From Coprococcus comes ATCC 27758 (GTDB lineage Bacteria; Bacillota; Clostridia; Lachnospirales; Lachnospiraceae), in assembly GCF_025149785.1 (NCBI RefSeq), contig NZ_CP102277.1, positions 2,728,001 to 2,792,000 on the forward strand: 64,000 nucleotides of DNA, in the 5' to 3' direction. This document shows positions 1-64,000 of this stretch, piece after piece. The position numbers and the translations under genes were made by a program. The notes under the pieces were generated by a model that was not told the DNA's origin, searched no databases, and saw only the letters and a program-made list of their open reading frames with translations. Position 1 is the stretch's first letter. Each line of letters opens with the position of its first letter.

Positions 1-65
1 TTGGTGAACCATATTTTCTTTAACAGTTATTATAGTCTTCTCTTCGGAAATGTCAAGAACGAATT

Positions 66-1082
66 TTAATTAAATCCGACAATTCTTCTCGCCACAATGT
101 ACGCCAGAGACGAAATCTTTCTTCCTGATCTGCCCGGAAGATTCATGGTCTGTCCAAGGATTCCGTAACGGATCTTCCAATAAGTTCCGTAGTGATTCTT
201 CTTCAGATACTGCCACAGCTCCCGTTTCTTTTCCAGATTCTCTGCATTTTTGGAACGAATCAGAAGAATCGAAGACACCGTCATCATAATTGCAAGATAA
301 TTAGTCATATAGGTCCGCAGTTTTTTATTAGAAATCTTACGCATATCATACATATCAATCATGCTCTTTGTGACAAAGATCTGCTGATCCACACGACTGA
401 TCATCACCTTTTCATTGACAGACTGATCTTCTCTTCCAATGTAATAACGATAAAAATCCACATCCATGTAATACATCTTACGCACATGCGGAAGTGGATA
501 GTAAACATAAATATTGTCCACATAGAACGTATGCTTCGGCAGCCTGAGCTGACATAATTTCAGGAAATCTGTCCGGTAAATAACAGAATGCATCAGAATA
601 TACTGTCCCAGATGGAAATGTTTCACATCATTCCAGCCAAAAATCTCTTCCTGTGGAAGCACATTCTTGTACTCAATCACTTTCTTGTGCTCCATTCCTT
701 CTTTTTCGTATACATAATTGGCAAGCAGCATATCCACCTGCTTTTCTTCCTCTTCAAACTTTTTCAGAACATCCAGAATCTTGTACAGTGCTTCTTCATC
801 TACCCAGTCATCACTGTCCACAACTTTAAAATATTTTCCCTCTGCGTGGTCAAGACCTGCATTGACCGCATCTCCGTGTCCACCATTTTCCTTATCAACT
901 GCACGGACGATCGTTGGATACTTTTCTTCATACTCATGTGCAATCTTTGAAGTATCATCCTTTGATCCGTCATTAACTATGATGATCTCTACATCTTCTC
1001 CACCTTTTAAAATAGATTCCACTGCCCGGTCCATATAAGCTGCCGAGTTATAACACGGAATCGCAAACGATATATATTTCAT
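66..1082 (-). CDS. Family 2 glycosyltransferase
   Basis: Predicted GT-A fold glycosyltransferase that moves a sugar from a nucleotide sugar to an envelope acceptor at the cytoplasmic membrane face. The N-terminus has the family start IPCYN (residues 8-12), then NDGS (37-40) and the metal-binding DSDD (89-92). The protein is 338 residues, normal for the family. No clear membrane spans are visible. The reading frame is open further upstream, but I chose the ATG at 1082 because a GAAGGAGAA ribosome binding site precedes it and the conserved fold begins there. The acceptor is unknown. It is divergent from the phosphofructokinase gene, with about 140 bases between them. Confidence 0.85.
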   Translation of the reverse strand: MKYISFAIPCYNSAAYMDRAVESILKGGEDVEIIIVNDGSKDDTSKIAHEYEEKYPTIVRAVDKENGGHGDAVNAGLDHAEGKYFKVVDSDDWVDEEALYKILDVLKKFEEEEKQVDMLLANYVYEKEGMEHKKVIEYKNVLPQEEIFGWNDVKHFHLGQYILMHSVIYRTDFLKLCQLRLPKHTFYVDNIYVYYPLPHVRKMYYMDVDFYRYYIGREDQSVNEKVMISRVDQQIFVTKSMIDMYDMRKISNKKLRTYMTNYLAIMMTVSSILLIRSKNAENLEKKRELWQYLKKNHYGTYWKIRYGILGQTMNLPGRSGRKISSLAYIVARRIVGFN

Positions 1083-1225
1083 GTGTATTCTCCTTCTCAA
1101 TTTAAAGCTCACGTTCCTAGTATAGCCTAATTTTTTTTGTTTTCCAACTGATATTGTAAATTTCACATTTTTCGGCTATAGTTAAAGCTATATGATTACT
1201 ATGAATAAAGAGGAGGATTTCAACT

Positions 1226-2446
1226 ATGAATCACAATTTACTGGTCGGACAATCAGGTGGTCCTACTGCTGTAATCAACGGAAGTCTCTATGGTGTTGTC
1301 TCAGAAGGTCTGGCAAATCCGGAGATTGATAATGTCATCGGTATGGTCAACGGTATTGAAGGTTTTCTTGCCGATCACACAATAGACATGGCACCTTTAA
1401 AAGAAAATGGCGAACTGGAACGTATCCGCACCACACCGGGTTCATATCTTGGTTCCTGCCGTTATAAATTACCGGAAGATCTTTCCGATCCGGTTTATCC
1501 TGAACTTTTCCAAAAATTTACCGAAAAAGAAATCAGCTATTTCTTCTATATTGGCGGAAATGATTCTATGGATACCGTAAGTAAATTATCCCGCTACGCA
1601 GCAACAGTCGGAAGTGATATCCGCATCATCGGAGTTCCGAAAACCATCGACAACGATCTGGTTCTGACCGATCATACCCCGGGCTACGGAAGTGCTGCCA
1701 AATATGTTGCTTCTACAGTACGCGAAATTGCAATTGATGCCTCTGTCTATGATAATAAACCATCTGTCACCATCGTCGAGATCATGGGACGCCATGCCGG
1801 ATGGCTGACCGCCGCAAGCGTTCTTGCCCGCAAATTTGAAGGCGATAATCCGGTTCTTATTTATCTTCCGGAAGTTGCTTTCTCCCCGGATGCATTTATC
1901 GAAAAGGTAAAAGAAAAGCTTACTAAAACTTCTAATCTCGTTGTCTGCATTTCCGAAGGAATCAACGATGGTAACGGAACCTTTGTCTGTGAGCTTGCAA
2001 GTGATGTCGGCACAGATACTTTCGGTCATAAAATGCTGACTGGCTCCGGAAAGTATCTTGAAAATCTCGTAAAAGAAAAGCTTGGTATCAAAGTACGCTC
2101 TGTGGAACTCAATGTCTGCCAGAGATGCTCTTCCTCCTGTTTATCTGCCACAGATCTGGACGAAGCCGCTGCTTCCGGCCGTTTTGCTGTAAGTGCCGCT
2201 TTAGATGGTGAAACAGGAAAGATGATCAATTTTATCCGTAAGAGTGATGACCCATACATCCTTGAATTCGGAACTGCAGACGTGAACGAAATCTGTAATA
2301 AAGAAAAAGCTGTTCCTGAAGAATGGATCACAAAAGACGGTTCCGACATCGGAGATGAATTCATCGCTTATGCCCGCCCGCTGATCCAGGGAAGTGTAGA
2401 AGTACCTATGAAAGATGGGCTTCCATACTTCGCATTCCGCAAATAG
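1226..2446 (+). CDS. 6-phosphofructokinase, probably PPi-dependent
   Basis: Phosphorylates fructose 6-phosphate in glycolysis. The 406-residue protein carries the PFK signatures GGNDS (110-114), PKTIDND (138-144) and MGRHAGW (187-193). In the ATP-dependent enzyme of E. coli the first motif is GGDGS. An Asp at the second variable position, together with Lys in PKTIDND, is the known signature of PPi-dependent enzymes, so pyrophosphate is the likely phosphoryl donor and the reaction may be reversible. The Asn instead of Asp in GGNDS is worth noting. A strong AGGAGG site lies at 1211-1216. The gene stands alone. Confidence 0.88.
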   Translation: MNHNLLVGQSGGPTAVINGSLYGVVSEGLANPEIDNVIGMVNGIEGFLADHTIDMAPLKENGELERIRTTPGSYLGSCRYKLPEDLSDPVYPELFQKFTEKEISYFFYIGGNDSMDTVSKLSRYAATVGSDIRIIGVPKTIDNDLVLTDHTPGYGSAAKYVASTVREIAIDASVYDNKPSVTIVEIMGRHAGWLTAASVLARKFEGDNPVLIYLPEVAFSPDAFIEKVKEKLTKTSNLVVCISEGINDGNGTFVCELASDVGTDTFGHKMLTGSGKYLENLVKEKLGIKVRSVELNVCQRCSSSCLSATDLDEAAASGRFAVSAALDGETGKMINFIRKSDDPYILEFGTADVNEICNKEKAVPEEWITKDGSDIGDEFIAYARPLIQGSVEVPMKDGLPYFAFRK

Positions 2447-2494
2447 TCTTGTTCACAATTTGTTCATTTATCTTTCAAAAAACCTTCATTTGTT

Positions 2495-2519
2495 AAACAC
2501 TCTTTCTTCACAAGTGTTT
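2495..2519 (+). terminator. Weak hairpin after the phosphofructokinase gene
   Basis: A 7-bp stem (2495-2501 with 2513-2519) ends in four T residues, about 50 bases after the stop codon. It is a plausible but weak terminator. The rest of 2520-2620 is AT-rich with nothing I recognise. Confidence 0.35.
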
Positions 2520-2625
2520 TATATACTAGAATCATCAAATGAAGAACATAAAAGATAAAAGATTTCAAACAAATCATTTAATAAGACGTGCAGAAGTTAA
2601 TAATAGAATAACTTTTTCATAATAC

Positions 2626-2654
2626 ATGCCGGGGGCTTTTAAGTCACCCGGCAT
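2626..2654. terminator. Hairpin between convergent genes
   Basis: An 8-bp GC-rich perfect stem (ATGCCGGG / CCCGGCAT) lies between the convergent phosphofructokinase and pseudokinase genes. CCTCCCTTTT follows on the plus side. It probably ends transcription from the plus strand. Confidence 0.5.
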
Positions 2655-2696
2655 CCTCCCTTTTATGGGACTTTTTCAAAAATTTCTTTCAGCGTT

Positions 2697-4247
2697 TTAT
2701 TCTCCAACCCGGATATTTTCTCCATCGATCACAATTTTATATTTTCCCTGAAGCTGTTTAAACGCTTCTGATTCTGCAAGCTCAGGAACTGCCTGGATGG
2801 CCTTTTTTACTGCTTCTGCACATAATTCTCTTTCCATTTCCGGATTCTCACAATAACGCTCCAGATAGTTCATCCACAACCTTTCTGAATCCGGTAATAC
2901 TTCAACCGCCTCTCTGCTGATTTCCCACACTTTCTCATATTCCTGCGCTTCTTCATAAATCAACTGCAGCTTTTCATAAATCTCTTCTAATTCTTCTTCA
3001 TTCGATTCTAATTTTCTGATCTGTTCATATTGTTCAGCTGCTTTTAAATTCTCACCAAGTTTAAAATAGCTTTCTGCAAGATATTTTCTGACCTCACACT
3101 CCTTTTCTCCATTTGTATCCCACCGGTACCACGCCTGTCTTCTAATCATCTCCTCACCAATTCTCTTTGTCAGCCTGTGCCATTTTTCACTCTCTTCCAG
3201 AACACTTACCTTCAATAGCGGGTATTGGTACAAATACACTTTCATCTGTATTTTTTCTGCACGTTTCTCCAATTCATCTAATATTTTTTTTACTGCATCT
3301 TCTGCGTTTAATCCATCCTCCTGCTGTATACTCCCTTCTTCCAGACTCGCTATGACTACCCGATATGCATCGGAAAACTCTGTCTCCTGCATTTCCTTAT
3401 CGAGACTACCCAGGCTATTCACATAATCTTCCCACGCTACATAATAAATAAGTCCCATTTCCAGATAAGGACTGTCCCCATTTTGTTCCACAACCTCTTT
3501 TGTCTCCTTTTTCTCCTTTACTCCTTCCTGAACTCCCGCCTCTGGCTGATCCTGATTCGCTGCAATCGCTTTTGTTTCCGGCTTTTTCACTGTCCCTCCG
3601 ATGATTGCTGCACTCATGATACAAACCGCCAGAATTGCAAGCAAAATCTTTTTTGCCGAAACATTATCCCTCGGTCTTTCCATTTCCCTTTCCAGAAAAC
3701 CAATTTCTTTTTGCATATTTTTCAATACTTTTATGGCATTTTTCCCACTGCTATAACACTTTCCAAGCATTCTTTTCCAGACTCGCTCTTCTTTCCGTGT
3801 AAATGCCTTTGGATCCAGACATTTTTCTGCTGTAAATTCCATTATCTTTGCCAGACCATACAGATCATCCGACCGTTCTGTCTTCTGCGAAAGAACCCTT
3901 TCTTTCCTTACAAAAAGCATACGAAGCTTTTTCTTCTTCATCTGCTTTAAAAGTTCCTCGTTTTCCGGTTCATTGATATCCAGAAGACAAAGCATTCCGT
4001 CTCCGGTTATGATCACTGCATATGGGTTCACATATCCATACGCCGCATCCTCATTTCCACAACGATAATACTGTTCCAGCTGTTTTGAAAGCTGTCTGAT
4101 CCAGTCAAATATTGTTTCTTTTTCCACCCGGATTCCCTGTTTGATATACTCCATCAAAGAACAGCCTTTTGCATAGTCATTTACCATATAACTCCAGCCA
4201 TTCTGATCCACAAAACGGAGTACCGCATAGTCTCTTCTTTCTTCCAT
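2697..4247 (-). CDS. Membrane protein: degenerate kinase domain, one membrane span, TPR-like tail
   Basis: I do not recognise a named gene. Residues 1-175 read like a protein-kinase fold that has lost catalysis. The segment YGYVNPYAVII (70-80) lies where the HRD loop should be, with Tyr-Gly-Tyr in place of His-Arg-Asp, and LLDIN (88-92) stands where DFG should be. A single hydrophobic span covers about residues 200-220. After a charged linker, the C-terminal part (about 330-500) is helical and acidic with TPR-like repeats. The layout (cytoplasmic pseudokinase, one span, outer domain) resembles EssB/YukC of type VII secretion, but no other type VII gene is near and the tail differs. Role unknown. 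Confidence 0.6.
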   Translation of the reverse strand: MEERRDYAVLRFVDQNGWSYMVNDYAKGCSLMEYIKQGIRVEKETIFDWIRQLSKQLEQYYRCGNEDAAYGYVNPYAVIITGDGMLCLLDINEPENEELLKQMKKKKLRMLFVRKERVLSQKTERSDDLYGLAKIMEFTAEKCLDPKAFTRKEERVWKRMLGKCYSSGKNAIKVLKNMQKEIGFLEREMERPRDNVSAKKILLAILAVCIMSAAIIGGTVKKPETKAIAANQDQPEAGVQEGVKEKKETKEVVEQNGDSPYLEMGLIYYVAWEDYVNSLGSLDKEMQETEFSDAYRVVIASLEEGSIQQEDGLNAEDAVKKILDELEKRAEKIQMKVYLYQYPLLKVSVLEESEKWHRLTKRIGEEMIRRQAWYRWDTNGEKECEVRKYLAESYFKLGENLKAAEQYEQIRKLESNEEELEEIYEKLQLIYEEAQEYEKVWEISREAVEVLPDSERLWMNYLERYCENPEMERELCAEAVKKAIQAVPELAESEAFKQLQGKYKIVIDGENIRVGE

Positions 4248-4592
4248 CCTGTTCCTCCCTGTGTCTGTTCATTCATATTAACTTGTCCTGAAAATGCCAC
4301 ATCGAATCATGTGTCTGATATCATATACTTTTCTTGTGATCTGTTTCAAAGCAGAGAATGTCACCCGGCGTATCTTCAGAGTATTTCATTATACCGGATG
4401 CAATTTCCTATAAAATAAAATTAGAATCGAATTAGAGTGACTTCACTATACACTGACATCTGCCACTTTACAAGCAGAACTTTTTTCAATAATTCACAAA
4501 CTTTTTGCTCTAAAATCAGTCACTGATCTTTTTATTTTCTATAATTCTCTGACAGTTACAAGGATTCCCTGTCTTGTGCATTCTGCCAGACT

Positions 4593-4736
4593 GGTTACTG
4601 TTCACAGTACCTGTGACCAGCAACGCATCTCGCCATTTTAAATCGCCTTTGGCGATGGGCGAGATGCCATTCAAGATAAAACGTGCATCCTCCGTGCCAA
4701 TCAGCGTAGTGATTGACACGGAAGTGAACAGTAACC
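4593..4736. repeat. Three-stem structured intergenic element
   Basis: A 13-bp perfect outer inverted repeat (4593-4605 with 4724-4736) encloses two further stems. The first is 4625-4634 with 4658-4667, containing the inner hairpin 4642-4647/4651-4656. The second is 4691-4703 with 4710-4722. The single mismatch in the last stem becomes a G-U pair if the minus strand is transcribed, which hints at an RNA read from that strand. The rest of 4248-4590 is AT-rich sequence in which I see no gene. No second copy occurs in this window. Confidence 0.6.
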
Positions 4737-4819
4737 CGGACTGTACTTTTTCCCTCTTGCTTTTCACTCCCGTATCGCTTATCCTTTTATTGAATATATT
4801 TATGAAAGAAGGCATACCT

Positions 4820-5320
4820 ATGGCTCAATCTTCACATGTACTTCACGAAATCCATCCTGTATTTAACACAGACTCCCGCATTCTGATCCTTGGGAGCTTC
4901 CCTTCTGTAAAATCACGGGAAAGTCAGTTTTTCTACGGGCATCCAAGAAACCGTTTCTGGGATCTTCTTGCCACACTTACAGGTGAACCACTTCCTGCCG
5001 GCATAGAAGAGAAAAAATCACTACTCCTTGCACACCACATTGCCGTCTGGGATGTGATCGCCTCTTGTGATATCGAAGGCTCCAGTGACAGCAGTATCCA
5101 CAATGTCGTTCCCAATGACCTTTCAGAGATTCTTCAGACGGCATCCATCCGACAGATTTTCACCAACGGTGGCACTGCATACCGCTTATATAAAAAATAC
5201 TGTTTTCCACAAACTCAGCAAAAAGCAATCTGTCTGCCATCCACAAGTCCGGCAAATGCAGCCTGGTCAAAGAAACGCCTGCTTACCAAATGGAATCAGA
5301 TCTGTCCTTATCTCGAATAA
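4820..5320 (+). CDS. Uracil-DNA-glycosylase-fold enzyme (deoxyinosine/hypoxanthine-DNA glycosylase type)
   Basis: Base-excision repair enzyme that removes a deaminated base from DNA. The 166-residue protein has the superfamily motifs: LGSFPS near residue 24 (the GxxPS loop), FYGHPRNRFW at 38-47, and a C-terminal PSTSPAN, the loop that inserts into DNA. This set matches the short deoxyinosine/mug-like glycosylase group better than classical Ung. I chose the ATG at 4820 because AGAAGG precedes it at the right distance. The open frame continues to 4574, but that part runs through the structured repeat and looks non-coding. Confidence 0.8.
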   Translation: MAQSSHVLHEIHPVFNTDSRILILGSFPSVKSRESQFFYGHPRNRFWDLLATLTGEPLPAGIEEKKSLLLAHHIAVWDVIASCDIEGSSDSSIHNVVPNDLSEILQTASIRQIFTNGGTAYRLYKKYCFPQTQQKAICLPSTSPANAAWSKKRLLTKWNQICPYLE

Positions 5321-5395
5321 GAACCAGCAAACCGGCTTTCATCGCCCCGTTCAAAAATGAGGTTAAGATTTTTTGAACTTTTTTCATTTTAATAC

Positions 5396-5424
5396 TTGAC
5401 ATATTATTTTTTCTGATGTATACT
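5396..5424 (+). promoter_or_regulatory. Promoter of tRNA-Arg
   Basis: TTGACA at 5396-5401 and TATACT at 5419-5424 with a 17-bp spacer, 43 bases before the tRNA. Confidence 0.85.
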
Positions 5425-5467
5425 TGATTTTGTTGTTGAGCAACACAGTTCAACACACGATATAAAT

Positions 5468-5541
5468 GTGCGTTTAGCTCAGCTGGATAGAGCGTTTGGC
5501 TACGGACCAAAAGGTCGGGGGTTCGAATCCTCTAACGCACG
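5468..5541 (+). tRNA. tRNA-Arg (ACG)
   Basis: Full cloverleaf: acceptor GTGCGTT paired with AACGCAC, D arm GCTC/GAGC, and anticodon loop CTACGGA giving anticodon ACG. Confidence 0.95.
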
Positions 5542-5545
5542 CTGT

Positions 5546-5577
5546 AAGAGGTCTTTCGTGAGAAAGACCTCTTTTTT
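5546..5577 (+). terminator. Terminator of tRNA-Arg
   Basis: A 12-bp perfect stem (5546-5557 with 5562-5573), loop GTGA, then a T run. Confidence 0.9.
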
Positions 5578-5741
5578 ATATTTGCCAAGCTGGGCACATA
5601 TAAAAAGTGCCCAGATAATTTTCATACCAGGACACATTCATTTCATTTCTTTTCGCTTTTCCACTCTGCATTCTATCCAAGTGCCACATCCATCGTCGTT
5701 CCAATAAAAGGGATCATGATCCCGGTAAATAAATTCATGCT

Positions 5742-6032
5742 TTAAACTGCTGCTCCTGCTTCCTGTGTTAAAATTTCTGTCAGAGCCGCACCACTGCTTG
5801 TATGGCTGCGAACCACCTTCGCATTGCTTCTTTTTGCCTCATCAAGCGCGGTTTTTACCATCTTGTGCGATACTGTATTTGTAAAAAGTACAAACAGGTC
5901 AGGCTGTCCAAGCTGCTTATTCAGATCGGCAGACATATGCGTAAATACTTTAGCTTTACATTTAAACTGTTTGCATATTTTTTTATACTGACAGACCATT
6001 CTGTCATGACCTCCTACAATTACAACGCTCAT
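5742..6032 (-). CDS. DUF2325 family protein
   Basis: A 96-residue protein that matches the DUF2325 pattern: a beta start VVIVGGHDRM, a central DLFVLFTNTVSHKM segment and a C-terminal RSHTSSGAALTEIL. This family looks like a single small Rossmann-type domain, and its biochemical role is not established. It lies about 200 bases downstream of the flavodoxin gene on the same strand. I see no catalytic motif. Confidence 0.75.
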   Translation of the reverse strand: MSVVIVGGHDRMVCQYKKICKQFKCKAKVFTHMSADLNKQLGQPDLFVLFTNTVSHKMVKTALDEAKRSNAKVVRSHTSSGAALTEILTQEAGAAV

Positions 6033-6082
6033 TCTTATCCATCTCCTTAATTCATTCTAATAACAATTGTGATTTTTTTGTA

Positions 6083-6116
6083 TGCCGCCCCGTAGAAACG
6101 GAGCGGCTCTTTTTTG
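6083..6116 (+). terminator. Orphan plus-strand hairpin with T run, next to a short direct repeat
   Basis: GCCGC-CCG / CGG-GCGGC stem followed by TCTTTTTT. It points along the plus strand, where no gene ends. After it, 6117-6200 is very AT-rich and repeats TGATTATTTAGCTTT about 61 bases apart. Confidence 0.4.
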
Positions 6117-6230
6117 ATGATTATTTAGCTTTTAATTTTTGATTTTTATTTGTTTTTGATTTGATTATAATTTTATTTGATTATTTAGCTTTTTCGGTTT
6201 TCTGTTTTATTTAAAAGGTATTCGTATTTC

Positions 6231-6662
6231 TTATAAGCCAGCCACCTCCCTGCCGAGTGACTCACACTCATCTATTGCATCTGCTCCCGGTGTTCCGTGG
6301 CAGATAAGTCCTTCTCCGCCGACGATCTGTGCGCCAGCCTGTTCCATTCTTTCAGCCCATGTACGCATCCATTCACCGTCGCCCCAGTCATAGGATCCAA
6401 ACAGGGCAACCTTTTTTCCTGATGCAAATCCTTCCAGTTCAGATACAAACGGTTCTACCGTTCCGTCTTCCAGTTCTTCAGCTCCCATTGCAGGGCATCC
6501 AAGTACCCAGACAGCCTGATCTTTTAAATCAGCAGGCGAAATAGTTTCCATCGGTACTACATCAGCACTTTTCCCTGCTGCTGTAATTCCTGCTCCAATT
6601 GCCTGTGCCATTGCTTCTGTATTTCCTGTTCCGCTCCAGTATGCTACACAAATATCACTCAT
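6231..6662 (-). CDS. Flavodoxin
   Basis: Small FMN electron carrier, 143 residues, cytoplasmic. The FMN phosphate loop is visible near the start as WSGTGNTEAMA. The later GSYDWGDGEWM segment corresponds to the loop stacking on the isoalloxazine ring, and the C-terminal CHGTPGADA is also typical. Flavodoxin usually replaces ferredoxin when iron is scarce. The gene is followed downstream by DUF2325 and preceded by DUF3793, all on the minus strand with short gaps, so they may be co-transcribed. Partner enzymes cannot be told from the sequence. Confidence 0.9.
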   Translation of the reverse strand: MSDICVAYWSGTGNTEAMAQAIGAGITAAGKSADVVPMETISPADLKDQAVWVLGCPAMGAEELEDGTVEPFVSELEGFASGKKVALFGSYDWGDGEWMRTWAERMEQAGAQIVGGEGLICHGTPGADAIDECESLGREVAGL

Positions 6663-6715
6663 TTTTAAATTCTTCCTTTCTTTTTTCTTTCTATCATCTA
6701 CCAGGTTTTATTCCT

Positions 6716-7315
6716 TTATGCAGGCTGTATGTCAAATGGCTGTCTCACGCTTCTTGCTGCATGCCACAGATCCTTCCCTGCCTGCATTTCCCTGATAAAT
6801 TCCTCTTTTACAACGTTGTAGATAGAAAACATTTTCTTGCGTTCTTCTACGTTCTCATACACTTTCCAGTATCCCTGATAAAGGAAATCTTTTCCGTTGT
6901 GCTCAATAAACCCTTTCACATCTGCAAGTGGATATCCGAGGAAAATTCCAAGTTCATGTGGAAATTCTGCACTTCCATGCTGATATCCTTCAAATCTCAG
7001 ATTCATGATCTGAAGCATCTGCGGAAACTCAAATCCCCGATAACCAAGTGTATCAAGAAATTCGCTGTATTCTTTTTTTCCAAGGATTTCAAGAATCTCT
7101 TCTTCTCTGTAGATCAGCCATACTTTTCGGACTCCGCCGTCGCAAAGCATGCTGTATGAAATTCCCATCTCTTTCAGACTTTCCGCAACTTCCTTTTCAC
7201 TTACATTTTTCAAGGTCAGAATATTGGATGGCTTTACACCGGTCAATACCGGAGCACACTGCCATGCAATTTCCATCTGAGCAGATGTCTGTACATCTTT
7301 CTGCATCCAGTTCAT
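6716..7315 (-). CDS. DUF3793 family protein
   Basis: A 199-residue cytoplasmic protein of the DUF3793 type. Visible conserved pieces are APVLTGVKPSNIL near the start, a central FPHELGIFLGYPLADVKGFI, and WKVYENVEE near the end. Function is not known. It lies just upstream of the flavodoxin gene on the same strand, which suggests a link to iron or redox status. I placed the start at 7315 because GAGGAAAAC precedes that ATG; the in-frame ATG six codons earlier has no ribosome binding site. Confidence 0.75.
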   Translation of the reverse strand: MNWMQKDVQTSAQMEIAWQCAPVLTGVKPSNILTLKNVSEKEVAESLKEMGISYSMLCDGGVRKVWLIYREEEILEILGKKEYSEFLDTLGYRGFEFPQMLQIMNLRFEGYQHGSAEFPHELGIFLGYPLADVKGFIEHNGKDFLYQGYWKVYENVEERKKMFSIYNVVKEEFIREMQAGKDLWHAARSVRQPFDIQPA

Positions 7316-7513
7316 GTTGTTTTCCTCTTGCATGAGTTTGTTTTAATTTATTTTGGTTAGCTTTTTCTAACTATTTATAGTCTACTATATTAGTGGGATT
7401 TTGTCTATAGGAATTTTTGAAAAGTTTTCTCATTAACCCGTAATTTATGTTTTTACAACATACATTCTATCTGCCCTGGAAATATATCTTACTGTAATTT
7501 TGTAATCATTTCT

Positions 7514-7555
7514 GCAAAAAAAAAGTGTATCAAAGTTTTTCAACCTTGATACACT
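7514..7555 (-). terminator. Terminator after the DAHP synthase gene
   Basis: Stem AGTGTATCAA / TTGATACACT (7546-7555 with 7524-7533), followed on the minus strand by about nine T residues. Confidence 0.9.
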
Positions 7556-7567
7556 GTATTTTTACAA

Positions 7568-8599
7568 TTAACAGTCTTCCGCAATCTTATCAATCAGTCT
7601 CACTGTATCTTCCCATCCAATACACGGATCCGTAATCGATTTACCGTATACCATATTTCCGCCGATATCCTGTCTTCCTTCTACCAAGTAGCTTTCTACC
7701 ATTACACCTTTGATCAGTTTTTTCAGCTTTGAATCATAATTTCTTGTGTGCAGTACCTCGCTTACAATTCTGAGCTGTTCTTTGTACTGCTTGTTAGAAT
7801 TGGAATGATTGGCATCAATGATCGCTGCAGGATTCTTCAAATTCTTCTGCTCATACATATCCAGAAGTCTCTTGCAATCCTCATAATGGTAATTTGGAAT
7901 CGTTGTGCCATATTTATCCACGCCGCCCCGCAGGATCACATGTGCCAGATCATTCCCACCTGTCGTCACATCTTGCCCACGATAAATGAAGCGGTGCGGT
8001 CCCTGTGCTGCAACAACAGAATTGAGCATTACCGATAAATCTCCACTTGTCGGATTCTTCATCCCAATCGGGATATCCATTCCGCTCGCAGTCAAACGGT
8101 GCTGCTGGTTCTCAACCGAACGCGCACCAATCGCTTCATAAGAAAGAATATCATCCAGATAACTTCTGTTCTCCGGATAAAGCATCTCATCTGCTGCTGT
8201 CAGATAAGTCTCCTGCATGGCTCTGATATGCATTTTACGGATTGCAATGATTCCGGCAAGCAGATCCGGTGCCTGCTCCGGATCCGGCTGATGCAGCATT
8301 CCCTTGTATCCCTCTCCGGTTGTACGTGGCTTGTTCGTGTAGATTCTTGGAATAATCATCAGCTTATCCGATACTCTGTCATTTAACTTTGCAAGCCTGT
8401 TCACGTACTCACATACCGAATCTTCATTGTCTGCCGAACATGGTCCGATGATCACCACGAATTTGTCTGATTTCCCTGTAAAAATATCTCGGATCTCCTC
8501 ATCCCTCTTCGCCTTGATAGCTTTTATTTTATCCGATAACGGATATTCGTTTTTCAGGTCTGCCGGTAATGGCAGCTCTGCGTTCACTCTCATTCCCAT
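7568..8599 (-). CDS. aroF: 3-deoxy-7-phosphoheptulonate (DAHP) synthase, class I
   Basis: Condenses phosphoenolpyruvate and erythrose 4-phosphate, the first step of the shikimate pathway. The 343-residue protein carries IIGPCSAD, PRIYTNKPRTTGEGYKG, the signature GARSVENQQHR and IPIGMKNPTSGD, all typical of the AroF/G/H class. Length is normal for the class. The ATG at 8599 follows GGAGGATAATACA. It starts 26 bases after the stop of the FMN-dependent oxidase gene, so the two are probably one transcript. Which amino acid inhibits it cannot be read from the sequence, so the symbol is provisional among aroF, aroG and aroH. Confidence 0.9.
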   Translation of the reverse strand: MGMRVNAELPLPADLKNEYPLSDKIKAIKAKRDEEIRDIFTGKSDKFVVIIGPCSADNEDSVCEYVNRLAKLNDRVSDKLMIIPRIYTNKPRTTGEGYKGMLHQPDPEQAPDLLAGIIAIRKMHIRAMQETYLTAADEMLYPENRSYLDDILSYEAIGARSVENQQHRLTASGMDIPIGMKNPTSGDLSVMLNSVVAAQGPHRFIYRGQDVTTGGNDLAHVILRGGVDKYGTTIPNYHYEDCKRLLDMYEQKNLKNPAAIIDANHSNSNKQYKEQLRIVSEVLHTRNYDSKLKKLIKGVMVESYLVEGRQDIGGNMVYGKSITDPCIGWEDTVRLIDKIAEDC

Positions 8600-8625
8600 T
8601 GTATTATCCTCCTGCAAGTATTTTT

Positions 8626-9651
8626 CTAGTCCTGGTAATATCTTACCATATCTCTTGTAATTTCTGAAACAGAATGTGCACCGCACATCTGCATGGCATC
8701 TTTGAGTTCTGCTCCCAGTTTATCAATGTAAAGCTTCACGCCTTCTTCTCCGCCGCCATAAACCGCTACAACGAACGGCCGGCAGATCAGCACACCGTCA
8801 GCACCAAGTGCAAGTGCCTTGAAAATGTCTGTACCGGAACGAATTCCTCCGTCAACCAGGATCTTCATAGAACCGTTCACTTCTTTTACAATTTCTTCCA
8901 GCACTTCTGCAGTTGCCGGACACTGATCCAGTACTCTTCCTCCGTGATTAGATACGATGATTGCGTCGGCACCTGCTTCTTTTGCTTTCCTTGCGCCTTT
9001 CGCTGTCATCACGCCTTTGACGATAAATGGTCTTCCAGCCATCTTCACAATCTCGGAAAGCTCCTGTACATTCTTGCTTCCTGCCGGCGGATTCATATTT
9101 TTCAGAAACGGAAGTCCTGCCGCATCAATATCCATCGCTACCGCAAATGCTCCTGACTTCTTCACCAGTTCCATCTTCTCCCGGACAGTATCCAGATTCC
9201 AAGGCTTTACTGTAGGTATCCCGCATCCAGTATTTTCACGGATTGCCTCCGTTGCAGCCTCCATTACCTTTGCATTCACTCCATCTCCGGTAAATGCGGC
9301 GATTCCGGCATCTGCACAGGCTGATACCAGTACATTATTATAAGAAACATCATCATACCTGTCACTGTAGTGCAGATTCACGGCTCCAACCGGTCCTGCA
9401 AAGAACGGCATCTTAAATTCCTTTCCAAATAAATTCACAGAAGTGTCTGCCTCTCCGCCATCACAGATCGTATCCATGTTCACGCGGATCTCCTGCCACT
9501 TTTTATAATTTCTGATCGCAGTATCACCAACACCTTTTGCGCCCGGTCCCGGTATCTGGTTTTTACATGCTCTTCCATCACAAACCGGACAGGCTTTGCA
9601 GTAAATCCCCATAGATAATTTTGCGTTTTCCATCATTTCCTGATATGTCAT
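8626..9651 (-). CDS. FMN-dependent alpha-hydroxy-acid oxidase/dehydrogenase
   Basis: TIM-barrel flavoprotein of the lactate oxidase/glycolate oxidase family. Visible FMN and substrate motifs are the FFAGPVG segment, PFIVKGVMTAKGARKA with the conserved Lys, VSNHGGRVLD (catalytic His with Gly-Gly-Arg), and DGGIRSGTDIFKALALGA (FMN phosphate binding). The N-terminus contains a Cys cluster (CKACPVCDGRAC) seen in anaerobe members of the family. The protein is 341 residues. Substrate is unknown; lactate is possible. It probably shares a transcript with the DAHP synthase gene downstream. Confidence 0.85.
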   Translation of the reverse strand: MTYQEMMENAKLSMGIYCKACPVCDGRACKNQIPGPGAKGVGDTAIRNYKKWQEIRVNMDTICDGGEADTSVNLFGKEFKMPFFAGPVGAVNLHYSDRYDDVSYNNVLVSACADAGIAAFTGDGVNAKVMEAATEAIRENTGCGIPTVKPWNLDTVREKMELVKKSGAFAVAMDIDAAGLPFLKNMNPPAGSKNVQELSEIVKMAGRPFIVKGVMTAKGARKAKEAGADAIIVSNHGGRVLDQCPATAEVLEEIVKEVNGSMKILVDGGIRSGTDIFKALALGADGVLICRPFVVAVYGGGEEGVKLYIDKLGAELKDAMQMCGAHSVSEITRDMVRYYQD

Positions 9652-9760
9652 ATCATTCCCTGCTTTCTTTTGTTTTCCTGTATCTGACAGCTTCGACTTT
9701 CTGCCACGTTACTTAGTCAGTATGATATCACTTTTCTGTCTGTTCGACAAGAATACCTCC

Positions 9761-9789
9761 TTGTTTTTGACAGGATTTTCCCCTATAAT
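9761..9789 (+). promoter_or_regulatory. Promoter of the zinc-ribbon membrane protein gene
   Basis: TTGTTT (9761-9766), 17-bp spacer, TATAAT (9784-9789). Confidence 0.55.
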
Positions 9790-9830
9790 AAAAACAGAAC
9801 ACTTGAATCATAAAGGAGACTTAACTTAGA

Positions 9831-10925
9831 ATGAAATGCCCTGTATGCGGTCACAAAGTCCGCCCCAGCAAAAAATATCCCGGCAAATATCTCTGTGATA
9901 CCTGCCGTAAAAGATTTCCGGCATCCGCTGTGATTCCGGATGATACAGATACCCGAAGTGCCAGATCTTCTGCTCATAAGCATGGATCTGTTTCCGGAAA
10001 AAAGCGCCCGGCTGCCAGACAGCAGGCTTTTTTCGACGATCCCCTGAACGGACCGGAGACCTACCACAGCACAGCTGCTGCCATGCGCAGCATGCGTAAA
10101 AATGTTCCGGAAGCAGAAGAAGCAGAAGCTCAGAAGAAAGCCACTGAAAAAAAAGAGACTGAAAAAGTTTCTACAGACAAACCCTTTTCCGGAAATGAAT
10201 CCTCCGTACAGGAGCATTCTCCAGTTCCAGAACCAGTTATCAGCTCCGGTCAGGCAGATGAACCTGCTGCCAAACCAACGCCAGTTTCCAAAAACGATAC
10301 TGCAGGCACAAAGTCCGATGCATCTTCTGATGATGTAACTTCACCAGACCAGCTAACAAACCCCAAAAAGAAACACAAAAAAAGTCTGCCGTTTATCATC
10401 TTGATTCTCATCCTGATCATTATTGCGGTTATATCCCTTTTTTCCAAAATGCACACTTCTTCTGACAATTCTTCCGGCACTTCAACACCGAAGAAGACAG
10501 CTGATGCCACCAAAGAGATCTATAAGCAAAATGAGACCGCCGCATACAATGGCATTGAGATTACGATGGACAGCTACGTAGAATCCGAAGGAGATGACTG
10601 GTCTGTCCCGACAGAAGGCAATGAATTTATGTTTGTCCATATGACAATTGTCAATCAGACATCTGATGATCTGGTCATCAGCAGTATGGCAAGCTTTGAA
10701 AATTATTGTGACGATACCAAACTTGACTACAGTGCAGCTGCATTTACTGCTCTTGCAACCACAAGCGACCAGCCAAAGCTCGATGGAACGATCGCTCCCG
10801 GCGAAACCCTGGAAGGATATCTTTCTCTGGAAGTCCCACTGAACTGGTCTACCATCGAAATCCGATATACCGATAAGATCTGGTCTGATGATGCCGTTCA
10901 TTTTCAGATCAAGCGCCAGAAGTAA
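9831..10925 (+). CDS. Zinc-ribbon membrane protein with extracellular Ig-like (DUF4352/DUF5067-type) domain
   Basis: The 364-residue protein starts with a zinc ribbon (CPVCGH at residues 3-8, CDTCRK at about 24-29). A long low-complexity stretch rich in Glu, Lys, Ser and Pro follows, then one membrane span of Ile/Leu near residue 185-205, and a C-terminal domain beginning at about 230. That domain (NGIEITMDSYV, EFMFVHMTIVNQTSDDL, GTIAPGETLEGYLSLEVP) is the beta-sandwich pattern of DUF4352/DUF5067 exported proteins. It is therefore probably anchored with the ribbon inside and the sandwich outside. Function unknown. GGAG sits 12 bases before the ATG, slightly far. Confidence 0.7.
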   Translation: MKCPVCGHKVRPSKKYPGKYLCDTCRKRFPASAVIPDDTDTRSARSSAHKHGSVSGKKRPAARQQAFFDDPLNGPETYHSTAAAMRSMRKNVPEAEEAEAQKKATEKKETEKVSTDKPFSGNESSVQEHSPVPEPVISSGQADEPAAKPTPVSKNDTAGTKSDASSDDVTSPDQLTNPKKKHKKSLPFIILILILIIIAVISLFSKMHTSSDNSSGTSTPKKTADATKEIYKQNETAAYNGIEITMDSYVESEGDDWSVPTEGNEFMFVHMTIVNQTSDDLVISSMASFENYCDDTKLDYSAAAFTALATTSDQPKLDGTIAPGETLEGYLSLEVPLNWSTIEIRYTDKIWSDDAVHFQIKRQK

Positions 10926-11021
10926 ACTACTACCTGCAGATACATGGATGGCAAAAGCAAGCTTCTTCGGAATTCTCTGTCAAATAAAAAAGGGGCTGTG
11001 AAAAAAGCATAGTCCCGAAAA

Positions 11022-11065
11022 AAAGAAGGACCAAGGGTTTATTATAAACCCTAAGGTCCTTCTTT
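11022..11065 (+). terminator. Read-in blocking hairpin in front of the transposase
   Basis: Nearly continuous stem from AAAGAAGGACC to GGTCCTTCTTT with an inner AGGGTTTA/TAAACCCT. It ends 20 bases before the transposase ATG. Such hairpins in insertion sequences stop outside transcription from driving transposase. Confidence 0.7.
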
Positions 11066-11084
11066 CTGTTATAATTAGCTTGCA

Positions 11085-12659
11085 ATGAAAATTAATAACA
11101 TAATCTATTCTAACCCAAAACAGGCAGTTTTGCCACTGCTAATTCAAGATTATCTGGACATCTGTGATCCAGTGCTGACTTTTGACAAATTTATGGGAGA
11201 AATTGAACTGGAGAAGTATCTGAAAAATATTCCACAACATTATACAGGAAGACTCAGATATGACCCGGTCAGCATGCTGAAGACAGTTTTGTTCGGATTT
11301 ATGGCGAATGGCTATATATCATTACGTGAGTTGGAGGACCAGTGTAAAGTCAATCTCCGCTTCATGTATCTCATGGATCATCAAACACCTTCTTATCGTA
11401 CCTTCGGCTACTTCATTAACGAGGTACTTGCTGATTCCATTAAAGAAATATTTCAAGACATAAATAAAAAAATCTTCGAGACAGAACATGTGGATCTCCA
11501 ACATCTATACATCGATGGCTCCAAGTTTGAAGCAAATACAAATAAATATTCCTGGGTGTGGAAAAAAGCCACAGAAAAATCCAGATACCGTCTCTTTGAT
11601 AAGATTACTACACTCTTTGAGGAAATCAATGAAGAACTGTCATGTACAGGGATAAAGCTTTGTATCAATAGTGAGTATGCACCTGAGTATCTGAAGAAAG
11701 CGACTGAACAGTATGCAGAAGCCTGGCAGATTGATGAAACGATGTTTGTTCATGGGAGGGGACATCGCAAAACCACGCAGCAACGTCATTATGAGAAACT
11801 TAGGGAGTATGCTGTAAAACTAGAAGAATACGTGGAAAAAATCAAAATCTGTGGGAAGGAACGCAACAGCTACTCAAAGACAGATCATTCAGCCACTTTT
11901 ATGCGGATCAAGACGGACTATATGGGAAATGACCAGCTGCTTCCAGCTTACAATGTGCAGGTTGGTGTTGCGGATGAATACATTGCTGTTGTTGATGTAA
12001 ATCAGTATCGCTCAGACATGGATTGTTTTATTCCGTTGATGAACGAGTTTTATACTACATATGGCTTTTATCCGAAGTATCCAGTGGCAGATGCCGGATA
12101 TGGTTCTTACAACAATTACATCTTTTGTGAACAGCATGGAATGGAAAAGTATATGAAATTCACCATGTTCAAGAAAGAGACTACTGACAGGAAGTATCGT
12201 GAAGATCCATTCCGAGCGGTAAATTTTCCAATTGGTGAAGACGGAATCATGCGTTGTCCAAACGGGAAAAACTTTTATCTTCGGTATCGAAAAAACGTAA
12301 AGGGAAACAAGTATGGACGTCAGGAAGAATACTACCAGTGTGAAGACTGTTCCGGATGTCCATACGCAGAACAATGTAAAAAGACAGATAAAAACCGTAT
12401 CGTTCGGATCAACCGTGAACTTACAGCGATGCATCAGGAAGTAATTGAAAATCTTGAAAGTATCCAGGGAGCACTTCTAAGAATGAATAGATCTATTCAG
12501 GCAGAAGGTACATTTGGCATCATCAAAAACGACCGTTGGTACAAAAGAATTGTCCGAAGAGGAATAAAATCTGTTCTGCTGGAAGTATTTCTTGTTTCTA
12601 TTGGACACAATCTTTATAAATATCACAACAAACAGAAAAAAGTTGCAACTGCCGCATAG
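11085..12659 (+). CDS. IS1182-family transposase
   Basis: DDE transposase of 524 residues, full length for the family. The N-terminal part (to about residue 110) is the helical DUF772-type domain (RYDPVSMLKTVLFGFMANG). LYIDGSKFEANTNKYSW (about 141-157) contains the first Asp. VADAGYGSYNNYIFCEQ is the second acidic block, and the zinc-like CEDCSGCPYAEQC precedes the last block with EGTFGIIKND. No stop or frameshift is visible, so it could be active. TATAAT at 11070-11075 lies only ten bases before the ATG and there is no ribosome binding site, so initiation may be leaderless or the start may be slightly different. Confidence 0.92.
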   Translation: MKINNIIYSNPKQAVLPLLIQDYLDICDPVLTFDKFMGEIELEKYLKNIPQHYTGRLRYDPVSMLKTVLFGFMANGYISLRELEDQCKVNLRFMYLMDHQTPSYRTFGYFINEVLADSIKEIFQDINKKIFETEHVDLQHLYIDGSKFEANTNKYSWVWKKATEKSRYRLFDKITTLFEEINEELSCTGIKLCINSEYAPEYLKKATEQYAEAWQIDETMFVHGRGHRKTTQQRHYEKLREYAVKLEEYVEKIKICGKERNSYSKTDHSATFMRIKTDYMGNDQLLPAYNVQVGVADEYIAVVDVNQYRSDMDCFIPLMNEFYTTYGFYPKYPVADAGYGSYNNYIFCEQHGMEKYMKFTMFKKETTDRKYREDPFRAVNFPIGEDGIMRCPNGKNFYLRYRKNVKGNKYGRQEEYYQCEDCSGCPYAEQCKKTDKNRIVRINRELTAMHQEVIENLESIQGALLRMNRSIQAEGTFGIIKNDRWYKRIVRRGIKSVLLEVFLVSIGHNLYKYHNKQKKVATAA

Positions 12660-12803
12660 GATTCCATAATAGCTTTCTTATGGGGAAAGGGGAGTTATAC
12701 ACTTTTTTATGAACTATAACTACTGTTGTATTCATAAGCAAAGGACGCATGAAAAAACTTTCGTTTTTTCACACGCCCTTTTTTATTTCAGAATCTTAAA
12801 GAT

Positions 12804-15377
12804 TCACTCCGCGCATTTTTTCTTTCTTACTGCCCCTGCGATCACAATCAGAACGCCAAGACCTGTCAGTATCTTTCCGGCTGTCACTCCAGGCGCATGA
12901 TACAAAATTCTGATTTTATGTTTTCCTGCTTCCAGATGAAATCCCAGAAACGCTTTATTCACTTTTTCACATTTCACCTTTACGCCATCTATCGTCATTT
13001 CAAACCCTTTATCAAACGGAATGGACGTAATGAACATTCCATCCTTCTGACTTTTGATTCTCCCCTGGATCAGATTCCCTTTCGTCTGCTCTTTATCCAC
13101 CCTGAATACACTCTGATAAAGGCCGGTATCTTCATTTAATACGCCGTTATATGCACTCATATCTTTAATCGTATACTCTCCTTTTCCAAGAGATAAACGG
13201 ACCGTTTTCTGCCCCTTTTCCAGTCCTACTGCATAGGTAAATACGGTATTTCTGTTATAATACACATGCTGGATTGACGAAAGTTTATTGCGCTCTCCTT
13301 CCAGGGATATTTCGATATCCTCTTTCGGTTTTTTATTTTCGATTCGAAACTGTACAAACAGAACTCCATCTTTCTCTTCCTGTTCCGGGACAGCCACTTC
13401 GAACTCCTGTTTCTTTTTCATTTTCACCTGATATCCGTTTTCAGTCGAGACAACCAGTGAAATCCCGTTATTCTTTTCCGGAATCCGAAAATCACATTTC
13501 TCTATGTCTTCTGCCAGTTTTTCTTTCACCTGTCCTGCCGATACAGTTCCGTCCTTTGTCACAGCATATCTGGTAAATACCAGCTGATTATATGGGAAAT
13601 CCAGTCTGTCATATTCCGCTTCCGACATCGTCTGATCCGTCTCATAGGCAATCGGTGCTGCATTTTCATTACAGTACACATCCCCTCCCCCGGTCATCCA
13701 CTTTTTCTCATATCCCGGTATATTCTGACTGGAGATCAGATATTTCACTCCCATCAGCTGTCTGAATACCGGATTCTGCGAAACCGACTGCATCAGAAAA
13801 TTTCGGTACGGCTGCTCTACCTGAAAATCATTTTTACGGAAATTTTGGTAATCCGCATTATAGGAAGAAGAATACAGGGATGTAATATATTGCTCACTGT
13901 TCCACACACGATTCAGATTTTCCGCATTTTTCTCTTCATTTCCAACCTGCTCGACCCGGTAGAATCCACCATCTGATGCAATTGCCTTGTCCACAGCTTT
14001 CCCGATGGACCGGCTGGTATCTTCCTCATATGCTTTCCTGCTCTCCAGATTTCCACTCTTTTCCCAGGAATAGCTTCCGGTAATAATAAGGCTCAGGATC
14101 ACCGGTCCCAGAACGGCTACTGTCAGATACTTCCGAATCCATGCACTATACGCCTGTGCCACGCAGATCAGCAGTGTTATGACCGCATCCAGTAAAAGTA
14201 GTTTCCAAAGGACTTCGCTTTTCATATCATCCTTCTTCAGATAAATATATATAACAACCGCCAGACATGGCAGAAGCATCCAGATTCTCCCTATTTTCTG
14301 ATTTTTCAGCTTCTCCAGATATTTTGCCGTAAGATAGCACATAAGCGGCAAAAATGGGATCAGCGACTTCGGTCTGACATAAAGTGCACCATTTAACAGA
14401 TACGAAAAAAACGGAACTGTCAGCACCACCAGACAGCCAAACGACAGTATCTTCTCATAAGCCTTTTTATAAAAAAGTCCGGTCAGCAAAATAATCAGCA
14501 TCAGACAGCTAAGTCCCGGTCCATATGCCCCATACAGAAATTTTTCCAAATTGATCTGCGGTGTCAGAAGCTGCCAGAGATCTGTTTTTTCTCCCCTGCT
14601 TCCGCTTCTCCCGAGAAGAGCCATCGCAGTCGGCACAAGGAGAACTCCTGCAAGCATGATTGCCGTCAGGATCCTTCCTGCAAACCGCAGTCCGTCACCT
14701 AAAAATCCTTTTACCGTAATCATCTCTTCTGCCCGCTCTTTCGTCCTTGCATACCGGTAAATTCCATATAGACCAAGCGCCAGTATTCCACCGATGCTGA
14801 AATAAAAGCTTGTCATGATCATCAGGAAGGTTCCGCCGATCAGCAAACCGGATTTTTTCTGTTCAAAATACCGGTCAATTCCCAAAAATGTCAGACAAAG
14901 AAATGGCATATAATTTACAAACATGATCTGATGTGACGACTGATAGATCATAGGCCCTGCGAAAAGGAACATCAGCGCTGTCATCCCACTTACCACAGCT
15001 GTAAATTCCCGACTTTTCAGCCACCGGTACAAAATTATAACCGCTGCTGCCAGACAGACAATACTTGCCACCATCATATAATCCGACATCTTTACATTCG
15101 GCAGAAGATAACCGATCAGAACGACCGGACTAAACAATCCATAATAAGAAAAATTATAAATATTCTGGCCGCCGCCAATATTTAATGCAAACTCAGGAAA
15201 AAACTGCCCTGTACGATAAAACTGCTGCCGGAAATATTCCGGGAACACACTGTGCTGACTGCTCCAGTCCACCTTTGCCCCAAAAATATTTCCTACGCCT
15301 GTAGAATACAGACAGGCGGTAACCGTAAGCAGGACCAGTGCCATTTCCCATAGCAGATCTTTTCTACGCTCTTTCAT
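12804..15377 (-). CDS. YfhO-family polytopic membrane protein
   Basis: A large GT-C-like membrane protein of 857 residues with a dozen or more hydrophobic spans in its first 430 residues and a long extracellular region after that. Early loop residues (AKVDWSSQHSVFPEYFRQQF) carry the acidic position typical of GT-C enzymes, and the outer domain ends with the beta-rich pattern FITSIPFDKGFEMTIDGVK of YfhO proteins, followed by a last span. In Bacilli YfhO glycosylates lipoteichoic acid using a lipid-linked sugar. The upstream polyprenol-phosphate glycosyltransferase overlaps its start by 14 bases, so the two almost certainly work together: one makes the lipid-sugar, the other transfers it outside. 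Start chosen at 15377 for AAGGAG. Confidence 0.88.
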   Translation of the reverse strand: MKERRKDLLWEMALVLLTVTACLYSTGVGNIFGAKVDWSSQHSVFPEYFRQQFYRTGQFFPEFALNIGGGQNIYNFSYYGLFSPVVLIGYLLPNVKMSDYMMVASIVCLAAAVIILYRWLKSREFTAVVSGMTALMFLFAGPMIYQSSHQIMFVNYMPFLCLTFLGIDRYFEQKKSGLLIGGTFLMIMTSFYFSIGGILALGLYGIYRYARTKERAEEMITVKGFLGDGLRFAGRILTAIMLAGVLLVPTAMALLGRSGSRGEKTDLWQLLTPQINLEKFLYGAYGPGLSCLMLIILLTGLFYKKAYEKILSFGCLVVLTVPFFSYLLNGALYVRPKSLIPFLPLMCYLTAKYLEKLKNQKIGRIWMLLPCLAVVIYIYLKKDDMKSEVLWKLLLLDAVITLLICVAQAYSAWIRKYLTVAVLGPVILSLIITGSYSWEKSGNLESRKAYEEDTSRSIGKAVDKAIASDGGFYRVEQVGNEEKNAENLNRVWNSEQYITSLYSSSYNADYQNFRKNDFQVEQPYRNFLMQSVSQNPVFRQLMGVKYLISSQNIPGYEKKWMTGGGDVYCNENAAPIAYETDQTMSEAEYDRLDFPYNQLVFTRYAVTKDGTVSAGQVKEKLAEDIEKCDFRIPEKNNGISLVVSTENGYQVKMKKKQEFEVAVPEQEEKDGVLFVQFRIENKKPKEDIEISLEGERNKLSSIQHVYYNRNTVFTYAVGLEKGQKTVRLSLGKGEYTIKDMSAYNGVLNEDTGLYQSVFRVDKEQTKGNLIQGRIKSQKDGMFITSIPFDKGFEMTIDGVKVKCEKVNKAFLGFHLEAGKHKIRILYHAPGVTAGKILTGLGVLIVIAGAVRKKKCAE

Positions 15378-16320
15378 GCTTCTGCTCCTTATCATCGCTG
15401 GAATCCTTTAAAATAAAAATCGGACGTTTCTTCGTCTCAAGATAAGTCTTTGACAGATACTCCCCTACAATTCCGGTACAAAGAAGCTGTACTCCACTGA
15501 CCATGAAAATAATACAGGCAAGTGACGGCCAGCCAGATACCGGATCTCCCCAGACCAGCGTCCTTACTATGATCACTGCAATCATAATAAAGGAAAGCAG
15601 GCAGAACAGTACACCCACTACCGAAGCCAGTGAGAGCGGTGCCACTGAAAATCCGGTAATTCCCTCCACAGAATACTTAAACAGCTTCCACATGGACCAC
15701 TTGGTTTTTCCGGCAGAACGTTCAATATTATCGTACTGCAGCCATTTTGTACGGAATCCAACCCAGCCGAAGATTCCCTTTGAGAAACGGTTATACTCGC
15801 TCATTTCCAGAACTGCCTGCACCATCTTTCGCTTCATCAGCCGGTAATCTCTTGCTCCATCTACAATCTCTGTCTTTGAAATAGCATTTACAAATTTGTA
15901 AAAGCTTTCTGACAGGAAAGAACGGATACGTGGCTCTCCGGTTCTTGTGGCCCTTTTTGTCGCTACATTATCGTATCCATCCTCCTGCAGGATCTCATAC
16001 ATCTCAGGTAATAGCGCCGGTGGATCCTGAAGATCTACATCCATAAGTGCAACATAATCGCCTTCCGATGCTTTCAGTCCTGCATAGATCGCAGCTTCCT
16101 TTCCAAAGTTTCTGGAAAATGAAAGATATCTGCATCTGCTGTCCTTTTCATTCAGGTCTTTCATGATACCAAGCGTCGCATCTGATGAACCATCATCTAC
16201 AAAAATCAGTTCAAATACAACATCCTTCATCTCGTCCATTACACGGCACATTTCTTTATAATAAACAGGCAATGCCTCTTCTTCGTTATAACATGGTACG
16301 ACTACCGAAATCTTATCCAT
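15364..16320 (-). CDS. Polyprenol-phosphate glycosyltransferase (GtrB-like)
   Basis: Family 2 glycosyltransferase with a C-terminal pair of membrane spans, 318 residues. N-terminal motifs are VVVPCYNEEE, FVDDGSSD and, for metal binding, MDVDLQDPP. The spans follow at about residues 230-290, the typical layout of enzymes that load glucose or another hexose onto undecaprenyl phosphate. The ATG at 16320 follows GAGGTGAAG. The stop codon lies inside the start of the YfhO-type gene, so the two are translationally coupled. Sugar identity cannot be told. Confidence 0.88.
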   Translation of the reverse strand: MDKISVVVPCYNEEEALPVYYKEMCRVMDEMKDVVFELIFVDDGSSDATLGIMKDLNEKDSRCRYLSFSRNFGKEAAIYAGLKASEGDYVALMDVDLQDPPALLPEMYEILQEDGYDNVATKRATRTGEPRIRSFLSESFYKFVNAISKTEIVDGARDYRLMKRKMVQAVLEMSEYNRFSKGIFGWVGFRTKWLQYDNIERSAGKTKWSMWKLFKYSVEGITGFSVAPLSLASVVGVLFCLLSFIMIAVIIVRTLVWGDPVSGWPSLACIIFMVSGVQLLCTGIVGEYLSKTYLETKKRPIFILKDSSDDKEQKHERA

Positions 16321-16479
16321 ATTCTTCACCTCGGGAATAGAGTTTACACTCCCTTTATTAAGTATGCACATTCATTTTCCTTAATATTTCCTGAAAAATT
16401 TCTAAACAGAAAATTACATTTAAAAAAAGAATGTGCTCCGGCACTTTCCAGTCCCAGGGCACACCCATTTTCCATACCT

Positions 16480-16653
16480 TTATTCAACAATTGTATACTG
16501 AAGTAATTCATAATGAAGACAGCTTCCTTCCCGGATCTCTTCCGGAAGAAGCGCTCTTGCTACCATCTTTGCCTCTTCCTCCGGCAGATCGGTCCGCTTC
16601 AGCATCGCATAGTCTCCGTCGATTCTCTCTACAATATAATCACAAACCAGCAT
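16480..16653 (-). CDS. Small DUF3006-like protein
   Basis: A 57-residue protein too short to stand out by length, but it has a perfect GAGGAGG ribosome binding site and starts 27 bases after the SEDS-like gene on the same strand. The sequence begins MLVCDYIVERIDGDYAMLKR, then DLPEEEAKMVARALLPEEIREGSCLHYE. This is the DUF3006 pattern: a short beta strand with a run on the purpose of one ligand-free small barrel, function unknown. It probably ends the PadR/SEDS transcript. Start and stop are clear; the family assignment is moderate. Confidence 0.7.
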   Translation of the reverse strand: MLVCDYIVERIDGDYAMLKRTDLPEEEAKMVARALLPEEIREGSCLHYELLQYTIVE

Positions 16654-16680
16654 TTTGTTCCTCCTCTTTTTTCTTCTATC

Positions 16681-18030
16681 TTAGCTCGCCGCCGCTCTTT
16701 TTTCAACTACAAGCTCAGGAGTTACATTCTGATGCCGGTAAATACTCAGCAAAATTCCCATCAATACTGCTGAAACCATCTGACCGCTTCGTCCATATCC
16801 GAAGAACAGACACCAGGCACACTGACCGATCCCGGATATCCCAATGTTCGCCAGCAGTGATAACAGAAACTGGATTGTCAGAACCATCACGCATCCAAAT
16901 CCCATCATCATGCCAAGCTGGTTCTTCTGCTTCAGCGTACTTCTTAAAAACCAGCATAACAGACCGGCAATCACTGCAATACAAAGTACCATCACAAGGA
17001 TTCCAAAGTACCCTGCAATTCCAAGCATCATATAGTCAGCAGAACTGATGCGGTCTCCAGCCCAAAAGCGATCGACTCCGGAAGCACGTCCAACTGCCAT
17101 ACATCTCGACAGCAGTTCCCGTACTGCCCCAAGCGTCGTGCCTTTCATCCTTCCTGCCTCTTTATCCAGCACAAACATCGCCCGGATACGCATTTTCTGA
17201 TATTCCGCACCAAAGAAGAAAAAGTATGCTAATATCCCCGCCGGAATTCCGACTGTCAGTATCCCGAGCCCGGCCATCACTTTTCTGACCGCAACCTGAT
17301 ACCATCCCTTTTCCAACGCCAGCATCAGCATAAAAATGCAGGAAAGTCCCACCGTTCCTGCCATCACAGAATCCGGACAGGTAATCAGGAATCCTACTAT
17401 CGGCAGCATCCAGACTACAGCTTTCAGCACGGCACCGTAGCCTTCTCCCCGGTACCGGTACAGCACTGCTCCATATAATGGAAGAAACAACCAGCTCATC
17501 AGTGAAAGACTTACGCTGAAGCCACCGACTCCAATCCACCTTGCCGCACCATTGATCTGAAGAACAAAAAAATGTCTCATCAGAACCATAAACAGAAGAT
17601 AACCACCGGCAAAAAGCCTTGCATGCTTTCCAATCCAGCTGTAATCCATATAACATACCAGAATCATAACCGGAAATGCCATCGCTATCCGGAATATCTG
17701 CCGGATCCCTGCAACATATCCATAGCTTTCACTTTGTTTCAAAAAGAATGCTGCAAAAATTCCACTCAGGATCTCCATCAGAGCGATCACCAGAATTGCT
17801 TTCCACGGCATCTTCGGTCTGTGGATCTGATCCATCTCCACACCAACTTCAACCGGGTCGCCCATCTCCTCCACAGCTGCCTTCTCAGCTTCTTCTTCCG
17901 TCATCCCTTCTGCCATAAAAGCCTGCTTTTGATCTTCAATATGATCTTCTACTTCCCTTGCAATAACCGGACACATTTTCCTGCAGCGGATCTGACCGGT
18001 CATCAATTCCAGATAATCACGCCGTTCCAA
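16681..18030 (-). CDS. SEDS-like (FtsW/RodA/SpoVE) protein with N-terminal permease-prefix (HAAS) domain
   Basis: The first 80 or so residues match the helical prefix domain seen in membrane proteins paired with PadR regulators (YLELMTGQIRCRKMCPVIAREV, then EEMGDPVEVG). About ten membrane spans follow, with SEDS features: NGAARWIGVGGFSVSL, where normal members have NGARRWI...GFSIQPSE, and SSADYMML, which corresponds to the NDFIF region with the catalytic Asp. The usual QPSE is absent. SEDS proteins polymerise peptidoglycan glycan strands; whether this one does is uncertain. I chose the TTG at 18030 as start because GGAGG lies 8 bases before it; the GTG at 18039 overlaps that site. It overlaps the PadR gene by 14 bases. 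Confidence 0.75.
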   Translation of the reverse strand: MERRDYLELMTGQIRCRKMCPVIAREVEDHIEDQKQAFMAEGMTEEEAEKAAVEEMGDPVEVGVEMDQIHRPKMPWKAILVIALMEILSGIFAAFFLKQSESYGYVAGIRQIFRIAMAFPVMILVCYMDYSWIGKHARLFAGGYLLFMVLMRHFFVLQINGAARWIGVGGFSVSLSLMSWLFLPLYGAVLYRYRGEGYGAVLKAVVWMLPIVGFLITCPDSVMAGTVGLSCIFMLMLALEKGWYQVAVRKVMAGLGILTVGIPAGILAYFFFFGAEYQKMRIRAMFVLDKEAGRMKGTTLGAVRELLSRCMAVGRASGVDRFWAGDRISSADYMMLGIAGYFGILVMVLCIAVIAGLLCWFLRSTLKQKNQLGMMMGFGCVMVLTIQFLLSLLANIGISGIGQCAWCLFFGYGRSGQMVSAVLMGILLSIYRHQNVTPELVVEKRAAAS

Positions 18031-18358
18031 AACACACACCTCCGATCACCTGTAAAATAGCCTCCGAATACTCCTTCCATTCTTTCTTTTTTGCCTGATA
18101 CTGCTTTTTCCCATCTCTGGTAATCCGGTAATACTTTCTCATCTTTCCACCGGCTTCCTGCTCATACACGGTAAGCCATCCCTTTTCTTCCATAGAATGC
18201 AGTAACGGATATAAGGTTCCCGCTTTTAGTTCAAATACATTGTTTGACTTTCCTTTCAGAGTATCGATCATCTCATAGCCATACATATCCTTCTCTTCCA
18301 GGAGGCTTAAGATCAAAAGAGTCGTACTCCCTGATATCAGACTTTTATCAACTGCCAT
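18017..18358 (-). CDS. PadR-family transcriptional regulator
   Basis: A 113-residue winged-helix repressor. The family pattern is clear: LILSLLEEKDMYGYEMIDTL, then LKAGTLYPLLHSMEEKGWL (recognition helix and wing) and YYRITRDGKKQ. PadR proteins usually repress the gene next to them, here the prefix-domain SEDS protein, and their own promoter. A GAAAGGAG site precedes the ATG. The two repeats in the promoter just upstream are probable operators. Confidence 0.9.
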   Translation of the reverse strand: MAVDKSLISGSTTLLILSLLEEKDMYGYEMIDTLKGKSNNVFELKAGTLYPLLHSMEEKGWLTVYEQEAGGKMRKYYRITRDGKKQYQAKKKEWKEYSEAILQVIGGVCFGTA

Positions 18359-18375
18359 TTCTTTCTCCTTTCTTA

Positions 18376-18435
18376 TATCGGTTATCTATATACTTTGTAT
18401 CTCCATACTATATCGGCAGTCTATATATGTCAACT
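18376..18435 (-). promoter_or_regulatory. padR promoter with two direct-repeat operators
   Basis: On the minus strand a TTGACA (complement at 18430-18435) is followed after 15-18 bases by TATAGTAT-like -10 sequence. Two copies of TATATCGGNNNTCTATATA lie at 18376-18394 and 18411-18429, 35 bp apart (16 of 19 bases identical), on either side of the -10 region. They are good candidates for PadR binding sites. An ATACTTTGTAT near-palindrome at 18392-18402 overlaps the first. Confidence 0.6.
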
Positions 18436-18526
18436 GTTTTGCTGAAATTTATCTCTTCTTCAGAAGTTTTTAAGATATTTCAGGATTTCTTTATCCGCCC
18501 GTCACATTCTTTCCATAATTTCCCGT

Positions 18527-18694
18527 TATACTAAATGCATAAAGTTAAGGGACACCGGTAATCCTATATGATATAAACTCTGTAAGATTATCAGGATGTC
18601 CGCCTAAAAAATCAGGCATATGTCTTTGACCTATACCTTTTATATATATCTTCTCTCTACTCTGCCGATACAGTTTTGTATCGGCTCTTTTTTT
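18527..18694 (+). ncRNA. Candidate structured RNA ending in a strong terminator
   Basis: This fills most of the 500-base gap before the tRNA cluster. TATACT at 18527-18532 could be a -10 box. Downstream, GGTAATC pairs with GATTATC around 18558-18590, flanked by GGACA/TGTCC. A GCCT/AGGC hairpin follows, and the end is a terminator: GCCGATACA/TGTATCGGC at 18664-18685 plus T run. No reading frame is convincing. Class unknown. Confidence 0.4.
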
Positions 18695-18788
18695 CATCTT
18701 ATGGATTTTCAGCTTTCCGGCACAGATATTCCTCGTTTTTCCTTAAGCTAAAAAAACTAAAAATTTTAAATTTTTTTCAAAAAAACAC

Positions 18789-18817
18789 TTGTCAAAATCA
18801 TATAGTTATGCTATTAT
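18789..18817 (+). promoter_or_regulatory. Promoter of the tRNA cluster
   Basis: TTGTCA (18789-18794), 17-bp spacer, TATTAT (18812-18817). Confidence 0.7.
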
Positions 18818-18860
18818 AATTTTCGGTCACTGTTATAAAACAGTTCACCAAAATAGTTTT

Positions 18861-18932
18861 GGCTCCGTGGTCAAGCGGTTAAGACATCGCCCTTTCACGG
18901 CGGTAACACGGGTTCGATTCCCGTCGGAGTCA
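18861..18932 (+). tRNA. tRNA-Glu (TTC)
   Basis: Acceptor GGCTCCG with CGGAGTC; anticodon loop CTTTCAC gives TTC. First of six tRNAs in a row. Confidence 0.95.
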
Positions 18933-18967
18933 CTTGGTTTAAGCCAATTGTATATACACAGCAATAT

Positions 18968-19040
18968 GCCGATGTGGCTCAATTGGCAGAGCAGCTGATT
19001 TGTAATCAGCAGGTTATCGGTTCGAGTCCGATCATCGGCT
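18968..19040 (+). tRNA. tRNA-Thr (TGT)
   Basis: Acceptor GCCGATG with CATCGGC; anticodon loop TTTGTAA gives TGT. Confidence 0.95.
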
Positions 19041-19068
19041 TTTGTCCTTAGTGGGACGTATTTAATTT

Positions 19069-19142
19069 GGACCTTTAGCTCAGCTGGTTAGAGCAATCGG
19101 CTCATAACCGATCGGTCCCGGGTTCGAGTCCCTGAAGGTCCA
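19069..19142 (+). tRNA. tRNA with CAT anticodon: Met (elongator) or Ile2
   Basis: Acceptor GGACCTT with AAGGTCC; anticodon loop CTCATAA gives CAT. The paired first base excludes initiator tRNA. The anticodon alone cannot tell elongator Met from the lysidine-modified Ile tRNA; the acceptor start GGACCTT resembles tRNA-Ile2 of Firmicutes as I recall it. Confidence 0.85.
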
Positions 19143-19162
19143 CTTTTTTAACAATTTCATAT

Positions 19163-19236
19163 GGCCCGATGGCTCAGTTGGTTAGAGCGCCGCCCTGTCA
19201 CGGCGGAGGTCGTGGGTTCGAGTCCCATTCGGGTCG
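19163..19236 (+). tRNA. tRNA-Asp (GTC)
   Basis: Acceptor GGCCCGA with TCGGGTC; anticodon loop CTGTCAC gives GTC. Confidence 0.95.
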
Positions 19237-19258
19237 CTTAACTGATTATTCAGTTTTC

Positions 19259-19331
19259 GGGATCATAGCTCAGCTGGGAGAGCATCTGCCTTACAAGCAG
19301 AGGGTCATAGGTTCGAGCCCTATTGGTCCCA
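19259..19331 (+). tRNA. tRNA-Val (TAC)
   Basis: Acceptor GGGATCA with TGGTCCC; anticodon loop CTTACAA gives TAC. Confidence 0.95.
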
Positions 19332-19357
19332 TTTTCATTATAATTTCATAATGATAT

Positions 19358-19443
19358 GCCGCAGTGGCGGAACTGGCAGACGCCCGGGACTTAAAATCCC
19401 GTGGGTAGTGATACCCGTACCGGTTCGATTCCGGTCTGCGGCA
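19358..19443 (+). tRNA. tRNA-Leu (TAA), integration target
   Basis: Class II tRNA of 86 bases with a long variable arm; anticodon loop CTTAAAA gives TAA. Its last 23 bases are part of the 64-bp attachment repeat, so the element keeps the gene intact. Confidence 0.95.
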
Positions 19444-19484
19444 TTAGTTAAAAATGGGAGAAACGTTGAATTTACAGCGTTTCT
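19421..19484 (+). repeat. attL of the outer mobile element
   Basis: 64-bp sequence repeated at 33290-33353 with one mismatch (A at 19470, G at 33339). It covers the last 23 bases of tRNA-Leu and the terminator behind it. Confidence 0.9.
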
Positions 19485-19490
19485 CTTATT
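19458..19490 (+). terminator. Terminator of the tRNA cluster, inside attL
   Basis: Stem GAGAAACGTTG / CAGCGTTTCTC then TTATTTTTTT. A second copy is carried in attR at about 33327-33359. Confidence 0.85.
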
Positions 19491-19526
19491 TTTTTGTTTT
19501 AAAATGTTTGAACACCTTTGAACACT

Positions 19527-20783
19527 TTATGATGAAATACCAAGATTCTGAAAAGCAAGCCTGTCATTCTTCCTCTTATTGACATTCCGCAAGTAATGCA
19601 ATGTTGTAGCTGTCTCACTATGTCCCATTAAATAACTAAGGGTTGTAAGATTATTTCCGTCAAAAGCTGTTGAAGCATTGTAAAAGCGGATTTTATGACT
19701 GGAATGATAAGGAACACCGGCTTCTTTGCAATATTTCTTCAAACGGCGATTAAAGCTGTCTGTTGTCATAATCTCGCCGTTGGGTTCAAAGACATATATT
19801 CCATTTGGATTTAATTCCTTTGCTTTGTGAAGAATTTTAAGTGCTTCGTCTGTAAGGAACTGTTTACGGAATCCATGAGAAGTATTTCCTTTCATTTGAT
19901 TTACTACTTTTACTTTTCGGCTTGAGAATGTTAAATCATCATTCAATGTACGTTCACAGGTCGCCTGTCTGTGAAGATATACAAGCCTGTTATTGTAGTC
20001 AATATCTTCCCAACGGATAGCTTTTGTTTCTCCAACACGGATAAACAGATAGAAAGATAACTGTATTGCAAGAGAATATGGCTCTATGATACACCGAAGA
20101 TAATTTAATAACTTATGCGTATCATCACGGGAAAATACATTGTCACTTTGTACTTCTACTGGCTTATAGGTAAACTGTTTGAAATTCACATCAGAGACAG
20201 GATTATGTGATATAATTTCTTCTTCGATCGCATAACTCATTATTCCATTCAAAACAGAACGGGCATTACTGACTCGCTTGTGCGTGAACTGTCGGTCTTT
20301 TGTAGCTTCTCTGAAAAAGCGGATAAGCGTGATTGGTTTGATTTCGCCTATCTTCATTTTAACAAGTTCTGTATCTTTGAAAAATCTATTCCATTCAGAT
20401 ACATATTCTTGAATTGTTTTTGCTTTTACGGAAGTATAATCTCTTTTATACAAAAGCCATTCAGCATATAATTCTTCTAGTGTGACATTCTGACGGTTTT
20501 CAGCTTTCTGCTTTTCGATATAAAATCTGATGATTTCTTTTTCAAGGTTCTCTTTACTCTTCCTCTTAACAGGACGGCGTTTGTTAGGTTTGGTTTCATC
20601 GGGTAAATAAGTACGCCAGCTTTTTTCTGATTCCGAGTAATAAATTTCATATTTGTGATTCTCCAAGATTTTTTTATTTGCCATAATTTTAAAATCTTTG
20701 AAGACTTCATCTGTGGTCATGTTAGCACAGGTGGCTAACGTATTCAATAATGTTATATCTGAAAACGTAACGGGATTATCCAT
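19527..20783 (-). CDS. int: Tyrosine recombinase (integrase) of the outer element
   Basis: 418 residues. The N-terminal part (about 40-100) resembles an arm-binding domain and residues 105-190 the core-binding SAM-like domain. The catalytic part shows RVGETKAI (first Arg), HKIRFYNAST (His-x-x-Arg), LMGHS (second His) and the nucleophile Tyr in TLHYLRN near the C-terminus. Leu-Ser after the first Arg is altered, but all catalytic positions are present, so it should be active. It lies 43 bases from attL, as expected for the enzyme of this element. Its ATG overlaps the rep stop by 8 bases (ATGGATAA), so the two are translated together. Confidence 0.9.
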   Translation of the reverse strand: MDNPVTFSDITLLNTLATCANMTTDEVFKDFKIMANKKILENHKYEIYYSESEKSWRTYLPDETKPNKRRPVKRKSKENLEKEIIRFYIEKQKAENRQNVTLEELYAEWLLYKRDYTSVKAKTIQEYVSEWNRFFKDTELVKMKIGEIKPITLIRFFREATKDRQFTHKRVSNARSVLNGIMSYAIEEEIISHNPVSDVNFKQFTYKPVEVQSDNVFSRDDTHKLLNYLRCIIEPYSLAIQLSFYLFIRVGETKAIRWEDIDYNNRLVYLHRQATCERTLNDDLTFSSRKVKVVNQMKGNTSHGFRKQFLTDEALKILHKAKELNPNGIYVFEPNGEIMTTDSFNRRLKKYCKEAGVPYHSSHKIRFYNASTAFDGNNLTTLSYLMGHSETATTLHYLRNVNKRKNDRLAFQNLGISS

Positions 20784-21609
20784 AAGATTCCCCCTTTACG
20801 CAAGGATTTTCTTTTTTAATTTTGATGTAGATAACACTGCTGTCCTTTAAGCATGAACCAGTAGATAAGAAAGCGTTGGTATCGTAAATTTGCCTTGTGT
20901 ATTCTTTCTGAAAGACGATATTTTCTTTTTGTAAGTCATGTAAAATGTCTTCGGTCAGCATGACTTTTGTTTCGTGTGGAACTTTCAGATTTTGAGATTT
21001 AAAAAAGGCTTTTTTCTTATGTTCTTTCAAATCAAGGTCTTTTCCAAAATACTTGCTAAGATAACGACCTCTGTTTTCTTTGCTGTCTACATCAATGCGA
21101 TTGATTTTAATAAATCCATGTGACCATAAATTCTGTAATTTTTCTTTTGCTATATACGGAAAATCAAAGAAAATAACATGATAATGGATTGCTCCACGCT
21201 TCTGTTTCTCCCACGTTGCAAGGTATTTTAATAACTGGGTTTTGGTATGGTACAAATAATAATTTAATCGCTGGATAAAATACTTAAATTCTCGGTTAGT
21301 TATCAGGATTTCCTGAATGTTTTCTTTAAATGTCAGCGTTACAAATTTTGTTCTGTTATCAAAGTTGCAGTCAACAATACGGGCAATATCCCAACGAGCC
21401 TGTTCGTAATGCTTCTGCTTGCGTTTTAAACTGTCATATTGCTTATGAGCTGACATTTCATCAAATTTTTTTCGGTTACTTGTGTCTGTTAAATCTGCCT
21501 TTTCTTTCGAGTGAATAAAAATAGGGCTTTCGTAAATATATACTTCTTTTGTAGTAGGAGTTTCAATGATTTTCGTATTGTATGCAAAACACTCTTTTGT
21601 TTTGCTCAC
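20776..21609 (-). CDS. HUH rolling-circle replication initiator
   Basis: Nicks the origin and starts rolling-circle replication of the excised element. The three HUH-family motifs are present: FVTLTFKEN (motif I), GAIHYHVIFF (motif II, His-x-His) and RGRYLSKYFGKDL (motif III, Tyr nucleophile with Lys). The style resembles the REP_ORF2-G2P type found in filamentous phages and small plasmids. I chose the GTG at 21609 as start because GAGGTG precedes it; a TTG seven codons earlier lacks a site. Product 277 residues. It is followed by int with an overlap and preceded by the 106-residue gene, so all three form one operon. Confidence 0.8.
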   Translation of the reverse strand: MSKTKECFAYNTKIIETPTTKEVYIYESPIFIHSKEKADLTDTSNRKKFDEMSAHKQYDSLKRKQKHYEQARWDIARIVDCNFDNRTKFVTLTFKENIQEILITNREFKYFIQRLNYYLYHTKTQLLKYLATWEKQKRGAIHYHVIFFDFPYIAKEKLQNLWSHGFIKINRIDVDSKENRGRYLSKYFGKDLDLKEHKKKAFFKSQNLKVPHETKVMLTEDILHDLQKENIVFQKEYTRQIYDTNAFLSTGSCLKDSSVIYIKIKKENPCVKGESYG

Positions 21610-21752
21610 GAATCTCACCTCATATCCCAATTTTTGTAATGAATGTTCCGATTATTTTCGGAAGATGTTGTTTTATATATCAAGTATAGAGGTCAGCCAG
21701 TTCAGCACCTATGACGTTGTCCGGCACTGACTGGCTGACATAATGGGAAAAA

Positions 21753-22073
21753 TTATTTCATTCCCACTTTTCTGATATTGGAAGCTTCTGCTTTGACAGA
21801 AAGACGTCCATTATAGAGACTAGCCCAAGTATGTAATCCATCAAATGAGACTGGAATCTGCCCTTTTTGTTCAAGTTCTTCGTTGGTAACAATCGCTGTG
21901 TTAGCTTTAATGCCTACTTTGACTTTTTCAAACTTTAATTTTGGAAGAAGAACTGTATAGTAGAATCCTAATTTTTCTTTTGTAGAAAAGTCTACCCAGT
22001 CAGAAACTTCTACTAACTGAAATTCCTCTTGCAGTTTGTCTGGATTTAAAATAAAGTCATTTCCTCTAATCAT
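21753..22073 (-). CDS. Small replication-associated protein, possible ssDNA-binding protein
   Basis: 106 residues, not firmly recognised. It is rich in beta-type segments (FYYTVLLPKLKFEKVKVGIK) and ends IRKVGMK. Position and size (just upstream of an HUH rep, about 100 residues) fit the gene V-like ssDNA-binding proteins of filamentous phages and of small rolling-circle elements, but I see no diagnostic motif. It has a strong AAGGAGG site and its promoter is under the palindromic operator at 22092-22110, so the neighbouring XRE repressor probably controls it. Confidence 0.5.
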   Translation of the reverse strand: MIRGNDFILNPDKLQEEFQLVEVSDWVDFSTKEKLGFYYTVLLPKLKFEKVKVGIKANTAIVTNEELEQKGQIPVSFDGLHTWASLYNGRLSVKAEASNIRKVGMK

Positions 22074-22091
22074 CGTTTCACCTCCTTATAG

Positions 22092-22210
22092 ATATCTGAT
22101 TATCAGATATTAAGATAATCTTATGATAAAGCAAGTGCAATGGAATGTCAATAGAGAATATCTGAATATCCGATAAAAAGATTGACAGAGAAAATTCGAT
22201 GAAATATAAT
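22092..22210. promoter_or_regulatory. Divergent promoters and operators of the outer element
   Basis: Minus-strand promoter: TTGACA (complement 22146-22151), 17 bp, TATCAT (complement 22123-22128). Plus-strand promoter: TTGACA 22182-22187, 17 bp, TATAAT 22205-22210. A perfect 19-bp palindrome, ATATCTGATTATCAGATAT, lies at 22092-22110 downstream of the minus promoter, and a related degenerate site at 22158-22175 lies between the two -35 boxes. These are probable XRE repressor sites. Confidence 0.8.
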
Positions 22211-22232
22211 GTGCTTATAAAGGAGGTTCGCT

Positions 22233-22649
22233 ATGAATAAAATAAAAGAATTGCGGAAAGAAAAGAATATAACCGTTGCGGAACTTGCAAAAGAATTAGG
22301 CATTTCACAAAGTATGCTTACGAACTATGAAAATGGAAACGGAACGCCGAGAGATGAATCTATATGGGAAAAATTATCACAGATATTCGGCGTGAGTAAA
22401 AGCCACGTTATGGGATTAACTACGGATATTGAAACAGCAAATAAGACAAAACAGTTGAAAGTGGTTGTGGATACATCTCAGCCAATCTCAATACAACCGA
22501 AGAATCAGACAGACCTTGATGTATTGATAAAACTGGATTTGATAGACAGTGAAGACATGGAAGAAGTGTCAGAATTTCTTGATAAACTGTTGGCACAGGA
22601 GAAATATGAGGGACGGAGAGAATCAAACGTTAAATATGTCGTTGAGTAG
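22233..22649 (+). CDS. XRE-family repressor of the outer element
   Basis: 138 residues. The N-terminal helix-turn-helix is clear: KELRKEKNITVAELAKELGISQSMLTNYENG, with the second half GTPRDESIWEKLSQIFGVS. The C-terminal half is acidic with no recognised peptidase motif. It is divergent from the rep operon and the shared control region carries palindromes, which is the standard layout for a lysogeny-type switch in small integrative elements. AAGGAGG precedes the ATG. Confidence 0.88.
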   Translation: MNKIKELRKEKNITVAELAKELGISQSMLTNYENGNGTPRDESIWEKLSQIFGVSKSHVMGLTTDIETANKTKQLKVVVDTSQPISIQPKNQTDLDVLIKLDLIDSEDMEEVSEFLDKLLAQEKYEGRRESNVKYVVE

Positions 22650-22654
22650 AAAAT

Positions 22655-22735
22655 GCTTCTCAGCCGACCACTTGCCCAGTCGACCCGCCGCCCTGTTAGG
22701 AACCGTCGCACTGGGCATCCTTGCGGAACGTTAGT
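22655..22735. other. GC-rich hairpin region, possible origin
   Basis: In otherwise AT-rich DNA, about 80 bases are clearly GC-richer and contain a 12-bp stem with one bulge: TGCCCAGT-CGAC (22673-22684) with GTCG-C-ACTGGGCA (22705-22717). It lies just after the XRE gene and has no coding frame. A double-strand or single-strand replication origin of the rolling-circle element is the most likely role. Confidence 0.45.
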
Positions 22736-22807
22736 TTGCGAAAATACGAACAAAAGAATATAAGGAGAGGGAATAGCCGATACTACTTCAAAAGCAGTAA
22801 TAGAGTG

Positions 22808-23125
22808 CTATTCCTTTTTATTATATTCAATGGTTACAGTTCGGAACGGCTTGCTATTATTGTGCAAGTAATAAGTTGGATAATAGAGGTTGATTTCCAA
22901 GGTGGTAGGTGTACCGTTAATTTTGTTATGTTCGTTTTCAATGTCTTTGATTACTCCATCAATTCCCCAACATTTGTAAACAATTACAGTCAATTCAGTA
23001 TCTCTGGTATCTGCACTGCTAAAGGACATGCTGTTAGTAATATGGTAGTCCGGCAGTCTGAGATAATTGTAGAGAATGGTCAGTAAACAGAGTATTGTGA
23101 TTGGTGCTATGATTTTCTTTTTCAT
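22808..23125 (-). CDS. Small membrane-anchored or secreted hypothetical protein
   Basis: 105 residues. It begins with a charged start and a hydrophobic segment (KKKIIAPITILCLLTILYNYL), that is, a signal anchor. The remainder (about 80 residues) would lie outside the cell and is hydrophilic, ending TVTIEYNKKE. No family recognised. AGAGG precedes the second of two in-frame ATG codons, so I placed the start at 23125. It may be cargo of the outer element. Confidence 0.55.
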   Translation of the reverse strand: MKKKIIAPITILCLLTILYNYLRLPDYHITNSMSFSSADTRDTELTVIVYKCWGIDGVIKDIENEHNKINGTPTTLEINLYYPTYYLHNNSKPFRTVTIEYNKKE

Positions 23126-23236
23126 GTACATACCTCTTTCGTGTTATTAGTACAGGGATAACTATATAGTACCTCACTATATAGTGAATTACTACATAAG
23201 GATTTAATAAATATACTTTATGTAGAGGTGCAGAAC

Positions 23237-23452
23237 ATGAACTATGGACATTTAGAATTAAGGATAGAAGAACTGTTACAAGAAAAAGGTATCAGTAAGA
23301 ATATGATTTGTAAGGAACTTGACATACCGAGGTCAAATTTCAATAGATATTGCAGAAATGAATTTCAAAGACTGGATGCAAATTTAATCTGTAAACTATG
23401 CAACTATTTTGAATGTGAAATTGGTGAGTTAATTCGATATGTAAAAGAATAA
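23237..23452 (+). CDS. Small Cro/CI-type helix-turn-helix protein
   Basis: 71 residues, essentially only a DNA-binding domain: IEELLQEKGISKNMICKELD, IPRSNFNRYCRNEF, then LICKLCNYFECEIGELIRY. This is the short HTH_26 (YozG-like) style. The ATG at 23237 follows AGAGGTG. It may antagonise the longer XRE repressor. It is the last clearly outer-element gene before the candidate insertion point of the inner element. Confidence 0.75.
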   Translation: MNYGHLELRIEELLQEKGISKNMICKELDIPRSNFNRYCRNEFQRLDANLICKLCNYFECEIGELIRYVKE

Positions 23453-23654
23453 AGTGATAATGGGTATGCGGAAATAAAAAATATTCGCATACCTTTTTAA
23501 TTGAATATTTTATAAAATGGAATTATACTGTGTATAACATGAAACAGACAAATTGGAATTGAGATTTCATGTATTCCAAGGAATTTAATAATTGTTATAT
23601 TTTATTATCAAATATCTCTCAAGCCCTTGAAAACACTAAGTTTATCGCAGGTGA

Positions 23655-23737
23655 GCTTTCCCTTATTGTTTCCCTTGTATTATATTGTCCCACCAGTGTT
23701 TACGAACTCTGATAAGGGCAAACACAAGGGCAAGAAA
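23655..23737. repeat. Left arm-type repeat cluster of the nested element
   Basis: CTTTCCCTTATT and TTTCCCTT, then after a gap ATAAGGGCAAA and ACAAGGGCAAG, matching the cluster beside the inner integrase. The remainder of 23453-23843 shows no gene. Confidence 0.5.
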
Positions 23738-23843
23738 ATCCTATAAAACAGCATAACACAAAATTAAAACGACATGGTGAACTGATTGAAATGCTTCTAT
23801 TTTTTAACAAATGATTGATTGAACGATATGGAGATTTGATACG

Positions 23844-24080
23844 ATGAGAACGATATTTGCAGAATACAATCCACACAGAAACAGCATTGATGTATATACC
23901 AGTGCTGGCTATATGCTCCGCATTGACTGCTGGGAAGCAGAAAAGAATTTAAAAACAACACCTGGATCAGATTGTGCATTAAATGCACTTGCTATTGATG
24001 AACCACTTGAATATGCAAGATTGTATCTTGATGGAACGATGCAAATGTGGGTAGATGCGGAAGATTCCTTAGAAATTTAA
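23844..24080 (+). CDS. Small DUF6061-like protein
   Basis: 78 residues, acidic, cytoplasmic. It starts MRTIFAEYNPHRNSIDVY and has LRIDCWEAEKNLKTTP in the middle; this pattern resembles DUF6061, a family of unknown function common in Clostridia mobile DNA. GGAG lies 10 bases upstream of the ATG. It is convergent with the ABC exporter genes and separated from them by a symmetrical hairpin. Confidence 0.55.
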   Translation: MRTIFAEYNPHRNSIDVYTSAGYMLRIDCWEAEKNLKTTPGSDCALNALAIDEPLEYARLYLDGTMQMWVDAEDSLEI

Positions 24081-24095
24081 TTCAAAGATAAATAA

Positions 24096-24130
24096 GGGAC
24101 AAATAACCCTTTTAGATTTATTTGTCCCTA
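24096..24130. terminator. Two-way terminator
   Basis: Perfect 12-bp stem AGGGACAAATAA / TTATTTGTCCCT (24096-24107 with 24119-24130), between convergent genes. Confidence 0.7.
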
Positions 24131-24259
24131 TTATTCTATATTTTTTCACTTCTGACAATGCAGATGAAACTTTTAAATTTGGTATTTTCCAGTATCATTG
24201 TTCAGTTTTTTCACCAGACAGGGCACTGTATCCATTTTGTTTGTATGTATTTTCCCCTG

Positions 24260-25408
24260 TTACTCAATCATAATTTCCTTGATAGAAATCTTCTTAATTT
24301 TTTCAGAATATATATACATCATAATTTCATAAATCGTGATAAAACAAGCAAGAGAAATAAGCATAGTAGGAAAGTCAAATTTATACGTAGGTACACCCTC
24401 GACATCCTTAAATACAATATCCACCATAAGCCGAAGCAATCCATACTGATATACTGTTCCGATTATAAAACCAATATAGGACAGCGGTCTGTATCCTCCT
24501 AAAATTGCCCTGCAACATTCTTTCTGTGAATAGCCGAATACTCTCATCATAGCAATAGTTTTTGTATTTCCGTTTATTACTGTGGTTATAGCAAGAAACA
24601 GAGTTGTAAACGCTAATACAAGTCCGATGACCAACATCATCACACCCATCATTTCACTTGATAAATCTTTCATACTAAACGACATTTGTGTCATAGCTGA
24701 AAAGCAAAACGAAGCAAAAATAATGAAGAATACAAGTGCCTTTTTAGATTTCAAGGTATTCCTTTTCAAATACTCTACAAACGACAATTCACTGCTTTTT
24801 TCGATTCTATGATTTGGTGTTTTAGAAGCAGTTTGCATATTATCTTTCAAAAGCAGCAACACAGGTTTTTTGAATTTGTACCAGGCATAATAAACTGAAA
24901 GTGCCGAAAAACACACAGTCGGCAATACCACAAAATAAAATAAAATGCTTGGATGAAAATTGATAGTTATCTCAGGAAGCATTTTATCTTCATTTTGTAG
25001 AGCGTAAAACCACGGCATTATAAGAAATGCTCCTGCATATCCGGTTACAGTTCCAATAAATATACTAATTCCGAATACCCAAAAGCTTTTTGCAATTTTG
25101 ATATTTGAATATCCCAACGCCTTTAATATCCCAAGTTCCTTCTTATGCGTGTCAATATAATGCTTAATATAAAACAACAACATAACAATCGCAGTTAAAA
25201 GCAAGCATCCTCCACTTACAAGGCAAACGACTTTTGCGGTAGAAACCTGAGCATTATAAAAAAACATTGATAATTCAGATGTAATTTCACTCTCAATTAA
25301 TCGAACATCAAAATAAAAGTTCAGAAACATTGTACAAACAAGAACAGCACAACAGGCTATAATGGAAATACCGATGAGTTTTGAAACATTTTTTATTCCA
25401 ACGAGCAT
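24260..25408 (-). CDS. FtsX-type ABC transporter permease
   Basis: 382 residues with about eight membrane spans in two groups of four. The FtsX pattern KKELGILKALGYSNIKIAKSF is in the first half and TIAMMRVFGYSQKECCRAIL in the second. Typical antibiotic-peptide permeases of Firmicutes are 600-700 residues with a large outer loop; here the outer loops are short, so the protein may be a compact form or have lost its first span. It works with the ATPase encoded 5 bases upstream. Confidence 0.8.
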   Translation of the reverse strand: MLVGIKNVSKLIGISIIACCAVLVCTMFLNFYFDVRLIESEITSELSMFFYNAQVSTAKVVCLVSGGCLLLTAIVMLLFYIKHYIDTHKKELGILKALGYSNIKIAKSFWVFGISIFIGTVTGYAGAFLIMPWFYALQNEDKMLPEITINFHPSILFYFVVLPTVCFSALSVYYAWYKFKKPVLLLLKDNMQTASKTPNHRIEKSSELSFVEYLKRNTLKSKKALVFFIIFASFCFSAMTQMSFSMKDLSSEMMGVMMLVIGLVLAFTTLFLAITTVINGNTKTIAMMRVFGYSQKECCRAILGGYRPLSYIGFIIGTVYQYGLLRLMVDIVFKDVEGVPTYKFDFPTMLISLACFITIYEIMMYIYSEKIKKISIKEIMIE

Positions 25409-25412
25409 ACCA

Positions 25413-26105
25413 TCACCACCCTATCTCATAAGCAGTCTTTTGTGCTTCATTTGTGTAAATTTCAGATATTTTTCCGCTATTCATTTTTATAACTGTGTTT
25501 GCCATTTCCGCAATATTCAAATTGTGCGTTACCATTACAATCGTAAAACCATATTCCTTTTGAAGTTTACATATATAATCAAGAACCTGTCGTCCTGTTT
25601 GTTCGTCTAATGCTCCTGTCGGTTCGTCAAGAAATAATACTCTCGGTCTTTTTGCCAAAGCTCTTGCAATAGATACTCTTTGCTGTTCGCCACCCGAAAG
25701 TTCGCTGGGATATTTATGTAGTTTTTCTCCGAGTCCAACCGCTCTAATGACGTTTTTATAATCTTTATTATTTGCTAAATCAGCACCCATTTTTACATTT
25801 TTATCAACGCTCATATTGGGTAGCAAATAATACTGCTGAAAAATAAATCCGACATTTTCCTTACGAAATGAAGTTAATTCATTATCAGAAAGTGCTGTAA
25901 TATTCTTTCCGTCATAAAACACTTTACCGCTGTCAGGGCGTTCAAGACCTGAAATTACATTCAAAAAGGTTGACTTGCCAGAACCAGATGCGCCGAGAAT
26001 AACCACAAAATCATTATCCTCAATATCAAGACTGATGTCCTTTAATACTTGGAATCGGCTTTCTCCGTTTTGGTAGGATTTTATTATATTTCTCGCTTTA
26101 ATCAT
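25413..26105 (-). CDS. ABC transporter ATPase (MacB/LolD type)
   Basis: 230 residues. Walker A GASGSGKST (about 38-46), Q loop FIFQQYYLLP, signature LSGGEQQRVSIARAL, Walker B RVLFLDEPTGALD and H loop VTHN are all present. The sequence class is the one that works with FtsX-type permeases to export or resist peptides and lipids. The ATG overlaps the end of the TetR gene by 8 bases, so translation is coupled. Complete and probably functional. Confidence 0.92.
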   Translation of the reverse strand: MIKARNIIKSYQNGESRFQVLKDISLDIEDNDFVVILGASGSGKSTFLNVISGLERPDSGKVFYDGKNITALSDNELTSFRKENVGFIFQQYYLLPNMSVDKNVKMGADLANNKDYKNVIRAVGLGEKLHKYPSELSGGEQQRVSIARALAKRPRVLFLDEPTGALDEQTGRQVLDYICKLQKEYGFTIVMVTHNLNIAEMANTVIKMNSGKISEIYTNEAQKTAYEIGW

Positions 26106-26679
26106 TATTTTCTCCTTCCTTCAGCTTTTTCAAAATACTCATACATACCTCAGTAATCATTGTACTGATTTCTTCGTCTGTAAATCGGCACATTTTTGTG
26201 GCACAAAGCGTTGCAATTCCGTGTGTATATATCCAAAGATGATGATACAGTTTTTTCCCAGCTGCCTTGCAAATTTTGTAATCATCTTGAATTGACAATA
26301 GAATTTGCTCATAACTTTCATCTATCAGCGGAAGTACACCAGATAAGTCAGGAATTTGTTTTTGCTCCGTCATAAAGAGAAGTTGAAAAAGCTTAGGCTC
26401 ATTAACAGCGAAGAGAATATATTGTGTACCCACCCCTTTAAACGGGGGCTCTGTTGTTAGTCCTTTATTGACATATTCTTTATACAGAGCTTTAGCAGAT
26501 TTAATCATATCCTGCTGAACCTCCTCCATATTTTTAAATACAGTAAAAATGGGTCTTGCCGAACTACCGAGATATGTTCCTAACGCTCTTGAAGTCAAAG
26601 CCTCATATCCGTCTGCCCTGACAATATTTAATGCGGCTTCAATAATTTCTGCTTTTGTAAATTTGGCTTTTGGTGGCAT
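26098..26679 (-). CDS. TetR-family repressor of the ABC exporter
   Basis: 193 residues. The N-terminal HTH reads FTKAEIIEAALNIVRADGYEALTSRALGTYLGSSARPIFTVFKN. The C-terminal half is helical with the WIYTHGIATLCA pattern of TetR_C ligand domains. First gene of a three-gene operon with the exporter, so it most likely represses its own operon until the exported compound is present. The operator is visible in the promoter. Confidence 0.9.
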   Translation of the reverse strand: MPPKAKFTKAEIIEAALNIVRADGYEALTSRALGTYLGSSARPIFTVFKNMEEVQQDMIKSAKALYKEYVNKGLTTEPPFKGVGTQYILFAVNEPKLFQLLFMTEQKQIPDLSGVLPLIDESYEQILLSIQDDYKICKAAGKKLYHHLWIYTHGIATLCATKMCRFTDEEISTMITEVCMSILKKLKEGENND

Positions 26680-26711
26680 ACTTTATCTCTCCTTTTACTA
26701 AATCGCTTGTT

Positions 26712-26757
26712 TTAAATCAGCTGATTTAATTATAATTGAAGCCCACCTGAAAGTCAA
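26712..26757 (-). promoter_or_regulatory. Promoter and TetR operator
   Basis: Minus strand: TTGACT (complement 26752-26757), 17-bp spacer, TATAAT (complement 26729-26734). An 18-bp perfect palindrome TTAAATCAGCTGATTTAA at 26712-26729 sits directly after the -10 box, where a bound repressor would block the polymerase. Further upstream, 26760-27054, I see no gene, only an arm-like repeat at 26868-26915. Confidence 0.85.
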
Positions 26758-26867
26758 TAAGGCGGCAGAGATTAATTCCTTCAGCCTTATTGACTGCTTA
26801 TGAAAAGATGATTTCTTCGTTCATAATATCCCAATTGCTACACTTTGTTGTATTGCGTTATACGTTT

Positions 26868-26915
26868 TTCCAGCCCTTGTTTTTACCATTATGAACAGTC
26901 AGGGCAAGGGGAATA
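26868..26915. repeat. Third arm-like repeat cluster
   Basis: CAGCCCTTGTTTTTACC and AGGGCAAGGGGAA, similar in style to the clusters at both ends of the nested element. It lies between the exporter cargo and the mobilization genes. Confidence 0.35.
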
Positions 26916-27054
26916 TAGTGTGAAATCATATAAAGGGATAAAGCGAACACATTACAATGAATCCTTTGTTTTCAAGGATTTTGTAGGATTTTATTAAAAT
27001 ACAAAGAGGTGTGATTAAGCACATATATAAAATTGTGTGTTTACAATCGGATTT

Positions 27055-28023
27055 TTAATAATATCCCCTTGTTTCCCGCCAGCCTTTTACATACCACCTG
27101 ATTCCAACATATACCAGTTGCACGAATAATAAGAAAAATAGCAGATTGATCGGCAATACTGTCTTTATCCAATCTCCAAAATAGATTGCTATTGCCATGC
27201 TTATAAGTGTTACCAGTATTGTAATCATATCCCAGCAGTATTTCTTATATAGCCCGGCAATCTTTATCCCGGTGAATGCTAAAAGTATTTCTGCACCCAC
27301 CAGACAGCCACCGCAAATCAATAATCTTATCAGCCAGTATATAATTCCGGTAATGACAGGATTGGATATTCCATTACTAATCTGTGCCACATTCTTTCCT
27401 GTCAGTATAATCCACCCTGCAATGCTCTGTATAAAAGTTGCGATTGTATCAAAGAATACCACGCAATCAGAAATAAAGATTTTTGACAGTATTATCTGAA
27501 AAAGAGTAGTCGATACGGAATACCATATCAGCAAAAACATCAATGCTTCATACATGGCTGTTTTTGCTTTATATCTGCCTGCCAGTTTTTCTCTCTGCGT
27601 ATCATACCTTTCCTTCGCTCTCAGATAAGCTGTCTGGTTACAATTCCCACACTTTTGATAGAGTACCGGCTTTTCAACCGGTATCTCTACTTTTTTCTGA
27701 TGGGAGAGTGCATAGTCCCGTTCCTGTTCTGCCTGTCTTAGCTTATCGCGACATTCCTCTATCATGTCCTTTGCGGTGAGCGTTTTCTCTTTCTCGCTCT
27801 GCAATAATTCTTTTGTTTTCCTCAAGTCGTTCTTTAAGGCTTGAATGTTCCCTGCTCTGTTCTCGCTGTTTAACCTCTCGTTCAAGGTCAGCGATTCGTC
27901 GAGCTGCACTTTCAGTTTCCTGATAGTCCGGTCTTTCTGGTCGAGTTCTTCCTGCATCTGCTCCGTCAGCATTAGCAGTTCTTCCAGTTGATCGTCGCTC
28001 TTTGAGTTTCTTAATTCGTTCAT
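27055..28023 (-). CDS. Coiled-coil membrane protein of the mobilization region (DUF6040-like)
   Basis: 322 residues. Residues 1-110 form a long charged coiled coil (DQLEELLMLTEQMQEEL onward). CGNCNQT around residue 125 may bind metal, and five or more membrane spans fill residues 160-310. The ATG at 28023 has AAGGAAGG seven bases upstream. Its first 281 bases overlap the end of the relaxase gene in another frame. A role at the membrane in mobilization is possible from context. Family label DUF6040 is from memory and moderate. Confidence 0.6.
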   Translation of the reverse strand: MNELRNSKSDDQLEELLMLTEQMQEELDQKDRTIRKLKVQLDESLTLNERLNSENRAGNIQALKNDLRKTKELLQSEKEKTLTAKDMIEECRDKLRQAEQERDYALSHQKKVEIPVEKPVLYQKCGNCNQTAYLRAKERYDTQREKLAGRYKAKTAMYEALMFLLIWYSVSTTLFQIILSKIFISDCVVFFDTIATFIQSIAGWIILTGKNVAQISNGISNPVITGIIYWLIRLLICGGCLVGAEILLAFTGIKIAGLYKKYCWDMITILVTLISMAIAIYFGDWIKTVLPINLLFFLLFVQLVYVGIRWYVKGWRETRGYY

Positions 28024-29464
28024 CAATCAACCTTCCTTTCTCTAATTGCTGTTCAAGTTCAGTAATTCGCTGTTCTGTTTCTGCAATAGCCGGTTCTCGC
28101 TGTTCAATTTCTGTGCCAATTCCTGCCATTGCTGATTTTCGTCTGTGAGTTTCTGTATCTGGTCTGTCTTTTCTTCCAGAAGCATCAACAGTTCTTCTGT
28201 ATCCGGTAAGATTTGTAGCAGCTCTGACAATTCTTTCTCTAATTGCTGCAATCGTTCTTCCTGCTCCTGAAAGCACATCAGCTTCTCGTCCTTTTCCTGT
28301 ATCTCCTGAAGCATCTCTGCCATGATATTCTGCTGTGCCTCTATCTGTGTAATCATTGCTTCCATCATGGGAATTACTTCTTTGCTTTCTTCTAATGTCA
28401 TTCAACCACTCCTTCCATATTGACAATGCACCGGATACCTTACCAAAGGTTGTGATTACCTTTTGCAGCAGTGCATTTTGTTTTTTAATCATCTGGTTTT
28501 CCTCTACCTTCCATGAACCATTCCATATCTGTCCGGTGAAATATTTTTCCTCAATCTTTCTTGCATCCGCACCCTCATGAATCGTAGGGATTTTTAATTT
28601 GCCCTGTCTTTCATAAGAACGGTGGTCAATCTGATTGTCTATGGATAAATGCCGGTTACACATCCCAGCCCATTCGCTTCGCCATAACTCACAATTCTTT
28701 GGATTATTCCAGCCGGTAGCATCGGTCAAAACCCGTTTCCATTGTTTTCGGTTTCTTGCCCCGACTTTCTGTACTCCGTTTTCATCAAGTACCGGAATGC
28801 GGATTCCATGCCGATCAGGATTTTTCTTATCCTGCCACCAGTCCGGGTGGGATTCATCAACCACGATATTTCCGTCAGTATCTCTGACAAAATCCCAGTC
28901 CTTGACTTCTTTGCTACCCCATGAATGGTCTGGATTGAATGGTCGCATGGTTACAAGTAAATGCACATGTGGGTTTCCATCGCCCTTATCGTGTATGCTC
29001 CAGTCGACACACATTCCCTTATCCACGAAAGTCTTTTGAATATATTCGGTTGTATAATCAATCTGTTCCTGTCTGCTCCATTCTTTCGGCAGGGAAAATT
29101 CAAATGAGCGTCCAAGCTGTGCATCTGCATTTTTTTCTATCTTCAATACCTCATTCCATAGACGCTGTTTCTGAAATGTGATTTTAAACTTTTCCAGTGC
29201 GGCATCTTTATCATCCGCTCTTTTATAACGGATAGACTGTTGAAACCTTTTTATATTTTCTTCCGGTACATGCAGCCATTCAGGAGGTGCATTTTCGCAC
29301 ATCATCAGACTGGTGTAGACGACTTCCTTTTTGGAAGTATAGTAACTGATTCTGCCTGTTTCCTCATTCTTCATCACATCTCCATTAAGATATGCCGATG
29401 CGGATATGACAGATTTTCCTTTACTGCGCCCGACAATCTTTACTGTAAAGTGAAATATCGCCAT
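27743..29464 (-). CDS. MobA/MobL-family relaxase (MobQ type)
   Basis: 573 residues. Nicks oriT and carries the DNA strand into a recipient. The N-terminus starts AIFHFTVKIVGRSKGKSVISASAYLNGD, with the catalytic Tyr in SAYLNGD. The three-His region is GDGNPHVHLLVTMRPF (HUH motif). After the relaxase domain (to about residue 280) the C-terminal 230 residues are charged and coiled, and this part is coded over two other genes. I chose the ATG at 29464 because GGGGG precedes it and MAIFHFTVK is the family's usual start. The oriT lies just upstream. No coupling ATPase or type IV secretion genes occur, so it depends on a helper. Confidence 0.88.
   Translation of the reverse strand: MAIFHFTVKIVGRSKGKSVISASAYLNGDVMKNEETGRISYYTSKKEVVYTSLMMCENAPPEWLHVPEENIKRFQQSIRYKRADDKDAALEKFKITFQKQRLWNEVLKIEKNADAQLGRSFEFSLPKEWSRQEQIDYTTEYIQKTFVDKGMCVDWSIHDKGDGNPHVHLLVTMRPFNPDHSWGSKEVKDWDFVRDTDGNIVVDESHPDWWQDKKNPDRHGIRIPVLDENGVQKVGARNRKQWKRVLTDATGWNNPKNCELWRSEWAGMCNRHLSIDNQIDHRSYERQGKLKIPTIHEGADARKIEEKYFTGQIWNGSWKVEENQMIKKQNALLQKVITTFGKVSGALSIWKEWLNDIRRKQRSNSHDGSNDYTDRGTAEYHGRDASGDTGKGREADVLSGAGRTIAAIRERIVRAATNLTGYRRTVDASGRKDRPDTETHRRKSAMAGIGTEIEQREPAIAETEQRITELEQQLEKGRLIDERIKKLKERRSTGRTANADGADAGRTRPERPDYQETESAARRIADLEREVKQREQSREHSSLKERLEENKRIIAERERENAHRKGHDRGMSR
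28042..28401 (-). CDS. Coiled-coil protein encoded inside the relaxase gene
   Basis: 119 residues, almost wholly coiled coil (EAMITQIEAQQNIMAEMLQEI, then repeated LEKELSELL and LLEEKTDQIQKL heptads). It lies entirely within the relaxase gene in a different frame and ends 18 bases before the start of the next gene, in the same frame as that gene. AAGGAG lies seven bases before its ATG, an ideal site placed inside relaxase codons. This recalls mobB inside mobA of plasmid RSF1010. It could instead be a chance open frame, but the ribosome binding site and amphipathic pattern argue against that. Confidence 0.6.
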   Translation of the reverse strand: MTLEESKEVIPMMEAMITQIEAQQNIMAEMLQEIQEKDEKLMCFQEQEERLQQLEKELSELLQILPDTEELLMLLEEKTDQIQKLTDENQQWQELAQKLNSENRLLQKQNSELLNLNSN

Positions 29465-29641
29465 GATACGATTCCCCCTTTCTGCCGTATCCGGCATTGA
29501 TTTCCGACAGCATCTTCTTCTGGTTTGGCAGAAGTGAAGCTGTCGGAACGCCCTCTGCGCAAGAGTGCCCCCTGCGGCATGAGCAGGTCTGGCTGAAAGC
29601 CCCGCCGACGGAACGAGCCCGGCAAGCGTAAGCGCAGACCG

Positions 29642-29698
29642 GTTGCCACTTGTGGCAAACTTATAAGGACGACCTCTGGTTGTCCATAAGTGCGCCCT
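29642..29698. other. oriT: Origin of transfer (oriT), MobQ type
   Basis: GTTGCCAC/GTGGCA hairpin at 29642-29659, then GGACGACC-TCT-GGTTGTCC inverted repeat at 29667-29685, then directly ATAAGTGCGCCCT at 29686-29698. That last string is the nick-region core known from RSF1010, pIP501 and pSK41/pGO1-type origins. It sits between the relaxase gene and the DUF3847 gene in a region (29465-29744) that is GC-richer and shows no gene. Confidence 0.75.
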
Positions 29699-29744
29699 TC
29701 ATTCAAAGGCAATGAAGGGAATGGAAAAACCACTCCCTCCGCCA

Positions 29745-30059
29745 TTACACTTCCTCCATATCTGTAAATGGCTCTTTCTGCATCGCCTTTGAGAAAAACT
29801 TTCCGTTTGTTTCCTGCCTTTTTAAGAAGCCTATCAACTTTGGTAAATCTTCCTCCTCAATCGGACAGCCAAGAACCGATTCCACTGCGCCACCAATCTG
29901 ACAGAGCCTGTGGGTTCGTTTTTTACTTTCCTCTGCTTTCTTTCGCTTTTCCAGTTCCTTCCGCTGTGCAATGAGCTTTTTTGTAGCTTCAATGCTTTCC
30001 TGTTCCTTTTTCTCTAATGCACGTATTCTTTCTTCATAAGTCTTTGTTGATTTCGCCAT
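29745..30059 (-). CDS. DUF3847 family mobilization accessory protein
   Basis: 104 residues. A basic coiled-coil start (KTYEERIRALEKKEQESIEA, KELEKRKKAEESKKRTHRL) is followed by the family core QIGGAVESVLG and EEEDLPKLIGFLKRQE. DUF3847 proteins are regularly found next to MobA/MobL relaxases and probably help bind oriT, but this is association, not proof. The ATG at 30059 follows AAAGGATG. It flanks the oriT on the other side from the relaxase. Confidence 0.75.
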   Translation of the reverse strand: MAKSTKTYEERIRALEKKEQESIEATKKLIAQRKELEKRKKAEESKKRTHRLCQIGGAVESVLGCPIEEEDLPKLIGFLKRQETNGKFFSKAMQKEPFTDMEEV

Positions 30060-30203
30060 ATCGTCTTCATCCTTTCTTTTTCCGATAAACAACAGTTCCC
30101 GGTTGCATATCAGGAGAAGCACATGGTATAATCCTCTTGCGTGTAGGTATATCATGGCTTCGGTCTGATAGAACCTTTGGCGGTTTCTTAGGAAGCCGCC
30201 TTT

Positions 30204-30434
30204 TTAAGTTGCCACATTTCTTGTGACAGCTTTTACATTTCCTTTATCCCTCAGATCACGCCCCTCGTTGGCTTCCATGAACTTTTCCAGAATGTCAGTT
30301 TTAATAAGGACTTTTCTTCCGACCTTTAATACCGGAAGCTTCTTCCATTCAACCAGCTTTCTCAAAGTGTTTCTGCCAATTCCTGTATAGTCGGCTGCTT
30401 CCTCGATGGATAATGCAATCTTTCTTTCCGTCAT
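30204..30434 (-). CDS. xis: Excisionase-type helix-turn-helix protein
   Basis: 76 residues, small winged-helix of the MerR/Xis type: LSIEEAADYTGIGRNTLRKLVE, then LPVLKVGRKVLIKTDILEKFME. This is the Tn916-Xis-like pattern. It directs the integrase toward excision. It is divergent from the XRE repressor gene, with its own promoter and a 19-bp operator. AAGGAGG precedes the ATG. Confidence 0.85.
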   Translation of the reverse strand: MTERKIALSIEEAADYTGIGRNTLRKLVEWKKLPVLKVGRKVLIKTDILEKFMEANEGRDLRDKGNVKAVTRNVAT

Positions 30435-30450
30435 CTTGTCACCTCCTTAT

Positions 30451-30577
30451 AAATTGCATTATGCAATTTTGTTGTGCTGTTAGTATAGCGGTTTTATATT
30501 GTGTTGTCAAGCGTTATGAAATTTTAGAAATAATTATTATATTGCATATTGCAATTATGTGAGGTACATGCTATAAT
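30451..30577. promoter_or_regulatory. Divergent promoters and operators of the nested element
   Basis: Minus strand (toward xis): TTGACA (complement 30505-30510), 17 bp, TATACT (complement 30482-30487), with the perfect 19-bp palindrome AAATTGCATTATGCAATTT at 30451-30469 downstream. Plus strand (toward the repressor): TTGCAA 30549-30554, 17 bp, TATAAT 30572-30577, with ATTGCA-TAT-TGCAAT at 30541-30555 covering the -35 box. The shared half-site ATTGCA is the probable recognition element of the XRE protein. Confidence 0.8.
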
Positions 30578-30607
30578 TCATACATACCGAAAAAGGAGGC
30601 AATCAGC

Positions 30608-31237
30608 ATGAAAGATAAAGAACTACGCAAGCTGATAGGCAGCAGGGCAAAACAGCGTCGTCTGGAATTAAATCTGACACAGCCTTATGTTGCAGAGAAG
30701 ATGGGAGTTACAGCTTCCACAATCCTGCGTTATGAGAATGGTTCGATTGACAATACCAAAAAGATGGTGCTGGAAGGTCTTTCGGAAGCACTTCATGTAT
30801 CTATTGAATGGCTCAGAGGGGAAACCAATGAATACGAAACCGATATTACGGATAAGAAAGAATTACAGATTCGTGATGCAATGGGCGATATTCTCAAACA
30901 GTTACCTCTCGACCTTAGTAAAAAGGAAGATGCTTTTTCCAAAGATTTACTGCTGTTGATGTTAAAGCAATATAACCTGTTTCTGGAATCATTCCAGTTT
31001 GCCTGCAAGAATTACAAGGGCAACACGAATGAAGCTGATATTGCAAAAGTAATGGGGTTTGAATCGAATGATGAATATAACGAGATTATGTTTCTCAGGG
31101 AGATCACCCACACTGTTAATGCCTTTAACGACATGGCAGATATCGTAAGGCTTTATTCCAAGAAACCGGAAATGGCAGAACAAAGGCTTGAAAATCTTTT
31201 ATCAGAAGTTTTGTATGAGGATTCCGATTCGGTATAG
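30608..31237 (+). CDS. XRE-family repressor of the nested element
   Basis: 209 residues. HTH at residues 8-65: RAKQRRLELNLTQPYVAEKMG, VTASTILRYENGSI. The C-terminal two thirds is helical without a recognised peptidase or sensing motif. It probably binds the ATTGCA palindromes on both sides of the control region, repressing excision and its own synthesis. AGGAGG precedes the ATG. The integrase follows 86 bases downstream on the same strand. Confidence 0.88.
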   Translation: MKDKELRKLIGSRAKQRRLELNLTQPYVAEKMGVTASTILRYENGSIDNTKKMVLEGLSEALHVSIEWLRGETNEYETDITDKKELQIRDAMGDILKQLPLDLSKKEDAFSKDLLLLMLKQYNLFLESFQFACKNYKGNTNEADIAKVMGFESNDEYNEIMFLREITHTVNAFNDMADIVRLYSKKPEMAEQRLENLLSEVLYEDSDSV

Positions 31238-31323
31238 AACGACAACCGGAGTTATGATATACTTACACGCAAGAAGCATTTCATCAGTTCCGATTGTCTG
31301 ATATCGAAAGGAGACACACGATT

Positions 31324-32619
31324 ATGGCAAAAGGATCTGTAAGAAAAAAAGGAAAGAAATGGTACTACCGCTTCTATGTAGAAGATGCAAGCGGCAATCT
31401 GGTTCAGAAAGAATACGCTGGAACAGAAAGTAAAAGTGAAACGGAAAAACTGCTCCGTCAGGCAATGGACGATTACGAAAGCAAGAAATTCATTGCAAAG
31501 TCGGAAAATATTACAATTGGAGAATTACTTGATATATGGGCAGAGGAAGAATTAAAGACCGGTACGCTCAGTAATGGGACAGTCCAGAATTACCTCGGTG
31601 CCATTACCAACATCAAGAAGCATCCAATTTCAGAGAGAAAGTTGAAAAATGTAACATCTGAGCATTTACAAGCCTTCTTCGATCTGCTTTCCTTTGGTGG
31701 CACTTATCCAGATGGTTCAGAAAGAAAAGGTTATAGCAAAGATTACATTCGTTCTTTCTCGGCAGTATTACAGCAGTCATTCCGATTTGCAGTATCACCA
31801 AAGCAATATATCACTTTCAATCCGATGCAGTATATTAAGCTGAAATACCAGACGGATGAGGTTGACCTGTTTTCCGATGATGACATGGATGGCGATATAC
31901 AGCCAATTCCACGAGAGGATTATGAAAGACTGATTGAATTTCTACAGAATTACAATCCACCGGCAATACTTCCAATCCAGATAGCTTATTATGCAGGACT
32001 TCGTATCGGTGAAGCCTGTGGTCTGGCATGGCAGGATGTGAATCTTGAAGAACAGTGCCTTACAATCAGACGCAGTATCCGATATGATGGTTCAAGGCAC
32101 AAGAATATCATCGGACCAACCAAACGAAAAAAGGTAAGGATTGTTGATTTTGGAGATACACTGGCAGAGATTCTTCGCAATGCCCGAAAGGAACAACTTA
32201 AAAACCGAATGCAGTACGGAGAACTTTACCATAAAAACTACTACAGAGAAGTAAAAGACAAAAACAGAGTTTACTATGAGTTCTATCATCTGGACGGAAC
32301 AGAGAATGTTCCAGAAGATTATAAGGAAATATCCTTTGTCTGCTTAAGACCGGATGGAAGTTTGGAACTGCCAAGCACGTTAGGAATTGTTTGCAGGAAG
32401 ATTGCTCAGAAACTGGATGGATTTGAAGGATTTCATTTTCACCAGTTGCGACACACCTACACAAGCAACCTTCTGGCAAATGGAGCAGCACCAAAGGATG
32501 TGCAGGAACTGTTAGGGCACTCAGATGTCAGTACCACCATGAATGTCTATGCACACTCTACAAGAAAAGCCAAGCGGGAATCTGCAAGGTTACTTGATAA
32601 AGTGGCAGGCAATGACTAA
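31324..32619 (+). CDS. int: Tyrosine recombinase (integrase) of the nested element
   Basis: 431 residues, Tn916-Int style. The N-terminal GSVRKKGKKWYYRFYVED is the AP2-like arm-binding domain. The core-binding domain spans about 65-170. The catalytic set is GLRIGEACGL (Arg), HFHQLRHTYTS (His-x-x-Arg), LGHSDVSTT (His) and MNVYAHST (Tyr nucleophile), so it is complete. An insertion of about 60 residues sits between the first Arg and the later motifs, as in several Clostridia relatives. I chose the ATG at 31324, preceded by AAAGGAG. The gene ends 8 bases before the CCCTTATT repeat cluster at the right end. Confidence 0.92.
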   Translation: MAKGSVRKKGKKWYYRFYVEDASGNLVQKEYAGTESKSETEKLLRQAMDDYESKKFIAKSENITIGELLDIWAEEELKTGTLSNGTVQNYLGAITNIKKHPISERKLKNVTSEHLQAFFDLLSFGGTYPDGSERKGYSKDYIRSFSAVLQQSFRFAVSPKQYITFNPMQYIKLKYQTDEVDLFSDDDMDGDIQPIPREDYERLIEFLQNYNPPAILPIQIAYYAGLRIGEACGLAWQDVNLEEQCLTIRRSIRYDGSRHKNIIGPTKRKKVRIVDFGDTLAEILRNARKEQLKNRMQYGELYHKNYYREVKDKNRVYYEFYHLDGTENVPEDYKEISFVCLRPDGSLELPSTLGIVCRKIAQKLDGFEGFHFHQLRHTYTSNLLANGAAPKDVQELLGHSDVSTTMNVYAHSTRKAKRESARLLDKVAGND

Positions 32620-32626
32620 ATAAAAC

Positions 32627-32676
32627 TTTCCCTTATTTCCCTTACGATTATCTCATAAGGGCAAAAATAAGGGAAA
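32627..32676. repeat. Right arm-type repeat cluster of the nested element
   Basis: CTTTCCCTTATT-TCCCTTA and TAAGGGCAAAAATAAGGGAAA form an interrupted inverted repeat directly after the inner integrase gene. They may serve both as arm sites and as a hairpin ending the transcript. Confidence 0.55.
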
Positions 32677-32777
32677 ATACATATCGTTTCGCTAATGCAC
32701 AGGCTGGAAAGCCTGTAAAATAGGGAAAGTTAGAAATATATTTCTCCAAACTGGAATTGATGGAGGTAGTGTGAATT

Positions 32778-33182
32778 ATGAAAAAGATTGTATGTGCAAT
32801 GCTATGTATTCTGCTTGTATTTAGTTTGAGTGCTTGTGGCGGAAATGTTAATGAAGTAAATACGCATAATGTAGAATCTGAAATATATTCTGAAGAGGAC
32901 ATTGCATCTGCTATTGACACCATAAAAAAAGAGTTTAAGAGCAACTGGAATGGATGTACTCTTACAGAAATTTATTATGCAGGGGATGACAGCTCTAAAG
33001 ACCATCAAGATTGGGCAGATAGGAACAATGCAGATGAAGTCATTGTTTTGCTATCTTCATTCGATGTTGATTCATCTGGAGGAGATGGTTCTCTGAATCC
33101 AAATAGTACATACAATGATTGGAAGTGGATTTTAGTTAGAACAAACGGCGGAAAATGGCAACATGTTGACCATGGATATTAA
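32778..33182 (+). CDS. Small lipoprotein
   Basis: 134 residues. A type II signal peptide ends in the lipobox LSAC (about residues 17-20), so the protein would be attached to the outer face of the membrane. The mature part is acidic with an N-terminal helix and the end WKWILVRTNGGKWQHVDHGY, which recalls a small beta-rich domain, but no family is recognised. GGAGG lies 11 bases before the ATG. It sits between the candidate right end of the nested element and attR of the outer element, so it likely belongs to the outer one. Confidence 0.7.
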   Translation: MKKIVCAMLCILLVFSLSACGGNVNEVNTHNVESEIYSEEDIASAIDTIKKEFKSNWNGCTLTEIYYAGDDSSKDHQDWADRNNADEVIVLLSSFDVDSSGGDGSLNPNSTYNDWKWILVRTNGGKWQHVDHGY

Positions 33183-33289
33183 AATAAATCCCAGTTTGTA
33201 TGCGACAAACGTTTGAACACTTTTTGAACACCGCAACCGTGATGAAGTCTTCAAAGCCCCTTTCTATCAGTATTTGAGATTAAGTAAAA

Positions 33290-33353
33290 CGGTTCGATTC
33301 CGGTCTGCGGCATTAGTTAAAAATGGGAGAAACGTTGAGTTTACAGCGTTTCT
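33290..33353 (+). repeat. attR of the outer mobile element
   Basis: Second copy of the 64-bp repeat: the last 23 bases of tRNA-Leu plus the terminator stem, followed by TTTTTTTC. Confidence 0.9.
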
Positions 33354-33416
33354 TTTTTTCGCAACAAAACGGGAGAGCAAAATCCCCATGCCTCCCATCT
33401 TTCAGCTCATCCATTC

Positions 33417-33760
33417 TTATTCTTCAACAGCCCATTTCTCAATCTGTTTCATAAATTTCTCATCTTCTGAAATAACTTTTACCGGCTTCTTATAATCAAT
33501 TGCCATAAGTCCCAGTAGTCCAAATCGGGTTAATCTTTCTTTGTTTATTGCAAAATTCATAACTCTTCGTTGACACATGTAAGCGATTCGACTACCTGTG
33601 TATGCCGTAATCCAAGCTGTATCCTTATCAACTCCGAGTTTCATCAAATTCTTTATACGATTCTGTGGGGTTTTCCCTTGCTGTTCAGCTATATACTTCC
33701 TTGTTACCTAGGTGTATTCGGGACTTTCACCCGTTAGAGCGCGCCCATGGTGCGCAAACT
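33417..33760 (-). pseudogene. Group II intron remnant with maturase C-terminus
   Basis: On the minus strand a reading frame of about 90 codons ends at 33417. It reads KTPQNRIKNLMKLGVDKDTAW and later FAINKERLTRFGLLGLM, the C-terminal domain of group II intron reverse transcriptases. Upstream of it, near 33690-33755, the strand reads GGGTGAAAGTCCCGA and CACCTAGGTAACAAGGAAG, which belongs to the 5' ribozyme part of such introns. The reverse transcriptase core is missing, so the intron has a large internal deletion. I see no domain V after the stop. Dead. Confidence 0.7.
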
Positions 33761-33765
33761 ACAAA

Positions 33766-33789
33766 AAGGATGTGCCAAGGCACATCCTT
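33766..33789 (-). terminator. Terminator of the rrf2-trx operon
   Basis: Perfect 11-bp stem AAGGATGTGCC / GGCACATCCTT followed by TTTTT on the minus strand. Confidence 0.9.
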
Positions 33790-33812
33790 AGATAACTTAT
33801 TCTATATTCTGC

Positions 33813-34121
33813 TTACCGAATCAGCTGTTCCAGCTCACTCTTTTCCTGAACTCCTAAAGTTCTCTCTGCGACCTTTCCATCTTTGAATACGAGAAATGTC
33901 GGAATTGACATTACCTTATATTCTCTGGCAAGCGCCATCTGTTCATCCACATTCACCTTACCTACCTTTACATCTGTAAACTCCTGTGCGAGTTCATCAA
34001 CAACCGGTCCCATTGTCTGGCATGGTCCACACCATGTTGCCCAGAAATCTACCAGTACTGGTTCTTTTGCATTTAATACTTCTTCTTCAAAATTCTCTGT
34101 TGTTAAATTGATTACTGACAT
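33813..34121 (-). CDS. trxA: Thioredoxin
   Basis: 102 residues, cytoplasmic disulfide reductant. The active site WCGPC lies in FWATWCGPCQTMGP, and the cis-Pro loop is MSIPTFLVFKDG. Start placed at 34121, where AGGAGG lies nine bases upstream. The ATG overlaps the stop of the Rrf2-type gene, so the two are translated together; redox control through that regulator is plausible. Confidence 0.95.
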   Translation of the reverse strand: MSVINLTTENFEEEVLNAKEPVLVDFWATWCGPCQTMGPVVDELAQEFTDVKVGKVNVDEQMALAREYKVMSIPTFLVFKDGKVAERTLGVQEKSELEQLIR

Positions 34122-34570
34122 GATAGACATCCTCCTGTTTCATTATCTTTTTCTTCTTTAAGGGCAGTAAGCCGTTCCTCTACTTTCTGGATCGTGATTC
34201 TTTCCAGATAATCATTACAGCTCCTGTTCATCCCTGTTACAAGTTCGTCCATAACTACAGACATCCCACTTGCAACCAAACACTTTTTATCCGGGTTTCC
34301 TGAACGCCAGGATGCTTTTACAAGCGTATTCTCCAGTGCATCACTGATCTGCCTCAGCGTAATATCTGAATTTACTTTTGCGATCCGGTAACCGCCTCCC
34401 ATGCCTTCTCTTGTCTCGATCAGACCGGCTTTTTTTAGTTTTCCCATCACTCTGCGTATGCATACAGGATTTGTACATACATTATCTGCGAGTTCTTCAC
34501 TTGCGATAGTAGCATTGCTGCGATCCAGAAATACAAGTGCATGAACCGCTATTGCAAATTCACTTGTCAC
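34112..34570 (-). CDS. Rrf2-family transcriptional regulator
   Basis: 152 residues. Winged HTH: FAIAVHALVFLDRSNATIASEELADNV, then NPVCIRRVMGKLKKAGLIETREGMGGGYRIAK, the Rrf2 pattern. Cysteines occur at CTNPVC, KKC, SC and at the end (CLSC), but not in the spacing of the Fe-S ligands of IscR. It may sense redox or reactive compounds, as YwnA/NsrR relatives do. The start codon is GTG with GGGAG upstream. First gene of a two-gene operon with thioredoxin. Confidence 0.85.
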   Translation of the reverse strand: MTSEFAIAVHALVFLDRSNATIASEELADNVCTNPVCIRRVMGKLKKAGLIETREGMGGGYRIAKVNSDITLRQISDALENTLVKASWRSGNPDKKCLVASGMSVVMDELVTGMNRSCNDYLERITIQKVEERLTALKEEKDNETGGCLSCQ

Positions 34571-34764
34571 GCTTCTCCCTCATTTCTTATATGTTGAACT
34601 GTAATCTTTTTAATTACAATTTATACTGTAACAATATCACATACAGTTCTCCATGTCAACCTCTTTGCCTGGATTTTGTTATGATTTTTTATCTCTGTTG
34701 ACATTTGTGAGGAAATATGATAGTTTTTTGTGAAAATTTTGTTTATTTATGAGGATTATCTGCT

Positions 34765-35709
34765 ATGAATAAATTATTACATAACAATACACTTTTTACA
34801 CTCACACTACTTGGCATCGCGACCGCACTTGCCTTTCTTTTTTTCTCATTCGTTTCTGAAAATACTGCAAACATCGCATTACTTTATATTATTGTCCAAA
34901 TCTTGATTGCACGATATACGAACGGATACCTGCACGTGCTCTTTTCTTCTGTTTTCTCCGTAATCTGTATCAATTTCTTCTTTACCTATCCGTTTTTCCG
35001 ACTGAATTTCACATTGAGCGGCTATCCGGTCACATTTATCGGAATGTTGATCATTACATTGCTCACCACAGCAACCACTTCCTCTCTTCTGTCTGATGGT
35101 TCCATCTTATCAGATGCAGAAAAAAGAGAACTTCTTGAAAATATTGAAAATGACTCCAGCTGGCTCCTCAATATGGTTGAAAATCTTCTCAGTGTAACAA
35201 GAATCAATGATACGGTTACACATCAGGTTAACAAAACACCGGAAATTGTAGAAGAAGTTGTTGCTGAAGCTGTACAACGTCTGAAAAAAAGATTTCCTTC
35301 AGCCAGTATTATTGTCCATGTTCCAACCGATTATCTACTGATTCCAATGGACGCAATTCTGATTGAACAGGTTCTGATCAACCTTCTTGAAAACGCTTTG
35401 ATCCATTCTGGAAGCAGCCATTCTCCGGAGCTTACCGTCACTGATCATCCAGACCACGTAACCTTCTGTGTCAAAGATTTCGGACATGGTCTGAACCCGG
35501 ACGTTATTCCGGATATTTTCAGTGGCATCTGCCACAATACTGGTTCCGTTGACTCCCACAAAGGTATGGGAATCGGCTTATCAATCTGCAAAACGATCAT
35601 TGACGCACACAATGGTTATATCGAAGCCAAAAACCACACCAATGGTGCTTTATTTCTGTTTACATTACCAAAAGAAGAGGAGGAAAACATTCCATGCAGC
35701 CAAAAGTAA
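34765..35709 (+). CDS. KdpD-like sensor protein lacking the phosphorylated-histidine region
   Basis: 314 residues. Residues 1-105 are the four-span DUF4118 domain of KdpD. The second half of a dimerization helix follows directly (DAEKRELLENIENDSSWLLNMVENLLSVTRI), then a complete ATPase: N box EQVLINLLENALIHSGS, G1 VKDFGHGL, G2 HKGMGIGLSI. The H box (HDLRTPL) and the linker between the spans and the helix are absent. Intact homologues are much longer. The frame is open across the junction, so it reads as an in-frame deletion of an estimated 150 or more residues. It cannot autophosphorylate in the usual way. Confidence 0.75.
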   Translation: MNKLLHNNTLFTLTLLGIATALAFLFFSFVSENTANIALLYIIVQILIARYTNGYLHVLFSSVFSVICINFFFTYPFFRLNFTLSGYPVTFIGMLIITLLTTATTSSLLSDGSILSDAEKRELLENIENDSSWLLNMVENLLSVTRINDTVTHQVNKTPEIVEEVVAEAVQRLKKRFPSASIIVHVPTDYLLIPMDAILIEQVLINLLENALIHSGSSHSPELTVTDHPDHVTFCVKDFGHGLNPDVIPDIFSGICHNTGSVDSHKGMGIGLSICKTIIDAHNGYIEAKNHTNGALFLFTLPKEEEENIPCSQK

Positions 35710-36212
35710 ATATCCTTTTTATAGAAGACGAACAAAATATCCTTACTTTTGTTACAAAGCTGTTATATGGGCACAATTATAAAGTAACAACCGCCATAAC
35801 CGGTACTGAAGGTCTTCAGCTGATAAATTCTATCTGTCCAGATCTCATTCTCCTTGATCTTGGGCTCCCGGATATGGATGGTCAGACAATCATCCGGCAG
35901 GTTCGTGAATGGTCCGACTGTCCAATCATCGTCATCTCTGCCCGTACAAATGAACATGAAAAGGTAAAAGCTCTCGATCTTGGCGCGGATGATTATATCA
36001 TCAAGCCATTCGGTTCCGCCGAACTCCTTGCACGTATCCGCACCTCACTCAGACACAGTACCCGGATGAATACCTCTTCAGATCAACTCTTCCACCCTTA
36101 CAAATGTGGTGAGCTAATACTCGATTTTGAAAAACGTACCCTGACTATCAGTGGAAATATCGTTCATTTGACTCCAATCTCTTTTCAAATTACATATTTT
36201 CTCATAAAATGA
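35694..36212 (+). CDS. KdpE-like response regulator, truncated
   Basis: 172 residues. The receiver domain is intact: IEDEQ near the start, the phosphorylated Asp in LILLDLGLPDMDG, and the Lys of KPFGSAELLARI. The OmpR-type winged helix starts (GELILDFEKRTLTISG, VHLTPISFQ) but ends after about 30 residues at a TGA; normal members have about 55 more. The recognition helix is gone, so DNA binding is unlikely. It overlaps the sensor gene by 16 bases with a strong GAGGAGG site. No kdpFABC genes follow. Confidence 0.75.
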   Translation: MQPKVNILFIEDEQNILTFVTKLLYGHNYKVTTAITGTEGLQLINSICPDLILLDLGLPDMDGQTIIRQVREWSDCPIIVISARTNEHEKVKALDLGADDYIIKPFGSAELLARIRTSLRHSTRMNTSSDQLFHPYKCGELILDFEKRTLTISGNIVHLTPISFQITYFLIK

Positions 36213-36252
36213 CTTTATTAAAAGAAATACAAAGAACTGGAGTGAGAGAGGC

Positions 36253-36396
36253 ATGAATATTGGAATGTTACTTTTGATTTTAATTGGAGGATTTGCAGGT
36301 CTTTTTTCTACACTTTATATTTGTATCAGTCTTCCATTTACCATTATATGGAAGATTTATCGCCGGGTTGCAAAAGGCATCCCGATTATGAAATAG
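36253..36396 (+). CDS. Small single-span membrane protein
   Basis: 47 residues: MNIGMLLLILIGGFAGLF, a hydrophobic stretch to about residue 33, then a basic tail KIYRRVAKGIPIMK. GGAG lies ten bases upstream. Not recognised. Its place after the kdpDE-like pair suggests it was once followed by transport genes, but that is inference. Could be non-coding. Confidence 0.45.
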   Translation: MNIGMLLLILIGGFAGLFSTLYICISLPFTIIWKIYRRVAKGIPIMK

Positions 36397-36469
36397 CTGT
36401 TTTGTTTAACATCCTAATTCCAAATAAGAATGCCGGAGTAATGCTCCGGCATTCGTCATCTTTATTTTA

Positions 36470-36776
36470 TTATTTTTTGTCTTTATTTGTAAGATTACAC
36501 ATTACAATTGCTACCATCACAAGAATAATCCCGAATATTTCTCCTGCTGATACGGTTTCTTTATATAGTATTACACCAATCAAGGTAGCTGCAACTGGCT
36601 CAACTGATGCCAAAATAGAAGCTTTTCCATTATCTAAATTTTTAAGACCGGAAGTATACAGGCAAAATACAAGCACTGTACTTAAAAAACCAAATTTCAA
36701 ACTTGCGGACAAAAATTCCCATGCTTCCCCAAAGTATCCCTGCCAGAATTACCATTCCTGATGCAAGTTTTTTCAT
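36470..36776 (-). pseudogene. Broken EamA/DMT-family transporter
   Basis: A strong start (AAGGAGG, ATG at 36776) opens MKKLASGMVILAGILWGSMGIFVR, the first span of a drug/metabolite transporter. The remainder of the locus, from about 36713, reads in another frame as the last 80 residues (LDNGKASILASVEPVAATLIGVILYKE), which is the C-terminal EamA repeat. About 200 residues between are missing and the two parts are out of frame, so the gene is dead. Confidence 0.8.
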
Positions 36777-36990
36777 TATCCTGCCTCCTTATATCCAAAA
36801 AAGATGATAACGCAACAAGCATTGTTACGCAATCACCCTTGAAATACTGTTTTTACTATAATACAAATATGCAGAGCTGTCCAGCCTAAATCAGACTAAA
36901 TCTTTTATTATATTTAAATTTGACCGACTCCACATATGGTGCCCAGATAAATATCATCGATACAGTTCCTTCGGAATTTCCTATGAAATG

Positions 36991-37018
36991 AAAAAAACTG
37001 TAAGCAATTGCTTACAGT
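36991..37018 (-). terminator. Terminator of the rRNA operon
   Basis: 22-bp perfect palindrome (36997-37018, core TAAGCAATTGCTTA) followed by seven T residues on the minus strand, just after tRNA-Asn. Between it and the EamA remnant (36777-36990) I see nothing coding. Confidence 0.9.
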
Positions 37019-37024
37019 TCTCAA

Positions 37025-37096
37025 CTCCCCGAGTTGGGTTCGAACCAACGACCCTTCGGTTAACAGCCGAATGCTCTACCGCTGAGCTATCGAGGA
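37025..37096 (-). tRNA. tRNA-Asn (GTT)
   Basis: Acceptor TCCTCGA with TCGGGGA; anticodon loop CTGTTAA gives GTT. Last gene of the rRNA operon. Confidence 0.95.
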
Positions 37097-37185
37097 ATAT
37101 TAAAGATACTTACATGTACCTTCAAAACCACATACAAATTTAAATCTTTACTCCATCCATTCTTCCTTACCCTGTCCTACCTTCT

Positions 37186-40072
<2,887 letters not shown>

Positions 40073-40282
40073 ACTCCCTTCTCCCACGGGAATGGGATCC
40101 GGTTACACATGCATAGCGTTGCATGCGTTGGTATTTCAGGTCGTTTTTTTACTTCGTTTTCTCGAAGATGTAAGTTAATCATTACCTTGCGGTGATGATC
40201 ACCTCGGATGTCTTTCTCTATTTGAGAATTGATTTATTTTTGTATGCAGTTTTCAAAGTACATGCGGTTCTTTCGAACCTAG

Positions 40283-40355
40283 TGGAGAATACGAGATTCG
40301 AACTCGTGACCTCCTGCTTGCAAGGCAGGCGCTCTCCCAACTGAGCTAATCCCCC
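40283..40355 (-). tRNA. tRNA-Ala (TGC)
   Basis: Acceptor GGGGGAT; anticodon loop CTTGCAA gives TGC. In the spacer before 23S. Confidence 0.95.
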
Positions 40356-40379
40356 ATATTTAATTATCTTTTAAAGAAG

Positions 40380-40453
<74 letters not shown>

Positions 40454-40464
40454 TTCCTTTTATA

Positions 40465-40581
40465 ATCTGGCGGCCACCTGCTCTCCCACACCGTCTCCAG
40501 TGCAGTACCATCGGCCGATCAGGTCTTAACCATCGTGTTCGAGATGGGAACGGGTGTGTCCCCTGACCGCATCGCCACCAG
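40465..40581 (-). rRNA. 5S ribosomal RNA
   Basis: 117 bases, minus strand, starting CTGGTGGCGATGCGGTCAGG, with the conserved CGTTCCCATCTCGAACACG, and ending in the complementary GTGGCCGCCAG. It lies between 16S and tRNA-Ile, not after 23S. Confidence 0.95.
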
Positions 40582-40701
40582 AAATATTGAGTTCTTAGCG
40601 AAGTCCTTTTGAGCTTAGAACTCAAATTGTTCTTTGAGCCCTGTGAAAAGAACTTCCTTTATTGATAACTCAACAATAGACAACTTTCCTTACTTCTTCT
40701 T

Positions 40702-42238
<1,537 letters not shown>

Positions 42239-42415
42239 AATGTTTGTATCCGGGTCAGAATCGCTTGGCAATTCTGTTCCTGTTTACTGTTCTGGTTTGA
42301 CATCTTTCGATGTCCGTTCTTGAAAAATCTCTTTAAAGAATTTTCAGGGTTTGTTGTCTATTGTTCAGTTATCAATGTTCTTTTTGTTGTTGCCGTTTCA
42401 TGCGACAGCTTTTAT

Positions 42416-42533
42416 ATTATATCAAAGTGTTTCATGTTTGTCAACAACTTTTTTATTTTTTGTTCTGCATTTAAAACTTTCATTTCTCATGCATCAGCTT
42501 GTTTATAATAACATCCGTTTTCCTGAATGTCAA
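42416..42533 (-). promoter_or_regulatory. Tandem rRNA promoters P1 and P2
   Basis: P1: TTGACA (complement 42528-42533), 17 bp, TATTAT (complement 42505-42510). P2: TTGACA (complement 42439-42444), 17 bp, TATAAT (complement 42416-42421). Both are near consensus. They fill the gap between 16S and the tRNA-Ser genes (42239-42626), where I see no gene. Confidence 0.85.
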
Positions 42534-42626
42534 GCACTTTTTTCGACTTTTTTCACATTTTCTTGATCTGTATTTTACATTCAATATTATGTTTTATCGA
42601 TTACTGCTTTTTAGCTTTGAACAAAA

Positions 42627-42716
42627 CGGAGAAAGAGGGATTCGAACCCTCGCGCCGCTATTAACGACCTACTCCCTTTCCAGGGGAGCCCCTTCGGCCA
42701 GCTTGGGTATTTCTCC
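42627..42716 (-). tRNA. tRNA-Ser (GGA)
   Basis: Class II tRNA with long variable arm; acceptor GGAGAAA; anticodon loop CTGGAAA gives GGA. Confidence 0.95.
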
Positions 42717-42910
42717 AAAACGTCCATTATTTAATATACACGATTCTTTCTTTTTTGTCCAGTACTATTTTCAAGTTTTATATATTACTCACTTACAAGA
42801 TTAAATTCCACTCTCATGTGGAATTTAATCTTGTAAAATAATGTAACTTCAAAGGTAAATCTTACCTTTTTTCATTTCGCCTTTTTACTCCCCAAAAACC
42901 AAGCTGAACA

Positions 42911-42940
42911 ATAAAAAAAGCAGAACATATTGTTCTGCTT
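42911..42940 (-). terminator. Terminator after tRNA-Ser (TGA)
   Basis: Stem AGCAGAACA / TGTTCTGCT, then seven T residues on the minus strand. Separates the two tRNA-Ser genes. Confidence 0.88.
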
Positions 42941-42944
42941 CAAC

Positions 42945-43030
42945 CGGAGAGGGTGGGATTCGAACCCACGCGCCCTTTCGGACAAACGGTTTTCAAGACC
43001 GCCTCGTTATGACCACTTCGATACCTCTCC
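42945..43030 (-). tRNA. tRNA-Ser (TGA)
   Basis: Class II tRNA; acceptor GGAGAGG with CCTCTCC; anticodon loop CTTGAAA gives TGA. Confidence 0.95.
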
Positions 43031-43118
43031 GCATTTATTAAGTTATTGCTGTGTATCAGCGACAAGATAGATAATATCATAGTGATACATTATTGTCAAC
43101 ACTTTTTTTAAATTTTTT

Positions 43119-43826
43119 TCAATTTCTTTTTTTGATCAGACTTTCTGCTAATATCAGATCTTCTGGCGTTGTAATCTTTATATTCTCATACGAACCTTCT
43201 ACCAACTTTACTGCACAGTTTTCCATACGCTCTACAACCATCGCATCGTCTGTTATCCCTGTTTCATTTTCTTCATTTTCCATCAATTTAAAATATGCAT
43301 GACGAATTAATGCAGTCTCAAATACCTGCGGAGTCTGAATACACCACACAAATCTTCGTTCCGGTGTATTTACTGCGAAATCATTCTCATCTACAATCTT
43401 TACCGTATCTTTCGATGGCATTCCTGCCACACATGCCCGGTATTCTTTTACTGCCTGGTAAGTTCGTTCTATGATCGATTCATCAACAAACGGACGTGCT
43501 CCATCATGAATAAAGACATAACCTTCCGGTTCTATTTCTCTTAGTGCTTTATATACAGATTCATACCGTTCTTTTCCACCAACCACAATTTTATTAACTT
43601 TTGTGATTCCATAAGCTTCTATAATATTTTTCCGGCAATAATCAGTCTTACCTTCTCCTGTCACAAGAACAATTTCATCAATAATCGGAGATGCTGCAAA
43701 TGCAGCAAGAGAATAGTAAAGTACAGGCTTTCCGCATATTTCCAGATACTGCTTCTGTATTTTTGTACCCATCCGGCTTCCTTTTCCTGCTGCCAGGACT
43801 ACTGCTGTACATTTTTCCCTGTTCAT
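43119..43826 (-). CDS. ispD: 2-C-methyl-D-erythritol 4-phosphate cytidylyltransferase
   Basis: Makes CDP-methylerythritol in the non-mevalonate isoprenoid pathway. 235 residues. The CTP-binding loop is LAAGKGSRMG (residues 11-20) with Lys downstream, and FIHDGARPFV, KDTVK and ETGITDDAMVVE are the other family motifs. Complete. It is the last gene of a long minus-strand run that starts at tsaE; only 42 bases separate it from tsaD. Confidence 0.93.
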   Translation of the reverse strand: MNREKCTAVVLAAGKGSRMGTKIQKQYLEICGKPVLYYSLAAFAASPIIDEIVLVTGEGKTDYCRKNIIEAYGITKVNKIVVGGKERYESVYKALREIEPEGYVFIHDGARPFVDESIIERTYQAVKEYRACVAGMPSKDTVKIVDENDFAVNTPERRFVWCIQTPQVFETALIRHAYFKLMENEENETGITDDAMVVERMENCAVKLVEGSYENIKITTPEDLILAESLIKKRN

Positions 43827-43868
43827 ATTATTCTCTCCTTTTTACCTGCATTTCGTGGTTCGCCCACT

Positions 43869-44900
43869 CTATCTTTCGCCAAGTTTCAGATTCGGGACTG
43901 CATTCAGATCCCATCCATGTCTGGTTCCATTTATGTATTCATAATAAGCCGCCACACCGATCATTGCTGCATTATCTGTACAGAAAATCGGTGACGGATA
44001 GTAAAATTCTATTTCATTCTTTTCACATGCCTGTTTCATTGCTGCACGAAGACTACTGTTTGACGCCACGCCTCCCGCAATTGCAAACTTATTAAGTCCA
44101 TATTCTTTTACTGCATGCATTGCATTGTCTACCAGCACATCAGTAACTGCTTTCTGGAAGGATGCAGCAATATCAGCACGGTTGTATTCAATCCCTTTCA
44201 TCTTGCAGCCGTTAATATAGTTTAAAACTGCTGACTTCACGCCACTGAAGCTGAAATCATATGGGGAATCTTCGATATGCGCGCGTGGAAATGGGATTGC
44301 ATCTGGATCCCCCTCTTTTGAAAGCTTATCAATCTTCGGTCCTCCCGGATATCCCAGGCCAATTGCTCTAGCCACTTTATCAAAAGCCTCTCCTGCCGCA
44401 TCATCTCTGGTTCTTCCAAGAATCTCATAAGTTCCATAATCCTTGACGCATACGAGATGCGTATGTCCCCCAGACACAACAAGACACAAGAACGGTGGTT
44501 CCAGTTCCAGATTCTCAATATAATTTGCAGAAATGTGCCCTTCAATATGATGAACTCCAACAAGTGGTAACTTTTTCGCATATGCGATTGCTTTTGCTTC
44601 TGCCACACCGACAAGAAGCGCACCAACAAGCCCCGGACCGTAAGTTACACCGATTGCATCAATATCATCCAGTGTAACCTCTGCATTTTCCAGAGCCTCT
44701 TCTATTACCTGATTAATCTTTTCAATATGCTTTCTCGATGCGATTTCCGGAACCACACCACCATATAATTTATGTAGATCTATCTGTGATGAGATCACAT
44801 TTGACAACACCTGTCGTCCGTTCTTTACAACGGCTGCTGCCGTTTCATCACAGGAACTTTCAATTGCCAGTATTAATATATCCTTTTTCTCTGTATCCAT
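43869..44900 (-). CDS. tsaD: tRNA N6-threonylcarbamoyladenosine synthase, catalytic subunit
   Basis: 343 residues, ASKHA/Kae1 family. Transfers the threonylcarbamoyl group to A37 of ANN-decoding tRNAs. Visible: [11 protein letters not shown] near the start, the metal ligands in [20 protein letters not shown], and [13 protein letters not shown] near the end. Its partners TsaB and TsaE are encoded upstream in the same operon; TsaC/Sua5 is not in this window. Confidence 0.96.
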
Positions 44901-44926
44901 ATTTTTCCTTCTCTCTACTGCTTTGC

Positions 44927-45835
44927 TTATTCCGGGAAATCCAGTTCTGTTGTCATACGGTCTTTTCCTGCGATCGCATGTGGAAAGATTGCCCGCACTT
45001 CATCCATATATTCTTCCGGATGGCGCAGGGACGGGCTGTAATGCGTAAGCCACATTTCTCCTACCTCCGCCTCTTTTGCCAGGTTTGCTGCCTCATAAAA
45101 GGTCATATGCTTATATTCTACTGCCTTTGCCGCTTTTTCTTTTTCTCCGTACATTCCTTCGCATATAAACAGGTCTGAACCCTTTGCATTCTTCCGGATA
45201 GAATCCGTCGGTCTTGTATCTGTACAATAGGTAAGCTTAATTCCTCTTCGAGGTGGTCCAAGGACCATCTCCGGCGTCAGTATTCTTCCGTCAAGCTCTA
45301 CTGTCTCACCTTTTTGAAGATGTTTCCAGTATTCCTTCGGAATTTTCTGTTCTGTTGCCCTCTGCACATCAAATTTGCCGGCACGGTCGATCTCAATCGT
45401 ATAACCGTAACAGATCACATTATGTTTTACACGAAATGCTTTCAGACGATATCCATCCATCTCAAAAATCTGTTCTGGCTCTGTAATTTCTCTATAGTGG
45501 ATTTCAAATGGCAGTTCCGGCGCGATCACTCGCAGAGAACTCACCACTCTCTCCAGACCTTTCGGTCCAATCAGAGTAAGCGGTTCCTTTCTGTCCGCAT
45601 TTCCCATTGTAAGAAGAAGTCCCGGAAGTCCGCTGATATGATCTCCATGGTAATGTGTGAAACAAATTACATCGATCGGTTTAAAACTCCATCCCTTCTC
45701 TTTTAACGCAATCTGTGTGCCTTCACCACAGTCAATCAGCAGCTGGCTGCCGTTATATCTTGTCATAAGTGCGGTCAGCCATCGATAAGGAAGCGGCATC
45801 ATTCCACCGCTTCCAAGCAAACATACATCTAACAT
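44927..45835 (-). CDS. rnz: Ribonuclease Z
   Basis: 302 residues. Cuts the 3' trailer from tRNA precursors. Zinc motif [15 protein letters not shown], then [10 protein letters not shown] before it and LTHYSPSL with the last His near the end; these define the long metallo-beta-lactamase tRNA nuclease type. The ATG overlaps the stop of the zinc-ribbon gene by 7 bases, so translation is coupled. Most tRNA genes here lack an encoded CCA, which fits a need for this enzyme. Confidence 0.94.
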
Positions 45836-46080
45836 TCTAACTCCTGTTCTCCATATACCGGAATCTGGAAAGATGCTATCCAGGTATCATAACATTCCTC
45901 ACAGATATCAAATCGATGGAGTTCTCCGTCTTTGTGCGAAAAATATCCCCATCTTTTTTCAACTGTAAGCATCTCTTCCTCCGGTATTCCATTTTTTATT
46001 GTGATTTCTTTTTTACATTTATTGCACACAATCTTTGTGACTGTATTTTTTTCTGTCCGAATTTTTTTATAATTACGCAT
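45829..46080 (-). CDS. Small zinc-ribbon protein
   Basis: 83 residues with CNKCKKE near residue 20 and ICEECYDTW near 60, two CxxC pairs that would hold one zinc. The middle has KRWGYFSHKDGELHRFD. Not a named gene to me; similar short proteins occur in Clostridia in front of rnz. Start chosen at 46080, preceded by GGAGGAAGTAAG. Coupled to rnz by overlap, so a role in tRNA or RNA handling is a guess from position only. Confidence 0.7.
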   Translation of the reverse strand: MRNYKKIRTEKNTVTKIVCNKCKKEITIKNGIPEEEMLTVEKRWGYFSHKDGELHRFDICEECYDTWIASFQIPVYGEQELEC

Positions 46081-46220
46081 CTTACTTCCTCCTGAGTATC
46101 TTTGCAAAAAAGACTGCCATTTCATTTTTCAGCTCTTTCTATGTTCAGGTACATTATAACGTCACAGACTGACGCCTTCCAGTGGGAAGTCTTGTATATT
46201 CTTGCGATTTCTTCCATTTT

Positions 46221-46685
46221 CTAAACCATGCGGCTCATCAGGATTGCATCTTCCGGATTTTTCCCTCCGTAATAGAACTTTCGCTCTCCATCGATTCCAA
46301 ATTTGTTTTTTTCATAAAAAGCAATCGCTGTCTGATTACTCTTACGGACATCAAGAAGCATTCTTTTCAGTTGCTTTTCTTGGCAGATCTGTTCCATGAA
46401 TCCAAACAGCATCTGTCCAATTCCTCTGCGTCTTTCAGATTCAGCAACTGCAATTCTTGCGATCTCGCATTCATCCAGAACATAATAACACAGAAAATAT
46501 CCCAGCAGGGTATCCCCTTCCATTGCTGCCGCACAAAAAGTATGCTTCTGTCTGACAGTTGATCTCACTTCATGATAACTCCACGGATCCGGAAATACGT
46601 CTGTTTCCATCTGCGCCACCTGTTCCATTCGTTCTCTGTCATTTTCTGTTATCAAAGTAATTTCTATGTTATCTCTATTACTCAT
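46221..46685 (-). CDS. rimI: Ribosomal protein S18 alanine N-acetyltransferase
   Basis: 154 residues, GNAT fold. Acetyl-CoA loop RRRGIGQMLFGFM, preceded by IARIAVAESE, and the C-terminal RKSNQTAIAFYEKNKF are typical of RimI. It overlaps the end of tsaB by 8 bases (ATGAGTAA), and the tsaE-tsaB-rimI-tsaD grouping is common in Firmicutes, which supports the name. Confidence 0.9.
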   Translation of the reverse strand: MSNRDNIEITLITENDRERMEQVAQMETDVFPDPWSYHEVRSTVRQKHTFCAAAMEGDTLLGYFLCYYVLDECEIARIAVAESERRRGIGQMLFGFMEQICQEKQLKRMLLDVRKSNQTAIAFYEKNKFGIDGERKFYYGGKNPEDAILMSRMV

Positions 46686-47415
46686 GTGTTTTTTCTGCTT
46701 TCAGACGTTCTTCTCTTTCCCGTTCTGCCTGTGATACACGCAGATAATCCGGTTTGTGCTCCATTGCAGTTTCTGTTTTTCCTTCTTTATAATACTGAAT
46801 TCCAAGCATACCGACTGCTGCAGCTCTCTGCTGGTTCATATGTGCCGGTGCAAATGCAATATCATAATTCGTCATCAATTCCTTCTCCAGCCTGTCTTTA
46901 TGCACCGGTACACCGTCTCCAAGAAAGATCACTGGTTTTCCATAAGTACAAAGTTTTTTGGCAAGTTCATCGATTTCGACTGCCATCTGTGCTTCCAAAA
47001 CCTGCAGTTTATCACCGTCCATCTGATAAATACCAGTATATACCTGATTTCTTCTTGCATCCATGATCGGACAAATGATCCTGTCTGTATAACACAGATT
47101 ATAAGCAAGTCCGTCTACTGTCGGAATGTGAATCAAAGGCTTCTTCAGTGCCAGCCCCAGTCCCTTTGCAGTTGCTGAACCAATTCTGAGTCCGGTAAAT
47201 GATCCCGGTCCTCCTGCTACCGCAATCGCATCAATCGTATCCAGATTCATATCCGTCATCTTCACGATTTCATCCAACATCGGTAATAAGGTCTGTGAAT
47301 GTGTCTTTTTATAATTGATCGTATACTCTGCAATCGTTTTGGAAATTTCGTTTTCTTCTTCAACTACTGCGACAGTTGCAACAAGTCCCGAACTGTCTAT
47401 TGCTAAAATGCGCAT
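46678..47415 (-). CDS. tsaB: t6A biosynthesis protein TsaB
   Basis: 245 residues. Inactive Kae1 paralogue that binds TsaD. The start ILAIDSSGLVATVAVV and the AVAGGPGSFTGLRIG loop are family signatures. The C-terminal 30 residues are basic and charged. Only one base separates its ATG from the tsaE stop. Confidence 0.93.
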   Translation of the reverse strand: MRILAIDSSGLVATVAVVEEENEISKTIAEYTINYKKTHSQTLLPMLDEIVKMTDMNLDTIDAIAVAGGPGSFTGLRIGSATAKGLGLALKKPLIHIPTVDGLAYNLCYTDRIICPIMDARRNQVYTGIYQMDGDKLQVLEAQMAVEIDELAKKLCTYGKPVIFLGDGVPVHKDRLEKELMTNYDIAFAPAHMNQQRAAAVGMLGIQYYKEGKTETAMEHKPDYLRVSQAEREREERLKAEKTHE

Positions 47416-47416
47416 A

Positions 47417-47848
47417 TTATTCTCCTCTTTTCTCTACCGTAATCCGGCGGAAATCAAATCCCTGTTCCAGATCTTTTTCTATCGTGATCTCTGTCCGGTT
47501 CGCCGGAAGAATCTCATCGATCAGGTTCGCCCATTCGATCAGGCTTACACCGTCTCCATATACATAGTCTTCAAAACCAATCTCGTCCATCTCTTCAATG
47601 TCACCAATCCGATACACATCAAAATGATAGAACGGAAGTCTTCCGTCATCATATACCTGGACTATGGTAAAGGTTGGACTGCTGATCGGTTCTTCAATCC
47701 CCAGTCCTTTTGCCAGTCCCTGGGTAAATACGGTCTTTCCGACGCCGAGATCTCCTACCAGTGTATAGACTTCTCCTGCTTTTGCATGACTCCCGATCTT
47801 CTTACCGAGATCATAGGTTTCTTTGGCACTTCTTGTTTCAATTATCAT
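47417..47848 (-). CDS. tsaE: t6A biosynthesis ATPase TsaE
   Basis: 143 residues. P-loop GDLGVGKTVFTQGLA (about residues 32-46), then SSPTFTIVQVYDDGRLPFYHFDVYR and LIEWANLI, as in all TsaE. It binds TsaB-TsaD and resets the complex with ATP. First of the tRNA-modification genes, 15 bases after the YcxB-like gene. Confidence 0.95.
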   Translation of the reverse strand: MIIETRSAKETYDLGKKIGSHAKAGEVYTLVGDLGVGKTVFTQGLAKGLGIEEPISSPTFTIVQVYDDGRLPFYHFDVYRIGDIEEMDEIGFEDYVYGDGVSLIEWANLIDEILPANRTEITIEKDLEQGFDFRRITVEKRGE

Positions 47849-47863
47849 CTTCTGGTCTGCCTC

Positions 47864-48376
47864 CTAATTTGCACTGACGTGTCTGATATTGACTTTCTTG
47901 GCTGACATATGTGTAGAAATCATCTGCACTGCTGCCGCATACTGTTCTCCCAGGGATTCTCTTGGAAAAATCAGTGCTCTTACCTTTGTTACATATATAA
48001 TTACAGACTGACCGGTTGAAACTGCCTTCCGGAAATCTCCCCATTCATTAAGCACACTTTGTTCATCCTGTGAAATGCGGATTCCTTCTTCGTTAAGTTC
48101 ATAACTAATCGGTTTCTGAAACATCGGGGAGCGCATTACCTGTTCTGCCGCACGTGCTTTTAAATGAAGTGGGTTTCCGATCAGAAAAATTGCGGCAAAC
48201 AAAAAGAACGTTGCAGCTGTACTGTAGCTTCCAAACATACATTGTCTGATTCCCAGCACCAGTGTTACACCACCGAAAATCACACCGATGATTCCACTAA
48301 GGCTTGTATAGGAAGTATAGAGCATAAAATCAAACATGGCTTTTTTTGTCATTTTTACTTCAAACTTTATATTCAT
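47864..48376 (-). CDS. YcxB-like membrane protein
   Basis: 170 residues: two membrane spans (about 25-45 and 50-70) followed by a cytoplasmic domain SYELNEEGIRISQDEQSVLNEWGDF that matches the YcxB-like C-terminal domain. Function unknown. First gene before tsaE on the same strand. Confidence 0.75.
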   Translation of the reverse strand: MNIKFEVKMTKKAMFDFMLYTSYTSLSGIIGVIFGGVTLVLGIRQCMFGSYSTAATFFLFAAIFLIGNPLHLKARAAEQVMRSPMFQKPISYELNEEGIRISQDEQSVLNEWGDFRKAVSTGQSVIIYVTKVRALIFPRESLGEQYAAAVQMISTHMSAKKVNIRHVSAN

Positions 48377-48492
48377 TCATTTTCCTCCATATCAGATTAA
48401 GTCACACCGATTATATCATACCGAATCTTTGGAAACAAGTCGTTACTGCTCACTCCGGGTTTAGAAAAACACTGTCTTTTCTTAACTTGTAC

Positions 48493-48521
48493 TTGTATTT
48501 TATATACGCCTGCGCTATAAT
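48493..48521 (+). promoter_or_regulatory. Promoter of the FMN riboswitch
   Basis: TTGTAT (48493-48498), 17 bp, TATAAT (48516-48521), about 20 bases before the aptamer. Confidence 0.8.
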
Positions 48522-48541
48522 GTGTTCAAATGAACAAGGAA

Positions 48542-48684
48542 ATTCTTCGGGGTAGGGTGACTTCTTATCGCTATAGTATAAGCAGAATTCCCAACCGGCG
48601 GTTACAGTCCGCGACCTGTCAGATTTCTGACAGCTGATTTGGTGCAATTCCAAAACCGACAGTAAAGTCTGGATGAGAGAAGAA
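48542..48684 (+). promoter_or_regulatory. FMN riboswitch (RFN element)
   Basis: All conserved blocks occur in order: TTCGGGGTAGGGTGA, AATTCCCAACCGGCGGTTACAG, CCGCGACC, GATTTGGTGCAATTCC, AAAACCGACAGTAAAGTCTGG and ATGAGAGAAGA. When FMN is plentiful the following terminator should form and stop transcription of ribU. Confidence 0.95.
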
Positions 48685-48703
48685 AAAGTGATTTTGCAAA
48701 TAA

Positions 48704-48735
48704 TCCCCCGACGTATTACGTCGGGGATTTTTTTG
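48704..48735 (+). terminator. Riboswitch-controlled terminator
   Basis: Stem CCCCGACGTA / ACGTCGGGG then TTTTTTT, directly after the aptamer and before ribU. Confidence 0.9.
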
Positions 48736-48800
48736 CATAGGCTTTCGAAGATTTTCCTCCTCAATTCATCTGATTATGTCAAGAGAAAAGGAGAGAAAAA

Positions 48801-49444
48801 ATGAGTACAGATGTAATGACAAACCCAAAAACAACAACGAAAGAAAAAAACGTATCAGCACAAAGATAATTGCACAGATTGGTGTGCTCGGAGCAATCGC
48901 TATGGTTCTGATGTTATTTGATATTCCACTTCCATTTGCACCAACCTTTTACAAAATTGATTTCAGTGAAGTTCCGGTCCTTATCGGAGCATTTACCATG
49001 GGACCTGTAGCCGGCGCTTTGATCGAACTGGTCAAAATCCTGTTGAACCTCCTGATCAGAGGTACATCAACAGCTGGTGTTGGAGACCTCGGAAACTTCC
49101 TGATCGGATGTGCAATGTGTATTCCAGCTTCCCTGATTTATCAGAAGTTACATTCTCGCAAGGGTGCGATCATCGGTATGGTAACAGGAACTGTTTTTAT
49201 GACAATTGTCGGATGTTTTATCAATGCATACCTTCTGCTTCCGGCATACGCTGCTGCATTCCATATGCCGATCGACGCACTGGTTGCCATGGGAACCGCA
49301 GTCAACAGTCATATCAACAGTCTTCTGACTTTTGTTTTACTTTCTGTTGCACCTTTCAATCTGCTGAAAGGTTTCCTGGTATCATTGATCGTATTCCTGA
49401 TCTACAAAAAGATCAGCCCGATTTTACAAATGGGACGCGAATAG
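48801..49444 (+). CDS. ribU: Riboflavin transporter RibU (ECF substrate-binding subunit), with apparent -1 frameshift
   Basis: Membrane S-component that binds riboflavin and works with the ECF ATPases, which are not in this window. About 200 residues, six spans; family pieces are FDIPLPFAPTFYKIDFSEVP, RGTSTAGVGDLGNFLIGC and VNSHINSLLTFVLLSV. The only ATG with a ribosome binding site (AAAGGAGAG before 48801) opens a frame that stops after 22 codons. The RibU frame is entered by slipping back one base at A AAA AAC (48845-48851). One extra A in the seven-A run would also repair it. An ATG at 48776 is in the RibU frame but has no ribosome site. Confidence 0.85.
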
Positions 49445-49507
49445 ATTATAATTTTACAAAGCAGCAAAAGGGGTTCGTTATGAGCCTCTTTTTTTATGAA
49501 ACCAAAA

Positions 49508-49549
49508 AACAGAGAGAAGTCTGCCCACGCCGGCATTCTTCTCTCTGTT
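49508..49549. terminator. Two-way terminator between ribU and glgD
   Basis: Perfect 12-bp stem AACAGAGAGAAG / CTTCTCTCTGTT (49508-49519 with 49538-49549). Confidence 0.75.
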
Positions 49550-49567
49550 GAATTTCTTTTGATTATA

Positions 49568-50686
49568 TTATAAAGTATCGTTTCTTCTTACATATCCTGG
49601 TTTTTCCGGATCTGCAATCAGTTCCTTTGCATGGACAATCCTTGCACTCTTGTCCACTACCTGCGCTTCAATCCGTGCATCCTCTCCAATTACAACTCCC
49701 GGAAGGATAACACTGTCTTTGACAACTGCACCTTTCTTAATTACGCATCCACGTCCGATTACCGAATTCTCAACAGTACCCTCGATCAGACATCCATTGG
49801 AAATTACCGATCTCTTGACACTTGCTCCTTCATAATACTTTGTTGGGCATGAATCATTTGTTCTTGTGTAAATCGGCCAGTTCTTATCAAACAAAGTCAC
49901 TGCATTCTTCATATCGATCAGTGATAAGTTTGCATTATAGTAGCTCGTAAAATCTGTGATAGATGCAAAGAATCCTCGATGTGACACTCCACGTACATCC
50001 AGTTCACTGCATGCCATATTCACAATATCATTAAGTGTGAACATGGAAGAAATTTTTCTTCCCTTTTTAACCAGTTCCATAAACAGATCTTTGCGCATTA
50101 CATAAGTGTCCATGAAAATATTACGGTTTTTCGCGTTACCATGGTTCGGTTCCAATGAAAGGACACCCTTCTGCTTGTTCAGATTAAGTGTTGAACAGTT
50201 CAGATAGTATTCTTTTGCATTATCCACACTGTGATATAACAGGGTAATATCTGCACCAGATTCAATATGTGTCTTAAGTAATTCATCATAATTCTGTGTA
50301 TAAATCATATAACTTGGTGCAATAACTACATATGGATATTTTACAGCTTCAATACACTCCATATTTTCTTCATATGCCGCCAGGTCATTATTGTATACAC
50401 TCCATTCTGCATTTGCAAAATCAGAATAAAGAATATGAAGACGGCCACTCTTTGAGTTGATATTGTAATGACGGCCCGTTCCAAGATGTTCTGTAAGAGA
50501 ACGCGGTTTTCTTCTTACATAAACCTGAATATGTTCGATTTCACTGTTGCTCATATTAGAGATTGGGAAATCGATAACTCTGTATCTTCCAAGGAATGAA
50601 ACAGCACCAACCGGACGGTAATTCTGCATCTCTCCTACCCGGATATTGTTGCCGGCAAAACTTACGATTCCAAATGCCTGTGCCAT
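49568..50686 (-). CDS. glgD: Glucose-1-phosphate adenylyltransferase regulatory subunit GlgD
   Basis: 372 residues. Paralogue of GlgC that forms a mixed enzyme with it and tunes ADP-glucose synthesis for glycogen. The nucleotidyltransferase core is visible (AFGIVSFAGNN, GRYRVIDFPISN) but the GGRGSRL nucleotide loop of GlgC is replaced by SFAGNNIRVGE, consistent with a non-catalytic subunit. The C-terminal half is a left-handed beta-helix (GCVIKKGAVVKDSVILPGVV). I chose the third in-frame ATG (50686), since AAGGGGG lies nine bases before it; this site is inside the end of glgC, one base after its stop. Confidence 0.93.
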   Translation of the reverse strand: MAQAFGIVSFAGNNIRVGEMQNYRPVGAVSFLGRYRVIDFPISNMSNSEIEHIQVYVRRKPRSLTEHLGTGRHYNINSKSGRLHILYSDFANAEWSVYNNDLAAYEENMECIEAVKYPYVVIAPSYMIYTQNYDELLKTHIESGADITLLYHSVDNAKEYYLNCSTLNLNKQKGVLSLEPNHGNAKNRNIFMDTYVMRKDLFMELVKKGRKISSMFTLNDIVNMACSELDVRGVSHRGFFASITDFTSYYNANLSLIDMKNAVTLFDKNWPIYTRTNDSCPTKYYEGASVKRSVISNGCLIEGTVENSVIGRGCVIKKGAVVKDSVILPGVVIGEDARIEAQVVDKSARIVHAKELIADPEKPGYVRRNDTL

Positions 50687-50687
50687 A

Positions 50688-51827
50688 TTACTCATCCCCC
50701 TTAACACGTTTTGATACTAATTCAATATGTTCACTGTCTGCTGATCCGACAACTGCATTTTTGCCAATCTTTACGCCATCAGCCACAAGCGCTCTTGTTA
50801 CAACTGCACCTTCTTCTACTTCAACGCCCGGCATCAGTACACTGTCAATAATCTGTGCACCTTCGCCGACTCTTGCACCTGTAAACAATACAGAATTTTT
50901 GACTTTTCCATTGATCACACATCCCTGGTTGATAAATGCTCTTTCAATCTCTGCTGTCGGGCCAACATACTGAGGAAGCACAGTTGTATCCTCTGTGTAA
51001 ATCTTCCATGAATCATCATTCAGATCAAGTTCATTTTTACTATTGATCAGATCCATATTTGCTTCCCACAGGGAATCAATTGTTCCGACATCCTTCCAAT
51101 ATCCTTTGAACTTGTATGCATAGAGCTTTCTTCCATCATTCAGCATAGTCGGAATGATATCTTTTCCGAAATCATGATTGGAATCCTGATTTTTCATATC
51201 TGCAAGGAGCATCTTTCTTAAAAGCTTCCAGTTGAATATGTAAATACCCATGGATGCCAGATTGCTCTTTGGATTCTCCGGTTTCTCTTCAAACTCTACA
51301 ATTCTTCCCTCATCGTCCGTATTCATAATACCGAAACGGCTTGCTTCCTTCATCGGAACCTCGATGACCGCGATTGTTGCATCTGCTCCAGTCTCTTTAT
51401 GATAATCAAGCATATTATCATAATTCATCTTATAAATATGGTCACCGGAAAGAATCAGTACATATTCTGGTGCAAACATGTCCACAAAATCAATGTTCTG
51501 TGAAATTGCATCTGCTGTTCCTCTGTATACATCCAGATCCGCATCCGCTTTTTCACGCGGTGGAAGTACATAGACTCCGCTGTTCTGGGCATCTAACCCC
51601 CATCTGCGGCCTGCCGCTACATAACTGTTAAGTAAAATAGACTCATACTGTGTCAGGACTCCTACATTATCAATTCCGCTGTTGGCACAGTTGCTAAGTG
51701 GAAAATCAATGATTCTGTATTTCCCACCATATGAAACCGCAGGTTTGGCTACTTTATTTGTAAGCTCGTGAAGACGACTTCCTCGTCCGCCCGCCAAGAT
51801 CATAGCAAGCATATTATTCTGCTTCAT
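50688..51827 (-). CDS. glgC: Glucose-1-phosphate adenylyltransferase GlgC
   Basis: 379 residues. Makes ADP-glucose, the first committed step in glycogen synthesis. [16 protein letters not shown] is the nucleotide loop, and [27 protein letters not shown] and [17 protein letters not shown] are the usual motifs. A beta-helix of hexapeptide repeats fills the C-terminus. GAGAGGA precedes the ATG. The operon ends with glgD; glgA, glgB and glgP are not adjacent. Confidence 0.96.
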
Positions 51828-52049
51828 AAGTGAATCCTCTCTTTCCTATTTGTCCTGTCTTATATTATACAATTTTTCTGTTAAATTTTCCACTTTTTTG
51901 TGCAAAAAATACATAAAATTTATATTTTTATTATTATGATGTGTTCGAGGATTATGGGAATTGCGTAGCAATAGAACAATCCGGTTACATCAGTGAGCAG
52001 CAAAATTTACTTTCGACACTCACATCATCATTATTGTATTATATATGCT

Positions 52050-52583
52050 TTAAAATCCGAATTTATGTCTATTTTCTTTCCAGATTTTCCCCATTGCATA
52101 TTCATATGTCTTATCAAAGACAAAAAGTATAAATTGTCCAAATACAACAGACATAAGCATTATTCCTTTTACAGTCTTTTTTTCAGATAACATACTCCAG
52201 AAATATATTAAACCCGGAATATAAAGTACATTAAATACCAGATATTTCATGAGCCAGAAAAAGTTACGGCTTCTGATCCATCCGGAAGCTCTTCCAGAAA
52301 AATACCATATTGTTTCTATAATTAGAATATAAAATCCCATAAATGCATAGGAAACCACATATAATTTATTCGGAGACAGAAGGATTGCCAGCAAAATTCC
52401 AGCCAGTAAAAAGCCTGCCCCGCTTTTCAATCCAAATTCCTGAATCACAATCCCGACAAAGAAGGACGCCGCCGCCAGTAAAAAAAGGGTATTCGTTTCG
52501 ATCACACTGCCAAGCGCAATCCCCACTTCTGTCAGTGCAAGCATAACGCCTGCAAATGCAATCTTTTTTGTATTTAGATGCAT
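52050..52583 (-). CDS. Polytopic membrane protein of unknown function
   Basis: 177 residues with five or six hydrophobic spans: [81 protein letters not shown] and [13 protein letters not shown]. The early [13 protein letters not shown] pattern recalls ECF-type S-components, but I cannot assign a substrate. GGGAGGAG ten bases upstream decides the start at 52583, which lies inside the end of the J-protein gene. The region 51828-52049 after it shows a promoter-like AT-rich zone for glgC and an unexplained stretch at 51930-52040. Confidence 0.7.
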
Positions 52584-53257
52584 GGACACAGATCTCCTCC
52601 CATACATTCACATAATGAATCTGCGATCCACAGATCACAGCACATATTTCCAGTTCCACACGGAGAGGAATTACGATTGCCATATCCCTGACCAAACGGA
52701 TTACTATTATATCTCTGTGCTCCCCAGTTCAGCTGGTTCATCAGCTCTCTGTACTGCGGGTTATTCGGGTCCATATTCACTGCCTGCGCAGCATAATCCC
52801 TTGCCAGCACATTGTTGCCTACGCCGGCGTTGGCCATGGAACTTGCATAATACCATTGTGCAGTCCGGTCATTCATACGGTTCAACACATTGATCGCGTC
52901 CTGATATCTACGGTTATTGATAAAATTGAATGCCGCCTGCATCTCCGGATTCATATTATTGTACTGCTGATATCTGCCATTGCCATAAGATTGATTCCCA
53001 TAGGAATTATTACCATAAGAATAGTTCCCTGAACCCGCGCCGTATCCGTAATTATATCCTCCATTCGCCCGCTCTTTCATAATTTCATCATAAGCTTCCT
53101 GTACTTCTTTGAACTTTTCTTCAGCAAGATCCCGAAGCGGATTATCCACATTGGCATCCGGATGATATTTCCGGCTCAGTTCTCTGTACGCCTTTTTTAT
53201 CTCCTCTTCCGACGCATTTGGTGATACGCCAAGCACCTCATAAGGATTCTTTGTCAT
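52574..53257 (-). CDS. J-domain protein with Tyr/Gly/Asn-rich linker and Cys-rich tail
   Basis: 227 residues. A J domain at residues 1-65 ([23 protein letters not shown] in KYHPDANV) would stimulate a DnaK/Hsp70. It is followed by a low-complexity Asn/Gly/Tyr/Ser stretch with repeated SYGN (about 75-110), a TPR-like helical part ([20 protein letters not shown]), and a Cys-rich end with seven Cys in the last 27 residues ([19 protein letters not shown]). There is no DnaJ zinc finger or substrate domain, so it is a type III J-protein. It overlaps both neighbours in the cluster. Confidence 0.85.
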
Positions 53258-54089
53258 CTTCCTTTTCCTCGCTTTTCTTTTCTTGTATCTTTCTGTAATG
53301 TTTCCATACGCCATCATACAGGATATTCCGCAGGATATCCACGTCCAGTACACATGGCAGAATTTCAAAATTTCTTGCGCATTCGCCGATCATCATGCAC
53401 AGAATGTCTCTGCATCTTTCTTCATATCCGGCTTCTTCATGCATCTTTTTTAATGGATTATAAGTTCCTTTTTCCAGGTCCTTATCCAGATCTTCGTAAG
53501 CATCCATAATGTAAATATATTTGCCCAGATAGAAACCGATCCCTCGAAGCTGCTGTTCCCAGCAGTCTTCTTTATATACCATCATCTCTTCCATCAGCCG
53601 GCCAAAACAGCCTGCCGGATAGTCAACTTCCTGTATACCCTGACTTTCATATTCCGAAAGCTTTGCCATTTCTTCTCTGATCACACGACTCTGCCTTGGA
53701 TATTTCCAAATTGCTTTTTCTACTTTTCGCTTCAAAGCCATACTCCCGAGAAGCCCTGCTACTTTCTTCTCATCCTTCCAATCATCTTCCAGATGATAAT
53801 ACGCCATGATCAGATTCATATCGGCCGCATACTCTGTGATCTCATTTTCCAGCATTGGCTGTGGCTTTAACGGATGCATCTTACAGCGATGGCTTTCTGC
53901 CTTTGTTTCACTTTCATATAAAGAAGTAAGTAAAATGATCACAAATGTCATATCATAGGCAAGCGTAAGCTGACCTGCGCTGCCATACTGTCTCTTCAGT
54001 GACTGACAAAGGCCACAGTAATACGCTTTATATTTATGATAATCTTTTACTTTTAATTCCGGCTCATTCGCCGTCACATATCCGAACAT
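53238..54089 (-). CDS. DUF5685 family protein
   Basis: 283 residues, largely helical, start [17 protein letters not shown], then [10 protein letters not shown], as in DUF5685. Two acidic motifs stand out: [10 protein letters not shown] (about 98-107) and [20 protein letters not shown] (about 200-220). Their form and spacing resemble the DDxxD and DxxED motifs of squalene/phytoene synthases, so an isoprenoid-synthase-type fold is possible. Function is not established. Its end overlaps the J-protein start by 20 bases, so the two are translated together. Confidence 0.75.
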
Positions 54090-54092
54090 GTA

Positions 54093-56246
54093 TTACTGAA
54101 TTCCTCTCATTGTAAGCTGGATCCGCTTCTTCTGTAAATCAACGCTCATCACCTTTACATCTACAACATCTCCTACGCTGACTGCTTCCAGTGGATGCTT
54201 GATAAAACGATCCGTGATCTGGGAAATGTGCACCAATCCGTCCTGATGCACTCCAATATCGACAAATACACCAAAGTCAATGACATTTCGCACGGTTCCT
54301 TTCAGAATCATTCCTTCCTTCAGATCCTTCATATCAAGGACATCCGTCCTGAGAATTGGTTTCGGCATCTCATCTCGTGGATCACGCGCCGGTTTTTCCA
54401 GCTCTTTGACAATATCCCGAAGGGTGATCTCTCCTATTCCAAGTTCTTCAGCGAGCTTTTTGTAATCTTTGATGGTAAGAGACAGACCTGCAAGTTTGCC
54501 GCCTGCAATATCTTCCGGCTTGAAGCCCTGCTTTTCAAGAAGCTTTCCTGCCGCCTCGTAAGACTCCGGATGTACACTGGTTCCGTCAAGTGGATTGGTT
54601 CCGCCCTGGATCCTCATAAACCCGGCACACTGCTCAAATGCTTTTGGTCCAAGTTTTGGTACTTTGAGAAGTTCTTTTCTATTCTCAAATTTTCCATTTT
54701 CTTCCCTGTAGGCAACAATATTTTTCGCAAGGGTTCCGGAAATACCGGAAATATAAGAAAGCAGCGGAGCCGATGCAGTATTTAGGTCCACACCGACTTT
54801 ATTTACACAGTCTTCTACCACACCGCCAAGTGCTTCTCCTAATTTTTTCTGGTTCATATCATGCTGATACTGCCCGACACCGATCGACTGCGGATCGATC
54901 TTTACCAGTTCGGCAAGCGGATCCTGAAGACGTCTTGCGATGGATGTCGCGCTTCTCTGCCCGACATCAAATTTTGGGAATTCTTCTGTAGCAAGTTTAC
55001 TTGCTGAGTACACAGATGCTCCCGCTTCATTTACGATCACATACTGCACTTTTTCCGGAATCTCTTTTAACAGTTCTACAATAAACTGTTCTGATTCTCT
55101 GGATGCTGTTCCATTTCCCAGGGAAATCAAAGAGATGTGATACTTTGGAATAATCTTTTTCAGCAGATCTTTTGCTGCCTGGATCTTCTTCGGAGTCGTA
55201 GGCGCTGTCGGATAAATTACAGTCGTGCCGATTACTTTCCCGGTCGGATCTACCACAGCAAGCTTGCATCCGGTACGGAATGCAGGATCCCATCCAAGCA
55301 CAACCTGTCCGACGATCGGCGGCTGCATCAGAAGCTGCTCCAGATTCTTTCCAAACACAAGGATTGCGCCATCTTCTGCTTTTTCCGTCAGTTCGTTTCT
55401 CAGTTCACGCTCGATCGCCGGTGCGATCAGCCTCTGATAGCTGTCGGCCACAACCTCTTTCAAAACCGGTGTTGTGTATGGATTATCCCTGCGGATCACT
55501 TTCTTTTCCAGATAACGGAGAATTTCCTCTTCCGGTGCTTCAATCTTAACACTCAGGAATTTTTCTTTTTCTCCACGGTTGAGTGCCAGCACACGGTGTC
55601 CGGCTACTTTGCTGACCGCTTCTGTAAAATCATAATACATCTCGTATACAGATTCTGCTTTTTCGTCTTTTGCAGCAGAAACCAGCGTACCCTTTTTGAA
55701 CGTCAGATCGCGGATCCTCTTTCTGTAATCTGCCTCATCTGAAATATTTTCTGCAAGAATATCTTTCGCACCGTCAATCGCTTCCTGCACATTTTTCACG
55801 CCCTTTTCTTCAGAAACATATTTTTCTGCCTCTTTTTCCAGGGGCTCCTTACTATTCTGAAGAGAGATCAGAACCGCCAGTGATTCCAGACCTTTTTCTT
55901 TTGCAATTGTCGCACGGGTCCGGCGTTTTGGTCTATACGGACGATAAAGATCGTCCACCAGAACCTGCGTCTCTGCTGCCACGATCTGTGCTTTCAGCTC
56001 AGGTGTTAACTTGCCCTGTTCTTCAATACTTGCAAGAACCTGTTCTTTTTTCTCTTCCAGGTTCCGCAGATAGGTCAGTCGTTCATATAATTTACGAAGC
56101 TGTTCATCATCCAGTGTACCGTGTGCTTCTTTTCTGTAACGCGCAATAAACGGAATGGTATTTCCTTCATCAATCAGCTTTACAGCCGCATCTACCTGCC
56201 ACTTTTTTACGCCCAGTTCTTCTGTTATTTTCTGGTTAATATCCAT
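54093..56246 (-). CDS. tex: Tex-family RNA-binding protein
   Basis: 717 residues, the usual length. N-terminal Tex helices (KITEELGVKKWQVDAAVKLI), a YqgF/RNase H-like domain at about 315-440 (VVLGWDPAFRTGCKLAVVDP), helix-hairpin-helix pairs at about 490-570 (YISGISGTLAKNIVAYREENG, LLKVPKLGPKAFEQCAGF), and an S1 domain at about 645-715 (LKGTVRNVIDFGVFVDIG). Binds RNA and acts in transcription-related processes. It ends three bases before the start of the DUF5685 gene, so it heads the J-protein/DUF5685/membrane-protein run. Confidence 0.96.
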   Translation of the reverse strand: MDINQKITEELGVKKWQVDAAVKLIDEGNTIPFIARYRKEAHGTLDDEQLRKLYERLTYLRNLEEKKEQVLASIEEQGKLTPELKAQIVAAETQVLVDDLYRPYRPKRRTRATIAKEKGLESLAVLISLQNSKEPLEKEAEKYVSEEKGVKNVQEAIDGAKDILAENISDEADYRKRIRDLTFKKGTLVSAAKDEKAESVYEMYYDFTEAVSKVAGHRVLALNRGEKEKFLSVKIEAPEEEILRYLEKKVIRRDNPYTTPVLKEVVADSYQRLIAPAIERELRNELTEKAEDGAILVFGKNLEQLLMQPPIVGQVVLGWDPAFRTGCKLAVVDPTGKVIGTTVIYPTAPTTPKKIQAAKDLLKKIIPKYHISLISLGNGTASRESEQFIVELLKEIPEKVQYVIVNEAGASVYSASKLATEEFPKFDVGQRSATSIARRLQDPLAELVKIDPQSIGVGQYQHDMNQKKLGEALGGVVEDCVNKVGVDLNTASAPLLSYISGISGTLAKNIVAYREENGKFENRKELLKVPKLGPKAFEQCAGFMRIQGGTNPLDGTSVHPESYEAAGKLLEKQGFKPEDIAGGKLAGLSLTIKDYKKLAEELGIGEITLRDIVKELEKPARDPRDEMPKPILRTDVLDMKDLKEGMILKGTVRNVIDFGVFVDIGVHQDGLVHISQITDRFIKHPLEAVSVGDVVDVKVMSVDLQKKRIQLTMRGIQ

Positions 56247-56418
56247 TGATATCCAATCCTCTCTTTTTGTTCGCTATGGATTTAATGATACCATGTCATC
56301 TCTTATTTTTCAATTCCCGTTAAAATTACAGAGTTCGCTCGGTTTTCTTGTCTTTTTCTATTAAATATGCTATACTACAGCTAATCTGACTGAAAAATTT
56401 TAAGAAAGGATTAACCAA

Positions 56419-57027
56419 ATGTCAAGCGATATTGAAAAAGAGCCACTGTCCAGACAACAGAAAAAATCAAAAGAAACCAAAGCACGTATCTTTCATGCAG
56501 CCAAGACAATTCTGCAGAAGCAGGGATACGATCAGCTTTCCATAAAAAATATCTGTGATGAAGCAGGTGTCTCCAACGGCAGCTTCTATCATCATTTTAA
56601 AACCAAAGATGATCTTTTATCTTATTATATTGAAGAACAGCCAAGCATCAATCCGGATCTTCTGGATACGCCGGAAGATGCAGATGAGGCAAAGATCGGT
56701 ATCATCCACGTTTATCTGAATTACGCACAGTACTGCCGGGAACTCGGAGTAGAATTCATGTCCAACTACTACACACCGCGCAACCAGGCACTGAACCCAA
56801 CGATCCGTACCGAGCGACCGTACCCGATCCTTACCGTAGAGAATTATCTTCGCAAAGCGATTGATGCCGGCATCATTGCGCCAAAGATTTCCCTGGATGA
56901 AATCTGCACTGATATCCGTATGCTGGTTATCGGAAATGTATTTGAATGGTGTCTGCATAACGGAGAGACTGATTTTGAAGGTAATATCCGCCGTTCGATC
57001 GGGCATTATCTGGATGGCATTTTCTGA
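56419..57027 (+). CDS. TetR-family transcriptional regulator
   Basis: 202 residues. HTH at about 20-65: ARIFHAAKTILQKQGYDQLSIKNICDEAGVSNGSFYHHFKTKDDLL, a clear TetR_N. The C-terminal domain is acidic and helical (EFMSNYYTPRNQALNPTIRTE), ligand unknown. It stands alone between tex and galM, so its targets are not clear from context. AAAGGA precedes the ATG. Confidence 0.9.
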   Translation: MSSDIEKEPLSRQQKKSKETKARIFHAAKTILQKQGYDQLSIKNICDEAGVSNGSFYHHFKTKDDLLSYYIEEQPSINPDLLDTPEDADEAKIGIIHVYLNYAQYCRELGVEFMSNYYTPRNQALNPTIRTERPYPILTVENYLRKAIDAGIIAPKISLDEICTDIRMLVIGNVFEWCLHNGETDFEGNIRRSIGHYLDGIF

Positions 57028-57101
57028 TTTCACAGATATACCACAGCGTAAAATGAATTTTTCATATTCCTTCGCTGATTTTTTACAGCACATATTTTCA
57101 A

Positions 57102-57139
57102 AAAAGGTGTCATGGATTTTTATGTCCATGGCACCTTTT
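57102..57139. terminator. Two-way terminator between the TetR gene and galM
   Basis: Long stem AAAAGGTGTCATGGA / TCCATGGCACCTTTT (57102-57139) with one mismatch. Confidence 0.85.
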
Positions 57140-57153
57140 CGGCTTATCTGTTG

Positions 57154-58185
57154 TTATATAAACTTGTACATCGTTGTTGTTTCGTAAGTTTCGCCCTTCT
57201 CGCATACCGGCCCGGCAAAATTCTCTTTATGGATTGCATCCGGGAAGAACTGTGTCTCGAAGCAGGCTGCCTGGCGTTTGTGGTAATGCGCCCCGCCTTT
57301 TCCTTTGGCATCAACAATAAAGTTGCCTGTATAAAGCTGCATTCCCGGAAGGTCTGTATAAACTTCCATAGTGATTCCGCTCTCTTCCGAGGACATCTCT
57401 GCCACTTTCGCAAATTCTCCTTTATTGTTCAGAACCCAGTTATGATCATATCCTTTCCCGAAATTCAGTGCTTCATAATCTGTCTCGATTTCTTTGCCAA
57501 TTGCTTTCTTTGTGCGGAAATCCATCGGTGTTCCTTCTACCGGTGTGATCTCGCCTGTCGGAATAGACTCGGCATCGGCTCTGGTAAATGCATCTGCATC
57601 AATCCATACTTCCTGATCCAGTACATCTCCTGATGCATGTCCATCCATATTAAAATAGCTGTGATTTGTCATGTTGATCAGAGTATCTGCATCCGGAACT
57701 GCATGGTAAGCGATCTTCACTGCATTGTCTTCTGTCAGAGTATATGTTACCTCAATATGTACAGCTCCCGGATATCCCTGATCACCATCCGGGCTGTCCA
57801 GTTCAAATGTAATATAATCATCTGCGGTTTCTTTTACCTTCCACATTCTCTGGTTATAAAAATCCATTCCGCTGTGGAGATTATTGCCATTATCATTCTT
57901 TTCAAGCTGATAGGTCACTCCGTTCAGTTCAAAGGATGCTCCTCCGATACGGTTTGCACTTCTCCCGACAATTGCACCGAAGAACAGATCTCCTTCTTCA
58001 TATCCTGCTGCCTCATCATATCCAAGCACAACATCACACGGCTTGCCTTCTTTGTCCGGTACGATCACCTGTACCAGCGTTGCACCGTAATCGGATACTG
58101 CAATCTCCATTCCGTTTTTATTTGTGAGCGTATATAATTTTGTCTCGTCACCTTTAACTGTTGCACCAAAATCTGTTACTTTCAT
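57154..58185 (-). CDS. galM: Aldose 1-epimerase (galactose mutarotase)
   Basis: 343 residues. Interconverts alpha and beta anomers of galactose and related sugars. Catalytic residues are in NNLHSGMDFYN and NMTNHSYFNMDG (the two His) and FETQFFPDAIH (the Glu). Length normal. I placed the start at 58185, where AAGAGG precedes MKVTDFGATVKG; the frame is open 31 codons further, but without a site. No other galactose genes are adjacent. Confidence 0.93.
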   Translation of the reverse strand: MKVTDFGATVKGDETKLYTLTNKNGMEIAVSDYGATLVQVIVPDKEGKPCDVVLGYDEAAGYEEGDLFFGAIVGRSANRIGGASFELNGVTYQLEKNDNGNNLHSGMDFYNQRMWKVKETADDYITFELDSPDGDQGYPGAVHIEVTYTLTEDNAVKIAYHAVPDADTLINMTNHSYFNMDGHASGDVLDQEVWIDADAFTRADAESIPTGEITPVEGTPMDFRTKKAIGKEIETDYEALNFGKGYDHNWVLNNKGEFAKVAEMSSEESGITMEVYTDLPGMQLYTGNFIVDAKGKGGAHYHKRQAACFETQFFPDAIHKENFAGPVCEKGETYETTTMYKFI

Positions 58186-58371
58186 TTTTCCTCTTCCGCC
58201 CTTTCTGTTAATTGTGCCTGTAAAACAGACATCTCTTTTACAGGTGTTATTGTAACATAATTTTTTTATTTTTTGCACCCTTTATCGTTGTTCTGCCATT
58301 TTGTACATATTGCTGATATTTTTTATCATTTTGTGACAAAATTAACTTATTTGTCTATTTATTAACTTTGC

Positions 58372-58400
58372 TTGCAAGATTGTACTAAAATGCATACAAT
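58372..58400 (+). promoter_or_regulatory. Promoter of the hydrogenase operon
   Basis: TTGCAA (58372-58377), 17 bp, TACAAT (58395-58400), giving a leader of about 100 bases. A 15-bp palindrome ATTTTGTGACAAAAT at 58328-58342 lies upstream. The rest of 58186-58510 shows no gene. Confidence 0.6.
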
Positions 58401-58510
58401 ATCATTATAAGTGTGTCCATAGAGTTAATCTATAGTATTCAGATGTTTTCCCTATGATTTTCTTCATCTGTCCTGTAGATTAGCAAAAAAAGTTAAAGGA
58501 GAAAAAAGCT

Positions 58511-60343
58511 ATGAGTAGACTTGAAATCACTGCACCAGACAAAGCCCAGCTGGTTATCGAAGGGCTCTACAAAGATCTGGAGCGAAGAATCGAATCCAGT
58601 CCTCCGGGACTATGTCCTGTTGACATGACTCGTGCTTTCCTGGAGATGTGTCATACACATACCTGTGGAAAATGTGTGCCGTGCCGTGTTGGTCTGTGGC
58701 AGCTGAAAAACCTGCTGACCGACGTTATGAACGGAGACGCAACTATGGAAACATTAGACCTGATGGAAGAACTCTCTGTATCAATCATGGAAGGAGCTGA
58801 CTGTGCGATCGGGTATGAAGCAGCTCACATGGTTTACAAGAGTCTGATGGGATGTCGGGAAGACTATGAAGAACATGTGCGCCAGGGAAGATGTACCTGC
58901 CAGTACACACAGCCTGTTCCTTGTGTATCTTTGTGCCCGGCACATGTAGATATTCCGGGATATATCGCTCTTGTCGGAGAAGGACGTTACGCAGATGCGA
59001 TCCGCCTGATCCGTAAGGACAATCCATTCCCGACCACCTGTGGTTTTATCTGCGAACATCCTTGTGAGGCACGCTGCCGTCGTAACATCGTAGACGATGC
59101 AGTCAATATCCGCGGTCTTAAGAGAATGGCTGCTGATTATGCCGGAAAAGTTCCACCGCCGCCATGTGCTCCATCTACCGGAAAGCGCATTGCCGTTGTT
59201 GGTGGTGGCCCTGGTGGATTAAGTGCAGCTTACTATCTGCAGCTGATGGGACACCAGACAACCGTATTTGAGATGCTGCCGGAACTTGGCGGTATGCTCC
59301 GCTATGGTATCCCGAACTACCGTCTGCCGAAAGACCGTCTGAACGATGATATCAATGCCATCCTTGAGACCGGTGTCAAAGTTGAATTTGGCAAACGGAT
59401 TGGAAAAGATATGACAATCCAGAGTCTGCGTGAAGAATACGACGCAGTTCTTATTACAATCGGTGCAAGTACCGATAAGAAACTTGGTATCGAAGGCGAA
59501 CACTCAGAAGGTGTCCTTTCTGCTGTTCAGTTCCTTCGTGATGTAGGAAAGAACCAGAACCCGGATCTTACCGGACAGGAAGTAGCCGTTATCGGTGGCG
59601 GTAACGTATCTATGGATGCTGTCCGTACCGCAAAACGTCTGGGGGCTAAAAAAGTCAGCATCGTTTACCGCCGCCGCGTGGCAGATATGACTGCCCTTCC
59701 GGCAGAGATTGAAGGTGCTGTTGCAGAAGGAATCGAAGTACAGACTCTGATGGCTCCTTCCCGCATCGAAACAGATGAAAACGGTCATGTAAAAGGAATC
59801 TACGTTACACCACAGATGATCAGTAAGATCAAAGACGGTCGTGCAAGTGTACGTCCGACAGGTGCTCCTGACGTATTTATTCCATGCCAGACACTGATCG
59901 TTGCAATCGGACAGGATATTGAATACCAGCACTTTGAAGAAGCCGGTGTTCCTGTACAGAGAGGTAAGATCTTAACCGAAAAATACGGCGGATTCGATAA
60001 CATTCCGGGTGTATTTGCCGGCGGAGACTGTGCTTCCGGTCCTGCATCCGTAATCAAAGCTATTGCTGCTGCAAAAGTAGTAGCTGCTAACATAGACGAA
60101 TACCTGGGATATCACCACATTATCAGCTGTGACGTTGAGATTCCTGAAGCGCGTCTTGATGACCGCCCGCCGTGCGGAAGAGTAAACATGACCGAGCGTG
60201 AAGCCTGCGAACGTGTCTGTGACTTTAACGGTGTAGAAAACTGCATGTCCGAGGCAGAAGCGAAACAGGAAGCCAGCAGATGTCTGCGTTGCGACCACTT
60301 CGGCTACGGCATTTTCAAAGGAGGTCGTGAAACATTATGGTAA
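58511..60343 (+). CDS. GltD-like NAD(P)H flavoprotein fused to a NuoF-type iron-sulfur domain; hydrogenase partner
   Basis: 610 residues. Domain order: NuoF C-terminal-type 4Fe-4S region (HTCGKCVPCRVGLWQL at about 50-65, with its last Cys in GADCAIGYEAA); Fer4_20 region (CVSLCPAHVDIPGY, CGFICEHPCEARCRR); FAD-binding GKRIAVVGGGPGGLSAAYY (about 225-245); NAD(P) loop AVIGGGNVSMDAVRTAKRLG followed by YRRR, which favours NADPH; and PGVFAGGDC. The NuoF FMN and NADH domain itself is absent. It is placed 7 bases ahead of overlapping the hydrogenase gene, so it probably passes electrons between NAD(P)H and HydA, perhaps with ferredoxin bifurcation. That mechanism is inference. Confidence 0.88.
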   Translation: MSRLEITAPDKAQLVIEGLYKDLERRIESSPPGLCPVDMTRAFLEMCHTHTCGKCVPCRVGLWQLKNLLTDVMNGDATMETLDLMEELSVSIMEGADCAIGYEAAHMVYKSLMGCREDYEEHVRQGRCTCQYTQPVPCVSLCPAHVDIPGYIALVGEGRYADAIRLIRKDNPFPTTCGFICEHPCEARCRRNIVDDAVNIRGLKRMAADYAGKVPPPPCAPSTGKRIAVVGGGPGGLSAAYYLQLMGHQTTVFEMLPELGGMLRYGIPNYRLPKDRLNDDINAILETGVKVEFGKRIGKDMTIQSLREEYDAVLITIGASTDKKLGIEGEHSEGVLSAVQFLRDVGKNQNPDLTGQEVAVIGGGNVSMDAVRTAKRLGAKKVSIVYRRRVADMTALPAEIEGAVAEGIEVQTLMAPSRIETDENGHVKGIYVTPQMISKIKDGRASVRPTGAPDVFIPCQTLIVAIGQDIEYQHFEEAGVPVQRGKILTEKYGGFDNIPGVFAGGDCASGPASVIKAIAAAKVVAANIDEYLGYHHIISCDVEIPEARLDDRPPCGRVNMTEREACERVCDFNGVENCMSEAEAKQEASRCLRCDHFGYGIFKGGRETLW

Positions 60344-62073
60344 ATCTTACAATTGATAATATAAACGTATCTGTCCCGGAAGGTACTACTATCATGGATG
60401 CTGCCAAAATGGCGGATATCCCGATTCCAAAGCTCTGCTATCTGAAAGATATCAACGAGATCGCAGCCTGTCGTGTCTGTGTTGTTGAACTCGAGGGAAT
60501 GGAACGGCTGGTAACTTCCTGCAACAACGTAGTAAAAGAAGGTATGGTAATCCATACAAACAGCCCAAAGGTTCGTACAGCCAGAAGACAGACTGTACAG
60601 CTTATCCTTTCCCAGCACGACTGCAAATGTGCTACCTGTGTCAGAAGCGGTAACTGTACTCTGCAGAGTCTTGCAAATGACCTGAACATCATCGAAATAC
60701 CATTTAAGCAGCGTCTGGAAGAATTCCCTTGGGATAAAGAATTTCCGCTGATCAGAGACTCACAGAAATGCATCAAATGTATGCGCTGTATCCAGGTCTG
60801 TGACAAGATCCAGGATTTACATATCTGGGATGTGACAAGTACTGGTTCCCGTACTACCATTAATGTAACCGGCAACCATAAGATCTCCGAGGTTTCCTGT
60901 TCTCTGTGCGGTCAGTGTATTACTCACTGCCCGGTCGGCGCTCTGCGCGAACGTGATGATACAGAGAAAGTATGGGATGCAATCGCTGATGACAAGAAAG
61001 TCGTTGTTGCACAGGTTGCTCCTGCTGTACGTGCTGCATGGGGTGAAGCTCTTGGTCTTTCCCGTGAAGAAGCAACTGTCGGCAAGATCATGGATGCTCT
61101 GAAGAAAATGGGTATTGACTATGTATTCGATACCTCCTTCACAGCAGACCTTACTATTATGGAAGAAGGAAATGAATTCCTGCAGAGATTTACAAAAGGC
61201 GAATTAAATCTTCGTCCGATGTTTACCTCCTGCTGCCCTGGATGGGTACGCTTCCTTAAATCACAGTACCCACATCTGGTGCCACAGCTTTCAACAGCCA
61301 AATCACCACAGCAGATGTTCGGTTCTGTTATGAAGAGCTATTTTGCAGAATCCATCGGTGTGAAACCGGAAAATATGTTTACTGTATCTATCATGCCATG
61401 TGTTGCCAAAAAAGGCGAAAGTAACATGGAACTGTTCTATGGTGAATATGCCGGACACGAGACAGACGTTGTACTTACAACTCGTGAATTGACACGCATG
61501 ATCCGTTCTGCACATATTGATCCTGCTTCTTTGGTTGATCGTGAATGCGATCCTCTGATGAAAGAATGGACCGGTGCCGGTGTTATCTTCGGAACAACAG
61601 GTGGTGTTATGGAAGCAGCACTTCGTTCTGCTCACTACCTTGTAACCGGACGTAACCCTGATCCGGATGCATTCAAGATTGTCCGCAATCCTGGTGGACA
61701 GCCAGGTGTTGTAGAAGCTGAGATCCAGCTTGGAGATGCTACTGTTCGTGCTGCTGTTGTCAGCGGACTCGGAAACACACGTAAACTGATCGAAGCAATC
61801 GAACATGGTGAAGTACATTATGATTTTGTAGAAGTCATGGCCTGCCCTGGCGGATGCGTCGGCGGTGGCGGTCAGCCAATCCATGACGGAGAAGAACTTG
61901 CACGGACACGTGGTGAAAATCTTTATTTCCTTGATAAGAATGCACCACTTCGCTTCTCACATGAGAACCCGGATGTACTCCGTCTGTACCGTGATTTCTT
62001 TGAGAAACCGCTTTCTCACAAGTCACATATGTTGCTTCACACGGATCATAACGCATGGGAGATGCCTAGATAA
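60337..62073 (+). CDS. hydA: [FeFe] hydrogenase, group A
   Basis: 578 residues, cytoplasmic, forms H2 from protons and electrons. Iron-sulfur sites in order: 2Fe-2S (CYLKDINEIAACRVC with a later Cys), His-ligated 4Fe-4S (HDCKCATCVRSGNC), and two 4Fe-4S sites (CIKCMRCIQVC, CSLCGQCITHCP). The H-cluster motifs are TSCCPGW, MPCVAKKGE and ACPGGCVGGGGQP, followed by the small-subunit domain. All ligands are present. The ATG overlaps the flavoprotein gene by 7 bases and has GGAGG upstream. The maturation genes hydE, hydF and hydG are not in this window. Confidence 0.97.
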   Translation: MVNLTIDNINVSVPEGTTIMDAAKMADIPIPKLCYLKDINEIAACRVCVVELEGMERLVTSCNNVVKEGMVIHTNSPKVRTARRQTVQLILSQHDCKCATCVRSGNCTLQSLANDLNIIEIPFKQRLEEFPWDKEFPLIRDSQKCIKCMRCIQVCDKIQDLHIWDVTSTGSRTTINVTGNHKISEVSCSLCGQCITHCPVGALRERDDTEKVWDAIADDKKVVVAQVAPAVRAAWGEALGLSREEATVGKIMDALKKMGIDYVFDTSFTADLTIMEEGNEFLQRFTKGELNLRPMFTSCCPGWVRFLKSQYPHLVPQLSTAKSPQQMFGSVMKSYFAESIGVKPENMFTVSIMPCVAKKGESNMELFYGEYAGHETDVVLTTRELTRMIRSAHIDPASLVDRECDPLMKEWTGAGVIFGTTGGVMEAALRSAHYLVTGRNPDPDAFKIVRNPGGQPGVVEAEIQLGDATVRAAVVSGLGNTRKLIEAIEHGEVHYDFVEVMACPGGCVGGGGQPIHDGEELARTRGENLYFLDKNAPLRFSHENPDVLRLYRDFFEKPLSHKSHMLLHTDHNAWEMPR

Positions 62074-62180
62074 ATCAAATTTTGCCCTCTAAAAGATTGT
62101 AACGAATATATAAATAATTTATAGAAGCCACGTATTCTATAAACTAAGATATAGAAATTGAGCCCTTCTATATCTCTAAA

Positions 62181-62227
62181 ATCCAGAAATGGGAAATGAC
62201 CTGCCATGTCATTTCCCATTTCTGGAT
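62181..62227. terminator. Long perfect hairpin after hydA
   Basis: 20-bp perfect inverted repeat (62181-62200 with 62208-62227) and a 7-base loop, between convergent hydA and the kinase-like gene. No T run follows directly on either strand. Confidence 0.6.
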
Positions 62228-62258
62228 TCAACAAACTAGTATATTCTTTTTATACCTT

Positions 62259-62852
62259 CTAAGCTCTGTCAGATTCTTCTGTCATCTTCTTATAATACAG
62301 AATCAGATCTGCTGCCTGTTCATAGGACAACTCTGTAGTGCTGACCGAAAGATCATAATTCTTCGACATTCCCCATTCCTGTCCGGTATAATCCTTACGA
62401 AAAGCGCTTCTTTTCTCATCCACATCCTGGATCTTACGTTTCGCTTTCATTCTGCTTGTAATATGATCACGCTCTTTCACGCGTTCAATTCGTGTTTCCA
62501 TGTCTGCATGGACAAATACACTAAAAGCTTCTTCTCGGTTTCTCATCAGATAACCTGCGCACCTTCCCATAATAATACATGGTCCTTCTTCCGCAAGCTC
62601 TTCAATCAGCTTAAATGGATATGGCTTCTTCTTCGGTTCTGCAAAATTCATTGCGATTGAATAAAGAAGGCTGTCCACCGGCTGTTCATCCAGATACTCC
62701 TGCATTTCTTTCTCGTATCCGCGCATCTTTGCAATTTCAAACAGCTTCTCTTTATCGTAAAACGCATAACCGGTACGCTTTGCCAGCAATTCACCGATTT
62801 CATGTCCGCCGCTTCCATATTCCCGTCCGATACAGATAATTGTTTTCTCCAT
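62259..62852 (-). CDS. Cytidylate-kinase-like protein
   Basis: 197 residues, P-loop kinase. The loop is CIGREYGSGGHEIGELLAKR, with the class pattern GREYGSGG; then FYDKEKLFEIAKMRG and CIIMGRCAGYLMR. It belongs to the cytidylate-kinase-like family (AAA_26), common in Clostridia in addition to the true Cmk. Substrate unproven. The ATG at 62852 has AGAGGAG ten bases upstream; a GTG three codons before is too near that site. It lies 17 bases after lrgB on the same strand. Confidence 0.85.
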   Translation of the reverse strand: MEKTIICIGREYGSGGHEIGELLAKRTGYAFYDKEKLFEIAKMRGYEKEMQEYLDEQPVDSLLYSIAMNFAEPKKKPYPFKLIEELAEEGPCIIMGRCAGYLMRNREEAFSVFVHADMETRIERVKERDHITSRMKAKRKIQDVDEKRSAFRKDYTGQEWGMSKNYDLSVSTTELSYEQAADLILYYKKMTEESDRA

Positions 62853-62869
62853 ATTTTGCACACTCCTCT

Positions 62870-63553
62870 CTAATACAGGTGATAGAAAATCGATGCACCT
62901 ACAACCGTCATCAATCCGGCTACTGCAATAGAAAGACTGCTCATTGCTCCTTCAATCTCTCCGATTTCCATTGCCTTTGCCGTTCCCATAGCATGGGAAG
63001 CTGTTCCGATTGCCAGTCCTTTTGCAATCGGATGCTCAATTTTGCAGAGCTTACAGATTCCCTCTGCAAACATATTTCCAATAATCCCGGTAATTACGAT
63101 CGCAGCAACTGTAATCGTCACAATTCCACCAAGCTCTTCTGAGATTCCCATACCGATCGCTGTGGTAATTGATTTTGGAAGAAGCGTTACATAGAACTGC
63201 TTCTTCAGGTGGAACAACATAGAAAATACCCATACACCGGCAAGGCTGACAAATACACCTGTTGTAATTCCTGCAATGATCGCTTTCAGATTCTTCTTAA
63301 GAAGATTCATCTGCTGATAAAGCGGAATTGCAAGACAGACTGTTGACGGTGTCAGAAGGTAACTCAGTACATTCGCTCCCTTATCATAAGTATCATAATC
63401 AATTCCAGTCACTTTTAGCACGATAATTACAAAAACAATCGAAACAAGAAGTGGATTGAAGATACCAATTTTTAACTTTTTACGCAAAAAAATTCCTGCT
63501 TCATATCCAAAAAGACTGATCGCCATACAAAAAAAGGTCGATCCATGCAGCAT
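62870..63553 (-). CDS. lrgB: LrgB-family membrane protein
   Basis: 227 residues, six or seven spans. Family motifs: LLTPSTVCLAIPLYQQ, LLPKSITTAIGMGISEELGG, and GTASHAMGTAKAMEIGEIEGA. Works with LrgA in murein hydrolase control or in export of pyruvate or other metabolites. I chose the ATG at 63553, one base after the lrgA stop. Confidence 0.93.
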   Translation of the reverse strand: MLHGSTFFCMAISLFGYEAGIFLRKKLKIGIFNPLLVSIVFVIIVLKVTGIDYDTYDKGANVLSYLLTPSTVCLAIPLYQQMNLLKKNLKAIIAGITTGVFVSLAGVWVFSMLFHLKKQFYVTLLPKSITTAIGMGISEELGGIVTITVAAIVITGIIGNMFAEGICKLCKIEHPIAKGLAIGTASHAMGTAKAMEIGEIEGAMSSLSIAVAGLMTVVGASIFYHLY

Positions 63554-63554
63554 A

Positions 63555-63914
63555 TTACTCATCCTTCTTCTCCTCTTTCTTCAGTACAAACTGAGCGGTT
63601 CTTCCACTCACGCCCATAACCAGCACTGTTGTCACTACAATTGTAACCATGATCGGAACAAGAACCGGTTTTAAGTCTCCCCATGATACCATCAGACCTA
63701 CTCCTGCAGGGATAAAAAGCATCGGCATGATTTCAATCAGAAATCCACCGGCCTCATCAACTGCTTTCAAAGGAATTACTTTTGTCTGCAAACCTGCCAG
63801 CAAGATCAGCAAGCCATAAATACTTGCAGGAACCGGTAGTGGAAGGATTGCATGCAAAAGCTCTCCTGCAAAAGAAATCAATATGATAATCAAGAATTGT
63901 CTTATAAATTTCAC
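63555..63914 (-). CDS. lrgA: CidA/LrgA-family membrane protein
   Basis: 119 residues with four spans: FLIIILISFAGELLHAILP, PASIYGLLILLAG, MPMLFIPAGVGLMV and VPIMVTIVVTTVLVMG, the holin-like LrgA pattern. The start codon is GTG at 63914, with GGAGG seven bases upstream; upstream in-frame codons lack a site. First gene of lrgAB and possibly of the downstream kinase-like gene. The window ends 86 bases upstream in its promoter region. Confidence 0.9.
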   Translation of the reverse strand: MKFIRQFLIIILISFAGELLHAILPLPVPASIYGLLILLAGLQTKVIPLKAVDEAGGFLIEIMPMLFIPAGVGLMVSWGDLKPVLVPIMVTIVVTTVLVMGVSGRTAQFVLKKEEKKDE

Positions 63915-64000
63915 AGTATTACCTCCATTTATTTTATGTTTATTTTTTAACACATGTACCAGAATAGCACTTTTAACACTCTGCCTCAATAAATTTTTGC

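Follow-up and report, generated by a model that had tools for sequence, protein, structure and literature searches.

The window analysed here is a stretch of 64,000 nt from Coprococcus comes ATCC 27758. On its minus strand it has a gene for a MobA/MobL (MOBQ-type) relaxase of 573 aa (27743..29464; PF03389, E=5e-73), within which two further genes begin, both at +1 to the relaxase frame. The first of these, ORF119 (28042..28401, minus strand), has an ATG start, lies wholly within the relaxase gene and encodes an acidic coiled-coil protein of 119 aa (pI 4.2). The second (27055..28023, minus strand) codes for a DUF6040 protein (PF19506) of 322 aa when read from the ATG at 28023, or 323 aa from the adjoining TTG at 28026, which follows ORF119 after a gap of 15 nt. 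The ATG is the likelier start, as judged from its better ribosome-site spacing and from its counterpart coming first among the start codons in 25 of the 39 loci that have the gene. The nested part of this gene (27743-28023) comprises its first ~94 codons, the relaxase stop falling at about residue 94, and the gene extends 688 nt beyond that stop. Each inner gene has a ribosome-binding site within relaxase codons, namely GGAAGGAG for ORF119 (28409-28416, minus strand; from reading of the sequence) and AAGGAAGG for the DUF6040 gene (28031-28038, minus strand; from sequence reading and pairing strength). In total about 640 bases are dual-coded, made up of the 360 nt of ORF119 including its stop and 281-284 nt of the DUF6040 gene. 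The coordinates given in the first-pass annotation for the relaxase tail and both inner genes proved correct when the sequence was read again.

Upstream of the relaxase lies a gene for a 136-aa protein (29745..30155, minus strand) with a weak match to DUF3847 (PF12958; E=2.8e-8, 34.1 bits, under the family cut-off of 40), which is a possible relaxosome accessory. There is also an excisionase-like helix-turn-helix ORF of 76 aa (30204..30434, minus strand), its role assigned by resemblance, and the putative tyrosine-type integrase of the element (31294..32619, plus strand), assigned by position and resemblance. In a plasmid copy of the module, counterparts of these two are found at similar positions and are annotated as helix-turn-helix and tyrosine-type recombinase/integrase, respectively. 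The TraG-type domain PF12696 has no match within the window, the genome having two strong matches and one short, weak match elsewhere. With a putative integrase, a relaxase identified by Pfam and no PF12696 match in the window, the module resembles those of mobilizable elements. An imperfect 26-nt repeat pair was the sole candidate for the element ends and was not accepted. The same genome possesses two further loci of this kind, a MobA/MobL copy (73%) and a PF03432 copy approximately 10 kb beyond the window.

The relaxase matches PF03389 over residues 17-307 (246 bits against a cut-off of 26.7) and the NCBIfam MobQ equivalog NF041496 at 174.7 bits, under its cut-off of 200. Residues H158, K160, H166 and H168, of the HUH-type histidine motif, are invariant in 15 aligned relaxases. 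Six weak relaxase matches were also seen in phage records. The tail of the protein (residues ~355-573), most of which is dual-coded, is basic (pI 9.8, 17% arginine; pI 9.5-10.3 across seven loci) and ends in RGMSR. Of 43 relaxases, 27 have an RGxSR C-terminus. It is absent from 20 long ORFs of control loci, in which the nearest ending is RGMSL. Basic C-termini can serve as secretion signals.

ORF119 or its counterpart has a pI of 4.1-4.6 in seven loci, and its AF2 model is a single helix (residues 3-118, mean pLDDT 95). A Pfam scan of ORF119 and 17 counterparts gave scattered matches, mostly to coiled-coil families, the commonest being DUF2203 (6/18). The occurrence of a basic tail opposite an acidic coil is partly forced by the code, as GAR codons in one frame favour R, G or K in the next. 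The DUF6040 protein has an acidic N-terminal coil, a CxxC linker and a hydrophobic multi-helix C-terminal part, the last of which is predicted to be membrane-located. Its model has a helix at residues 9-109 followed by helices at 131-320 (mean pLDDT 82, pTM 0.48), and a fold search with it against the PDB gave 18 matches, the best with an E-value of 2.4 and none at 0.001 or below. The match to PF19506 is strong (E=2.8e-105, 351.4 bits against a cut-off of 23.4) and covers residues 90-322. As it starts at residue 90 and the relaxase ends at about residue 94, it is the N-terminal coil that is dual-coded and not the conserved membrane domain. The nested N-terminal part has a pI of 4.6-5.1 in six loci.

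Relatives of the relaxase were sampled as 59 loci from one scan of genome contigs together with loci from whole genomes. In 61 loci the relaxase match began at residue 1 and had an identity of at least 50%. Nine were dropped, five for a relaxase frame broken early (L025, L027, L028, L048 and L068, some near-identical to one another) and four for a cut or truncated locus (L046, L058, L059, L061), leaving 52 complete relaxases, 43 of them unique with that of the window included. The others are ~50-98% identical to it. All 43 have an ORF119 counterpart (ORF1) at the homologous codon, so that in this set ORF119 is never lost where the relaxase is kept and the refuting outcome named in the first-pass annotation did not occur for it, and a tblastn match to ORF119 also runs along its full length in all five early-stop loci. 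The DUF6040 frame fared less uniformly in the same comparison: it is kept in 39 of the 43, and four loci (L054-L057) gave no DUF6040 match in the locus DNA, only ~2 kb downstream being covered for L055 and L057, with the relaxase and the nested coil (130-232 aa) retained. In these four a short excisionase-like gene and then an integrase-like gene, both named by resemblance, come after the relaxase.

The internal starts are conserved. ORF1 begins with ATG in 35 and GTG in eight of the 43 relaxases, and its ribosome site is purine-rich, being TGGAAGGAG in 28, TGGAAGGGG in eight and TGGAGGGAG in seven. In all 39 loci with DUF6040, 12-18 nt separate the ORF1 stop from the first DUF6040 start codon downstream. 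Median pairing to the anti-Shine-Dalgarno sequence was -8.6 kcal/mol at ORF1 starts (13 cluster representatives) and -8.2 kcal/mol at DUF6040 starts (10 representatives, best of neighbouring starts), strengths matched by only ~1% of 566 out-of-frame start codons in relaxase heads. The earlier reading of a ribosome site for each inner gene inside relaxase codons is thereby borne out. In L138 the first DUF6040 start codon is weakly paired (-3.0), and a second ATG 9 nt further on is preceded by AAGGAGG.

The substitution pattern was compared in 78 pairs of 13 cluster representatives as the fractions of differing sites at relaxase codon positions 1, 2 and 3 (p1/p2/p3). These were 0.190/0.131/0.485 before the overlap (p3/p1 2.55), 0.430/0.336/0.277 in the ORF119 region (p3/p1 0.64) and 0.469/0.376/0.461 in the DUF6040 part (p3/p1 0.98), the last mean taking in three representatives without DUF6040 (L054, L055, L056). 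Relaxase position 3 slows in the overlap since it is position 2 of the inner frame, and position 1 speeds up since it is the inner wobble position. Of the two frames in the ORF119 region, the inner one is the more constrained. Within clusters p3/p1 was 0.27-0.92 in the ORF119 region; in the DUF6040 part it was 0.55-1.84 (one cluster had no differences there; 1.84 is from the L002 cluster), so the codon signal of the latter is weaker. As a positive control, mbeA of ColE1 was compared in 15 pairs from six plasmids, p3/p1 being 2.53 ahead of the nested genes, 1.06 within mbeB and 1.04 within mbeD. As a negative control, 13 pairs of other MobA/MobL relaxases (at least 50% identity) gave 1.24-5.33 over the last 200 codons. 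Their mean was 2.13 over the heads but 1.54 over the tails (the pairs share members), indicating that divergent tails flatten somewhat even without nested genes.

Residue conservation was assessed against codon resampling that keeps the observed synonymous divergence and so allows for shared ancestry (400 simulations); a full-resampling null, which ignores shared ancestry, was set aside. The tests covered ten of the 12 non-reference representatives (all but L054 and L056), each compared with the window sequence, and so are not independent. The inner frame was more conserved than in any of the 400 simulations in 19 of its 20 tests, and the relaxase tail in 20 of 20, the sole inner-frame failure being the DUF6040 region of L055, a locus with no DUF6040 match. 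ORF1 was more conserved than the relaxase frame demands in all ten representatives (z 7.6-10.1). When codons were resampled under constant relaxase residues, chance openness of ORF1 had a P of 0.0005-0.02 in 11 of 13 representatives (0.16 in L055, 0.38 in L052), and that of the DUF6040 part was below 0.01 in six of nine and 0.11-0.14 in three. The DUF6040 part of L052 scored 6.5 z in the shared-ancestry test, with an openness P of 0.08. With inner residues fixed instead, 4.5-11.1 relaxase-frame stops were expected per region and none was seen (P at most 0.003). Openness is weaker evidence for double coding than substitution pattern and residue conservation. Both frames were thus conserved beyond the demand of the other in nearly all tests, and the earlier claim that some 640 bases code in two frames is supported. 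From these sequence comparisons, double coding of the relaxase tail region is close to certain.

Of 397 genomes sampled from the host family, 37 had DUF6040 above its cut-off, as did six of 391 sampled from the host class. A pool of 102 loci, with or without DUF6040 and including those from a search with a divergent member, was surveyed for the position of the gene. Removal of identical DNA and of frames under 250 residues left 37 genes, near-identical copies counting separately and shorter fragments and weak matches remaining uncounted; the set includes damaged loci with the DUF6040 frame still open for 250 residues (L120, L141, L175). The agreement with the 37 genomes above is a coincidence of numbers. 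All 37 genes start within another ORF, always at +1 and with an overlap of 248-602 nt, lengths that are extended by the use of the first start codon of each frame. Since none of the 37 is an exception, nesting looks like the rule for DUF6040 genes. The host ORFs are MobA/MobL-like in 20 cases, PF03432-like in 11 and unassigned in six, four of these being open at the locus start. PF03432 was confirmed by Pfam in five of six ORFs of this second type, L147 giving no match. The family labels used here are backed by a passage of PMC5357655 that treats PF03389 as MobQ and PF03432 as MobP. In nine second-type loci the DUF6040 start lies at +1 with a strong ribosome site (-8.2 to -11.4 kcal/mol). Close second-type pairs have a flattened codon pattern inside the overlap, p1/p2/p3 going from 0.057/0.014/0.176 before it to 0.191/0.146/0.191 inside it for L143/L144, and from 0.038/0.019/0.211 to 0.027/0.047/0.027 for L145/L153. 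The first-pass annotation had spoken of overprinting in one relaxase family, wording which is too narrow given that DUF6040 is nested in PF03432 relaxases also.

Taken together, the locus is probably the mobilization module of an integrative mobilizable element, in which a single DNA segment codes for three genuine proteins, the inner two acting as relaxosome accessories. This role for ORF119 and the DUF6040 protein is a reasoned guess from position and anatomy. The acidic coils of both may bind the basic relaxase tail, and the DUF6040 protein could anchor the relaxosome at the membrane or pass the complex to the coupling protein of a conjugative element in the same cell, transfer then proceeding via the channel of this helper. 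Through nesting and the gap of 12-18 nt, all three products would share a transcript and be translationally coupled, and nesting would also keep matched partners together through transfer. Presence of the coil without DUF6040 in L054-L057 and the weaker codon signature of the DUF6040 part count against this accessory explanation.

Alternatively, the nested genes could be real and serve in exclusion of, or immunity against, incoming elements in place of relaxosome assembly. This is prompted by MbeD of ColE1, a short nested acidic protein (77 aa, pI 4.7) annotated as a mobilization/exclusion protein; ORF119, however, has no detectable homology to it (hhalign probability 0.25%). The coil also stays with the relaxase in the four loci without a DUF6040 match, and DUF6040 accompanies two relaxase families, both of which fit a relaxase partner better, so that an exclusion function is considered unlikely. 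A mainly regulatory overlap, in which internal initiation and close spacing govern when and how much relaxase is made relative to the downstream products and coil activity is secondary, would suit the 12-18 nt between ORF1 and DUF6040 in all 39 loci with the gene, a distance favourable to translational coupling. It seems decidedly improbable in the face of ORF1 residues conserved far beyond what the relaxase frame demands and of a coil gene that persists in loci without DUF6040.

It is highly improbable that only one frame is real, the inner ORFs being open by composition or the relaxase tail being an irrelevant run-on. The openness values that fall short of significance (the DUF6040 part in three representatives, ORF1 in L055 and L052) are compatible with this, but each frame is conserved beyond the requirement of the other, stops are absent from the relaxase frame where several were expected, and the ColE1 and other-relaxase controls behaved as positive and negative, respectively. 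Programmed frameshifting from the relaxase into the inner frame to give a relaxase-coil fusion, for which a single +1 shift would suffice as ORF1 is at +1 throughout, deserves next to no credence, given a same-frame stop directly ahead of the ORF1 start in 26 of 43 relaxases and 21-66 nt upstream in the other 17, and an ORF1 start codon and ribosome site kept in all 43.

A more tentative and rather doubtful reading is that the dual-coded tail and DUF6040 form one exchangeable cassette, onto which PF03389 and PF03432 catalytic heads have been swapped. As one string writes both the acidic coil and the arginine-rich tail, such a cassette would always carry two matched partners. Relaxase stops fall at columns 209-238 of the DUF6040 alignment in seven PF03389-type loci and at 224-243 in seven PF03432-type loci. 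Tails of the two types anchored at the stop have a mean score of 7.5, against -9.4 to 2.5 in shifted registers and a maximum of -6.1 under codon resampling, a null that ignores shared ancestry; the inner frame over the same stretch scores -1.4. Much of the likeness comes from a small number of pairs (L138 with L143, L138 with L144 and the window with L143), and RGxSR endings occur in three of the seven PF03389-type and two of the seven PF03432-type tails. If the cassette reading is true, an element could change its oriT specificity yet keep its docking to membrane and channel.

Long overlaps of two protein genes are usually excluded by annotation pipelines, hence few have been described in bacteria, as the abstract of PMC5810103 points out. 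In the annotated plasmid copy, the DUF6040 gene is listed with a start 62 nt before the relaxase stop and ORF119 is not listed. Judging from this and from a Pfam match that begins at the end of the overlap, annotation of the DUF6040 family seems to leave out the nested N-terminal coil as a matter of routine. No paper mentioning DUF6040 by name was found in the open-access literature searched, and the DUF6040 link, nesting in two relaxase families and ORF119 were likewise not found in the open papers covered, including passages of PMC5357655, PMC12904643, PMC6854812 and PMC5313138. If the inner proteins are relaxosome accessories, the mobilization modules of many gut elements would contain components that have gone unnoticed, and these would be well suited to testing how overprinted genes persist.

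The DUF6040 gene of the window is a strong member of PF19506, but its nested N-terminal coil lies outside the Pfam match. Among described systems the closest parallel is ColE1, whose mbeA frame contains mbeB and mbeD one after the other, both at +1. ColE1 and the window share tandem +1 genes within a relaxase frame (in ColE1 3-6 nt apart, from six plasmids), a similar codon-position signature across the nested genes, and one product with a hydrophobic segment beside one short acidic protein. However, ColE1 has a MOBP relaxase and belongs to enterobacteria, its order is reversed with the membrane gene first, and both its genes lie wholly in mbeA, whose frame ends 95-110 nt past mbeD, whereas DUF6040 is only partly nested. 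The MbeA tail is acidic (pI 5.3) in contrast to the basic relaxase tail here, so the pairing of basic tail and acidic coil is absent from this closest parallel. The DUF6040 protein has no detectable homology to MbeB (hhalign probability 1.6%), and the MbeB and MbeD families are absent among the Pfam matches of the window, the second-type ORFs and the ORF119 counterparts, as is the MobB family among those of the window proteins and ORF119 counterparts. With no homology to MbeB or MbeD and no fold match in the PDB, the proposed function draws on position and anatomy.

Small nested partners of relaxases are known elsewhere. In RP4, traH, nested in traI, encodes a small acidic relaxosome-stabilising protein, while MobB of RSF1010 is a membrane protein and MobA of this plasmid a MOBQ relaxase. 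According to a passage of PMC2200642, mobB of RSF1010 lies inside mobA/repB in a different frame and is essential for mobilization. By that description, RSF1010 resembles the window in having an accessory gene within the relaxase gene in another frame; it differs in having a single nested gene, on a broad-host-range plasmid. Compared with the RSF1010 parallel drawn in the first-pass annotation, ColE1, with two in tandem, is the closer one. A run of two overprinted genes had also been held to be unusual, a view that calls for revision, mbeB and mbeD already being a tandem pair and nesting looking like the rule among the DUF6040 genes surveyed. Accessory genes nested in relaxase genes are already known from ColE1 and RSF1010, in ColE1 even as a tandem pair.

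The nested coil, the counterpart at other loci of ORF119 (28042-28401, - strand), varies in length and is retained in all four of the divergent loci L054, L055, L056, and L057, where no match to the predicted membrane-protein family DUF6040 (PF19506) was found, the search reaching approximately 2 kb downstream for L055 and L057. In three of these it is longer (202-232 aa), apparently through repeat units which are readable in both frames. A shorter nested coil of 64-81 aa lies ahead of DUF6040 in the divergent MobA/MobL loci L138, L142, L148, L151, and L158, where it occupies the same frame as DUF6040 and sequences of the form AAAGYGAGG recur upstream of its start. Five loci, some of them near-identical (L025, L027, L028, L048, L068), have an early break in the relaxase frame with the ORF119 match persisting; these are possibly decaying elements.

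An imperfect 26-nt direct repeat (85%) was identified with one copy just past the tyrosine-type integrase (32651-32676) and the other 8.9 kb off (23708-23733), and the pair could mark the element ends. Adjoining the mobilization genes are permease-like, ATP-binding-cassette-like and TetR-like ORFs (24260-26679), named by resemblance only, which are possibly cargo. Outside the window, which starts approximately 10 kb after it, the genome has a third DUF6040 gene (G000:C1:2717077-2718168; loci L145, L170), with 449 nt nested in a PF03432 relaxase.

In the gene table of the annotated plasmid copy of the module (L096), DUF6040 is entered with a short overlap and ORF119 is missing. The tables of the ColE1-like loci (L169, L200-L204), self-described as incomplete, have mbeB and mbeD with the outer mbeA frame missing. 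Such tables seem to deal with the overlaps by leaving frames out, in this module as in ColE1-like plasmids.
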